A DNA stretch of 64,000 bases from assembly GCA_009869945.1 (NCBI GenBank), contig WIXG01000011.1:124001-188000 (forward strand), written 5' to 3'. The notes beneath the pieces are model-generated. The model was not told the DNA's origin. It was given only the letters and a program-made list of their open reading frames with translations, and made no database searches. How positions within the stretch are numbered: the first letter of the stretch is position 1; every line of letters starts with the position of its first letter. The DNA comes from Mesaphorura yosii. Lineage: Eukaryota; Arthropoda; Collembola; Poduromorpha; Tullbergiidae. Made by a program: the position numbers and the translations under genes. Shown here one piece after another: positions 1-64,000 of this stretch.

Positions 1-1010
1 TTCATGATAATAATCTTGGTAATAATCAGTAGCAGATCACCACAGCCTTCATTTGACAAAAATAGATGCAGTCCTGTAAAATCCACATTCAATTTTGACG
101 ATCGATCCTCGATTGCTTCAATTGAGGATCCAATCATTTACCCAACACATCGTTATCGGCAAACCCAAGCCCAGTGGCATGCTTACTCATTTGAAATCCA
201 CAGGATTCCTCTCCTGATCAATTTGCAAGCACGCACAATGAGATCATCATCGTCGTCTTCGTGTTCGTTGTTGCACAGCTCGTTAATACGTACGGAAGCG
301 GAAGGAACCTTGAGCTTGAGTTTCGTGCGATTTGCTCTGTGTTGATTGTTGACAGCTTTCAAATGAATTTAAGACGCACTCGCGATTCGCATTATTACAA
401 GCTATTTATGGAACTCAACGTCGAAGCAATGCATGTATATGTCGTATATGTGTTTATGGATGGGGACTGCAGGTGAGTTGCAGACGCAAAACTTGAAATT
501 AGCAATCAGCTCCAGCCGCATGCATATAGGCAGGCGCTTGAAGGAATTGTCGTTTTTGCTTCCTCTTTCAGGACACGAGGTTCATTTCCGCCACTTCCTT
601 CTGGCATCTGGCTGCTTGATTCTAATAACCAAAGACCAGTCAGTCATAAAACCATAACCATAATACTCAATCAAGTATTAAAAGTGAAAAGACGTGAGCC
701 TAGCCAGGCCAAACTCAAGCCATGTCACAAATTCACAACAATGCTGGTACACAATTGCTATTCGAATCAAACAGTGTTCCACATGCAACCGACAACCAGC
801 ATAAATTGACGTTACTGACTGAGTTATTATTTATAACCCACACTTATTGCCAATATCGCGTTCAAAGAGTTGGCCCATGGCGAAATAAATTCCTCCTGAT
901 GCACTTTGCTTTTGCATGTCGGGCGTAGTAAACAATGAGACGGCAATTTACATCACAAATCAGTCGTCTTGCAAAATATTGAACTGTGTACACGCGCAGA
1001 TGCACGAAAC
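1..1010. other. Upstream intergenic, no gene seen
   Basis: Only short open frames without an ATG-led protein of recognisable type, splice-site continuity or amino-acid bias are present. The stretch ends at the TATA box of the first eclosion-hormone gene, so its last few hundred bases probably hold that gene's upstream control region. I recognise no specific sites in it. Confidence 0.5.
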
Positions 1011-1020
1011 CTATAAATAG
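1010..1020 (+). promoter_or_regulatory. TATA box of eclosion hormone gene 1
   Basis: A good TATA element, CTATAAATAG, lies on the plus strand about 320 bp upstream of the eclosion-hormone ATG. Transcription would be expected to start near 1040, leaving a 5' leader of about 300 nt that may contain an intron. The call rests on motif and position only. Confidence 0.5.
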
Positions 1021-1338
1021 TTGTTGTGCAAGTCAAGCTTGGACGGTGGACCTTCTGTGATCGGTTGTCAGTCAGTTTCCACTTTTGTGATTCAAAATTC
1101 AAGTTAGTCGCTGATTTCGTTGACGAAATCCATTGTGACGAAGGATCCAGCATTGGAATCTGTTCCTGACTTACTGGCACATCGACACACGGCGTACTAG
1201 GTCAACTGAGGTCGTTCATCCACTAACTCGGATACCCCGACTGCAAGAAACCGTTTTTTGTCCTCCATCTCAAGTTGAATCAACTGCATACTGCATTGCA
1301 TCAACTGCATTCATCGGTTCTCGTCATTGGTCATTATC

Positions 1339-1665
1339 ATGCATGGAATAATCAGATCAATCTTGCCGTCAACACACTTGCGGCTGACACTCGCCACGTT
1401 CGTCGCCTGCGTCGTGACTCTTCTCTTGATCACCTGCGAATGCCAGGCCAGACAATCGCAGCAAGCATCTGCGTCGTCCCAGAACAGCGTCATCCGAAAC
1501 GGAGTAAAAATCTGTCTCAACAACTGCGGCCAGTGCAAACGAATGTATGGCCAATACTTCGACGGGCGACGGTGCGCGGATCGCTGCGTACAAGCCAAAG
1601 GAGTGTTTATTCCAGATTGTCAAAGCCTGAACTCAATCAAGAGTTTTATTATCTCTAAATTTTAG
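1339..1665 (+). CDS. Eh: Eclosion hormone (EH1)
   Basis: Secreted neuropeptide hormone. In insects eclosion hormone acts on receptor guanylyl cyclases of Inka cells to trigger the ecdysis sequence. The single-exon protein has 108 residues. The first ATG is at 1339, and codons upstream in the frame are not ATG. A signal peptide with hydrophobic core around residues 16-32 is followed by a short Ser/Gln-rich spacer. The mature domain carries six cysteines in the family order: C-x3-C-x2-C near the start (KICLNNCGQC), then GQYFDGRRCADRC, then IPDC, ending SIKSFIISKF. This parallels the insect pattern ICxENCAQCKK...WFEGxLCAExCxxxKGxxIPxC. An AATAAA at 1722-1727 is the likely poly(A) signal. The neighbouring gene on the minus strand ends only 92 bp away and encodes a second, divergent family member, so the pair looks like an old inverted duplication. 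Confidence 0.9.
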   Translation: MHGIIRSILPSTHLRLTLATFVACVVTLLLITCECQARQSQQASASSQNSVIRNGVKICLNNCGQCKRMYGQYFDGRRCADRCVQAKGVFIPDCQSLNSIKSFIISKF

Positions 1666-1721
1666 GTGCTAGATAAATTTCTGTAACTGCAGCGTATCGA
1701 ATTTGGTATTTTCACATTAAC

Positions 1722-1727
1722 AATAAA
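1722..1727 (+). terminator. Poly(A) signal of EH1
   Basis: AATAAA lies 57 nt after the EH1 stop codon. An opposite-strand AATAAA (read from TTTATT near 1644-1649) lies inside the end of the EH1 coding region and would serve EH2. The two convergent transcripts probably overlap by roughly 100 nt. Confidence 0.5.
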
Positions 1728-1756
1728 CAGATGCAAGTGATTTCATGAGTATTCCT

Positions 1757-2301
1757 TCAATTTCGAATGAATCGGCCAATTGTTTTGATGTCCGTGCAAT
1801 CAATCTTTGGGACATCGCCCTCAGAGTCGAAATCGACTTCCTGGTTGTCCTGGTCGTTGTCCTCTGCTTCGGTTCCTCCTCCAGCTGCTCCTGCCCGCTT
1901 GTTCCATGGGTAGTAGTAATTGACTGGCACCGGCACGCGCGGCCCGCTGCTCTTCTTGTACGGCAAACTCATCTTGCATGTTTGTGCGCAAGAATAACCG
2001 TCAAAGTAGTCGCCGTATATTTTCACACATTGCGCACAATTCCTGGGAATTGGTAAAGTAAAATTAACAGGCAATTTATTACTATTTACACAGACGACTG
2101 TGAATGTCATTTGCAAAAATGCTGGTTGACTTACAACAGGCAAGTTGGATTAATCCTGGACAGTTTCTGCTTCTGGTGTGAGTGAAGCATGTTCTGAATT
2201 GATCCCACGCTGGTCCCGGCTTGGGTCGCAATTACGATGAACAGGCAGCTGAGAAGAATAAGAGATGTTGAAACTTGGTGATGGCTGGTATTTGAGCTCA
2301 T
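1757..2301 (-). CDS. Eclosion-hormone-like prohormone with insertion (EH2)
   Basis: Two exons, 2301-2135 and 2042-1757, joined through a GTAAGT donor and a CCAG acceptor with phase maintained, encode 150 residues. An ATG-led signal peptide (core about residues 13-27) precedes a spacer and an eclosion-hormone domain: PTCLLNCAQC, then YGDYFDGYSCAQTC, then a final PKIDC and TIGRFIRN. All six family cysteines are present. Unlike ordinary eclosion hormone, about 45 residues sit between cysteines five and six. The insertion starts with a KK pair, contains a Pro/Tyr-rich stretch (VPVPVNYYYPWN), then KR, then a Gly-rich and strongly acidic segment. It may be removed by prohormone convertase, or it may be a tolerated loop. 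Family membership is clear; the function of this form is inference. Confidence 0.85.
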
Positions 2302-2390
2302 GTTGACGTCCTTTAAGTTGAGAAAGACAGCGACAGCCAAACTCGGAACAATTTCCAGTTGAGGCAAGACGGCAGAAAGCTGAAAAGACG

Positions 2391-2430
2391 ACTGAGCAGC
2401 CTCGTTCTCTCCACAGGTGATTTTATAAAG
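2391..2430 (-). promoter_or_regulatory. Core promoter of EH2: TATA plus TCAGT initiator
   Basis: On the minus strand TTTATAAAA (2421-2430) is followed by the arthropod initiator TCAGT (2395-2391). The spacing from TATA to the initiator A is about 32-34 nt. The predicted start near 2393 leaves a leader of about 92 nt before the ATG at 2301. Confidence 0.6.
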
Positions 2431-2470
2431 GAAATCCGAGAAATGCTTACTGGAAATGGAAGACGGGCTC

Positions 2471-2606
2471 ACAAGGAGAGTCCACAGGTCGTCCCCTTTG
2501 AAATCCAGCCTAAAATTTTTCTGGTGATAGCCCCTGCCCTCAAACCTCAAAAAGTGGTCTCAGTTCGCGCAGTGCTCAGAGCAGCCCAAGTTATTGCAAA
2601 AAGAAT
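2471..2606 (+). repeat. Inverted repeat, left arm (136 bp)
   Basis: This stretch reappears in reverse complement at 2792-2927 with only a few mismatches (for example GCAGTGCTC against GCAGCGCTC). The arms are separated by 185 bp. The left arm begins about 40 bp upstream of the EH2 TATA box. The structure resembles a foldback or MITE-like element. I could not define target-site duplications. Confidence 0.85.
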
Positions 2607-2791
2607 CTTGGAATTTGCACATGAAAATACAGGAATTTTGTTTGTAACGTTTGTTTGTGACTTTAATGGGCGCCATTTGTTTGTTAATGTTTTGTTAATT
2701 TTATAAATTTCATGAGGGGGCTGTACGTAAAACAACAACAACTTCACGTGCTAATTCCCATAAAGAATTCTTTACTTCGTCATTTGCGAAA

Positions 2792-2927
2792 ATTCTTTTT
2801 GCAATAACTTGAGTTGCTCTGAGCGCTGCGCGAACTGAGACCACTTTTTGAGGTTTGAGGGCAGGGGCTATCACCAGAAAAATTTTAGGCTGGATTTCAA
2901 AGGGGACGACCTGTGGACTCTCCTTGT
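2792..2927 (-). repeat. Inverted repeat, right arm (136 bp)
   Basis: Reverse-complement partner of 2471-2606, about 97 % identical by eye. It borders a stretch (2930-3380) in which I see no gene, followed by a decayed non-LTR retrotransposon end. Confidence 0.85.
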
Positions 2928-3394
2928 CAGTGAAATTGACAATTCAGGTGAAAATGAGTTTAGATTCATCAAAGACCGTCGGCAAAGAAGCGTCTCTCAT
3001 TTCTCGTAATTGGATTACCGGTCTGGAAGTGTGAAATCCAGTTTATTTGAAAGTGGAAAAGCACAGAGCAAGATTCAATAAGAGCGAAGAAGAGTGGTAC
3101 TTGGAGTGCACCGAGTACTAACGAAGTTACATGAAGCGAGTGGCTTTCTGAGATTTAATTCGCGACAGACGTAAGAAATATCATAAACCAAACCACCCAC
3201 ATATCTTTCCAGCTAACTTTAACTCTATCCTGCTTTTGCTCAACTGTTACCTTCTTATGAGCGGTGTTTTTGTTTTGGTGGTTTTACATTCTGAGACAAC
3301 CGGAAACTAACTGCAGCTTAACTCGAACTCCACTGAGATATAACCGGAGGTGCATGGGCAGAAAGAAGAAAAACTAGACAAGTTCGCCTGAAGC

Positions 3395-4335
3395 TCCATT
3401 GCCTTGTTGTCACTTCTCTATGCAAATCAGATTTGGGGTCTTCGCTATTTTAGGAAGATGGAAACTTGTCAAACCAAATTCATTCGCAGAGCAATGGGAG
3501 TCAAACCTATGATTCCTAGCAGTATTATGAGAATTGAGACTAATCGATTACACATCGCGTACTATGTTAAGCAGCGGCATTGAAATTCTTGTTTAGGCTA
3601 TCAATAATTCCCAGTGATCGATACCCCCAGAAAATGCCTAGACAGATTAGTGCAGCTAGTTAGAGAAGATAAATCCAACAAGGCAGAATACAACTGGCTC
3701 TCACAACTTAAAAAGCTGGCACAAGAAGTGGACTATACGTTCTAGAAACTGATACGTCACCACAAACAATCCTAGATAATTACGTCGACTTCTGCCAACG
3801 TATACGTGATCTCTCTAGGCGATTAGATCGAGAATCTTGCACTAGAATCGACTTATACTCCTATTACACAAACTTCCGGGTTTTTACCACTGATTTACCT
3901 TCGTTTGCGGTGAAAACTTTCCTTCCTACAAAAGTATCAACAATTCTGCTTCAACTAAGATCGAATGCAGACTATCTTTACTTGGACGGGCGATGTTATT
4001 ACATTAGGGGTGAGGAGCTTTGTTCTTGGTGTAATCAATGTGCGCCAAATATTTTATTTACTTTATTTACGATTTGCCCATGATGGGAGCAGAGGTGAGT
4101 ATTTCGACCAGTTCACCTTAGGATTATACACTTTCTACCGGTTAATCGATACTAAAGTTCTTGAAACGGGTAAGACGCTGTCCTACTTTGTTCTGGATAA
4201 TTTAAGGAGCTTAAAATACCTGACTGAAGTAGAAAATCATACCAACTAAGGATCAAATTTAAAAGATTGTAGACCTGTCATGTTCTATGGGCAGATGCCC
4301 GTCAAGAGGGCAAATAAAATCATTATTCTATTCTA
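3395..4335 (+). mobile_element. Degenerate non-LTR retrotransposon 3' end
   Basis: Translation across several frames gives the conserved region after the reverse-transcriptase palm. It includes YANQIWGLRYF, then ETCQTKFIRRAMGVK, then IPSSIMRIETNRL. This matches the usual non-LTR pattern of a Trp-Gly pair, a leucine/arginine-rich RRxLGV motif and an E-T-G/N-R-L segment. Further on, near 4010-4100, a cysteine motif of the type C-x2-C...P...CP (CSWCNQCAPN, then ICP) follows, typical of the C-terminus of Jockey/RTE-type ORF2. The copy ends in an AATAAAATCATTATTC-type tail near 4308-4330. Stop codons and frame changes show it is dead, and no 5' half is visible. The family assignment within non-LTR elements is uncertain. 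Confidence 0.7.
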
Positions 4336-4866
4336 TAATTAAAGTGAATAGCCTGTTCAGCGTGAACGTGTGCATGATGAAGGTAAGTGTTTGATTGTCC
4401 AGTGGCAAGCCACATGCCAACCTGAATACGATGGGCCGGTATTACTTCGCGATTCCACTGTCAACTTTTGTATCACGGGTGGTGTTTTCGGCGCACGAAC
4501 GGGGAAAGGCGGTCGAAGCTTCTGTTACCGACTAGAATAGGTTGACGGTACGATTCATGAACATGAACAGAAAATATGCTCAGATTAATATGAAAGCGAC
4601 CAGGGAGAAAGAGTAGGAATTTGATAGCGCAGAATTGATGATCCGTAAAACGAAGAAGGGCATGACGATGAGTCCCACGTGCCCTATGCAATAAGTGATA
4701 AATGCCTCTGTCGTCGATGTGAAGTCGCCGTCGGCGTCTTGATGCAGGAGCTACAGCTGCCTGAACATAGAATGCAATGCGGAGTTGGCCTTTGGGACGA
4801 GCACTCGAACAGCAGTGCAGTAATTGAATGTGAAGCAGGATCTCATCAGTGTGATCATTGGCAACA

Positions 4867-5473
4867 TTAGAAGAAGGGCGGAGAACCAAACGGTAGCTTC
4901 AGAAATGAGAACAAAGTGAAAATTACAGATGTAATATGGGCTGAGGTCAGCATTGAAGTTTGGAGGAAGATGGAGAACAGCTTCACTTGGGAGACAACTA
5001 AATGCACTTGAAGAAAATAAAGAAGGTGGTACGCCATTAGTAAACCAAGGAGGGCCAATATAGCCATACACGTGGTGACTGCAGTGTGACTTGTAGCAGT
5101 TTGTCTGATTTCATGCTGCATATTGGCTTCATCGATTGATCCTGTTGGCATTGACATTTATCTTGAAACCTTGCTCAAAACTCGAGACCTTGAAGAAATT
5201 GTCTCAATGGAATGCACTTACCGAATCGAATGTTTCATTGATACTCCGCACCCTGTATAGAAGTGTCGACAAGAAAAGCGGATATCGAAACATGTGTACG
5301 TGCCCCACGGTTGAGAATATCCAACCAAATATGAGAAAAATGACGGTGAGAAGGTTCCAAGAATTCTGTCCGACTTCGTGCCGGAAAATGCTCCGGTACA
5401 CGAAGCAGGAGAGGAGCGCAAACGTCCTTCCCGCCAGGTGTGCGGTCCTGGTGACCAGGAGCCATAATGACGA
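4867..5473 (-). CDS. Multi-pass membrane protein, partial model (possibly broken)
   Basis: Two exons can be supported. One runs 5473-5222, with acceptor AGCTCAG and donor GTAAGT, phase 0. It encodes a basic stretch and two hydrophobic spans, including NLLTVIFLIFGWIFSTVGH. The second starts at a TGCAG acceptor at 5115, phase 0, and is open to a stop at 4867. It holds three more hydrophobic spans, including CMAILALLGLLMAYHLLYF. The motif around QVKLFSIFLQ faintly resembles the K/F-x2-FQ segment of organic solute transporter alpha/TMEM184 proteins, but that is a weak lead. A further hydrophobic stretch in another frame (about 4590-4700) may be another exon or the other side of a frameshift. The start exon was not found; a candidate short exon lies at 5620-5700. 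It may be a pseudogene. Confidence 0.35.
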
Positions 5474-5479
5474 CTGAGC

Positions 5480-6500
5480 TTAAAATCGTTAAGTCTTTCG
5501 ACTCCATTTTGTTGGTAAAACGAAGAACATCGTGTTTACAACCCATACGGTGGTGCAAATGAGTTTCGTTGTAATTGGAGAAAGTACTCGATTACGTAAA
5601 TGCAATTGGGTTCACCTGCACTTGCAGTGTTCGCGATTCGGGTCGATTGGTGCACCCGCATCTCTGTTTTGTCGTTTGATCTGACAAATCAATGTCCCTG
5701 AAGAGAAAAGAAAGTTCTCAATTGTACTCGCCGTTCTTCTATCGAAGTGTTGCGATTTTGCAGGACTTTGAAGGTCAAATGAATTAGTAACGAATCCTTT
5801 AGCTCTTCGCCCTCCCATTCTATGTCGTCAATACAAAAGCAAAAAATGAATGGAAATTCCATACGATTTCATATTCTTATAATGGAAATGCTAGAATGAA
5901 TGTTAGCTCACTTTCCCAACGAGACAACTGTGCTTGCTTGGCAAATTCAATTACTTTTGGAGCCCACGATGGAAAATTTAAATTAATTGGACATGATCCA
6001 TGTGTTACATGTCGAATTTCATGTCTTCGTCAAATGAAATTCGACTTTTGGCGATTGGGATTGGAATTCCTTTCCAGCATTAGCAATGCTTTAAAAACTC
6101 GTCATTACTTTGCCCGTCTAGCATGAGCTCAAAATGCACGTCGATTTGACAAATTGGCAAATGGAAAACTACTAAATTGGAAATATTCAGTCACTGATCA
6201 CGCTTTACTTGCCATAAGCATTCTTCTTTACTTTTTCACAACGCAACTCGCAATTTATCGGTTCAAGATAGCTTTATCTTCAGCGAAACAAACGAGCACA
6301 AACGAAAAATGTAACACAACGAACACTATCATCACCATCAGTAAATCATTATTGTCATTTCTTTGGGTTTGGGTTTTTGACACTTTGGGCTTTGGAGTAT
6401 TTTTGCAGTTCGCACGTCTTAAATTCGTAAATTCCCTGACCGACCTCACCAAGGCAGACAGGTAGACATTTCTCAACATAACACAGCGTACGCACATGAT
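5480..6500. other. Intergenic, AT-rich, no clear gene
   Basis: An open frame at 5896-6126 on the plus strand and its neighbours show no signal peptide, domain or splice continuity that I recognise. On the minus strand 5620-5700 has an acceptor (TCTTCAG) and a donor-like end, and may be an upstream exon of the membrane-protein model. The rest looks non-coding. The peroxidase transcript ends just beyond, near 6505. Confidence 0.35.
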
Positions 6501-6515
6501 TAAATAATTTAATTC

Positions 6516-9500
6516 TTAATTATGGATGACTTCCATGCCCTTGCTTGCTCGCGCGCTGATATCCTTCAGTACCCTCGTCACGAATGATGTGGCTCGTTTT
6601 GCCAGCTCAATCCGCTGCTTTGTGATGTTGAGCTGGCGCATGCTGTCGTCCAGGAAGGATGCCAGTAATGGAGTTGGCTTACTACTGCTACTACTAACGA
6701 CTTGATTATTGTTATTGCTATTGCCATTTCCACTAGAACTGCTGCTGCTGCTGCTGAACTGTTGATCGGGACTTTGGTTGTGGCTATTCATTGCCTGCGC
6801 CTCCAACGGCACAAAAACTACCGAAGTCACCGCTGGCGATGTCGACGTGGCACTCGAATTGTTACTGCCGCTGCTGCTACTGCTAAATAGCTCCGCCGTG
6901 CTATTTCGTAGCCGAATGATCAGTTGCTTGCTTAAATCAGTCAACCCATCCATTATTTCTAATGCGCTGTTAATCACTGCGTTCCGAAGAGCAAGCGGAT
7001 TCATGAGCAAACTGACGTCGTCTGCGGTGGCGGTCGCTTCTTGTGGTTGTTGCTCTACGGTTGCATTTGCCAATCCACTTGCCTCATTTGTACTTTTACT
7101 GGAGGTCGCGTCTGCGTCTGGTGAGCTTTCTGTGGCGGTGTCTCGCCTGACTCTTATCGAACCACCAGCGATTACGATCGGTTTCTCATTTTTGTCCTGA
7201 AGAAAAGAAGTTGTGATTAAACAGCGATTGCTACCAGAAAGTGCTAAACTCAAAACCTAAGCTACCTTTCTTATCCTTCGGAGTATTGGTGAGCGTTTGA
7301 AGATGTTTCTATCGCTGTGTAACACCGACTCAAGCGTCTGTAATAAGTTTGGCACATGCTCACCGTTTCCGGTGAGAATTGGGTCTCCGTACGGACTTGC
7401 GACGGGTTTGAAACCGCCGAAAATGGGTTGAGGTTCTGTTATTCGGGGCTGCACAGGAAACTGCTGCTGTTGTTGCAGATGATCAAAAGGACCGAAGAAC
7501 GAACCTGAAATGGGCACATGCAAGATCCTGGTATGAAGAAAGACAGTCAAGAGAAGAAAGTAGGTCAAAAGTCAAGTTCGCCGCTCATCGCATACACACA
7601 CGAAAATAGAAGTAGAAATTGAAATAGTTAAGAAATGATACAAGAGAAAGAAGGAAAGAGGAGAAAATGACACAACATGAAGAAATATACAAAATTCGAC
7701 AAGATTTACAAATTATGTAACAACGTTTGGAGGATTTTATTCACAAGCTCAAGGTTATATAAAAAATATTCAAAAATATACCATTACGAGTACGTGTAAC
7801 ATTCAAACTATTCACAGTAATGACAAAATTACAGTAAGGACTTGACTTGGCACAAGAATGACGACATTCCTCGAAGTTAAAGCAGGAAGTGGAAACGGTA
7901 GAAAAACAATGCGCATTTTACAGTTTTGTATTGTTGTACTCTATTCTTTAATATTTCCGAAGAGGAAAAGGATTCCAGGAAAGAAAATCGCGAAGCGTGA
8001 CAGTTCAATGATTAAAAATTAACTACACAAGGCTAAAATGACTAAAAAGCCAATGAATTATTGACTTGGATCGTAACATAGAAACTTCTTGATCTTCGAT
8101 GACAGACTGCCGACTTCTTCAGGGCAGCCTGAAACGATTAACTGGATTAATTTGCCGACCTAAAGGGAAATATACACAAATATTACACAAGTGATACCAT
8201 TTACAAAGTTATTAACAGAAAGCTTACGCTTCGCGAGCACACAGCACAGGTAGCAAAGGAAGGCGGAGTAAGTGTGACGAGACACTCAAAAACTGTGGTC
8301 TAATTTACACATGGAGAGCTCAACAATGCAATGTACAAGTACAACACAGGTTACAGCTACAGATAAATAAGTTGAGAATTCTAGAATGTTACTAGTTGAA
8401 TTATTTTCAGGCAAAGGCGATTTAGCTAAGGCAAGAGCATTTCACATTTCTACACACTCAAATGATGAGCTCAAATACTTTATCATAATTAATTGGCAAA
8501 CCTGCTCCGGGTCCCTGCTGCTGTGGATGCCCATTGTTGACTGCCGGTGGGAGCGGGTGAAATTGCGGTGGCTGACTGGATGCAAACGCCTGATTATTGT
8601 TTATCACTGGTGGCGGGGCAAAAGATCCAGGTTGTGGTACAAAATTTGGTTGTATCTGCTGTGACTTGAGTGGGATGAATGGAGGATTGATTGGCTGTCC
8701 TCTCGGACCGAGATCGACCAGCGGTGTCAGTGGATCTGGTTCGAAAACTGGTTGCGGGGAGTACACAACATTGGCCAAATTGCTCAGGTCTTGTCCTTGT
8801 GTTCCGTCAATTGCTGTTCGGGCTCCTTTCTCGATGATCTGAAATTGGAAACGTTCATTACCAGTTTTTCCATTAACTTAAAGAAGGTGTACGCTGATGC
8901 AGGTGTTGAAAGCAACAAGCAAGCAAGTGATTGCCTCATTTCCACTTAGCAAGTCCGAAGAGATTCAGAGTTCCAATTAAAATTGATTACATCATATACC
9001 ATTACATCCACCAACCCAAAACACAACCTTCGCTATGCCTTTTTATAAAATGCGTGCAATATTCTAAAGTCATTGGCGTACAGGCCAGAAGAAATGCTAA
9101 ATACTCTAAAATCTACTCAATTACCAAATTACATCAACTCATCAACGTCAAATGTACTACTGGCACTGGCAGTTATGTAAAAATCTCACCATTAACTTGT
9201 TAATCGGTCGACTTTCTGCAATCCTGAAAAGCTTTTTAAATGTTAGTCGCGGTTCCTCCAGAATTTTAGCCTGTCGATCGGTGTTTTCGTTTTCGCATCC
9301 AAGAACACAGGAATTCGATACGCCCGCGCCACAGGCCACCAGTTAGTCTGTCTTATCTTACAACTTCGCTTCCAGCGTGTTAATCTGTTAATCGTCTTTT
9401 TATTTCGTCCACACATTGCATTTGCTTTGCATTGTACAAATGTACATTTAGAAAAATGGCTTCTGCGCAATTCATGAGTTTAGTTTGCAGTACAAACGTA

Positions 9501-9987
9501 AAGCTAAAGCTAAGAACATACAGGCACACGCAAGACGATTGGCGATTTAGGCACTCTTTTTGAACAATCAATCTCCAATATTAAAAGTTAGCAATCTCGA
9601 GGATTAATGTTATTGCTATTTGCTATATCACAGGTATCTGAAATCGGAAGCCCCGGAAGTTAATTTTGATGTCGCGCTGGCGGGTAGGCAGCTGCGGACT
9701 TAACACACAAAGCAAAATGAAACCAAGCCCGCATGGACACGGCGAATTGTTGTAAAACTTAACATGGTTAGTTTGTAGAACAGAAGCAAGAGAGTCAAGA
9801 GGCGAAGGTATAATTATCGTTTAAAAATTACTTTTTTAATGTAACCAATGAACGGGTTCTGTTGTTTGAACGTCGCGTAGGGTCCAACCTTCAGGTAATG
9901 GCGCAGTTGCTGGAGTCCATCTTGATTCACGTACTTACCAATACTTGGATCGTTTCCAACTCCAGCATTGAGATTCGGCTTGTCAAC
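6516..9987 (-). CDS. Alternative 3' exons of the peroxidase gene (long C-terminal tail)
   Basis: Four minus-strand exons chain perfectly in phase: 9987-9832 (phase 0 to 0), 8838-8502 (0 to 1), 7504-7266 (1 to 0) and 7196-6516 (0 to stop), 470 residues in all. The first starts at a strong TTTTGTGCAG acceptor in phase 0. That is exactly the phase in which peroxidase exon 14 ends at 11903, so exon 14 can splice here and skip exon 15. The sequence is low-complexity: a short basic piece, a Pro/Asn/Gln-rich piece, a Gln/Pro piece ending FKRSPILRRIRK, and a Ser/Asn-rich piece containing IRVRRD. Furin-type sites suggest processing of a secreted tail. The donor at 8502 (GTTTGC) is weak. An independent gene starting at an ATG near 10010 is possible but less likely. 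Confidence 0.55.
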
Positions 9988-11349
9988 CTGCACAAAATAA
10001 TCGGGCATTAGTGGGTGGGTAAAACATGGATTTGGGTTCCCAATAAGATTAAGATTGGTTAACAATTGTATTGGTTGCTTGTGTTGTGTGGTTTAGTGCG
10101 TTCTTGCATGCCGTAATAGAACCATGCAAAATGCATACAAAATGGTGCCAAATGCGACTCGTGGATGTAACGTCGAGTGCAACGAGTTGGAAGTATATCA
10201 ATTTCAGACTCGTGCGTACATACGTGCATTATCGCAAGGGGAATGAGTAATCAGCGTGGGCTTAATTACAGAAATGAGAAGCGATTAAGCAGTTTAAGCA
10301 AACGTGCTACGTGCAGCGGCAGAAGATGCTTCAGAATTTAGTCGCGACGCGCCAATTGGCGTGCTTTTTACATGACATGGTACAGGCTGGTTCAAGAACT
10401 ACAAGCTACAAAACAGGCTCATGCACAAGAAGGCGTCTAGTAATTAATTCTCTAATTTGTATATGACTCACCTTCTAAAATACAATATTTGCATTCGCAT
10501 CTCAAATCACACTTTCTCTGTACAGAAGTAATGACAGCGCCAGCGCCAGCACAGAATTACAGTCAGGATTCAAAGGATGAAGATGGGAAAGCGAAGAAAC
10601 CAAGATCAAGATCTAATTACTAAATGTATAAACATCGTTGCTTCACACTCTGCTAAGAATTTAATTATGCCCACTCCAACTCAATTTCATTTCGCCTTTG
10701 GGAAGCTATAGACTGTCGAGCCATTCATTCTCCAAGTACAAATTAACGAATCAAGAAAGTGGAGGAAAATTGCGCGCCGGCGACTTGGATTTGGATTTTT
10801 ACTATAAAATAATGTAATGTTACAGTATTCACAAAATAAAACGTATAAATTGGTTTACATTAGAACGCAGGAATCACACAATCTGACATTTTACAGGGGA
10901 TTACATGCAATGGGGTACTTCGTACATGTATTTAAGCGACATATTCGAGGCAGGACACAATCTTCTCTGTAAACTTATCGCAAGGATAATTTAGACTATC
11001 GTAATTTGTAACTATTGTTATTAAGTTCATTACACCCAGAATCACAAAATTCTGGAAATGATAATTAGCCTGGCGTAGCAGCCACCTAACATTGCTTAAA
11101 AATTAAAACGTAAAGCGTGAAAGAAGAGCTCAGAACACATTTTGTGCAAAGAAGTTAAGCCTCAAAAACTGCGTGCACATGGTTCCCATCCCATAATTGA
11201 AAAAAAACACGTAAAGCACATAAAAGTGAAGCAGACAGGTGCAGTAGTAGCGATAGATAACATCGAAGACTCAAAAAGTATAGAATTTTGCCGGAAATTG
11301 AAAAGACAGCACAGAGAAGACAGGATAGAAGAAATTCCTCAGCGAAGTT

Positions 11350-14300
11350 CTAGGCTCCTGGATACTGGTTGACCCCAAAGAGCGGAGCCATGGCCTGTTT
11401 CCCGTGAAACGTTCTAACAGAATGGGTAGAAGCAGAAGCTAAGAGCTGTTGTTGATTGGGAAGAAAATTGGCCACAACAGTTTCAGGGACTTGTCGGATG
11501 CCAATTCCAAATTGGCCGGGGTTATTGTTGGAGTTGAAGTTGCTGAATGAATTGGTATTCACTTGTCGCTGCTGCTGCTGGAGCGGAGGTTGAACCTAAT
11601 TTGGTGGGACATATAATACACATTTAAGCAAACGTATAAAGCAGCACGGAGAAATTCGCATTCATAGGTTGACCTCTAAAATTTGTAAGATTGAAATCGT
11701 AGAATGCTTGGTATTCCACACAATTTTATGTACATGAAAGTGGTGAAAGGAAGGAACTGAAGATTAAATATACAAGAGAAATGAACGCATTGATGATTCT
11801 ACATCGTAGATCAAATCTTATCTCATCGATTTATGCATGCAGTATATTCAATTGTCAATGACCACGATGCAATTCAAGAAACGAGCAAAAGACTGGACTT
11901 ACATGAACTGGATTATGTTGCGAGAATTGACCACCATGACCTCCGTAGTCAGCCCACTTACTAAAGTCGATGTTGAGAAGAACACCCGAGCGACAGGGGA
12001 CACGCGGATTGCTGAAATTGAGCGTCAAAATGAGTATGAATACTTTCGAATTTTGATATTGTAAGTAAAGCGATATTGCAGATACGCCGACTTACATTTC
12101 ATGATCAGGCAACACCATCGGGTACAGCTGAATTGTGTCAATAATATCAGTGTTATCACAAACGATTCTCGCGAGTCTTGCTTTCCTCAGCTCTGCAAGC
12201 TGTTCCAACGTAAAGGAGTGGGGATGTCCGCCCAACTCATACCAGAAACGGTCACCACGTCGGGAATTGCTGAATTGTGAAGCGATGACACAGGCGAATG
12301 TTGGGCCAACCATGGCGCCTGGCAACGGTCTCTGAAAAATGGCATCCGCATTAAATTGAAATTCTCTCCACATTCTGGAGCTCCTCTTGCGATTGCAATT
12401 GTATACTTATTTGTACCTCCGACACACCACCGGACCATAAATCAATATCTTGTGGATGGACGTAGATTTGAGAGTAACGTTTCACTGTGATGTTGTTCAT
12501 TGAGCCGAAAAGATCGTCCCAGCCCTCTGCACCGGGGAGTCCGCAGTATTTCCTGAAAAGGGAAAGAGGTATACAAATTACTCAGATTGAAAATTACATT
12601 AAATCGTATAATTATCGTGCACAGTCCACAATAATTGATCATCAATACACTACTAACACTACAAAAGATAATTGCATTCCATCGAATCACTGAATGGCTA
12701 CTGCAGTTTCTATTGTCATATACCCGCACGCATTTTTGTTATGGTCGTTGATGCCACCGTGTCAGAGTAATTGTAATTGCAAATTGCACTATAGTAATTC
12801 TCCTGTGCCTTAGAACCACATTATCGTTCTGAATGAAGTCTTGGCCATTGTAGCTTCGTGCTTGCTGTACTGTTGTGTCGTAATTATCAATTAATTTCAT
12901 TCAGATTATTATTATTTGCAGTCCACGGCAGTTAATTTAAATTACCATTATGCCATTATGTGGTACGTTTTACATTCTGTTCTCATTATGCGTACTTGGT
13001 GCTACTGCTGTGTTTGTGTAACAAAAACATTTAAAGTCATCAATCAATTGCGGACTGGCGACTCACGCATTACGGCATTACTACATTATACAGGTGCTGG
13101 TTCTGGCGCTCGTTTCTCACTTGTCGTGTCGTACGTACAAGACAGAATTATAAAGAAGATTATTATTAATCTTTCTAATACATCGTGGCTGAGCGGCGAA
13201 TGGTGGATTGATTATGAATGAATGAAAATGAATAAAATTGATTATCATTATCATATTGCGTTAATGTCATTACTAAATTACATCAGCCAGCCTGTGTAAG
13301 TAATGTAATATTTGCTTAATGAATGACAAAATGACGACGGGCGACGATTTCCAAAGACAGGCGACAAAGTACACAATTCACCATCACCATCAGACAGTTT
13401 AAGAAACTTGGCTTACCTGTATTCCATGTAAGATGGGAGTCCAAATTCTCGTCCTCTCGCCATGTTAAATGCGGCCAGATCGACACCAAAAGGCTGTCCT
13501 GGTTTACGGAACAAATGGTTTGTGACTTCTTGTGTGACCGAGTCATCCATGGCTTGTGCAACTTGGTTCGCCTAAAAACAAAAAGAGAATATGACTCGTA
13601 ACAATTGCAGGGAAATTCAAATCAAATTTGTCCATCCAAAAGAAATTAGGATCATTCTTACCATTCCCATGAAGTACTCGTCAATTACACCAGCACGGTA
13701 CAAGTCGAAGGGTTGACGAATCAAGTCACGAAGTCTTCTTGATGCTACAAAATTCATTATGCTTGAATTAAATCTGAATCCACTATTATGCTATTTTTGA
13801 GCCTCACCAATGAATTTGTGAGCCTTTGACCATCGTTCCACGTTTGTCGGCAGTAACGAATGGCCAAATCGGAAAGCAGCCGCCGCGAAGGAAGCCAGAA
13901 CGCCAGAGTTCACATTTGGATCGTACCCATCCCAATAGCCATCTTTCTGGAGCAAGAGGCCAAATTTGGCCATGACTTCTTTACCCAGCACGAGTGGGAG
14001 GAACTCGTTGTAGGTTACGTGTTGAATTTCTCCTATTACAATTCGTCTTGCTTCCTATTAATTGTGGGAATTGAAAACATTATAAATTAACATTGACCGT
14101 AGACATTCACCTGTCCATGTGTTCTCACCAGACTTGTAATTATGACCCTATTACTGTTTCTCATTGGTCATTACATCACTAAACTACTTACTTGATAAAG
14201 TATTTCGTCATCCCAGTGGGGATTTACTTCGCCCAGGCGGTGAGCCACACGATTGTGTTCTCGGGCCATGAGCGTGTGCATGCAGGTGAGTACCAATTGC

Positions 14301-17300
14301 TCGTTGACACGAATCTCACCTAAAATGACAAAACAATATGAGACTCATACCTTCAAAATGCCACAACAATTATGCATAGAAATTCAATAAAATTACCAGC
14401 GTCAAAGCAGTACATGGAACGATTAGGTCTCGTGCATCCTTCCTCTGGAATGTCTAACTTCAGCGGGAGCAAGTCGTGGAGGCCGTACTGTGCAAAGACT
14501 GGGTTCATCCTCAGCAGTCCGCCGTATCCTGATCTCAGGGAGCGGGCAAAGCCCTCCTCCACACCGTACACGGTGTTGCCGTCGAGGATGGCGGTGAGAA
14601 TGTTGAACTGGTTTCTCGAGCCTTGAATAAAACACATGCGTGTCAGATAATTTCAACTAGTTGGGTACTTGTTTATTACGTCTAGGAACAATTACCTAGC
14701 CGGCATCCTGCCCGTACTGCTGGGAATCCACGGACAAAGTCAATGCATCGGACACCGTACACTCCATAAAACGGATCGTCGTGAGGGATGTCAATTGGGT
14801 GGCAATACGGGTTCCTTGCGTTTGGTGGACGGTTACAGCACTCCTCCAGTTCGTTCCTTGTCAGTGGATCTAAGCAAGCAAACGATGAATTAAGGCACCC
14901 GCCAACTCAAGTTGAATAGCAGGAGACAATGTCTCTTACCAAGAGGAGTGGCAGTGAGTGTCAAGTCATGATCCATAAACTGACCCCAAGAAATCAGTAA
15001 AATAGTTGCGGCGTGATCATGGTAGCCTTCATCCGGGTGAATCGTACGCGAAACGATACGTGGAGGAGGAAGTGTAGACCCTTGGTAGCCAACTCTTGGC
15101 TCAGACATCGAATCAGCATATACAGGCTTCAAAAGTCGGGCGAACGGTGCCTGAACTGCACCCCATGTTGGATGCCTGCATTAACCAATGATAGAATTGA
15201 GTATTTTAGTGCCGGTAAACTCTTTACTTGCCTACTTAATCGCTTACTTCAAATTATTGCAGAGACCGTCGTATCGCCGATACTTTCCTGCCTGACAGTG
15301 CACGTTTGACAAGAACGCTGGGCAGATTTCACGGATGTGTGTTTTCGCGGTGTCGATGAGCGGGAGTCCATGCTCAATTTCGTCGAGCGATAGTCCGTAA
15401 GTCCTCGCCAGGATTCTGGACACCTCGAGCAGGAGTTCACCGATTGTTGCGAGTTCTTCGTGTTCGTAATGCTCACGTCGTTCAGGAACACCTTAAAATA
15501 ACAATTCAAGCGTCTAAACCACTGCGGGACAAAGTCAATGTGCGAATGAATTGCAGAATTGTATAATTGCGGGCACTTACGGATATATTTTCTTGCTTGG
15601 ATGTATGCATTGTTGACTGCGTCGAACGTAATACACGTGTGTGGTCCATTGTAGTTTCTGGAATACAAATGACAAATTAAATAGCAATGTGACCTAAACC
15701 GAGAAATTACAGCTGAAAGTCCGTGATTGTAAGTGAGTGTGATAGTAAGATGGCTTGCGGCGTAAGTACACACACGGCTGTGCGAATGCTGGACAGCTCA
15801 TACCGGTGAGAAAAAGCCATTGACAAGACAATGCAATGCCAGAGAATAAGCTTAGCGTCATAAGAAATTCAGTCAAATGAACCAAAAATACACATAGTAC
15901 ATAAAAGTTACTCCTTCAAGTAAACTTGTAATTGTCGTTTAACGCGTTTTCGGAAAACTCGCGTGAAGCTTCCCAATTCAAGCTCAAGTGACCGCGTTCA
16001 TCATAGTTTTGTAAGGGAGCTGAGTTGATTGTTACAGTGCAGGTCATCCATGCGAGCAAGCCGGAACAAAGCAGAAATATTCTGATACACACTCGAGCTA
16101 AAATCGCATCATTGCATGATCTGCTGTGCTATTTTTGCATGCTATGCTGCAGAGAATCCATTTAAACGTCTTGTTCCTGATATTTTTATGTTGTGTGTGC
16201 CCAATTATTTTCACAACATTTATCACCTAACAGACCCATTTCCCTATTGCAAGGTCATTTTTATTTGAGTTCTATTGGTGATGGTCCACGTCCAAAGTTC
16301 CTGTAACTGGCTATGCCTGGTGGAGGTGTCACCTTTTTACGATGTCCCACGATGTGACGCGATGGTATGTGACAGGCAAAAACAAAAAGTAATACAAAGC
16401 CAATAAAATAATGCCAATTGCTGTCGTTGAGCGTGCCAACTAGTGAACTCGTGAATTGTGTGATGCACTTCATTTTCGTGACGATTGTCACAATTTCAAA
16501 ATGCATTTGACGAGTTTGCGACTTCATTTCGCGAAATATGTGCTCAAATTTGTCAGGTTCTCTTGTGGGTTCATTATGTTCGGTGTTAATGTTTCATGCC
16601 TGAGTCTCGTGCCAAGCAAGCTTGAAAATGCGATCCTAAACCTGCAAATTCGTGCCAACTGCCAACTGCCAACTGCTTTTCAGATGCGAGATGCCATAAT
16701 TTCCTTGTTCTTCAATTTGCATTTGCGTTCGGAGTTGACTTTTGGGATTTGACCTACAGAAACTGAGCTAAAGTTCCCAAATTCTCCTGGGCCTTCTGTT
16801 TTTTGGCAAGTCCAAATTTTGATGTAGCCACTTGGTTGCAGAACACAGTAGAAGGCAGAGATAAAAAATGGGCAAGCACTGAGTAGGGCAACAGGAGAAT
16901 AGGACAGAGACGTGCACAATGTGACTGAAGGAATGCAAAACCACAAAATTGCATTCATTCGTTGTGCATTTCATGACTAAACCCATGCTCAATGCAATAA
17001 ACTTGCTTTTTTCTGAAACACAGCTTAAGATAAGTCAACCGTAACTATTTAATTACTAAACCTGAGCTTGTATGTGTTTGCAGCAGCAGCCGCAGTCAGA
17101 CTTTGATAATTTCTTCATAAATTGCCCTCAGCTTTGTCTTGTTTCGTTTCTGTTTGTTGGAATAATGGACATAATCGTGTTATAATTAGGGTTTAGTAGC
17201 TAATTGTGCAATTTGGAGTTGAGAAAGAGATCATTAGCAGCCGCTGCCGCGGGTTAATCTGAACGAAAGGCCCAGACTTAATTGCGCAATAAAAGAAATT

Positions 17301-20300
17301 GATCTGAATCTTGGTCAGTGGGCAGGAAATCGAGCAACATGAAAAGTTTATAAAGAACAAAGCACAACGATGATGACCAATGCGAAGGCAAAATGCAAAT
17401 TATTACGGCAGTGCAACCGCAGCCGGCCAGGAAATTATTTTGATTGCGATTTTGATGTATTGTTGTGGCCCATCCTATAAATAATATTCTTTGTCAGCAA
17501 ATGTGACTGTTTAGTCTCCAACAGATTAATGACGATGATTCTCAGCAGCGCAGCGGTGCATCATCACTGCTACTACGACTGCATTCAACTTTCCCTTCAG
17601 CTTAATCGCAACGTGAAATTCCATTTCCATTTTTTATAAGCCTTGCATAGTGAGAACTTGACCGTCACATTTCACGCTGTTGCTGCAAAATAAACTCCTC
17701 GCTACAAATCATTCTTTCTGTCATCGAAGTGTATGCACTTCTTTTCTTATCTTCATAAGCTCATCCTCACACTCATCCTGGTTCTCACGCGCCGAGAGAT
17801 GCCCGTTGATTACCTCGCGCGATTGCAATTTACAATTTGCAATCTTGCAATAAAAATTCCTCAACTGACCATCACCATCACCTCAGAGTTTGTGTTGTTT
17901 ATGTTTATGCAAAATTTAAAGCGCAACTTTCACTTCAGCTGGGTTCACATAATTCACTCACGCGGAGGTGGGAATTGGACGGAATTTATGTTTTATGCAT
18001 AAAGCAGAAACGGCGACGTAAATCCTTGAAATTGCGAGCTGCGCATGCGCACGAGAAGAGAGGGCCTGTCGGGGACATAAACTTGGATTTGGATTTTGGG
18101 CATAAATGTCAGAAATGAAATATGCACCATGTAAATGGACAGACTCATGTTATTAAAACGGCAGGTTACATTTCCTAGTAATGTGCAATATGCAGCGGCG
18201 ACGGAGATTTGGGTCATTGCCAATTTTTACGACTGCGACTGCTCCAATCGAGTCCGTAATTCGCCAGAGATAAGATGGAATAAATAATTTGTACTTCGCC
18301 GTTCGCGCTTGTAATGTTTGATAGTTAAAAGTACGGACATGAAAGGTTAATTAGCTCGTAAAATTTTATGCCTGCAGAAAAGCAATCCGGCCTTGTCATA
18401 TTGAAAAGCTTTTAAAGTTCGTAATCACGTTCATCGAGACTATGTCCTTATCGGTAATGTATTTACAACGGTGACCGCGGTGTCAAGAACTACAGATCTG
18501 AATTGATTCTATTGACGTACCCAAAACGGTGAGTGCTGTGCGTAAAATGGCTACTTACCCAATGTAATTTGAAAACCATCTACAATTCGCATTCGCGTAT
18601 CGCATGTGAGTTCATATTGGCGAATTTGAGTGCAAATTATAAACGGTTCGAAGAAATGTGTCGGAGTCGGAGTTTCCGCGTTACAGGTCAAGAAATGCAA
18701 CCCAAATTTGGAACAGTATAAAGGCAAACACAAAACAAAACAAACATGAGCAATCCAATTATACACGGAAAGAGGTAGTGTTAGTGGCTTGGTTAGTGAG
18801 CGAAGCCCTTGTATTCGAATTGCTGTCTGATTATGTCATGAGTCTCAGATCGTAAATTGGTGCGTTGCTGCGTTTTAAATTGTAAATTGTATTTAATGGT
18901 TTCAGTACCTGCCTGGGCGGGCACAGACTTACGGATTTCCTCTGAGCGTATTTAAATTATAGTCGAACGCTGATGATCTTCCCGGTCCTTCGAGCAGGAG
19001 GGCGCACTCGGAGTTCCCGCCACCACCGCCCCCGTGATCGTCCAGGGGCTCAAAGTGCTGAAGCCCTTGCTGGGCCGATCCATGAACAAGTAATAAAAAT
19101 AGTATTTGGCTGAATAATATTTCTCTGCAAAGACAAGAATACAATTCAAAATTAACTTTCGTTCACCGTACAATCGGAGCTCGAAATCACGAGGCGTAAT
19201 TGTAATTGAATTAATGCGCGCACGTATTCGCCTTGTAACAATGACCATTGCAATATTTCATAGCAATTACGTATTGTGAAGTTAAATGATTACTGCACCA
19301 GAAATGATAAGAGTTGAATTTATTGAAATGAGACGACGCATTTACGCAGCTGCGTATTTAAATTTGTGGTTTGAAAGTAAATCTGCACGTAATTACTGCA
19401 TTGTATCAGAAAACAATAAAATTGTATAAGTATAATCAGACAAGTCACCAACAGCGTCAATGCCAGCAGGCTGGCAGGCAGGCAGGCGGCTGGTCAAACT
19501 ATTGTGACTGCCCAACTTTCCATTACGAGTTTTTTATTGATCCCAGCTCAACGGCTTTGGCTTTGGCTTGTGGCTTTAGCTGTACTACTACAAATTGTGA
19601 GAATTTTGAGGTGCATCATCAGCAAACGCACTTGTCATAAATTGGCTTGGATATTTTTATGCATATTTAATCGGCGTACTTTTCCCATAATTCAAACTTG
19701 CCGTTGCGTTTACCGCAGACAGCATAGGTTAGCGCCATGCCCAATAGAAGCTCGAAGCTTGTTTATTCTTGCTATAGTTGATGAGATAATACGCAAGTAT
19801 TGGTCGTGATTACCTGATTTGCAACAATCCACTTCATTATGTGAATTAATATCATCGCAGCTCGCGTAATACGAGCGAGTTTGGGCTCATGAATATTTTA
19901 TGCGAATTTTCACTTTTCTGTACAAAAAATCAAGTAAAGCAAGTCATGGCCTGGGCTTCTTATGTCAATACGCAATTTTCTACAAAAAACCAAGAATGGA
20001 GCGGAATGTCAAGTGAAACTCGTGAGTGTGAGTGTATTGTTTCATCGCGCGTACGAAGCATAATGTATAATGCAATTAGCAGCGCTTAATTGGTACTAAA
20101 TTCCTTTTGCAGGTAAACGACTCAACGGCCGCGTGGTGCCGTACAAAGTACAAACTGTATGTTAATTGCAGCGTAGCATGTAAATCGCCATAACGCGATG
20201 AAATATGATTGAATTAAGCCGGACGGCATGGCACGAGTAGGATTAATGTTCCTACCTCTTGCCAAGAGAAGATGAAACTTCCTGAAGCTTAAATAAGGAT

Positions 20301-23300
20301 ATTGATGATGTAATGCAGTGCGATGTAAAGTACAAAAACCACTCACTCGATCAGATTTTGGGGTGGGTGCTTGGAAAGGTGCCAAAAGAAAGTCTGCGCC
20401 TCGTGAGTTGAGATTACGTCAATGATTAACACAATTAATACGATTAAGGCTTATCGATTCTGAAAATCTGAGGTATATCGTTGCATTCCTTCGGCTTGTG
20501 TTTTCCAAAGGGCCGATAAATAAATCTGTCTGTGCAAATGCAAATGTAAATTTTTGTCCCAAACACAAAAACTCACCATGCGCGTGTCAAGCGCCTAGAA
20601 GTCAGATTGCGAACGTGAAAGCATTTCAAATCACGCTCGAAAACGAGCATCTCGTGTCTCGTCGAATTCTTTGTCCCAGTCACGGATGACCGTGCAGGAA
20701 AGGAACAGAATTGTCATTTGACAGCAACGGCAATGGCAAGAAATGGTCTGGCTAGAAACCTGTGAAGAAGAGGTGAGATTATACACTCCTTCGCCATTCT
20801 CCTCCGTGCGAGCGAGCAGGCACGTTTTAGGTTTTAACTGCAACCGGAATGTTTTCAGGTTAGCAGGTCAGCAAATACAAGTTTATGAGAATCTCTGCTA
20901 AACCAATTGCGAATTGCGTTTCGAATTCTCATCGGAGCAGCGCAGTGCTGTGTTCTGCTGTCCTGGCTTCGGGCTGCTCAACGGCTGAAGTAAAGCACTC
21001 TGACAAATGGCCGGTCATTATGCACGAGTACGTAAGAGTACGTGAGAAATGTTACACTCTAACAAGTTCTTTCCAGATCTCACAACAATATAATTGAAAT
21101 TGAACTATTTGACTGATTCTTAAAAATCAAGTGCATTGTACAATAAAAGTCAAAAGACACATGTCACATACAAAAACCTGATGCGACATCGCAGTCGCAT
21201 AGACAGAAGACGAATTGCCAACAATGAAGTATACGATGCTTTGCTGCGCTGCGCTGTGTGGCAAATTACATTTCATTGTTATGATTGTCGTAAACAATGG
21301 CGACGGCGTCGACCGCGACTGTGACCACTTCCAATAAAACGGCAACAATAGCACAAAGTACGCACACGTACGTATCCATTCGTGATTCGCCATCGCCATT
21401 CGCATTTAGTTCCTTCTGGGATCTCGCTTCTGCTTCCGTCTGGGACTCGAAATTTCCCTTTCTTTATATTCACGAGTCTGCTTATCGTGTTTAAATCTCG
21501 TTAAATGGTTCTTGCACTTCATTGCTTGACTTTTACGATTATTCCTGACTTTACGACGAACACTTTCGTCGTTCGTGTCCATCAGCTCAGCGCAGATGCC
21601 AAAGTAATTATCTTGCAGTTGTAAAGTATTATGATGGATGTCACGATACATTGCATTTGGCATCGTGCATCGTCATCTCCAAAACCAGGCCCACTTGAAT
21701 CATGTTACTACGGTGCATTTTTGCAGGCAGGCAGGCACTTAACCAGGTCAATGTTGTTCCGCATGATTGGCACATTCGTGCTATCGCATTTACGTGCGAC
21801 GTGCATTTCGTATACGCCAACTTCCTCAAATCACTCTGGCTTTCTTCCCCTGGCTGCCTGCTTGCTTGCCATAAAACTGCATTTTAGCACCAAAAAACGC
21901 ATAAAAGATACAATCGTCAACCTTTGCCGTGCGTGGTCAGTCGTTTAAAGACAGCGACAACGACGCAGACAAAAATGTAAGTCAAGTTGGCTCCAACGGC
22001 AAGTCAACCAAGCCAGCCAAGTTTGCTTGTGTAAGTAAAAGTTTTCATCATTAAATTACAAAATTACTTTTTTATGGCATTGCATTACACGTTGCACAAT
22101 ACAAAAACGAGATTAACAAGATCTCCACTGTCGAGTACAACATAATTACTACCGCAGTTCGAACATGTAGCCTGCACTGCAGGTTCGTACACATGCAGAA
22201 AGTCCTTCACCTTGCCATTTAAGATTCGTCATCGTCATTCTCTTGTTTTCGCACTCGAGCACATGTGTTCAATAGAATGCGGCCATGTGAAGCATGTTCG
22301 ACAATAATAAATTAAGTTATAACAATTTAGCAGGCTGAACGTCAAGGTAGAGTTGCGTTCACGTTACGCGACGCGCATGGAAAGTGATATCGGCAATCAG
22401 CACCCAGTGCGACGCAGCGTTTTGCAGTCAATTTGATTTTTCTTGAACCTGTTGCCTATGCCTTTGCTGCCTGCTTGGCCTGAGTAATTAATAATTCATT
22501 ACGGACTCGGTCCTTATTTGGCAATAAATTCGAAAGACGAAAACGAGAGTCGAGTCGATATAATTTCCTTTTCAGTCATACCGGTGAGAAACGTCCGAAG
22601 ACTCCGTGCACGCAAGGCGCAAAATGTTGAGCTGGTAATTAATTTTTCGTGCGGACGCAATTCACGAACACAAACAAATGACTGTGCTGTGTGCCAAGAC
22701 GCTCAAGCAAGCCAGTAAATGAGTTTGATTATGAAAGACGAGCGAGAAGAGTTATGAAACACTCTATTTATATTTTTAAGGTGTATTTATTTAAAATTCT
22801 GCAGAATATTGTTGTAATAATCTAGACTCTGACTGCTGACTACAGACTTTGTCTCTATTGCATTTATATGGTATTATGAGCACAACTTTCATGCTCTGAT
22901 TCGTCATGATTCGAGCTTGTGTTTGTGCACTGTGACTCTGCATTCAGCACTGCATCACTAAATTGTACAACTTTTGGTGTTCACGTTTACATCTTTACAT
23001 TTAGCTTCTTCGCAGGCAAGATTTTAACTATTTCAGTGTGGTGACTTGGATTGTGATCTTTAATTCCTGAAGTTATGTCTTCATTACGATGAGTCTGAGC
23101 AGATTTGAGTATTTGAGCTAAACGATGGGACAAGAGTGGTCAAATTATTGTTTTGATTTACTTTTGCCAACTATTTTTTCAAACCGAATTTTACTTCTCC
23201 GGATGGACAGGATTATTAGCGTTAAAGGTTGTCGTAGCCCGTCTTTCAGTCAAATTCGTCAAAAGTTGAACACCATTTCGATTTCTATCTAAATTTTTAT

Positions 23301-24664
23301 AAACACGAGTGAGTTATAAAGTATGTGTTGTCTTTGTTCGTTCTACTGGTTCTACTGTTGAGGGGGCGAAAATTAGCTAACAGTCTCGTAATGTAATGGC
23401 AACGCATTTTGTAATAAGTAGCTTATGATTACTCTATTCTTGACTCCCAAATTACATTGTTGCAAATTATTCCAGTTCGGTTGGCTTGCAAAGCGGAACG
23501 GTTTCCTTCGTTTATTCAATTCCTTTTTTACCTTTTCAACTTTGCCTTTACTTTGCTACAATTGGTAGTATTACTGCAATTTACAATTTACAAGATTAAG
23601 GCAAATACTGCACGAACATAAATTTTTTAAGATGCGTTATTTGGAAGTTTACTTCTTAACGTCCATTGTTAGCTTAGTAAGCAACTTGGACATTACGCGG
23701 ATTCTGAGCCCCTGCCTGAGACTGTCGACTGTCAATATGTTAATTACGATTTGCCACGTTCACGATTGGCGATTTCTATTGAACCTCGCATTCAATTTAC
23801 TAATTACCAATCAATTAAAGGGGAGAAGATGCATTATGGAAATTTACACGGCCACGGGCCATACCCGCAGCCGCAGCCAAAGCCACATGTCGCATCCTGC
23901 TGGTATCGCCAATTGCCATTATTGTACTTTGCAAACACTGAAATTGCAAAATGAGAAACAATGCTGTGCAGTGTACACAAAGAATCCACAACGCAGCACA
24001 GGTACCCATCACACCATCAGCACACGACATTGCGCTTCTCTGTAAAGATGCTGCTGCTGATTCTGGTGCTGATGGTGCAGATGATGATGACATGACCAGA
24101 GACAGAGAGAGACGCGACGCGTCTTGCGTCTACAGTTTATAGTCAGTCAATCGTTTGTTCTACACAAATAAACACTTTCTCTTTTAAATAAAGAAAACGC
24201 CAGCTTTACTGATCCTGCTTGCTGCTCACTGCTTGTATACACCACACCACCACACGTAAATCGCAAACTACCTCCATAATAATCATCTCTATTGACTCTT
24301 TGCTTTGCATCTTCGCTGCTTCTGCTTCTTGTTGGCTTCTCACCACCATAAAAATCCACAAATCCATATCAGCCAAGTATAATAACAATATTGTTCATAA
24401 ATGAAGCTAGCAGGCCTGAATGTGTATTTAAAGTATTTATGCAACTGTCGTAATAATTTACACATTATCTGAGCTCACGACTCAGGCTGGCTCAGGCCAG
24501 GCTAGGCTCATCTTCTCATGAGTACAAGGAACTGCGATTTTGTAACTCTACACAAGTAATGCAGTTCTGCGCCGTGAAATTGCGATTGCGGTTGTTGGGT
24601 TTGTCTAGACTTTGCATGATGTGCAATCACGGTTCGCGATTTTGATGCGGACTCACCTGTACAT
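11350..24664 (-). CDS. Secreted animal haem peroxidase (peroxinectin/chorion-peroxidase-like)
   Basis: A fifteen-exon model closes in phase throughout and encodes 831 residues. Exons: 24664-24657, 19124-18933, 15657-15581, 15491-15248, 15175-14940, 14869-14696, 14621-14397, 14319-14192, 14054-13808, 13744-13662, 13571-13417, 12552-12417, 12331-12096, 12011-11903, 11595-11350. The first coding piece is only ATG TAC AG. It joins across a 5.5-kb intron to give a signal peptide ([15 protein letters not shown]). A Gly run and the peroxidase domain follow. [10 protein letters not shown] carries the distal Gln and His (His about 243), MAREHNRVA the catalytic Arg (about 405), and FRFGHSL the proximal haem-ligand His (about 493). 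[18 protein letters not shown] is the conserved helix near the haem. An active secreted enzyme using hydrogen peroxide to oxidise or crosslink substrates is therefore expected. Exon 15 gives a Gln/Asn-rich tail ending QYPGA. Confidence 0.9.
15658..18932 (-). other. Intron 2 of the peroxidase gene (3.3 kb)
   Basis: It lies between exon 2 (donor CC|GTAAGT at 18932) and exon 3 (acceptor TATTCCAG at 15658). Exon 2 ends with two bases of a codon and exon 3 supplies the third, giving [11 protein letters not shown]. No nested gene is convincing in either strand. Confidence 0.6.
19125..24656 (-). other. Intron 1 of the peroxidase gene (5.5 kb)
   Basis: Donor ACAG|GTGAGT at 24656 and acceptor CTTTGCAG at 19125. 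It interrupts the third codon of the signal peptide. I see no nested coding gene or RNA gene. Such a long first intron in a gene whose other introns are mostly short may hold enhancers. Confidence 0.55.
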
Positions 24665-25254
24665 TCTTAGACTACTTCTACTGCTACAGGTGCTGCGGAA
24701 AAACTGGAGGAAATTGCTTATGTGATTGAGCATGATCGCTTGCGTAGCAGCAAGGTTTTCGTTCAGGAACGAATTGGGTGTTGACGTTGACTTGGACGCG
24801 TGCTGCGTGTGGCGTGTTGCGTAGAATCCGATTACGAGAATCGCATCCTTGCGGGAGGGCAGGGCACGTTTTCGGATTCGGGTTGTAAAAATGGCACTTG
24901 TTGAAGGGGTACACGCGGTTGAGGGCCGTTGCTTGATCGCGTCTGGTCTGGCTGGTTAGGTCAGAGGACTGATCTTGCACAACACTGCACTGCGACGCAA
25001 AAAATGGTGAAAATCCACAGTGAAGAAGGAAGAAGCTGCTGCTGCGAGTCGTGTGTAAGGAATTTGCGAATTTGAGAATCTCTTCGGATACCGAATTTCA
25101 ATTCATATTCACAAATCCACTTCACTCTCACGTTTGCTTATAAATAACGATTGAGTCGAGTTGTCCAGCACAGCGGCTTTTCTTGTGGCGTAACGTAGTG
25201 TTGTCCAGTGTGAACTCGGGCAATGTCCACTGTTGGCACTGCGTTATGCCAGTG

Positions 25255-25266
25255 CCCTATTTATAG
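25255..25266 (-). promoter_or_regulatory. Candidate TATA box of the peroxidase gene
   Basis: On the minus strand CTATAAATAGGG is followed about 30 nt later by a CGCAGTGCC initiator-like site near 25236. A start there gives a leader of about 570 nt ahead of the ATG at 24664. A second TATA-like TTTATAAGC at 25137-25145 is an alternative. Confidence 0.4.
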
Positions 25267-25269
25267 TAT

Positions 25270-28200
25270 TTGATTTTGACCTAAATCTAGGAGGCGTCCT
25301 GCACTATCCTTTGAACATGGACAAGACAAGACGTAGCCGACGATACAATTATGGCTCTAACTACGCGTGTGGCGTGTGTCTTTCTACCTGAGCACAGATG
25401 AAATGCAACCTGCGTGCGGTTGTTGAGTCTACTGACACCAAATTCCAAATGTTTTAAGTTTCTCAAGTTTTTTCTTAAAGTTAAATTTCTAGATCATACA
25501 AGTTTTTCATCGTCATTATTGCCTTTGCATTACTGCACTGCGTTTGCGTTTCTTGGCCTGGCCTGGCTCAGCTTCGTCTTCTTCTTTTATAAGTCCCATT
25601 CTTATTCATTATTGCATTAAACTGCTGCCGAAGTGGTGGTACTGTACTTTTGCTTACTGCAAATGCTGATGCTGTCTTGTCTTGTCTTGTTTCATCAAGT
25701 TCTACTTTCTTTCTTTAGGAAAATATCCCAATATGCAGTAATTGTACGTATACAGGTAAGACGAAGACGATGGCAATGCAAAATGTAAATACGCTTGCGG
25801 ATTGCTTTGCGATTAAGCATGCGAATGTGAATGAGCATTTGCCTCAGCCAAGCCAAAGCTCCCTTCACTGTTACACTGTGGCAGTAGTGCAGCATTACAA
25901 CAATGCTCGAGCCGAGTCAAGTCAAAGACGCACCACACCACAACAATGCCTACAAATGAGATTTGCATTGTACTTGTGCTTTTCGCAGTATTCTTATTAT
26001 TCGCGATGTATGCCATAATTTTCTTCTTATTTTAGCAATAGCAATAGCAATAGCAATAGGCAATGGGCAATGGCAGCAGCAGAAGTAATACAAAACCATC
26101 CATCAACAATCACTTATCACTGCATTGCTAAATAAGTACGTGTAACCTAAACTCATGTGCCTGGTCTGTACCGTCAGGGGAATTCCTTTTACTTTTTAAC
26201 AGCATAAATTAAATCGTTCATTTCCCTTTTAAATGTACACATTTGCGTTTGCATACATGCTTGCTCCTGCCTTGGAAGGTCACCGCCTTCCACCGCCTTG
26301 CTACAAGGCACAGCAGCATCGCATCGCATCAGCGTATCACAATTCACAAGTCTAGCGCAGTGAGAAGCAACAATGGGATGCGAACGCCAAAAGCCAAATG
26401 CCAAACAACTAAAACTGCACACAGGCAACAATGACGTTTGGTATTTTAAGGCTCATCCTTAAGTTGAACCAGTTTTTACCAGAATTGTACCAAATTGCAA
26501 CGCGGAAAAATCTACCTTTTGTGACCCACATGAAGTCATAGAGATGAGAAAAAGCAGTTAAGGCAGGTCGCAACTAGAATCAGAGGCCAAAATGCGAACT
26601 TTTGCTTTGCATCCTATAATCTTCATTTGTTGCGAATATTTCCGTTAATTTTCGTGTGCTTATCTAATTTTAGTCAAAACTTTTCCTTTCTGTCTGCTGC
26701 GTTGCTGCCTGAAACTGGACTCAACCGCTATTTTTATGATGCGAACATGAAATTCGTGTTTGTGAATCATGAAAAATAAAAATCTCCCTTCTTTCATGTT
26801 TATTTTTGCAAATTTTAATGGATGCATCGAATAATTGCATCATCATCTCACACAATGATGAAAATATACCTCAACTAAGTCACTTGTAGTATTCGGGACG
26901 GCTAGTTTGGCCAAATATGCGTTATCCTGATTAAAACAACCCAAAATGGTGTCTGGAATGGAATTTGGCTTGCATTGAGTCTGAGTCGGCTTTTCTCGCC
27001 TTTTCGGCTTGGCTGCCTCTGTAATTGCGGCTTGCGCCCATTCTTACATAATTCTAGATAATAAACCACTCAGCCTTGCATCGCATCGCGACTCTCAAGC
27101 CTCAAGTTGCGTAAATTTTGACGTTTTCAACTTGGCTTCTTTTTCTCACCTGACAAACGATTTTGCGAAATAATTATTGCTATAAAGTTTAGCATTGAAC
27201 CACATACCGAATACAAAGACAGCAAACATGCTCACTGCAGCAGGCGACAAAGAATGCAAAGAATGAAAGAAGATTGGCGCAATTGATTACAAAGAAACGA
27301 CAACGACGTCTTGACTTGTTGTACGACGGTGCGACGCAACGTTGCTGCCGCTGATTAGAGATTCCAACCGCATGCAAACGCAAAACAAGTTGAATAATGA
27401 AATGAATGATGAGAATTGAATCACCAATCATCGCCACAACAAAACAGTCAGGTATTTAAAAGGCGCAGGCTTTGGTGCATGCTCTCTGCGTGGAGATGGG
27501 CAAAGATTGGGTTTGGGTTCAATTCAGATTCACCTGGCTCTCAAAGGACGCTTTATTACCCAATTCCACTTGCAATAGCAATTTTTCATCCACCGAGATG
27601 CGGCTCAGTACAACGCAGCGAAGAGACGAAAATGAGCAGTACAAGCACAATATAATTGCCAATTTAATTCACGAGCATCAGGCCGCCAGTTTGAGTATAC
27701 TTGTACGTATTTTGTCATTACACAGCAATATGCAACGATAATTGCTGTTTTTCGCTTTTTGCACTGGTCGAAGACGATTTAGGCTTGGCGCTTGGGCCAG
27801 TGACCTACTCCGAGGCCAAGCCATAGGTTTAGGTGCTTTTCAGTGCTTAGTCAAGGTCAAAAAATCAAGATCGAATTCTAAATTCTTGCTCTTGATATTC
27901 ATTCGTATTACATGGTTTTGGAGTCGTAAACGTAAAATAAGTAACTCGCCGTTTATTAACCCATAAAAATTGGAAAAGCACAAACAGTAAACAAAGATTA
28001 CGTGACTCACGTGCTAAGTTTTTGGAGTGAGAAGCTGATAAAAACAGGGAATTTCTTATGTTAATATTTATAAACTTGTCATATGCAGCCAGTAATAATC
28101 ATAATTTGACAAAAAATTGACAGCCAATGCGCAACGCGGGCAAACCTGCACTTGGTACGATATGGGCGTTAGCAAATGCGGAAATACGCTGGCATGCACG

Positions 28201-31200
28201 ACATTACTAACACCACATTTCTGTCAGTCAGGCAAGCAGGCATGGAGTGAGTAAATCGATTTTTATTTTTGCAATGAAATATTTCCAAAGCAAAAAATTG
28301 ACTGACGCTCCAAGTCAGTCAGACGCTTGGCTTATCTGTCACTCGCCGTCGACCTTGCCGTACTTTGCACTGCGTACGTCAATTGCACACGTTAATGTTC
28401 AAATTCTACAAATGCAAGCAGCACTTCCTAGTTTTTAAGTAAAAGTCTGAGTGCACTGCGCATACAAAATGGAACAGGACCAAGTGGTCAGTGATTAGTC
28501 AAGCGTTGAGTACTATAAACCAATGATCATGAAGCTGCGTCTGTGCCTGTGACGACAATAAAATCCTGACTGATTATTGTCATTTGTCGTGTGCCGAGTA
28601 ATTGCTTGCTTAAGTGAGAGTCGAGCGTCGCGCGTCGCGCGGCGCGAGAGATCTTGAATGACATGGCACGGAATCCATTTACCGAATTTTATGTCTTCAT
28701 TACGATTTACGATTGCCATTGTCGAAGTCGAGGCACGAGCAGAACATGATGTGACTCTCGTTCTCATTCAAGAGCAGCTCAGCTGGGCTTATTGCTTAAA
28801 TGAGGTAGCAAACGATTTCTAATGATTCAAAGCCAGAAGTCATGATCAGCTAACAAAAGGAGGATTTAAATCGCGATCTCGCAGCACAATGACTTCAACA
28901 AATGCAATTAGAACATTGATTGGTAAGAATAGAGAATTTTCGTGTGATCGGATTACATTTCAAATTTAACTCAAATTTGAGCCATGCCGTGCTTCAGAAA
29001 TTCAAAACTGGTTCAATCCAAACCGATGAACTTGTGTATTGTAACAATAGCTGCACATTATTGCAATAAATTGTGAATTGCGAAATATTTGTTACTTTTG
29101 TGGAAAAATCTGGCAACTGGCAATTTTTCTGGTCAGTGCACTCGTGCCCAGCCAGCATAAGCTTGGAGGTTATGCGCGATTCGCAATTCGCACTAACAAT
29201 GTTTATAAATATTACAAAATATCGCTGCTTCCACTGCCATTGTACCATTTGTAATATTGCGCTGTCTGCTGCGTATAAAAATACACTACTGCAATCTGCA
29301 ATAACATTGATAATACCTGTAATAAGCAGTTAACATTAGTACTCGGCACTTGTTCGTGGTCATGTGCCAAATTTAGAATTAGCAAACACTTGTACTTGTA
29401 CTCACACTCGCGCTCGTGCGATGATGAATACTGACGATGACTCAAGTATGCGTGAAAATATGCCTTCTTGCTTGCGCTCGCGCATATTGCAAATTGTAAA
29501 TTGAAAATTGCAATTATCAATGCGTTTCATGTGTAAATTCTATTTGCCAAAATACCTGCATGCATGCATGTGTTTATGCTGTCCAAACTGCAACTTGCCA
29601 AATTCAGCTTAATATTGAACAAGAGGGAAAGCTAACGTTCACATATGAACGACACTTCGTCGAATTCTACGCTGAAATTACACTGCGTCTTGGAGACACA
29701 CTCAGCACAGGTTGGAGCCATTTACTCATGACACATGTGAAGTGATCGACTAACAATGACACAAATGACCAGCCGACTTTCGTGACCCTATTTTCCTTTT
29801 ACACGCAGGTAACGTTGTCGTTGCCGTGATCTGCTTGCATAATTTTAATTACAGTCCTCTTCGAACTCCTCAAACTCCCTTCTCATTATTCTCAGCCTAA
29901 TCTGAACCCTGAAGAGTGCATGTTTACGGAAATCTACCGAGTCGCGGCGGCGCCGGCCGAGGCCGCTGTCCTGTCCCATCCGCATCGAGAGTGGAGAGAC
30001 GACGACGACGACTCGCTAATTACGAAAACATTTAGGCTACCTGCATCTTAAGTGCACTTTCTTAACCGTACAACGGTGATTGGTAATTATTACATAATTA
30101 CAGTGTACGAGAATGTAGAGCAGAGAGCAAAAGCGGAGCAGAAGTCCTCATCAAGAAAGTGAATCTTTGCCAAATAATTAAAGATCGAAAGTGTAGCAGA
30201 TGCAGAAGGCGGCAGAAACAGGAGCAAAGTTCATACATTCATGTTTTAATAATTCGAGCACGAGCGGAAATTGAATGCAATGCAGCAACTTATGCCAAAT
30301 ATGCAAGACGCAGTGCGCAATTCGCGAGCGATTCGAATTGGAATTAAAAAGTTTGGCGTGGCGTAGCCGAGCACGAGTGCAAGACTTACTCAACAAGTCA
30401 AGAGCTGAGTGGCTTGGCTAAAAATGGTAAGAAATCACTCAAAGTTCGCAAAATACGAGCTCACACATGCGCACACGTTAATCGATTAGACGTGCGTATT
30501 AACTTCGAATTCAGGTGTGAAATGTGTAAATAACGGTCGATCGAAAGCGGCAATGGCAATACACAAGGCGCGACGAACTTCTTCTGCGACGCGATGCGAT
30601 GAAATGGAAATCTTGAACCAGCCTTCGTATCAGGATCGATGATTGTCAATTGCCTTACCAATTCAAGATCTCGAGCTGAGATAGCATGTGGACGCGAACG
30701 CACAACTGATCTAGGCTAATACGCATATGCTGCAAGTCTACAAGTAGCGAGTACTTATTTGGCAGTATCATTTAAGCATTGACACGAATGAAGTGTCAAT
30801 CGCAATCTGCAATCTTCACTATGCAGTCAAGTCAGGCCAAGTCAAGGCTGCATCTGTGTAAATAAAGATCAGTACGCAAGATTAACGTTTGGCTTTCGAG
30901 TTGCACTTGGTATCGGCAGTCGGCAGTCGGCATAAATTGCTGTGTCAAATTGCTTGATTTCATTCAGCCAGATTCAGAAATCAGATCAAGTTTAATTCTG
31001 CCAATGTATTGAGATTTCTCGAGACTCTCGACTCTTGGTTTTGCTATACGTGCAGTCGCAGAATCTACAATCGCAAATAAAATTGAAGACATGATGATGA
31101 TGAAGTAGAGAATAAAGAAACAAGATCAACCTATAAAAACAGTGAAAGCATTCAGCTTCAGCCGAATTTAAGTGGAGGGTTGTGTGTTTTAGTTCATCAG

Positions 31201-34200
31201 TACACTAATCACAATTGTCACACGATTATTTACAATCTCAAAAGAATCACTTTCTTTCTGGCTTTTTACTTGATCTGCTGTCGTAGGTCTAGTTCCTGAA
31301 GTTATGATCAGCTCGACGATAAAATGCCAAGTATAAAGGGTAGTATAAACAAGAAGTGACAATGATCAGCTTAACATTTTGACCTCCGTGGTCCAATTTC
31401 AATTGTCGCAATTTGCACGCATATTTCTGCACTCAAGGTCCTCATAACCGCGCAAGAATTCGACCCGATTGCGTAATTGTAATACTATGCGTAAGCATAA
31501 ATTCATGACTTCTTAACGTAGAAGATATTCGATTCAATTGTCAATTCGCGTACTCGTACTCACACTTTTCAATTAATCATCGTTACATAGGCGTATAAGC
31601 ACAGTGTAGTCGTCTCGTCGCCTTCGCCATCGTCGTTGTCGTACAATTCTAAGTTTAGAAACTGGATCAAGTTCAGCAGCACCAACTGCAACCGCCAGTC
31701 CCACAATAATGGAAATTGCAAATGAGAGATGGACGCTGATAATGATAAATATTAAATTCACTCGTCGTACTATGGCCACACCTTTCTTGTTCGTAATAGT
31801 CGTAACTCGTACCTCACAATTTCAGCCTACGTAATTGGAATTCTTAAGATTTTCAGCGAGTAGCGAGTAATGCTTATGACGTCCGTGCAGGAAAATGCTT
31901 TCTAAAGGTTACTGGGTTGAGATTATGGGGTCAAGTCTACGTAAAACGCGACTACCGTCGACGCCGACGATTTGCAGTGTTGAATCATATTTTTCAATTG
32001 TCAAGATCATATAAAATTATTGCTTTGCATATCACGACATGAACGAGACTCACTGCACTGCAAGATTATACAAGCATCCATGACCTAATTGTTGCGTGTA
32101 CGTACGAGAAGTGCAGTAATTGCAAGCGTTTGATAATAATAAGGGCAATTATTAAATATTAATGACTGTCATGTCAGTAGCAGTGTGCCAGTCAGTAAGC
32201 AGAGGCGGCGAAGTAAAATGACTTGATATTGACTCCGAGTGAGTCTGTTTAATGTTGATGATTCTCAGCTTGGAGGCCAGCTCGGTAGCTCTGACTCACT
32301 GCCTCGTCAAGTCCATCCCTTCAGAAGATTGAAATTGAAATCGTGACGAGTTGGCTCTGGCTCGGCTGGCCTTTTCATGATTCAACACCTGTAATCGTAA
32401 ATATCCAGAATCTTCAAGAAAACATTGTAAATCTCGATCTGGACAGTCCGACGTTCTTGTACGTTAACAATGCGTGCGTAATTCTTGATTTCTGATCTTG
32501 AGACCAGCAGCAGCTACGAGTGGCAGGCGTACAGCCAATTAATCATAAGCGTTTATAAGTGGTTCGTGTACCGGACGATAATGTGCGTATTCTTTACATG
32601 GTAAGCCGTGGCCATAAATAACAACGTACACAACACGAGGCGAGGCGCACATGTCGAGACTCGAAGTGAATGAATCAAAAATCTCTCGCCAAGGTCCAAC
32701 AATTGAAAATCATCGCACCATTCACAAATTGCCTTGCATTGTTGCACGTACGCGTACGCGAGACGATCCGATGCGGCGATGGACGACGGCGTAGAAAATG
32801 ATCTCGTTTATTCGTCCATCCATCCATCGTTCGTCTAAGCTAAGTGCTGATTAATTTGATGCAATAAATTAATAGCTTAATACACGTAGCACATTGAGTG
32901 ATGGCCGAACCGGCCTTTTACGTGTATTTGCGCATTCGCCTCGCTTCGTTATTCGCTTGTGCTGTAAATGGCAATTGCCAACTAATTATTCGTAATGTTT
33001 AATTGCGAGCGAGAATCGACGGCGACGGCACCTTGCACACCTTCACTCCACGGGACACTTGAACAACTTTGGTCCATGCTCTAAAATTGTAATGTCCACA
33101 CTTGCAACTAATTGTATCATTGACTTTGGAGGAATTCTTAATTCTTCGATTTGACGCGCAGAGAATAAATTCCAATGTTATTCAACAATACGTAATGCTG
33201 ATGGCCGTTAACATGCAGTCGAGCCCGAGTGTGGAAAGACCATGCAATGTTTATTATCGATTTAATTGCTTGCTTGGCGAAGTGACAGACAACTCAGCGT
33301 GGTTATGATTCGACTAATTAAAATGATCTTGCAAGTCAAATACACGAATGTGAATATGAATTTATATGCAATGCGTCGAAAAGTAAGTCAAGGATCCTCG
33401 CCACTTTGTTGCAGTATTGTCACTTGTTACACTTTTAATAATCGCCAATTGGTGATTTATTGTATACTTTTTAACGACTTAGCGTCCTCAACGCTAGGCA
33501 GGCGCAGGCGAATTTGCGCATTGCGCAGTTCTGCCGTGCCGCCGTGAGGCGAGGGTCTGTCCGGCAAACACTCGAATCGAAATCGAGTGTCGACTACATC
33601 AGCATCAACAAGGCCAATTAAAATGTGGATCAAGTTCATATTTCACGTATCCTGATGTGGATGGTGAATAAATTAAGTAAATATTGCAGTGAGCAACAAT
33701 AAGCCGTAAATTGGAGCAAACAGCAGCGTGGCAAAGCCTTGTGTCAAACGTTTTACGGTCGAATTTCCATTGTGAGTTGCCAAGAGGGCAGGCATTAAGA
33801 AAGAATTTATTGATAATTAGTTATTCACCACATGCATGCATGCAGCAAATCATAGTGCTCACGAGGTAAAGATGACATAACCGCAGTCACAGACGCAGTT
33901 TACTATTACGTTACACGAATGACGAATTCACGAATTCTTGCCAAGCCAAGTGTCAATTTCTTGTTCAAACATCGCCAAAGTGCTTGTTTCCTCTCACTTT
34001 TAGAGACGTGTGCGCCCAAATTCTTGGGAAATTACCAAATGCCGCAATTGCAACGGCAGTTCGAGAAGTGGCCTGGCATACTCTTAAGATAATCGATTCA
34101 GGACGATTAATATGAGTGATCTGGCAAGAATTACAGCTTCGACTCGGTTTGGCCCGGCCTGGCTTGCTTGGGCAAGGAAGTTCAATGTTCATTATACAAT

Positions 34201-35920
34201 AAATGCGATTTGATTTACATAAAAGTCATCGTCATCGACATCGATGACTTGATTCGAGACTCGTCGATTCATATAGCAAAGGAGTACAGAAAAGCAAACA
34301 AAGGCAGGCCAAAGCAAAAGCGAGCCAGAAAATGTGAGTTTCAGTTTCACTTTTCCAAATCTTATGCCTCATCGGCTCGGCTGGTTCGACTCGTTCTCAG
34401 GAATTGTTATTAAACTGTACAAAGGAATTAAAATTGTGATTCTCAGCTCTCTCTCGTTTGCCCTACGCTTTTGGTTATCGAGCAGGTACTCTGCACATTT
34501 ACATTTAAATGTCCTGGGCACTGACGATCGATTTCGACGTAATTGGTCGTCTTTTGTACCTGCCAATGGACGCAAAATGGTCCTGCATTCATAAATCAAT
34601 ATCAGATCGATCTGCCGGTAATTAAGCGAGAAATCTCAGACTGATTAAGCATTTCGACTTTTCGACGAAATCGTGACGATGACAAATCATTAAATGGACT
34701 CATCATCGAACATTCTCTTCCCATTTTGTTCTGCGTCTTGCTCAAAGCCAAATCCACACCAAACCACTTGAAAAATGACTATGACATCTGTAATTATAGA
34801 TTATAAAAGCAGTTCAACTTGAATTTTATGACCTCTCGTGAACAAGAACAGTTTCACTTACGTCTTTCGTCTTTCAAAGTTTATGTCAATGCCTTGGCGT
34901 GGCGATCGCGATGGGCGATGGTCGATGCCGATCTTGTATTAGAAATGCTAAATGCATGCAGCGTAGAGCAATAACGCGTAATCCACCTGTAATCAAGATC
35001 GTTATTCGTTAGTCACTGACTTTGCCTCGACTTGACTGGTTTTCTCATGGTGGTAGCAGCTAATTATGCTCATTAAGCATGTAAAATATAAAATTATGAA
35101 TTTATTATGCAAATTTTGGCATATTCTGCCTAAAAATGTAGAATGTGAGATCATGTCTTAAGAAAATGATTGATTAATGTACAACTCACGTAAGCGTAAA
35201 AAATCCATTGAATTTCTTCCGCTTTTTTACAAGTTGAGTGTGAATTTTCAAGAATGGAAGTAGGTGTCAAGTCAAGCAACTGTGCTAAATTCATAGATTA
35301 ATGAATAAACGGAGTACAAAGACTTTCGATTTGAATTGACTCAAACGGTCACCGCCGTCATCGCTAACCCTTTATTGGCTGGCGAGGCTGATCACATATG
35401 AAAGCGAATGTTCTAGAAGTACCTCACATTCATATTATTGTTTGCTTTATTTAACACCATGCAGGTGGTGTTTGTTGTATTTAGCCCGTAACCCCTGCAC
35501 AATTTCACACTTTCCGACGTCCAGTCCGCGCTGAGTTGAGGTTGACGCGTTCCAGGAATTCATCAACAGCGCTGCTATCGAATTCCTGAATTCCAGCAAT
35601 TGCTGTGATGTGGCGATGGTCCTCGTCTTTCACACTAAGAATTGAAATGGGTCTGGCTCCTCACAGGCACACAGGCCGCTAGTTGATATCAAAAAACCAA
35701 AATAGGTCAATCAATCACCGATTTAAGCCATTATCCACACGTGTGCCTTAATAACCTGATAAAAGCTCCCTTTGATCTAAACGAGACAGTCAATGCCAAA
35801 GTGGTAACTTTATGGTTGAATGTGGCGATTTATTCATTTCACAAGCGGCGAATGGTTCTTCAAAGTTTGTGTCAACCAGTAGTGGTGGTTGTAGTTGCAA
35901 AGGAGGAGCCTTTGATTGAA
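25270..35920. other. Gene-poor intergenic interval (about 10.6 kb)
   Basis: No open frame shows a domain, signal peptide or consistent splice chain on either strand. Visible structure: a (TAGCAA)n microsatellite at 26034-26060, a CG-rich palindromic patch at 28621-28650, a GC-rich patch at 29940-30016, TATA-like elements at 31131-31140 (CTATAAAAAC) and 34800-34810 (TTATAAAAGC), and short ATGC-repeat tracts near 29556 and 33830. It separates the peroxidase 5' end from a Rho gene pointing away, so it may be a shared upstream regulatory region. Confidence 0.45.
26034..26060. repeat. Hexanucleotide microsatellite (TAGCAA)n
   Basis: About four perfect tandem copies of TAGCAA, followed by degenerate GGCAAT copies to about 26072. 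Confidence 0.8.
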
Positions 35921-36159
35921 TTGAATTGAAGGACGATTTCACTTCTTGTAACTGGACAACACGAGTCTATTTAAACAATCGAGCATCTGGTCCTGGTGGT
36001 CTAATCAAGGAGGGGCAGCACAAGGCGAAGGGTCAAGCAAGAAGCTCAAGTTCACGAACTGTAAGTTTAGATTTTAATAGCACGTTCCCCAATTCTTGTC
36101 GTAAGGTCTAAAGTTTCTGGGTTTGGCGTAGTTTTAATTAATTTGCACAGGACTGGACA

Positions 36160-36833
36160 ATGTCACCTTCCCCACTTCGTCGGAAGTTGGTCATTGTTGG
36201 CGATGGAGCATGCGGGAAAACCTGCCTTTTGACTGTGTTCATTCACAGGGAGTTTCCTGTTCACTGCATTCCAACGGTTTTTGAGAATCATGTGGCAGAC
36301 ACCGAGTATGACGGCAAGCAGAGTAAGTGCTTAAGTATTAGAACCAGAGTTCAGTTGTAGCAATGAGATTTAATAATGAAGTATGTATATGTATTTAATT
36401 TGAAGTCGAAATGGCAATTTGGGACACAGCAGGCCAAGAAGACTACGACCGTCTGCGTCCATTGTCATATCCGGATTCGGACGTCATCCTGATTTGCTTT
36501 TCCATCGATTCACCCACTTCCCTACAAAATGTGACAGACAAATGGTATCCAGAAGTGCAACACTACTGTCCGGATACCCCAATCGTTCTGGTTGCTACTA
36601 AGAAAGACTTGCGCTACAATCCAGAAATAATCGCTGAATTAGAACGTGACGACTCACAGCCAGTCACAACCGCACAAGGAATTGCAATGGCTACTAGAAT
36701 CAACGCCTACGCGTACATGGAGTGTTCCGCGAAGGAATTTGATGGGGTTATGGAAGTCTTTGACTCTGCAACGAGAGCAACCATGAAGACTCGGAAGAGA
36801 ATGCGCATTCTTCGCAAGTGTATGATTCTTTAG
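36160..36833 (+). CDS. Rho-family small GTPase
   Basis: Molecular switch that binds GTP and controls actin and membrane dynamics at the inner membrane face. Two coding exons, 36160-36322 and 36406-36833, give 196 residues. A 5' leader exon ends at a GTAAGT near 36061, and its acceptor TTTGCACAG sits just before the ATG. The P-loop GDGACGKTC (residues about 14-22), the effector Thr in IPTVFENH, switch [18 protein letters not shown], base-specificity motif TKKD and SAK are all present. The protein is closest to the RhoA/B/C group, with the Rho insert region around [11 protein letters not shown]. The C-terminus has basic residues and a CAAX box CMIL, predicting prenylation (Leu last favours geranylgeranyl). 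It differs from a typical RhoA by VATKKD instead of VGNKKD, so it may be a diverged paralogue. Confidence 0.9.
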
Positions 36834-36839
36834 ACTTTT

Positions 36840-37200
36840 ACTGATTCAATTTTTTAGATGCAAACCATTAGTCATTCATAATCTTACAGACTGTGTAGTT
36901 CTTAAATATTCCTTAACATTTAGCTTAGCGATCAGTAAAACTTGTTTTTAATGCACATGTTTTCGCTTTTGTCATTAACCCATTTCTTTCAGAGGTCTGC
37001 CGAAGTTGAAAAGTAATTTACAATGCAGACAATGGCGGCATGAACATAGCTAATAATAGGATGTCCTATAATTAAGAGGCTTTAAAATCAGGTCACCAGC
37101 CCGGAGTTCCTAGTCAATACTTTCAATTAAAAACTTTTAATTTGTCCTCCTCAATTCAACTCTATTCTCGAGACACTTAAGATCGGAATCCTCCAGTAAT
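36840..37200. other. Spacer between the Rho gene and the TTLL-like gene
   Basis: Probable 3' untranslated region of the Rho gene followed by spacer. I see no coding potential. Confidence 0.5.
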
Positions 37201-37204
37201 AATA

Positions 37205-38964
37205 ATGGCCTTCTCACACATTTTGCTAACTCTTTTTACGTTTTTAAAGTACACTGCTGCTGTCCAACTGTCCGAGAAACTTTTCCCCATCATTCAGCCA
37301 TCACTATTTCCAAATGTACCGCCATACATCAAATTCAAGTGTGTCAATGACACAGACGCCTCTGCATCGAAGTCTTCGTCTTCCTCGAAGCCCTACGTGG
37401 AGTCTGAAGCAAAACTTGCTGAGTTACTCCGTTCATTGAAATTCGGAGGCTCGCTCTCGTCAATCAACGAAATTATCGGTCATACTGAAATGCAGATAGT
37501 TCCACCTCCTGAAAACCCGTACAAATGGTTTGGGATGCTGAACACCTGCTTGCGGAAACGAGAGCCCGAATTTGCGGTGGAGACAATTCTTCGTGAACCC
37601 TTCCAGAAGCACAATATGCTTCCCGGATCGGAGCACTGGCATTAAGGAGCTGCATCAATTCCACACTCAACGTGCAGCAACAGCAAAGAAACGTGACCCC
37701 AGCGCATTCAACTTCATGCTGGAGACCTACGCCTTGTCGGAAGAGTACGACGTTTTAAGGCCGTGGCCAAGGAGGCAAGTGATGAAACTTCATGGATCGT
37801 GAAACCCAGCTACGGATTCAACGCGAAACAAGTCAAATTCTATAAGGATTGGCGGTACATTTCATGGAGAACTAAAAAAAACTCAATCGTGCACCGTTTC
37901 ACGCCTGATGCAGACCAGCACAAGATGAAGGTGAATGGTTCGAGAGTTGACTTACGATTGAATATCATCGTGACACGATTCAACCCTCTTCTAATTTATC
38001 GGTATAGAAAAGGATTCGTCATAGTGTACCACAACGACACGAGCGGGAATCGAAAACGGCCACTGCAAGGACAATCACCCAAGTACAGCGTGTTTCTTAA
38101 GGGCAGAACTGTAATCATGGAGCTCAAGCATGTGCACGAGCAACTTTGGAGAGATTGATGCCACATGGAGCTGCTGGATCAAAGGCTAGACGATTTGGTG
38201 GTCAAGACCATCTTAAGCGTAGAGCAGCCGCTCGCAGAAAAATCGTACTCGACTCTCTTCTATTATTACAACGCATTTCAACTCTTCACGTTTGACGTGA
38301 TCTTGGACAGTTACTGCAAACCGTTCCTACTCGAAATCAATCATTACGGCGCGATTTCAGTGTACAACCTCACGAGAGCGACAACCGCACCTTTGCTGGT
38401 TGACATGCTCAATTTGGTCGGTCGCCATTTCCCACCGTACATATCCAACGAGTCCGTGGAGGTGATGCAGGAAAATATGATCAAAGCGGGCTACAAGTCG
38501 AGAGTGAACCAGGGTTCACATTCGATGAGAGGTTGTACACGTTTGAGGAGTCGGCGAAGGAGAAGCGCAAGCACAGGAAATTCAGGGACATAACCAAACG
38601 CGAAGAATTAGACGCAATTCTGGAGGACCTTCTTCCTTCCTGGAGATTTGCTCTACTTGATGCAAGCAGAAGACGAGCTGTTCCGCGCGAGGGATTTCAG
38701 AAGACTCTTTCCCAGGAATGCTACGTTCAAGTATGTTTAGTACCAGCACTGGCACTTTTAACAGGCCGAAGAATTAATTTCCTGACCCAAATACCACATT
38801 TCAGTTATATTACGTGGAATACGTGGAATCGGACGACTACTCTTCAAGCTGCAGGATGGATGGAAACCAAGTACGGCGGTGCATGCCGAAATGAAGGGAT
38901 CGAGAAACTCAAATGGCATGCCAAGTTCAAGTATCATCTTGAAACGGACATGAAAGCTGTCTAG
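37205..38964 (+). pseudogene. Broken TTLL4-type tubulin glutamylase-like gene
   Basis: Consecutive pieces in changing frames align in order with the tubulin-tyrosine-ligase-like domain. They are FPNVPPYIKF (N-terminal, 37290-37340), WIVKPSYGF (ATP-grasp start, 37795), VDLRLNIIVTRFNPLLIY (37945-38000), VVKTILSVE with FDVILDSYCKPFLLEIN (38200-38340), AEDELFRARDFRRLFP (38660-38715) and TKYGGACRNEGIEKL (38868-38912). Frame changes occur near 37630, 37750, 38530 and 38655, and an in-frame TGA sits at 38156-38158. The nucleotide-binding KPxxxxRGxGI motif and the LTNYS motif are lost, while the Glu and Asn of EIN remain. The first frame begins with a signal-peptide-like sequence, odd for a cytosolic enzyme family. 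Either a pseudogene or an expressed gene with assembly indels; motif decay favours a pseudogene. Confidence 0.7.
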
Positions 38965-38969
38965 CGCAA

Positions 38970-39940
38970 CAAAGATTTGGTCGAGAACACTATAATACAT
39001 GCATAATGCATATGAAGCTGAAATTACATTGTATAACTGATCATTTATGCAGTGCGAGTGCGAATGAAATTAAGCGCAGTTCAGCTCAAAGATTCTGAAT
39101 GACAAGGGTACAATGATGATAAAGATCTTAAGTAAACATACAAAAAGCAATCTGACAATTGATCGTAAATGCTAATTGTCCTGCCCTGCCCTACCCGAAA
39201 TATCTGATAGGCGACTGGCCTGTCTCAAAAACTAGACCAGACAGGAAATATGTGTGCAATTAAAATCAGCAGGAGCTTATTGAATTCTTTACAATTCGAG
39301 TGGTCAATTACTTCGCAGTGCAGGTATAAAGATAAAATCCCTTGCCATCACGTGCTGAATTGCTGAAGTTCATGACTTATGTACTCATCAGTATCACCTA
39401 TTGTTGCTGCGTGCCATCTCAGATCAAATTAGTATCAAAAACACGCTGGATCACAACGTGAGTCATCAAATCATGCAGATAATTGTAGTCTTTTAATGTG
39501 TTTTGAAGTCATCACTTCCTGCACTGCAATGCTTAAAAATGTCTGATGATCAAGGCTATCAAGGCCAAGTCCATTTTCAACGGAGAACACGCATCATTTT
39601 CAACAATAAAGCTTTCCAGAGTTTTCCAGCCTGCAATCGATCTCGGCCAACAATTACAAGTGTAGTACAACTTGCAGATACAAAATGCACAAATTATCGT
39701 TTTATTCTGCATAAAATGGACATCATTCGAATCCAGTCAAATGAGATTTGACACGATCAGGTACATTACATGAAATGGAAAATGTGTCCATATCCACACG
39801 GAATTCTTTCGTCAGTTCATGTTTTCAAGCCTTTTGTCGTGCCGTCAAATTTGATTGACCTGTCGGCTTCGGTTTGAAGTTTTAATGGCTGTGCTGGCAA
39901 TTATGACGCACGTCCGGTGATCCAAAATTATAATTATTCT
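38970..39940. other. Intergenic, no gene seen
   Basis: Nothing recognisable on either strand until a TATA-like AATATAAAG at 39951-39960, which probably belongs to the odorant-binding-protein gene starting at 40041. Confidence 0.45.
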
Positions 39941-40040
39941 ACAAATTGGATAATATAAAGCAGGCCAACTGGAAGTCATTTGTAGTTTTGTAGTTTTCCA
40001 GCAGCTTTGTGTTCGCCAAACAATTTTCACTAGGCAGAAA

Positions 40041-40859
40041 ATGAAGGTTTTGATTTTAACGCTCGTAGTGATGTCTGCTTCCACCTTGTCATGGGTAAGA
40101 TCCTTAATTTGTCGTCTACGCCTTGTTGCAAGTTTCAAGTATTTCCATTTCATCTTCAGAGCATCCACGTTGATATTATTCTTGCAGGCAATGATAGCAG
40201 AGGGCCCATCAAAAGTCTGCGGAAGTGAAAAGGAAGAGTTTAAGTGCATGGGAGAAAAAATAGCCAAGCCCGACCTGTACATGCGTAGCAAACAAGAATG
40301 CCTGACTGAAAAAATACAAGCTATTGCTGCAGATAAGAAAGACAGACAGAAGGGAATTACTGTAAGTTAAAATTGTTGCAGGGACCTGCATCGAATTCGA
40401 ATAACAACTCTCATTAATTTTATTTGGTTCCAGTGCTTGGTAGTTTGTGAGTGGCAAAAATACGGAATCGTAAGTCTCTTCAAAATTCAAGGAAGTCCAA
40501 TTCGTTGAACCTAATTAAACTGAACGCTTTAATTGTATGTCGTCGCAAACAGCTGGACAAGAACGGGAAATTTGATGAAGACAAATCTGACGAGCTCTTG
40601 AAATCAATGAATTTCTCACCCGCATTAACAAAGAAACTTAATGATACATCAGTAGAATGCTTCAAGAAGCACGGAGCACAAATTAAGTATGACCCACAAG
40701 ATAAAACGTGCTCAGGCTTCAGAGACATTGTCATGTGTGAATTCAATGCTTTCATGAAGGTACGTACAAGAATCTTACCAGAACGTTATGTGAATTTGAT
40801 AAATCTTTCTCTAACAGACTTGCAACGACAAATACGACCCCGAGGATTGGGCAATGTAA
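40041..40859 (+). CDS. Odorant-binding-protein-like protein (OBP1)
   Basis: Small secreted carrier of hydrophobic ligands. Five exons (40041-40094, 40188-40361, 40434-40469, 40553-40759, 40818-40859) encode 170 residues with phase kept. The signal peptide is MKVLILTLVVMSASTLSW. Cysteine pairs follow the OBP grammar: C-x3-C in TCLVVCEW and C-x8-C in TCSGFRDIVMC, with a D-K-N-G-K turn between them as in insect OBPs. Extra cysteines (VCG, KCMG, and TCN near the end) suggest a fourth disulfide. The intron after the residue preceding LDKNGK is at the same place as in the four OBP genes at 47-53 kb. This gene stands apart from that array by 6 kb and is the most diverged. Whether it serves olfaction is unknown; many OBPs are haemolymph or secretion carriers. 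Confidence 0.8.
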
Positions 40860-41038
40860 ACCTTGCTCCTCAACATCTTTTCTAACCACTGGTGAGACTT
40901 CAATATTTCTTTTAATTATCCACTATCTACTCAAAATTGCTAACGATTAGTGACAGAACTAATAAAGCAACAAGCAAATTGTAAACTATATGTATTTTCT
41001 CACGGAAGCGGAATTTCCTTCATTGCGGAAGTCAACTG

Positions 41039-41793
41039 TCATCTTTCTCTTTTCGGCACGAATTCAGTTACTTCTGTCGAGAGGAATTTCTGAACTTTTT
41101 CTCCTTTCGCAGCCAGTATTTCTTCGATATTGCGGCCTTCTACATCCTCAAACCATCTAAGATGATCCGCAATTAAGTGATGATTTTTACATGCTTGGCA
41201 TGTGACGATTACTACACCATGATTGTAAGCCTGTTTGGATATCATGTAGGAATTGGAACCAGAGCAAACTCTGTAAAAGGCGTGAGAATAATCCCATAAG
41301 CATTACGTACGAGTTGGGCCATCAAAATCATCGAACATACTTGCACGTAAAACTGAGGAATAACTTTGGCGTTTGACCAGCGAATGACACAGCCGTGCTA
41401 TCACGTTGATCCTTAGATTGACATCCGTCTTTGGTTTCATCATTCTTCGTACTCACGATGATGTCAGCGCCAGGTGACTTAGGCTTACTAAAAATGCTTG
41501 GCGTGGAGTGAAGTTTTTTTGCTTGTGGGCTCGAAAAAGTGGCTTTAACAGCGAAGAATTTGTATCTCACGAAATGCCTGCAGGCTGTCCAAAAGAGGCA
41601 TTGACTTTCAAAGGCTCTTGAGTAAGCTGGAGTATGCCTCTGGAGTGCGTGGAGTTGATCTATACATGACTTCAGCAATGAACTAAAAATGACGTAATAC
41701 GTGGGCTGGGGTTTTGTTCAATTTTGTTAACTTACCATTAACGTGAGCCTGGAGCAGCTTGCATCCAGGACGCCCTAGCACGGATCGTAACAT
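41039..41793 (-). CDS. DNLZ: Mitochondrial DNL-type zinc finger protein (DNLZ/Tim15/HEP1)
   Basis: Matrix co-chaperone that keeps mitochondrial Hsp70 soluble and helps its function in protein import. Three exons: 41793-41736, 41584-41341 and 41270-41039, with phases matching, give 177 residues. The N-terminus (MLRSVLGRPGCKLLQAHVN) is a basic, amphipathic mitochondrial presequence, and a second basic stretch follows. The zinc finger is formed by CKVC (split by intron 2) and CQAC, followed by the family signature KNHHLIADHLRWF and NIEEILAAKGE. The usual aspartate after WF is E-D here. The exon-2 acceptor at 41584 was chosen because the open frame upstream of it has no ATG and because this join alone keeps phase with exon 1. 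It is a single-copy housekeeping gene lying between OBP1 and WASHC1. Confidence 0.9.
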
Positions 41794-41799
41794 TTCGAT

Positions 41800-42350
41800 G
41801 CTGATTAAAGATTAAACTCTTCAGCCTCTTCATTAATTAGTAATTGTGACTCACAAATATCTGGAACAGATTTCATAAAAAAAGTAACCTACAAAACTTT
41901 ATGTATCATCGAATTTCAATTACCCAGAATTGTGCGAACTTTATGTATCAATTCGGTTACTTTGAGTTTCGCACTTTCAATCAAACGGCGGGTACTATGT
42001 GATTTTGGTTTCAAGAACACCTCATTCATACCAGTGAAAGCTCTTACGAAAAGTTAACTGTGTTGTGTAGAAGAAGTTAACAGTATAAATTATGAATTAA
42101 TTAGTTCATAACAGTAAATGAAGTTTTAGATGCTACCTTATCGTATCATGCATCACAGTGTTTTGTTAATAATTCCGTCGTTTCGGAATTTCAAGAACGT
42201 CTGAACCTGATCACAACACGATTGGATCGATTGTTGTGAGACGACAAACGAGACGTGAGACGGAATTAATTGACTTTGGCATCGTTGTAAGTGTTAAAGC
42301 TTGCATTTCATTCAGGATAGTAGGCGGTATTAATATTGCTTCAATCCGTT
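41800..42350. other. Intergenic and WASHC1 leader
   Basis: AT-rich spacer. A splice acceptor CCGTTGCAG at about 42346-42354 precedes the WASHC1 coding exon, so part of this interval is a 5' leader exon and intron. The open frame from 42236 into WASHC1 has no ATG of its own. Confidence 0.45.
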
Positions 42351-42382
42351 GCAGGTATTCTAAGACAAACCCTGCTGTAGAA

Positions 42383-44153
42383 ATGAAAGTTGAAGGTGAG
42401 ACGAATGGAAAATATAAGGTACGCCTTATTCCACCCAACTGTCACCACGAACAAATGGTGGTCGAAATCGTCGGTGCTCTTGATTACCTGGATGCAATCA
42501 CCAACGAAATCTTCACCAACTTGGAGACAAGACTGAGGAATCAGCGGAAGAAAATGTCTAATATCTCGACCAGAATTACGCAAGCTTCCGAGAAGATCGA
42601 TCAGTTAAAGCAGAGCCGTAAAGGATTACGCGTCGTGTCTTCGTCCAAATATCCCGAACCTGACTGCAACTACAACGGACAGCCCGGGTTCTCAAATTGT
42701 GGTGTGCTGAAAGGAATTCCTGTCCTCAAGCTAAGAAAACTTCCAACACAGCAAGACTTCATTGCCAACAATTACGAAGTGATCGCGCGAATCAAAACGT
42801 TAAGGAGTATTTACGAGCCATCAGTAAAGAATATCGAAGAACTCCTACAGTTCTATCATGTGCTTGATAAACATGAGCATATCCTTAACGGATTCAAAAC
42901 GTGTGAGGATGATGCTATTCCTCAAGGAATCTACGACCTGGGGCAACCGCCGGCGTCCTTGAAAGATGTTGACTCATTTTTTGTGTTCAATTCCCTGGAA
43001 AATGCGTAAGCAAAAGGCTAATGCCGCGTCAAACCTACCGATAAGAGACTGTCGTTTTAATTATTGCCATTCTGTGCGCAGGTACAAGTCGCCGGACAAA
43101 GTTGGTACGAGCAGCACTGACGGCAGGTTTTCAAAGAAAGACAAAACGGAAGATTTGCTCGCTGCACTTAATGAGACCCCTTCAGATTTGACTGATAACC
43201 CTACTTCGAAGTCTGAAGCTGACGACTTTTACTACTATCCATCATCTGTACAAATACCTGACATTGATGTTCCCGAGTTTCTCCCAGATCTTCCAGGTTA
43301 GTGACTGGAACTGGTCTGTAGAAAATTGGAAAAACTAATTTAAAATATAATATTTGTTGTAGGTATTATGGATACATTTGGGGATCTGAATAACTCATTC
43401 GGGTCTTCCGATTCTTCCTTACTGCTTGCATTCCAAAAACCTAGTCCAGCGTCGACAACAGATTCCTCATTGAACACGAATGCTCCAAGGAGTAGCAGTG
43501 CAATCGTGACACCAATTTCGCCACCTGAAGGTATTGCTTCAGTTTCTGCTGGCATCCCTGGTTTCTCTCCAATTCAGGGCTCAAGCGCGCCAGTACAGCC
43601 AAGCACATCTGAATCTGCTCACCCGGTCAGAGCTCCTATTCCACCTGCAACTACAGGCGGTTCTGTTCCTCCACCACCACCGCCTCCTCCTCCACCCATG
43701 CCACTTGAAACATCTGCGTCAATTCCTGCGAAAACGCTCAGCACTCCAAAACCACCCGCCCAAACTATTTCATCTGGTAGTACGGGCGGCGAGGACATGC
43801 GATCTTCTCTGATGGCCGCCATTCGTGCCGCTGGAGGAAGCGGCAGTGGAAAACTAAAATCCGTGAAAGACAGGCGCGATGAGGCAAGGCGGAAGAAGCA
43901 GGAAGAGAAAACTGGTCCTAGTGGAAGTGCAATGGGACCAAGTGTTGGTGCTCAAGGCGGCGTTGACATGATGGCTGATTTGAAGAACACGCTCGCCATG
44001 AGAAGAAAGGGAATTTCTGGAGCGGCCGCAAACAGACAGCCTAATCTTGGCGATATTATGCAAACAATGGCGTCAAAAATTCCTAACTTGAATGATGACG
44101 ATGAATTCACAAGATCGGGAGGTGGATCGGATGACGATGACGGGTGGGACTGA
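42383..44153 (+). CDS. WASHC1: WASH complex subunit 1
   Basis: Activator of the Arp2/3 complex on endosomes; in the WASH complex it drives branched actin for retromer-dependent sorting. Three exons, 42383-43005, 43082-43296 and 43363-44153, encode 542 residues. The N-terminal WAHD region starts at ATG 42383 (KVRLIPPNCHHEQ) and contains a coiled coil (residues about 50-85) and the conserved SSSKYPEP. The linker carries the family sequence FYYYPSSVQIPDIDVPEFLPDLPG. A Pro-rich tract with ten prolines lies near residue 385. The C-terminal verprolin-central-acidic module follows: RSSLMAAIRAAGG (WH2), DLKNTLAMRRKGISG (central), and an acidic end DDDDGWD with the terminal Trp needed for Arp2/3 contact. 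It converges with the IPPK gene; its AATAAA at about 44276 lies only some 20 bp from the IPPK stop. Confidence 0.95.
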
Positions 44154-44296
44154 CACGTGCGTCAAATTATCGAAGGGTCTTCCCTTCATGTGATAAGTTC
44201 AGCTTTCAGTAAAAAAGCATTGCCAATTTCCATTACATTGGAATAATTTATTCGGGCTCCAAACCGGTACACTTAAATAAAGAATGTCATTTCAAA

Positions 44297-46332
44297 TTAA
44301 TTATTCGCCGAGTATTCTTTAAAGCTCTTCAGCATATCACAATCTTGAACACATTGCTTTGGAATGCATGTAAGTGGTTTTATGTCCATGTCCACCAGAC
44401 CCAGCTTTACTTGATAGGAGCAGCCGCCAAACAGGTCGTTTAGGTGCAGCATTCGCCGATCATCACAATCGCCTTTGCTTTCGCGTTCGCCGTCCGTTGT
44501 CGCAGACGCACAAGCTTCTTCGTTGGAATTGGAGATCGCAATCATTAGTGAGCAGTCTTTGGCTGTGGCAGAAATCAAGAAGTTTTGAATTCGACAATCT
44601 TCCTCTTCTGTCAGAACAGATTGACTGCGTGTCTTCATGCATTCTTCGTCGTACCAGACCTCAGATGCGAAACAAGCGCCACTAGGGCATAAATCAGAGG
44701 AATTCGAGTCCCCGGAGCCGTTATCTGCTTGTGAATGAGTAGGGCATATTTTCTTGTACACTTCCAGGATGGAGGACGGTTCTTCTTGACTGAGTGACTG
44801 CAGGAAGATGATTTTTGAAAGCACGCAGTCTGGCAAAGCATTGTTGTTGTCGTTCGATGTGTTGCATGCATGACGCTTGCAAGAATCTTCATCCAGCGAA
44901 GCAAGGCCACGGTGCTCAAAAAATTTCTTTAAATTCTTTTCGAAATTGCTAAAAAGCTCCTTTGACTTGGCTGCCCTTTCTTCGTTTATGCCCTGATCTT
45001 GCAATGGGGCCATCAGTGCCAAGCAAATTACGTGCAGAAATCGCCAAAGGTGCCTATTAACGATAATTTTAGCATTTACCAATAAAGTTTATTCACAGGT
45101 GAGCTGACTAATTGCAATTATGAATAACAGCACGCACCTTGAATTAAAAATGTCCTCCTTATCTTCGTACTGGACGGGCAAGGCTTTATCGCTGCCGCGA
45201 TCGGAGGACGGACTAATTTCAACCATCTTGAAATCTTCGAACCATTGATTCACAAACCCGCGTAAAATGCCCATATCATCCCCGAAAACTAGGTCACCGC
45301 CCTAAATATGCATGAATTCATATTAATTCCAAGATTATATTAGAACTGCACACGGAACTAGCACCTTGAAAATACGAAGGTTATTTTGTGGATTTTGTAA
45401 AAGTGCAATCAGCGCAGAAACCATACGGTCAGGGACACTGCATAATCAATAAGAGAAAGCCGTCATTAGAACCCAAGGAGATACGCGGATCAACTAGCGT
45501 CTCACTTACCCTGAAAATATATCCAATGGGCAATAATTGCTCCGCTGTGTTATCTTGCCTTGCTTCAACTAAGCAATGACGAAATAGAAGAAATCAAGAT
45601 TAGGTGCAATGCAGAAAATTGGTAGAGCGACCTGATTTTCTTGCTCACCTTTAAACACTGGCGAATACAGAAATTGCAATAACTTCTCTCTTGAGCCAAC
45701 TCTGATGTGTTAAACCAGCCTTGCTTCAGCTTAATTTCGACGCAATAATCTGTCTGATCTAATGTGGTTGGATGTATTCTAGCGAAATCTGGGCGGAGTG
45801 TCCCTTGAACAAATCCTATTTCTTTGTGAAGACGGTTTTCTGAAGCACAAGAATTAAACGCTATGAACGCTATGCGGCTATACCCTGTCTTTGAGTGCGA
45901 TACTTACTTGGCCTAATTAAGTTTAGCTTCTCATTTAGCAAGGCAATCTGCTCCTCACTAATCTCAACAATTTCGACTGTACCCAAGAGTTCCGGTCCAA
46001 CGAGCCGTTTCACGATATTATTGGCCCTGTCCATTTCACGGCGCAGTCTATCCTGGTGGCGCCTGACAACTTCTTGTAGATCGGACTCGTTAGCGCCATT
46101 AGCATCACTTCGGTCTTGGTGAAGTTTAGTTGATTTTGATAGCCGAAGCACACGCAGTTCCTGAAATCAATGTGACATAAGAACTGTCAATCTGTCTGTA
46201 CGTTTACAATTACGCTATTGCAATTGCGCGTAAGGGTGGACTTACATTGTCCAGCCCAATAACTATATTTGCGTTGCCTTCTCCACGGTAGGTCCACAGC
46301 ACTCCTTCGAGATCAAGCTTATTGACTTCCAT
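44297..46332 (-). CDS. IPPK: Inositol-pentakisphosphate 2-kinase
   Basis: Makes inositol hexakisphosphate by phosphorylating the 2-OH of Ins(1,3,4,5,6)P5. Seven exons close in phase (46332-46246, 46160-45908, 45839-45649, 45568-45510, 45437-45365, 45301-45138, 45053-44297) and give 527 residues. The start WTYRGEGNANIVIGLDN is the nucleotide-binding loop (family YxGEGNxxLV). CVEIKLKQGW matches the EIKPK motif but with Leu for Pro. Next come CNFCIRQCLK (zinc-ligand Cys region), NYCPLDIFSG, QNPQNNLRIFK, and near the C-terminus SATAKDCSLMIAIS and LGLVDMDIKPLTCIPK, which bear the catalytic Asp region. A poorly conserved Cys- and Asn/Ser-rich acidic segment of about 110 residues lies in the last exon. 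It converges with WASHC1. Confidence 0.92.
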
Positions 46333-47120
46333 GACTAGTTAAGTTTAATTTAATCACAACTCTCGTCTGAGCTGACTAGAGATACTGCAACAAGCGCTTA
46401 CAGAAAGGCGCAGGCCTGCAGCTGTAAAGTTTCAAATTCGACGTACATTCTTTCTTTCAGCAGCGAGGCGAGGACATTTGACAACTGTATAAAAACAAAG
46501 ACTTGAAAAGCATAATGCGTTAATGCACAATCGAATGAGGTATCTTTTCCCAAACCGCAAGCGTACGCCGAACGGAAAACAACCAAACTTTTGGCACACG
46601 AAGACCCTGACAGCTTGACTTGACTTTTGACAGCTTAATAAGCCAGGTCGTTCCGCTCCTTCATCTTCACGTTAACAATACCATTAGTCACCGGAATTCG
46701 ATGGCATTACGTCCAGCACTTCTGCTAATCACAGGTGATTTACAGAAAAACAAGTTATCCAGTCGTCCGTCTGTGGTGGCGATAAACAATGAAAATGCAA
46801 CATGCAAATTGTGCAATTTTTCTAGACACAATTACAGCTGCCACAAGCTTAGAATGAAACAATAAACCACTGCCGCCGCTCGCCGCTGTCCTTGAGACTG
46901 GACATTGGTGGAGGCTGCCTTTTGTGATTTGCTCTTCCTCTGGCTGACTTTGATCCTGACTAATTTCAGTTTCATTGTCGTACGGTGTCATCTAACCGTG
47001 GAGAACGAGCGACGCACAATGTCCGTGACTGTGACTGACAGGTGACAATCTGTCACCAGTCCAGAAAACCAGATTTCTAACCATCCAAAATTTGATACTT
47101 CCTGCCCAGTGTCTGATCAG
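46333..47120. other. Intergenic between IPPK and OBP2
   Basis: A minus-strand ATG frame at 46991-46755 begins MTPYDNETEISQDQ but has no recognisable domain or splice support, and I do not call it. The region must contain the IPPK promoter and the OBP2 promoter (a TTAAATACGG element near 47125). Confidence 0.4.
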
Positions 47121-47232
47121 GCTCTTAAATACGGTCGGGAACTGTACGAGGCTCTTTAGTATCACTTTTGCCTCCAATTCTGCAAGCGTAACCTTTAGCA
47201 AGAGTACATAAAGAAAGAATATCAAACTAAAA

Positions 47233-47951
47233 ATGGCTTTCGTACGTGTTTCAATATTTCTCATCTTTACAACGGCGCTTGGTCTAGCCTTGGTAAGCTC
47301 TCTACCAAATTCACCCATCTCAATTACACGCTCGTAACATTTATTACTCTAATTAAGAATTTTGGGGAGGGATAAAACTGCTTTTTTGATGATACTTTCA
47401 CAGGCGGGTCCGGCTCCTGGAGACGATGACCACAAGATGAAGAAAATGTGCGCTGGAGAAGAACTCAAGTTTCCAATGCCTGATGACGGGATGAAGAAGG
47501 AGTTGGAGGCTTGTCATTCGGGCGCGTGCGAACCATTGTGCGTCGCGAAGATTTTGGGAGTTGTAAGTCGTTGACGACTGATTTCGATCCCAACTTGTGC
47601 CCAGGGTATTGCATATAATATTGTTACCTGCGTGCGTGCGCGTGCAGGTTGACGATAAGGGCATGGTGATCCAAGACGAACTCATGGACAAAATCACTGC
47701 AGTTGCGCCGTCGTCCAAAGTCACAGATATCACAAAAGCGGTCAATATGTGCATTGAGCAGCACGGGAAAATGCTGGACATGCAAAAATGTGACACCTAC
47801 AAGAACTTGGTGCAGTGTGCAGCCACCGGAATTACTCCAGTAAGCATTTGTCATTTTGCCATTTACCATTAAGAATCAAAGCCTGTAAATTACGTCTAAT
47901 ATTTTAACTTGACTCGCACGTGCTTTTCAGATCTGCGACTGGAAGAACTAA
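47233..47951 (+). CDS. Odorant-binding-protein-like protein (OBP2)
   Basis: Four exons (47233-47292, 47404-47562, 47648-47839, 47931-47951) encode 143 residues. The signal peptide (VSIFLIFTTALGLALA) occupies exon 1, as in every member of the array. Cysteines: KMCAGEEL, then ACHSGACEPLC (C-x4-C-x3-C), NMC, and the canonical C-x8-C in KCDTYKNLVQC, plus a last ICDW. The sequence KILGVVDDKGMV after the C-x3-C pair is the classic OBP turn. It is the sister of OBP3: both share the exon layout, APSSK-TDIT, and DMxKCDTY. Likely role: carriage of small lipophilic ligands in an extracellular fluid. Confidence 0.85.
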
Positions 47952-47959
47952 ACATGGAT

Positions 47960-48750
47960 GAACCGACATTCATTCCGAATTTTCCTACGTGACATTCACA
48001 TCTGCGATTCACAATACTTTAGAAATGAATAGAAGATCACAGCGTATAGCGTTAGCGTATAGAGTTGATAGCGTAATGTATAGTAATACATCAAGTACCA
48101 TTTGTGGCCTGTGTAAAAACTGCATTTGTTCGTGATTTATGAGAAATAAGAACCATGACTAACTTGCATTGTAATTGTACGCAAACTGCGAATCTTTATT
48201 TCAGCGCAAACCGGATTAAACCTGAATCACCGCAAAATTATCAAATTCGTCATGAGTAATTGTGCCACAATTTCATGGCATCAAAGAGCGAGTTCGTGTA
48301 CGCTTGGATAATGGTTACGCAACAATGTCAACGTAGCGAAGTCTGCTTTACGAGTACAAGCTTCAACTTTTCGGCTGCTTGTCTTTCAGAATTCTAAACA
48401 AATTAGCTTGTCATGTTCTCCGGTCATGATTCTGAAACCTGTCGAGACTTGACAAATGACGAATGTTTACTTTCCGAGAAAACTCCAATTCGTGACTCAT
48501 CCACGCGTACGACATGGAGGTCACGATCGGTTTTTTTCCATTTCCTCAAAGAATTGAGATACAAATCTGTGAAATTGTCACCTCGTGTCTCGCAAAGATC
48601 ACAATGAAAGTCCACTCGTCATTTCCTGGCCAAGTTTCGATAAATAAATTGCGCCAGTGATTGACAGGCCCACTCTGTAATTGGATCGCAAGTCTCCTTG
48701 ACTCTTTGACATAATTCAACCGTACTTCCTTGCTTCACTGTAAATCAAGA
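47960..48750. other. OBP2-OBP3 spacer
   Basis: Contains the OBP2 3' end and the OBP3 upstream region. Open frames on both strands at 48413-48615 are mirror images of each other in extent and lack support. Confidence 0.45.
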
Positions 48751-48759
48751 TCAGACAAA

Positions 48760-49556
48760 ATGGTCTTTAATTTACCTGTCTTCATGGCTGTCTTCTGCGT
48801 GGCAATCGGCGTAGTTCTGGTAAGTTTAAAGTGTAGTGCATGACACGGCTTTTGTGAACTTGGCAAACTTACACATTGATCAATATTTTTGCCAGGCTGC
48901 TCCTTCGCCTGCTGGCGAGAGAAAGAACGAATCTTTCATGGCCAAGATAGAGACAAAATGTGCCGGCGCCGATTTCAAGGAGCCAAAATGGGATAACGCA
49001 ACTCTTCGTGGAGTAGAAGAATGCTTCGCGCTGCAGCCAATGCAGACGATGAACACGACCATGAATTCCACTTCAACCGGCAGCAGCAACTCCTCCAGCA
49101 GCCAGAATATGAATACAGATTGGAAGGCCACCATGTGTAAAGTACCCATTTGTATTGGACAAAAATTGGGAGTCGTAAGATAATTCACAATGTCACACGC
49201 GCCCGCCCGAGTTTCATGTGAATATAACACTTTAATGCTGCTGTTTTTCAGATGGACGCCAAAGGCATGCCCGTAAAGGCCAACATCACCACCCACCTCC
49301 AAGCCCTGGCACCTTCCAGCAAGTTATCCGATATTACAACCGCCATTACCGGATGTCTGGACAAGCACGCCAACAAGCTGGACATGACCAAGTGTGACAC
49401 GTACGAGACGCTCTTTGATTGCGTTCATAACGATGTTGGGAAGGTAAGTCACACGTATTGAGTCGAGCAAATAAGATTTTATTATGTGAACACGAAATCC
49501 TTTTGGGACAGGTTTGCCAGTGGCCAATGCCTAAAGACAGCAAAGAAAGGGACTAA
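48760..49556 (+). CDS. Odorant-binding-protein-like protein with Ser/Asn insert (OBP3)
   Basis: Four exons (48760-48819, 48896-49174, 49252-49443, 49512-49556) give 191 residues, longest of the five OBPs. The signal peptide is in exon 1 (FMAVFCVAIGVVLA). It resembles OBP2 closely in exons 3 and 4: APSSKLSDIT and KCDTYETLFDC with C-x8-C. Exon 2 carries an insertion rich in Thr, Ser and Asn (MNTTMNSTSTGSSNSSSSQ) with several N-x-S/T sequons just before the second cysteine pair, which is spaced C-x4-C (MCKVPIC) rather than C-x3-C. This looks like a glycosylated loop. Confidence 0.82.
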
Positions 49557-49559
49557 CCG

Positions 49560-50090
49560 CCAGAATTCCAAGGCAAGAAACTGGAATTGGTCGACGGCAA
49601 AGGGTTCGCCTTTTCTGGTGAATTGCTTAATTCGATTTCAATTTCAACTGTAATTAGTTACCCGACGCGTAGTGTGGTAATAAATATGAAAAACTAGCAA
49701 CGGTACAACTCGTTTGCCGTTTAGTTGCCTTGAATTCTTCAGAAAAATTCGACCTATACTAAGCAGGTTGTATCCAAACTTTCCAAACGTTGCTTACTTT
49801 GTGATCTTTGGGAAGGATACTGACATATCTTGTGCTTTGCTTGAAGGCGATCCAAGGTCGTCTGCGCCGTGAGCAATCAGTATCTGTTCTCTTACTCCTA
49901 CGTGCAATTTCCGGCCGGAACCGGGTAATTACGTGCAATATTTCAATAACAATTTAATTGAGTCCGGAATTCGCCAGTCAGCAAGCATGACAGCGATTTG
50001 CGACTGAAATTGTGCAGACGGTCCAATTAATCTCTCAAATTACGTTCTGCATGCAAACTTCTACCACGACACAAGCACAAACATCCTGGT
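49560..50090. other. OBP3-OBP4 spacer
   Basis: AT-rich, no coding potential. A TATA box (TATAAATACG, 50101-50110) follows it. Confidence 0.5.
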
Positions 50091-50100
50091 CTAGCACGCG

Positions 50101-50130
50101 TATAAATACGTGCTGGAGATCAAATTCAGA
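50101..50130 (+). promoter_or_regulatory. Core promoter of OBP4
   Basis: TATAAATACG at 50101-50110 with an ATTCAGA initiator-like site about 27 nt downstream, 42 nt before the coding ATG at 50172. A similar CATAAATACG element lies upstream of OBP5 at 51862-51872, so the two genes appear to share promoter design. Confidence 0.5.
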
Positions 50131-50171
50131 ATGAAGTCTTTGAAGAATCGTCTGAATTATTTACTTGTAAA

Positions 50172-50931
50172 ATGTACCGAGAGCAGGTTTTTGTTTTCGT
50201 AGCGGCTTTCTTGGCACTTGTGGCCATATCGGTAAGTGAGAATGTTACCTGACAAAGATAATCATCTGAGCACGGCACGATTTCCGGTTTTTTAGACAGT
50301 CAGTGCCCAGAAGGGCCCACCAGAGATCAAGTGCCTGGGAGAGAAGATTGACATGTCGGACAAGGAGACCGTTATTAAGCAATGCCGGGAAGATCTTAAG
50401 GACAAGTTGCCCGCTGAGGGTGGAGCTCCACCAAGAGGGATGAAGATGCTTAGATGCTTAGAAACCTGCTCATTGAAGAAACTCGGAGTGGTAAGTTACA
50501 TGTAACCAGCGTTAACGCTTTTATTTCTCTCCGCTTCATGAATCATGACCATGTATCGCGATCTCGCAGATCAACAGCGACGACAAGTTGGACATGTCCG
50601 CACTCAACAATTACATTGACAAAATGTTTCCGCAAGCTGCACGCGAGGGAATTAAGGCTGATATGCAAAAGTGTGCCGATGCAAGTAAGTTTCCCTTCAT
50701 CGATTTACGGACAACAAACGAATGACAATTTACACGTTTCTAATCAAAAATCTTTCTTGACCAGTGACTGAGTCGCTCTCCGATGATGACAATTGTAAAA
50801 ATCACGCTTCTTATCAAACGTGCATTATGAAAACTTACATGAAGGTATCGCGATTATTAACTCCAATGCTATGCTAACTTAGGCTAGTAATGGTAATTTT
50901 TGTCTGTTTTCTTTAGAATTGCTCAGAATAA
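50172..50931 (+). CDS. Odorant-binding-protein-like protein (OBP4)
   Basis: Five exons (50172-50231, 50296-50490, 50570-50684, 50765-50844, 50917-50931) encode 154 residues. The signal peptide is EQVFVFVAAFLALVAIS. Conserved cysteines: IKCLGEKI, KQCRED, CLETC (C-x3-C), then the LGVINSDDKLD turn, QKC, and CKNHASYQTC (C-x8-C), with a further NCSE end. The extra intron in the C-terminal part and sequence similarity (EAAREG-KAD) make it the sister gene of OBP5. Five introns-per-gene positions match between the two, so they arose by tandem duplication. Confidence 0.85.
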
Positions 50932-50939
50932 GAAGAATC

Positions 50940-51860
50940 GGAGTTCCACTTGAACTTGAGCCTCGACCTGCTCGAATGGAAATTTGCTATTATTCCGCCG
51001 TCGCGTATATAAAACTTATGGACATTTTTCTCTCTGTGAAGCAAAAATGAATAAATTACTCTAATTTAATTTAGCAAACTACAAACGACAAATGACAACT
51101 CAATGAAATCCAACCCATGCTATCTTGTCAGGTCCGCTTATTGAGTGATCTCTAAAATTCATTCATTTTATTGCACTGCACGCGACCGACGGGGTCGGCA
51201 AGTCTGTGCCCAAATTCTCCATTCGCAAGTTCGCACGAACACGAACGGAGTGTGTTTCTCACTTTTCTGAGATTCGTCAATTACTGTCCCCAGCGGTCTT
51301 TGACATTCAACATTGCTTGACATTAATTCCATACATTGTAGAATTCGGACTTTCCAGTTGTGTTAATTGGCCATGTAAGTGAATAACCCCACATTGGAAA
51401 GAAGAATTACATTCATCATTCACTGATCCGTCAATCTGACACAGCTTGGATTCTTTGGGATATCCAAATCCAAGCGTATTTGTGTATTTGTGCATATTTT
51501 TCTGCAGGAAATTCTACATAGTCATCAAAAATCAGGAGAATCAGATCAATGTAGTAGTAGATTATGTCATTCGACAACGACCAGATTCACCATTGCTCGT
51601 GTTATCTGCGCATTTACTCCCTTTAATTGCAATACGAAATTGCAGCATCTAGCAGCACGACACACTCCCGTCGTGTCTGCCTAATCTTTCGTCAAATCAG
51701 TTCAAAGAATTAATAGTTCATTTTTGAAAAGTTGCATTAAAGTAATTGGATATTAACCATCCCCCATTATCCTATACCGCATTTCAGGGAAACCAATTGT
51801 GAAGTAATGCGCCTCCATAATAAATGCTTCAGTTAATTGGAGACGGAGCACGCGACGGTC
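50940..51860. other. OBP4-OBP5 spacer
   Basis: Holds an AATAAA near 51048 for OBP4. No gene is supported. The minus-strand frame 51495-51307 has no ATG-led domain. Confidence 0.45.
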
Positions 51861-51963
51861 TGCATAAATACGCCTACGCCTGGATTATCAAACAGTCAAA
51901 CATTACAACGCAAGCTTTTGCAAGCCTTCGTGACATTTTATTACGCAATTAAGCACTCTAAAA

Positions 51964-52794
51964 ATGGCGTACGGCAAAGCGTTGTTCCTTTTCGCAGCTG
52001 TGCTCTTGGCACTCGTCGCTCTTTCGGTAAGAATTCCAGGTCTTCTTTCTTGTTCAAGGCGTCTGCGTCTGCGTGAACTTGACTGACAATTTTTGGCTTA
52101 TTTCAGGCAGCAGGCAAAGGCAAGAAACATGAAATCAAGTGCTTAGGAGAAACGATACCGGAGCAAAATAACCACAAAGAAATCATGAAGCAATGCCGGC
52201 AGGAGGCTAAGGACATTGCCAAGGGCCAGGGCGATTCAGGAAACGAAGAAAGCAAGAAGGACATGATCAGATGCTTCATGGCTTGCAAGTATAGAAAATT
52301 GGGAATCGTAAGTCGAAACTGATAGGCACGTTGGTCAGAGTGCAGCCAGTCCCAGTCAGTCGATTCAACATTTCATGAATATTTTAGCTCACCAACGACT
52401 ATAAGCTTGACACGACCGCGTACAACGCAATGACGGACAAAATCATCCCTGAAGCTGCGCGTGAAGGATTGAAGGCTGACGTCAAAGGCTGTACCGATTC
52501 AAGTAAGTTCACGCCGAGTTGGAATTTCTCGTCATAAAACGATCAGATCAAGCATAAAGCAAGACTTGATTAACTCAAATCAATTTATTACAGTCACTGA
52601 ACCACTGACCAATGATAAAATGTGCAAAAACCACGAGGGCTATCAAAGCTGCATTTCTCAAGCTTTCGTTAAGGTAAGAGTAAAAAATGATTCTCAGTCA
52701 AAGTGCACTGCATGAAAGTGATCCGTAAAAAGTAATTTCAATCCTAATCCCTATTTTCATTCCACAGAATTGCAAGATTGACGAGTCCAACTAA
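51964..52794 (+). CDS. Odorant-binding-protein-like protein (OBP5)
   Basis: Five exons (51964-52026, 52107-52307, 52388-52502, 52594-52673, 52768-52794) encode 161 residues. The signal peptide is ALFLFAAVLLALVALS. Cysteines mirror OBP4: IKCLGET, KQCRQE, CFMAC (C-x3-C) followed by KYRKLGILTNDYKLD, GC, CKNHEGYQSC (C-x8-C) and NCKIDESN. Intron positions and phases (0, 0, 1, 0) equal those of OBP4. Charged, Lys-rich mature chain. Role as for the other members; no ligand can be inferred. Confidence 0.85.
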
Positions 52795-52799
52795 ATTCG

Positions 52800-53260
52800 A
52801 GCCCAAACCAATTCAGCCTAACTACACTCTAAAATATTGAAAAGTAAAACCTTCAACCTCTCATCTTGCTTTCATCTCTCCACTTTCAAACTTTAAAACC
52901 CTGCACTCCTCTTCCTAATTTTCCTTCCGGTTGTCATTTTCTCTTGCCCTGTTTTCAAAGACCCTTGAATAAAAAATTGTACGTCGCTGCCGCATGGTTT
53001 TGCTGCTTAAAATGTTGCGGAATTAAATGAACTTCTGAATACTTCCATCTCTAATTTATTTTACAGTAAATTAGCAATTCTCAATTCACAAGTTTTTGTG
53101 CTTACCGTTGATATAAGTTTCACGATCCCTCCTTCATTTCTTACATTACAAATTAATTTGTATACTTATCAGACTTTCATATCATAGTAGACGACATGAA
53201 CTTACTTGCTTAAACTTAAACGATACAGCAAAGAGGAAAAGGAAAATGATTGATCACAAC
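52800..53260. other. Spacer between OBP5 and the RNF8-like gene
   Basis: Convergent 3' ends; T/C-rich stretch at 52850-52960. No coding potential. Confidence 0.5.
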
Positions 53261-53263
53261 CCT

Positions 53264-54481
53264 TCACTGATTCAGCGACAGGTCGATAACTCCAGGTTGA
53301 ACTTGAACCAGGTTCTGTGCAGAGGTTGAAGCTGCTGCTGCGGCGGCGGCTGCCATTCGACTGCCTCGGTGACTTCTCCTCCCACCTCTTCTATGGGTTG
53401 GTCCAGCTCCGTTCATGAGTAATGCATGCATTTGACCCATGAAATCCACAATACGCGGAGCAATCGCAGGCTGTTGCTCCTGAAGTTTCCGTTCGGCGAT
53501 GAAAGCGGCGCGACGTGATTGAGTATCGGCTGAGAGCAGTAAGTGGGTCTTTTCTACGAAGTTGTCAATCTCCACATGACGACTGCTTCCACGAACAGTC
53601 TTCCGACATATTGGACAGTCTCCTTTCTTTCGAAGCCATTCACGGATGCAGTACGAACAGAAAGTATGACCGCAGGTGGTAACACGCGCGTCTACAAAGA
53701 CTTCACTGCAAACGCTGCAGCACAACTCGGACTCCAACAGGCCGTTGACTCTTCCTCCAAATTCCTCCACTTGATCACGGGTCGTCTGCAATTCGTCTTC
53801 TAATCTTCTTTTCTCTATCTTTAATCCGTCAACATGCTTTTTGTTAAGTTCTTTTGCTCGAGCTAGGCGACCTCGTAATAGTTTGACCTCTTCGATGAGT
53901 TCTGTTTGAGTGAGTGATTCCAGGGGTTTATCGTTTTCGATTTGTGCATTGTATTCCTCGTCATCGGAGAGTTGAATAAGCTCGGGACGTCGCTTTTGAC
54001 TGGTTGGTGTACTGTGCCAGTGTAGCTTTCGTTTCTGGCCTTTCTTCTCGTCAATGATTACTGGTTCCGCTGGGCTCTTCACGCTTAACAGGCTTTCGTT
54101 GTCGTCTTCATCAACAACAACTTCATCATCAGAATTATTGTACAAGAATCTGTACACGAGGTGGCCTCCTGGAGTTGGTATAAACTGAAGTAGGTCTTGA
54201 TGTTGGAGTGGGAAAAACTGCTGCTGTGCCAGACGACGGGAGTTTATACTGATTCCGTTGGTGCTGACGTCACGAATGAACCATTTCCCATTTTCATTCT
54301 TCAATTCAGCATGCCTTCGGGAGATCTGGAGTGATTCAAGCACAATGTCGTTCTGCGCCCCACGGCCAATATTCATAATTTTTCCTCGGAGTGGACATGA
54401 TGACGGTGTATTTTCTGATCTGAGAACCTCTCCTGGGCCTGGGACTGCTTCGCGGACAAGGGTGGCTGTGATTGGATTCAT
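53264..54481 (-). CDS. RNF8: RNF8-like FHA/RING E3 ubiquitin ligase
   Basis: Nuclear E3 ligase; in the RNF8 family the FHA domain reads phospho-threonine on MDC1 at DNA breaks and the RING builds ubiquitin chains on histones or linker proteins. The gene is a single exon of 405 residues. The FHA domain spans residues about 15-115, with the phosphopeptide-binding GRGAQNDI, ISRRHAEL and STNGISIN. An acidic linker with a KKGQKRK cluster (possible nuclear signal) and a coiled coil (about 190-250) follow. The C3HC4 RING (about 255-293) is complete: CCSVC, CGHTFCSYC, CPIC. The C-terminal tail has an arginine-rich stretch and a run of alanines. Order FHA, coiled coil, RING matches RNF8 rather than CHFR, which has an extra Cys-rich domain. 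The gene diverges from CEP89 across about 675 bp. Confidence 0.88.
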   Translation of the reverse strand: MNPITATLVREAVPGPGEVLRSENTPSSCPLRGKIMNIGRGAQNDIVLESLQISRRHAELKNENGKWFIRDVSTNGISINSRRLAQQQFFPLQHQDLLQFIPTPGGHLVYRFLYNNSDDEVVVDEDDNESLLSVKSPAEPVIIDEKKGQKRKLHWHSTPTSQKRRPELIQLSDDEEYNAQIENDKPLESLTQTELIEEVKLLRGRLARAKELNKKHVDGLKIEKRRLEDELQTTRDQVEEFGGRVNGLLESELCCSVCSEVFVDARVTTCGHTFCSYCIREWLRKKGDCPICRKTVRGSSRHVEIDNFVEKTHLLLSADTQSRRAAFIAERKLQEQQPAIAPRIVDFMGQMHALLMNGAGPTHRRGGRRSHRGSRMAAAAAAAASTSAQNLVQVQPGVIDLSLNQ

Positions 54482-54489
54482 TTCGACTA

Positions 54490-55150
54490 CTTCCTGAATA
54501 CATTTTGGATAGGGAATAATTATTCGAGGTTTCCCTGAACGAAAATACGTACATCTGAATCTGAATTACTTATAAGAAATTAGCAGCTTACCTGTTCCCA
54601 ACTACGCTTAAATGATACACTTCGTAGTTTAAATAACTGATGAACACGATGAGTCAGAAATTGTGGATGTCACCATAAAATTAAATCCCTTTGCCTGAAC
54701 TTCAAACTCTCCCTTCTCTTCTGTAGGAAGTCTTTCGTGGGATAGCATTGAACACGAACAATCAAGAACAGCACACAGAATAATTGGGTACAGCTCGTTC
54801 TCAGGGAGCGCAGACAAGGTATCAAAAGCAGGGCACACGTTTGTGGGACGTAGATCGATAGATCGCTCTCGCGTTGAGAATTCTGTCTGTCGATTACGCA
54901 CAACGGAAAACCTCGAAGAGGGAAAAGCGAAACCTTCATATGGTAAACATTTGAATCAACAGCTCAACAATCAATAATAGTACGTCAATTCCGCGTTCCC
55001 CGAGTTTTCAGCTCCCGATCCTGACGCGACGGTGCGTCTTCCGCTTTGGCATCAATGCTATGGTTTGAGATCAATATCCAACGTGCAGCGGGGAAGTCTA
55101 ATCACCTGAGATTGCGATGATGTGTCATCATTGCCTTGGAGTGAGCCTGC
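54490..55150. other. Divergent promoter interval, RNF8-like / CEP89
   Basis: Between two oppositely oriented ATGs. Open frames on the minus strand at 54629-54939 have no ATG-led domain and are probably leader sequence. No TATA box was seen, as expected for housekeeping promoters. Confidence 0.45.
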
Positions 55151-55156
55151 AGAATA

Positions 55157-57997
55157 ATGGATCCAGTTGAACAAGCTGAAGTTGCTGCACCTCCGTCCAC
55201 GTTGAAGGTAACGGAACTTGCCAATGTTAAGAAGGATAACCGTACTATCAAAGTTTCAAAGATAAGCTCAATTGAAAACCTGGCTGTCTCTGCTGTGCAA
55301 GCCCCGCAAAACCTCGATGCTGTTCCTGCTTTCGATATTGCTGGAGACAAGAAAGATAAACGGAGCTTCCTGAAAACATTAGTCTCATCTCATAGTAAGA
55401 GCAATAAAAGCCCTCATCTGCCTGGGCTGCCTCAGAATTCATCAACGGGAGATTTGGAAACTAAGAACCGACAGCACAGCAGGTTCAACTTCGCGTCGTC
55501 AGTTCCATGCTCCGCCGTGAAAACTGACAACAATGATAATATTTTGGATTCACGAGGTCATGGTTTTGACATGAAGGGATCTGGAGAAGGCGAGGATCTG
55601 AGTGACAACCAGAACGTTGACTGGCAGCTTCCAGAATACGTAATAATTACTTCTCCGCAAGAGGTTGAAAATATTTCGGCGCCCAAGAATTTAGATGAAG
55701 CTCGGTTGAAACGCCCTGGTCGCAAAATGGAAACATCGAGAACATTACCAGTTCGAAAACCACCCTCAAGGCATGACAAACAGATACGTCGTGGACGAGT
55801 TAAGGATCAAGAAAGTGAGAAAGATAAGCTTACTTTCGAGAAAGCGGCACTGATTTTATATGAAGATGAAATGGCCAAAGAGAAATTAAAGGCTGCTGTT
55901 GCCGAGCTTAGCAGTTCGTGCGAAAAGTATCGGTATGATCTGAGAGTAAACGAAGGTATATATTTTTTTAAGCTACTAAATATTGTTAATTGTGTGATTG
56001 AAATGGAATTCTAATCATTTCAGAAAAGCATGCACAAGAAACTCTTAAACTTCAGATGGAAAATGAAGCGCTGCTGCTCCAGTTGAGCCGTGCGAATGAT
56101 TCAATAAACCATTGGAAATCAAAATATCAAAGACAGGAGAATGAAGTTGTGAACCTCTCCAAATTGAAACTAGTCACAAAGGAAAATGTCAGCTTGAAGG
56201 AGGATTTAGACGTCCTGAAGTCAGTCATTAGACGCTTGAATCAAGAATTAACATTCAGCCAACAGAAACTGAGATCGAAGCATTCATCAGATCCTACTCA
56301 TATTCCTGTGTTTTCGACGTCTTCAGAATCACCAAGTGGAGACGGCTCAGTCATTCCTTCCAAGGTTCAAGACTATCTGATTTTGGAACCAAAGACCAAC
56401 TTACAACCACTACTGACTGCATACGATGAAATTATTGAGGAGAAAAATGAGATTATTAAAGATCACGAAGTAGCTTTAGCAAACTTTAAAGTCCGATGCG
56501 AAGAAATTGTACAAGAGAATGAAGACTTGCACAAAATATTTGTAGCAAACAGAGATACGGTAAGAGATCATTTGCAACTGAGAAGGACTGTATTTGCCCA
56601 AACCATAAACGACAAATAAACACTGCTTTAGGGATCAATAACTTTGGAAGAATGGAAATTCTTACATGACAATGCCGTCATGGTCTTGGAAGAAAACGAA
56701 CTACTTCATGGACAGTGCAAAGTTTTAAGAACCAAGGCTGAGGTCACGGCGAAAAGTCACGAGGAGGAAGGTATTTGAAACACATTACACTGAAGTCTAG
56801 AAAACCTCTTATAACTTACTAATGAATTTTTATTTTCAGTTGCTCAGATCAAGTCTCAAATCACTTTGATGGAAAAGGAGGCGGTTCGGTTGAGAAACAA
56901 CGCGAAGGAAGCACAAGATCAGTGCACCTTTCTGGGAACTCAGATTTCGAAAATGAATGCAGTGATTCAGCAACGAATCCCAGTTGAGCAGCATGAGGCC
57001 TACATTAGTGAATACAAGAAGTAATTAATCCGAAATACTTCCATTAAGGCGACTTTAGGTTCTATTTTGTTCTCATTGTACAGATTATTTGAAGAGCTGA
57101 AAGTGAAATACACGGAAGAGACCAAAATGTTACAGGAGAAAGTGTTAAATATGGAACCTGAGAAGGAAAGGCTTGCGACGGAGTTAGCTGTTATTGACAC
57201 CGAAAACGCAAAGCTACTTGCAAGATTGCAGTCATTGGAAAAGCTTCAAAGGTACTAGTCGAAGGCAGGCTCGAAGGCTGTCAATAACATCAGTCGATTT
57301 CAGTCTATCTGATTTTTATTGCAGCACAAGTAAAGCGCAACTTAAAAGTGTTCAGACGGAGTTGTCCAATGCCACCAAATCTAAGGATGTGACCGCGAGG
57401 GCCGTGAACGAAATTGTGGAGCTGGTTGAAACAGTGATAGCAGAGCGAGAAGCCTTACGAGCATCATTCTTCGAACAGCAAGCCCTCAATGAGCAGTTAA
57501 TGAACCTAAGAAAGAAAGAGTCACAACTAGTGGAGGAATTGCGTGGGAAAATTCAAGTAATACAACGCACTTTTCCCTTCGCTTGATGGAACTGAGGTCA
57601 ATTTAAGTGATTTACGTCTCTTAGCTTATGGAGACCGTGCACCAAGAAGAAATAGAAAAATATCGTGGTCACATAACAAAATTGGAGGAATTGCTGGAGA
57701 CGATTGGCGAACGACACCAGGTTGACATCGGGCAACTGCGAGAATTGGTAAAGGAGAAGTCAATGCATATTGAGAAGCTGGGCATCGAGAAAGAGTAAGA
57801 ATTACAAAGAATACATAATTTGACTCGAATGATTGACTAACTTCAAACTATGTAGGCAATTAATGGAAGATTTGGAAACGGTTTGGCGAGCCACGACGCG
57901 GAACGCGAGCAGCCTAAGAGGAGTGCCGAGCCCACTTCTGACAAAGTACAACTTCCTGAAGGAAAAGCAACAGGAAAACGAAAATGTTCATGGTTGA
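55157..57997 (+). CDS. CEP89: Centrosomal protein CEP89
   Basis: Distal-appendage coiled-coil protein of the mother centriole, needed in other animals for cilium assembly. Eight exons in phase (55157-55955, 56024-56559, 56632-56770, 56840-57020, 57084-57251, 57325-57556, 57625-57794, 57856-57997) encode 788 residues. The first 230 residues are disordered and Lys/Ser-rich; the rest is almost continuous coiled coil. Family landmarks: LQPLLTAYDEIIEEKNE, then VQENEDLHKIF, then the TLEEWKFLHDNAVMVLEENE block that matches human CEP89 SEEWRQLQTQAKLVLEEN, then a C-terminal DLETVWRATTRN matching ELEVIWESTFREN. The open frame in exon 1 runs into intron sequence beyond 55955. Collinear similarity along the whole length makes orthology likely. 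Confidence 0.88.
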
Positions 57998-57999
57998 GA

Positions 58000-58960
58000 T
58001 AAAGGGCGAATTATTTTGAAATTCTGTTTTGTAACCATCCTGCCCGTTTGTCATAATTCGATATCTTTCAAAGGTATTTGTGATTTGTGAATCTGATTCT
58101 AGCCAGTCACGAACTGTTGTGTTAATTTTGTTGGTAACCCTTGATCTCGTGAATGTGATTTCGCTTTACTGTATACTTAAGAGCACGCTTATTTTATGAT
58201 CTAAGCACTGAACACTGCCTGAACCTTGAAACAATCTTTGCCTTAAAATCAATTTGTTCAATAAATTAGTCGAATATCTTAAATGCGCTCACAAAATCAA
58301 AAGATTAAAGCTGAATATTCCTGTCCAATTATTGCCACTGCCACCGTGCCGGTGTCATTAATAGGTATCAAATTCTTGTGGAAGGCCTTCAGTCAAATCA
58401 ACTAAAATGTACGTTGTTCAGGCGCTGGCGTATCTGCCATCGGTCCCGTACAGGGAAACTACCAAAATAACCATGTCTTCAAAGTTGTCCAAGTGAATTC
58501 TGTACACGTTCGCCTGAGTAAGAATGCCAAGACTCGGACTCGCGGCGGTCGAGATCACGTTTATTACATTGTATCGTACTAATGTACAAAGTCCACTTTA
58601 CACCTCAAACGATCAAACTTGACCCTGTGACATCGACTTAACATTGTGTTAAATTCTGATACTTTGTGTTCTGATACAGGCTTGTTTTGTAAAAATTCCC
58701 ACATCCCAACCCAAAGTTCATCGCTTTGATAAAAAGTATCATGATGATGATGATCAATTTACTCGACGCAATGATGCGCTTATCTCAAGATCTTTACGAA
58801 ATGGGCAAAAACTTGTGAAACGAGTTAATCGCATTTAATTTGATACTCACAAGCAGTCGCGCAATGTATGGACAAAGGAATAGACCCAGGGCTTAATCGA
58901 GAGGAAACAATTCTTCGCGTTGTGTAAAAATTCCATTAGTCGAGGTAGGTCAGTTGTCAA
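58000..58960. other. Spacer between CEP89 and the SEC14-like array
   Basis: An AATAAA near 58260 probably ends CEP89. One minus-strand exon-like piece (58418-58513) is listed separately. Otherwise no coding sequence is seen. Confidence 0.45.
58418..58513 (-). other. Isolated exon-like piece
   Basis: A CTTACTCAG acceptor precedes 31 codons with protein-like composition (VYRIHLDNFEDMVILVV, then LYGTDGRYASA) and a TGA stop. It could be the last exon of a gene whose other exons I cannot find, or a remnant of a lost SEC14-type gene. I do not recognise the family. Confidence 0.25.
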
Positions 58961-58968
58961 GTAAAGTC

Positions 58969-60529
58969 ATGGCCCCAAAAACGTTGGCGTTAATCTTGAT
59001 CGCTTTCCACCAGTTTTCGCAAGGCCATGGACATCGATCAACGGATTCTGTAGCAGAAACTGTCGCGTTGACAGAAGTATGAGATAAGACATAATACTTT
59101 CCACTGGACGACGAGACGTAATTCTAATTTGGTAATGTACCTTCATTCCAGTTCCGTGAACTAGTTGATCACCTTGCTTACCGCGAATTTATGAAATCAG
59201 ATGGCTATCTGATCAGGTGGTTGGAACGTAAGTGATTTTGTGAATTCATTCTGAGAAATGTAAAAATTACACGTGCTTAATGTCCAAATTCATTCAGAAA
59301 CCAATTTTGACGCGTATGAAGCCGCCGACAAATTTTCAGAGGTAGGCTCACGAAACAAGAAGCAGCTCATTTAATAGCATTTAACCCAATTCTTGTGAAC
59401 ATTAGTTTGTGGAATGGCGACGGATGAAGAAGGTTGACTCGATAGTTTTCGAAGATTTCTCTGGCATCGACAAGGAACATTTGATTGCATTTAATCTCGT
59501 TGACAAGGCTGGGCGCCCAGGTTAGTTGTATCCATCTACTTTAACCATGCTTCCATCGGAATTGATGTCATACTAATGCGGTACTAAACGTTTCAGGAAT
59601 TTACGTCCCATTTGGAAGCTTCGACATCCGAAAGATTGCAATCGCTGGAGCACAAGATCTCTACCAACGATACATGATTCGAATGTATGAGATGAGTGAA
59701 ATCTATCTGCACCAATTACGAGCGTCGCGCCCCAATGTAACGCATATGGTCGCAATTTATGACTTGACTGGCTTCAATTTAAGGATGGGTGGGTGCTTCC
59801 AGTGCGTGTCCATGATTCCAGAACTTATTTCAAATTTTGACCCGAATTATCCTGGCTTATTTTACAAAGCGTTTCTCATCAACAGTAAGTGAATTCACAG
59901 ATGCTATATTATTGTCAGTTGTAAGTAAAAACGTGCTTGCATTCTATTAATTTCAATCTTTTATTGCAGCTCCAAGCATTTTCCTCACCGCGCTCCGAAT
60001 CAGTGAGAGTTTCATGTCGGAGAAGACGCGGAAGTCGTTGATTTTGTACGGCTACGACAAAAGTGAATGGATTCCTGCTCTGCATGATCAATTTCCAAGC
60101 GAGCAACTACCCAAAGATTTCGAAGGAGTAGGGCCATCGTTTCATTCAAAGTCGGCAAAAGAGGCACAAATGAATTTCTTGGCAGATTTATTGCAAAGTG
60201 TGAGGGCAGCAGTGCGACGAGATATGAAAAATTCCGATGATTATGTTGAGTCTGCCCATGAATTAACGACGGCAACAATCAACAGTACAAACGTGAGTAT
60301 GGAAGCAGAGCATCCACCAGAAACTGAGAAGCAAAGGCACCACCATCACTACCGCATTAAGGAAAATCGTTACAAGAGTATTAGTGCTCCGGCAGCAGGT
60401 CGAGGAAAGTCAAGGACGCATTACTCAAGCTCGGGCTCGCACAAACGATTACAATTGGATTTGCCGGCGCTTTTTATGCTCCTCAACATTCAGTGTTCAG
60501 TTTTTGTATTATTTCATACTCTGTTCTAA
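58969..60529 (+). CDS. Secreted CRAL-TRIO/SEC14-like protein A
   Basis: SEC14-like lipid-transfer fold. Six exons (58969-59076, 59152-59227, 59298-59341, 59406-59520, 59597-59884, 59970-60529) encode 396 residues. The N-terminus is a signal peptide (TLALILIAFHQFSQGHG). The CRAL-TRIO-N-like segment contains YREFMKSDGYLIRWLE. The lipid-binding domain includes VPFGSFDIRK, YMIRMYEMSE, VAIYDLTGFNLR (the family's D-x-x-G strand), YPGLFYKAFLINTPSIF and a C-terminal TRKSLILYGYDKSEW. A basic, His-containing linker (KQRHHHHYRIKENRYK) precedes a hydrophobic tail (LDLPALFMLLNIQCSVFVLF) that could be a GPI-attachment signal or membrane anchor. Ordinary SEC14 proteins are cytosolic, so export is the notable feature. 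It shares exon phases with its two downstream neighbours. Confidence 0.85.
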
Positions 60530-60906
60530 GGAAAAGATCTAATTAATTGGTAATTAGTGATGAAATAAGCTCGTGTGATTCATTACTTTTCCAATAACGC
60601 TAACAGTTTACGATGGCATTTCTACTTTTTGCATTGAGCACAGATTTGCCATTTGCGTTTGCGCAATGCAAAGCAAAACTCATCACTTTCGATTGTAAGC
60701 TAAAAACTCAATTGAATCGTGAATTCAGCAGAATAAGAGACATCTTAAAGAGAACGACGATGTTATCCACATCAGCATCTTTAAATTCTATCTTTCAATG
60801 GTTAATGCAGTCATAGATTTGTCTTTGTCGTTTTCGGAGCTTCCGCCCGTGCGTTTCTAAAATCGGATGTTCATAAGTGCATAACGTGGACACGTACATT
60901 TTAACA

Positions 60907-62572
60907 ATGGCCATTATCTTTTATTTCGCTGTGCTGATCTTAATTAGCATTGAACAGCTTGTGCATCTAGAACGACGAGGCCAAGCTGTCGCAATTTCGA
61001 TGTACGCGAATTCGGAAGACGAGGACGCTGCTTTAACAGAGGTAAAAACACACAGCTTCCTCCGGTACACATTAAATTCTTGCTGAAACTCATACACGCA
61101 TGCCTGCATGCTGTCTTAATAGTTCAGGGAGTTGGTCGCTCCACTTGCGTATCGTACCTTCATGAAATCGGATGGCTATCTAATCAGATGGCTAATGCGT
61201 AAGTGAAAGTCTTACTTATCATTGCAGTGCAGTAAACAATACTGAAACTATGCTTAATACTTCTCATTGGAATCTTCACAGAGTATGATTTCGACGTGGA
61301 CGAGGCATTTGAGAATTTTAAAAAAGTAAGACCAGTAAGAGCAAGAGAAAAGTGCCAGTGCGTGAAAGAAGCAGCTGCTCTAAGTGGTTCTGTTTTAGAC
61401 CCTTGAATGGCGACGTCGGAAGAGAGTCGATCAAGCCGTGTGCGAGGAAATGCCACTTCTTGACGAAGAGCTGTCATATTCACTCGATACTTTGGACAAG
61501 GATGGACGCCCAGGTTCGTTCAGTTAGTTGCTATAATGTACGAGCAAGCTACCTGTTGCTAAAAGTGTCTACTATTTGGCAGTTGTGGTGACACCACTGG
61601 GACGACACGACTTGCGCAAGGTTATCATTGCTGGAGGCGACACTTCGTACTTCAGATACTTGATTCGAATGTATGAAATCTGCGAAATTTACTTGCATCA
61701 CATACGGACCACCACAAACCCGAACGTGACCCAAGCAATCTCCATTCAGGATTTGGCTGGATTCAATGTGAAAACCGTGGGATGCTTCAAGTGTATAAAT
61801 ATGATTCCAGAAGTCATTGCGGACATCGACCCAAATTATCCGCGATTGTTTCACAAGGGATTTATTATCAACAGTGAGTTTGTACTTACTGCAGACTGAA
61901 AGAGGGAAGGCTACTTAATTTTAGGGTAATAGGTTGATTTTTTGCATCGTAGTGCCTATAATCTTCCAAACTGCACTCGGGATGATTCTCAAATTCTTGT
62001 CGGAGAAATCGCGAGAGACCTTGCAAGCATTTGGCCACGACAAAAATGATTGGATGCCCGTCCTCCACGAACAAATTGCACTTGATCAACTTCCTCTCGA
62101 GTACGGAGGAACGATGCCCGCACTTCGAGGGAAGGCGGCGAAAGACAGTCAATTGAAGAACATCAAAATCTTGCTGACACGAGCACAAGAGGCTGCAGCT
62201 CAAGATTTCCAAAATCGTTCAGATGTGGACGTGAGCGCGAGCGAATCTGCGTTAATCGCACCGGACTCATTGGAAGAAAATACTAGTAATATTGAGCTCC
62301 ATCTTCCTTCTCCTTCGCATCCGCATCGGCATCATGAACATCATCATCATCATTATCACGCCACAACCACGCCGCGTTCAGGCTCCCTGACTTCGGGTCC
62401 GGGTGTCTTTGGACACGGAAATGAGACAAAATCAGAACTGAAGGAAACTGTGGCTCGGGCCGAAGCTGCTAAATTCTGGGACTCCACCATATTGCTTCAT
62501 CTTTGTTGTTTGCACTCACTTATCACCGTCATAATGCATTTTATGGCGTATTGTTTAATTTCTAATGAATAA
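60907..62572 (+). CDS. Secreted CRAL-TRIO/SEC14-like protein B
   Basis: Six exons (60907-61041, 61123-61198, 61282-61325, 61399-61513, 61583-61873, 61953-62572) encode 426 residues. Exon sizes 76, 44 and 115 nt are identical to those of gene A. Signal peptide AIIFYFAVLILISIEQL; a short acidic stretch (NSEDEDAAL) follows. The CRAL-TRIO core carries RTFMKSDGYLIRWL, LGRHDLRKVIIAGG, IQDLAGFNVK and YPRLFHKGFIIN. The C-terminal region contains a much longer histidine tract (HRHHEHHHHHYH) and ends in a hydrophobic tail (TILLHLCCLHSLITVIMHF). The histidine tract suggests metal binding, by analogy only. Tandem duplicate of gene A. Confidence 0.85.
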
Positions 62573-62579
62573 AGATCGA

Positions 62580-62900
62580 GAACTTCAATCAAATCAAAGG
62601 CAGCCACAGTCGAACATTTAATTGGAAAAATGATATAACAGAAACGGAGTCGGCTCACTTCTTAAAAGTTGCAAGGTAGGCGCACGCGAAGTATTGCGAA
62701 GTAGACTCATTGCTTTCTGCTGATGCGGGCCGGAAGTGTTAACTATGTAAAATTCTACATATGAATTGAGCTATATTGTCGGTCTAGATTGTGGTCATTA
62801 GTCCTTGCCTTCTTGGCACATGCGACATTTAACGTGCGACGAATTTTCATTAGTGCTTTTCTGTTTTGGTGAACAGTTGCTTTGTGTCCCTTCGTGAGTA
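62580..62900. other. Spacer between SEC14-like genes B and C
   Basis: AATAAAG follows the gene B stop immediately (62568-62575). The remainder is promoter and leader of gene C; no other gene is seen. Confidence 0.5.
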
Positions 62901-62906
62901 CTCACA

Positions 62907-64000
62907 ATGGTTGTGTTTTATTTCCTAACCTTAATCTTAATCATCGACATCTCCATCCTATCCGGATGTGGACCCGGACTTGGCCAAACTCTGGCTCATT
63001 CAATTTACACAAACTCTGAAGATGAAGATCGACTTCTGGCGGAGGTACTTCGTTGAACTTAATCTTAATCAACACACACAAGTTGACATTTATTTTGTCA
63101 TTTACCAGTTTCGGGAGCTGGTTGAACCATTGCCGTATCGTGAGTTTATGAAATCTGACGGCTATCTCATCAGATGGCTAAAAGGTAGTGAGAGCTTCGG
63201 CAAAATTCCATACTCCGTTTCTAAATTTATGATTCTAAGAAACATTCACACTTTATGAACGACAATACTTTTGTGTTTGGACTGACAGAGACCGATTTTG
63301 ATGTCTATGAAGCTTTGAAACTCTTCACAAAGGTAGAGCCACATTTAAAAGTTACTTTCTACTCTATATTACAGTCATTCTGATCATGAGTAATGTCCAC
63401 GTCGCAGTTCATAGATTGGAGACGAGACAAGAACATCGACATGGTCGTATTTGAGGATTTCTCGTTGATTGATAGTGAATATCATTATACATTCGAGTAT
63501 TTCGACAAGGATGGCAGACCACGTTAGCTTTTTGAAAAAACGTAGAAAAAGTAGATACCATTTTTAGGGGTTGAGGTATTTATTCATTGCAGTTGCTTGG
63601 GGCCCCATCGGAACTTATGACCTTCGGAAGACTTTTCTAACTGGAGCACGAGAAAAATATCGAAGATTCATGCTTCGAATGTATGAACTTTTCGAGACGC
63701 ACTTGCATCAATTGAGGGCCACAAATCTCAACGTGACGCAAATGGTTGCCATTTACGACTTCAGGGGATTCAATTTAAGAACACACGCCTGCGTAAAGTG
63801 CATGGAAATGATCCCGGATGCTGTCATCGATTATGGAAAGTATCCCGGCCTATTTTACAAAGCGTATGTCATCAATTGTAAGTACACCGAAAGCGTATTT
63901 GCCATGAAAATCACTATATAAAGCGGTAGGGTGATTTGTAGGTGCGAAAGTTTTTGACAAGGTGCTGAATGTGGGACGCAAGTTTATGTCAGAAGCCACT
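62907..64000 (+). CDS. Secreted CRAL-TRIO/SEC14-like protein C (partial, runs off window)
   Basis: Five complete exons and part of a sixth: 62907-63044, 63109-63184, 63289-63332, 63408-63522, 63593-63877, then from 63942 to the window edge. Signal peptide VVFYFLTLILIIDISILSG; acidic NSEDEDRLL as in gene B. Core motifs: YREFMKSDGYLIRWLK, WGPIGTYDLRKTF, MVAIYDFRGFNLR, YPGLFYKAYVIN. Internal exon lengths 76, 44 and 115 nt repeat those of genes A and B. The boundary between exons 4 and 5 joins CCA C|TT rather than CCA G, changing one residue. The C-terminal histidine and hydrophobic segments would lie beyond the window. Confidence 0.82.

Follow-up and report, generated by a model that had tools for sequence, protein, structure and literature searches.

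In the genome of the collembolan Mesaphorura yosii, an eclosion-hormone gene (EH2) was found in which 59 residues, instead of the 10 of ordinary members, separate the fifth and sixth conserved cysteines. The gene is located in a window of 64,000 nucleotides, the whole stretch of DNA analyzed (positions 124,001 to 188,000 of contig WIXG01000011.1 in assembly GCA_009869945.1, forward strand), close to an ordinary eclosion-hormone gene (EH1). The best explanation, which we hold at a shade under an even chance, is that EH2, a paralogue next to EH1, is a genuine second eclosion hormone whose long loop would be cut by a prohormone convertase to give two linked chains and a 17-residue peptide. Judged by its sequence, EH2 is a variant of a known hormone family, set apart from the ordinary members by the spacing between Cys5 and Cys6.

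EH2 lies on the minus strand, where two exons encode an eclosion-hormone precursor of 150 residues (Table 1). The two-exon model drawn for 1757-2301 in the first-pass annotation fits exactly, from ATG to TGA. The translation has a hydrophobic N-terminus (judged by eye) and matches the Pfam family PF04736 with 40.9 bits against a cut-off of 25 (E-value = 1.7e-10), over profile positions 12-37 of 61 only, and the eclosion-hormone domain in EH2 is beyond chance. All six conserved cysteines, which the same annotation had described as kept, are indeed present, at residues 54, 58, 61, 74, 78 and 138, and a seventh (Cys19) falls inside the presumed signal peptide. The RNA structure of exon 2 revealed nothing unusual (z = 0.30).

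Table 1. Features of the EH2 and EH1 genes, in coordinates of the window
Feature	Position	Strand	Remarks
EH2 exon 1	2301-2135	-	ATG at 2301; ends just after Cys1, phase 2
EH2 intron	2134-2043	-	92 nt, GT-AG (GTAAGT...CCCAG), G+C 0.337, in-frame stop
EH2 exon 2	2042-1757	-	starts before Cys2; TGA at its end
EH2 presumed signal peptide, residues 1-28	2218..2301	-	end set by eye on the translation
EH2 Cys5-Cys6 segment, 59 residues (79-137)	1799..1975	-	G+C 0.559
KK 85-86, possible convertase site	1952..1957	-	translation
SSGPRVPVPVNYYYPWN, 17-residue Pro/Tyr-rich piece between KK and KR, candidate released peptide	1901..1951	-	translation
KR 104-105, possible convertase site	1895..1900	-	translation
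Candidate chain B, residues 106-150, with Gly-rich and acidic leader, Cys138 and predicted C-terminal helix	1760..1894	-	translation, model
TATAAA upstream of EH2	2422..2427	-	followed after about 32 nt by an initiator-like TCAGTC, seen by eye
AATAAA, candidate poly(A) signal of EH2	1645..1650	-	inside the coding sequence of EH1 and antisense to it; a second one at 1611
EH1, precursor of an ordinary eclosion hormone (108 aa, single coding exon)	1339-1665	+	PF04736, 80.8 bits
TATAAA of EH1	1012	+	sequence motif
AATAAA, candidate poly(A) signal of EH1	1722..1727	+	sequence motif

The first four cysteine intervals of EH2 are the same as those of EH1 and of the krill hormone as printed in PMC3749230, while the last one differs (3-2-12-3-59 in EH2, 3-2-12-3-10 in the other two); the latter spacing is constant in the few members compared and is not taken as defining eclosion hormones. 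The excess of EH2 over EH1 between Cys5 and Cys6 is 49 residues, although the exact borders of the extra residues are not fixed by three sequences. A distance of about 45 residues had been given for this interval, which was too low for the actual 59, of which some 49 are extra, and the insert does not start with KK as had been stated, as six residues (KMSLPY) come first. The proposed order of KK, a Pro/Tyr-rich piece, KR, and then a Gly-rich and acidic run was borne out by the translation. The net charge over the 32 residues 106-137 is -10.

Compared with the eclosion hormones described for krill (Euc-EH, PMC3749230), L. vannamei (EH I and EH II, PMC11641175) and S. verreauxi (EH 1 and EH 2, PMC4018349), EH2 shares the six cysteines with the CxxxCxxC...CxxxC core, a presumed signal peptide, the YG.YF motif and a predicted helix after Cys6. 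It differs from them in the Cys5-Cys6 interval, which has 59 residues, KK and KR included, where 10 is usual (for L. vannamei, the printed cysteine positions give 10 in both hormones, PMC11641175), and its mature protein has about 122 residues, while the EH domains printed for S. verreauxi have 55-57 (PMC4018349). Eclosion hormone is an old hormone, whose reported range runs from cnidarians, where five of the six cysteines are present, to arthropods (PMC6660194). Two eclosion-hormone genes are described as common in non-winged hexapods (PMC4770511), and are also reported in several insects (PMC4237046) and in decapods (PMC6158917, PMC4018349), although the text of PMC6158917 gives insects only one. 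Because two genes per species are commonly reported in these sources, EH2 is ordinary as a paralogue, and the unusual part is the 59-residue span. In a search of open-access papers, no description of a two-chain or loop-inserted eclosion hormone was found.

A DNA query with the insert obtained one match in the 93-Mb genome, which was the insert itself, so there is no sign of a recent repeat insertion in a search that skips very common words and could miss a common repeat. A protein query of the genome obtained three exon matches, all in EH2 itself or EH1. Derivation of the insert from a repeat or from another gene was rejected on genome searches that skip very common words and gave only EH2 (DNA) and EH2 with EH1 (protein). 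In viral and prokaryote collections, which do not bear on the spread of the insertion among arthropods, no relative was confirmed among 24 and 27 pattern matches.

AlphaFold models of EH1 and EH2 were each built with two aligned sequences only, and it is from these models that we infer helix positions and disorder. EH1 gave a fair three-helix model (the best mean pLDDT is 80.4, while the other four range from 50.6 to 76.9), with predicted helices at precursor residues 46-73, 76-85 and 97-103. The model of EH2 was weak (the best mean pLDDT is 54.0, the other four 39.8-43.6, and 40 of 121 residues have pLDDT 70-90), with predicted helices at 52-68, 71-77 and 141-147, at places matching those of EH1. 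Residues 81-118 and 120-132 of EH2, both dibasic motifs included, have pLDDT below 50. In these models the insertion would sit in the linker that follows helix 2 and leads to the segment of Cys6 and helix 3. The loop is probably disordered, although with two sequences a low pLDDT says little about disorder, and what the EH2 model supports is only that the core would fold and the insert would not. A search of the PDB found no solved relative (the best E-values, 0.5 and 0.041, belong to proteins whose names suggest no relationship).

In the mechanism proposed here, the translated and probably disordered loop would join a helical hairpin (Cys1-Cys5) to the last cysteine and the C-terminal helix, and a putative prohormone convertase cut, made inside the secretory granule, would fall within the loop at KR 104-105 and probably at KK 85-86 too. 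KK is a weaker convertase site than KR, and KR followed by Ala is an acceptable convertase context. The convertase-type P-domain (P_proprotein) has five exon matches in the genome. When the segment was shuffled, 9.9% of the shuffles contained at least two dibasic motifs, and random draws with an assumed Lys+Arg content of 11.5% did so in 14.7% of cases; the dibasic pair alone is not beyond chance (P-value = 0.10-0.15). Furthermore, because the ordinary EH1 has KR and RR in its core, a dibasic motif, taken alone, does not indicate cutting in the eclosion-hormone family. The two proteins differ in where these motifs lie: KR 67-68 and RR 77-78 of EH1, between the first and the fifth cysteine, fall in predicted helices, whereas those of EH2 fall in the stretch with pLDDT below 50. 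Given a working gene with the insert in its mRNA, we would rate cutting at one or both sites as a little better than even.

The same observations allow a loop that is never cut, in which case EH2 would be a hormone of one chain whose long loop, disordered and acidic, may have grown neutrally or may tune receptor binding or granule storage. We consider this quite possible, if appreciably below even. It agrees with the number of dibasic motifs, which chance can provide, with their presence in the core of EH1, and with the description of eclosion hormones as single peptides with three disulfides in the sources compared; additionally, the Gly-rich and acidic low-complexity make-up would fit loop growth. 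On the other hand, both dibasic motifs of EH2 are predicted to lie in a low-confidence, probably exposed loop, and the Ala that follows KR is acceptable to a convertase.

If the loop of EH2 is cut, chain A (residues 29-84, five cysteines) would be disulfide-linked via Cys6 to chain B (residues 106-150, one cysteine), and cutting at both sites would free the 17-residue peptide. The linker with the two basic sites lies between Cys5 and Cys6, which would end on different chains. Because the cuts would come after the fifth domain cysteine and before the sixth, the cut chains would stay linked if all six cysteines pair. The two-chain idea put forward in the first-pass annotation is in this way consistent with the cysteine layout, but the dibasic motifs on which it drew are statistically unremarkable. 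In the eclosion hormone of moths, the pairing is Cys1-5, 2-4 and 3-6. For shrimp, the pairing as printed, itself a prediction, is Cys1-Cys4, Cys2-Cys3 and Cys5-Cys6 (PMC11641175). The two schemes differ, and under both of them chain B would be held by a disulfide. The crab eclosion hormone, the one in the sources compared whose mature form is reported as confirmed by mass, is a 56-residue peptide with three disulfides (PMC13234976), which counts against the two-chain reading of EH2. We infer the disulfides of EH2, its cutting, its secretion and its action on a receptor guanylyl cyclase alike.

Hormones of the insulin and relaxin type lose a linker that lies between dibasic sites, and disulfides keep their two chains together. 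The proposed processing of EH2, with an excised linker and disulfide-joined chains, would be similar, and an insulin-like two-chain product is plausible. EH2 would be unlike insulin in the single disulfide between its chains and in the 32-residue Gly-rich and acidic leader which chain B keeps before its cysteine. When both precursors were scanned against Pfam at E-values up to 1, the Eclosion family was the only one matched, and the Insulin family had no match. That EH2 is a two-chain hormone and that the 17-residue peptide is released and is itself a signalling peptide is rather unlikely.

EH1 covers PF04736 positions 10-58 with residues 56-104, without length difference. The two paralogous neighbours are convergent, with 91 nt between the ends of their coding sequences, and both are located in the first 2.5 kb of the window; EH1 differs from EH2 in its ordinary 10-residue Cys5-Cys6 interval, its one coding exon and its opposite strand. 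Because the likely poly(A) signal of EH2 sits antisense inside the EH1 coding sequence, the two transcripts may overlap tail to tail. In the whole assembly (93.0 Mb, 1127 contigs), PF04736 has two matches at E-values up to 0.001, which are EH1 and EH2 (6 of 6 candidates scored; the search went exon by exon, and a strongly split gene could escape it).

A 142-nt inverted repeat (2468-2609 and 2789-2930, 96% complementary, arms 179 nt apart) starts about 40 nt upstream of the TATA box of EH2 and has the look of a foldback or MITE-type element. Over the 9 kb that directly precede the window, minus-strand ORFs resembling a UDP-glycosyltransferase and an F-box-type protein were recognized by eye (1753-3790 and 5004-5714 in the coordinates of that piece). 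A domain scan of 10 ORFs, five of which had a match, identified a WASH-complex WAHD domain (42173-43006), an inositol-pentakisphosphate 2-kinase (44300-45088) and an FHA-plus-RING protein (53267-54565). At 59951-63918, exons of at least two tandem, mutually similar genes were seen by eye, and the scanned piece 61925-62569 matches CRAL_TRIO, which suggests a local SEC14-like cluster. In the genome, Chitin_bind_4 has 66 matches, and no member of the insect odorant receptor family 7tm_6 was found in a search run without positive control; these counts point to an arthropod, probably not a winged insect. A search for COX1 gave no match.

Between Cys1 and Cys5, EH2 is identical to EH1 at 15 of 25 positions and to the printed krill hormone at 13 of 25; in the tail after Cys6, the corresponding values are 5 of 12 and 4 of 12. 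The tail of EH2, scored without the cysteine, resembles that of EH1 (shuffle P-value = 0.003); of 2514 Cys-anchored segments in the window, six score at least as high, a number that includes EH1 and EH2 themselves. The last 27 residues of EH2 alone matched no Pfam family at E-values up to 10, while the corresponding 26 residues of EH1 did match (E-value = 2.3e-6). Because only the fragment of EH1 is recognized by itself, the C-terminal part of EH2 is, on sequence comparison, clearly the more diverged of the two. Such divergence, together with the inverted repeat beside the promoter and the fact that EH2 is known from a single genome, would speak for a decaying duplicate, a pseudogene in the making whose insert is tolerated debris; however, the reading frame is intact, the splice sites are good, and the six cysteines, a TATA box and poly(A) signals are present, which makes decay improbable.

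The insert is open over 59 codons, and its G+C content is 0.559, while it is 0.422 in the rest of exon 2 and 0.337 in the intron. Splice sites (GT donors in the case of donors) were scored with a generic metazoan matrix that was not trained on this genome. Within the insert there are seven GT donors (1968 to 1813), with ranks from the top 25% to the top 80% of GTs in the window, and the best acceptor in the insert is in the top 27% of window sites, whereas the donor and acceptor of the true EH2 intron are in the top 2.8% and 4.0%. Because no GT or AG inside the insert scores near the sites of the true intron, the mRNA of EH2 very probably keeps the insert. An intron that removes it had been named in the first-pass annotation as the finding that would overturn its reading; the possible sites were listed and scored, those inside the insert are weak, and an intron within the insert was rejected on these scores. 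On paper, 133 frame-keeping GT-AG or GC-AG combinations of at least 30 nt are possible in exon 2, and the donor at 2028 (upstream of the insert and before Cys3) is in the top 8.7%, but an annotation error, in which an unrecognized intron or alternative exon drops the insert to leave an ordinary eclosion hormone, is very improbable, with the donors in the insert at the top 25% to 80%, its acceptors at the top 27% or worse, and all five frame-keeping splices listed from the donor at 2028 losing the Cys3-Cys5 block. It is highly likely that EH2 is a working gene with the insert in its mRNA.

If the two-chain reading of EH2 is true, it would be the first two-chain eclosion hormone known to us, and insulin-like maturation would have arisen independently in a hormone that acts via a guanylyl cyclase receptor. 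From a natural variant in which the loop ahead of the last cysteine is long and possibly removed, one could learn where eclosion hormone tolerates interruption. Furthermore, EH2 would illustrate the evolution, after gene duplication, of a two-chain hormone out of one with a single chain, its ordinary sister EH1 serving as the control.
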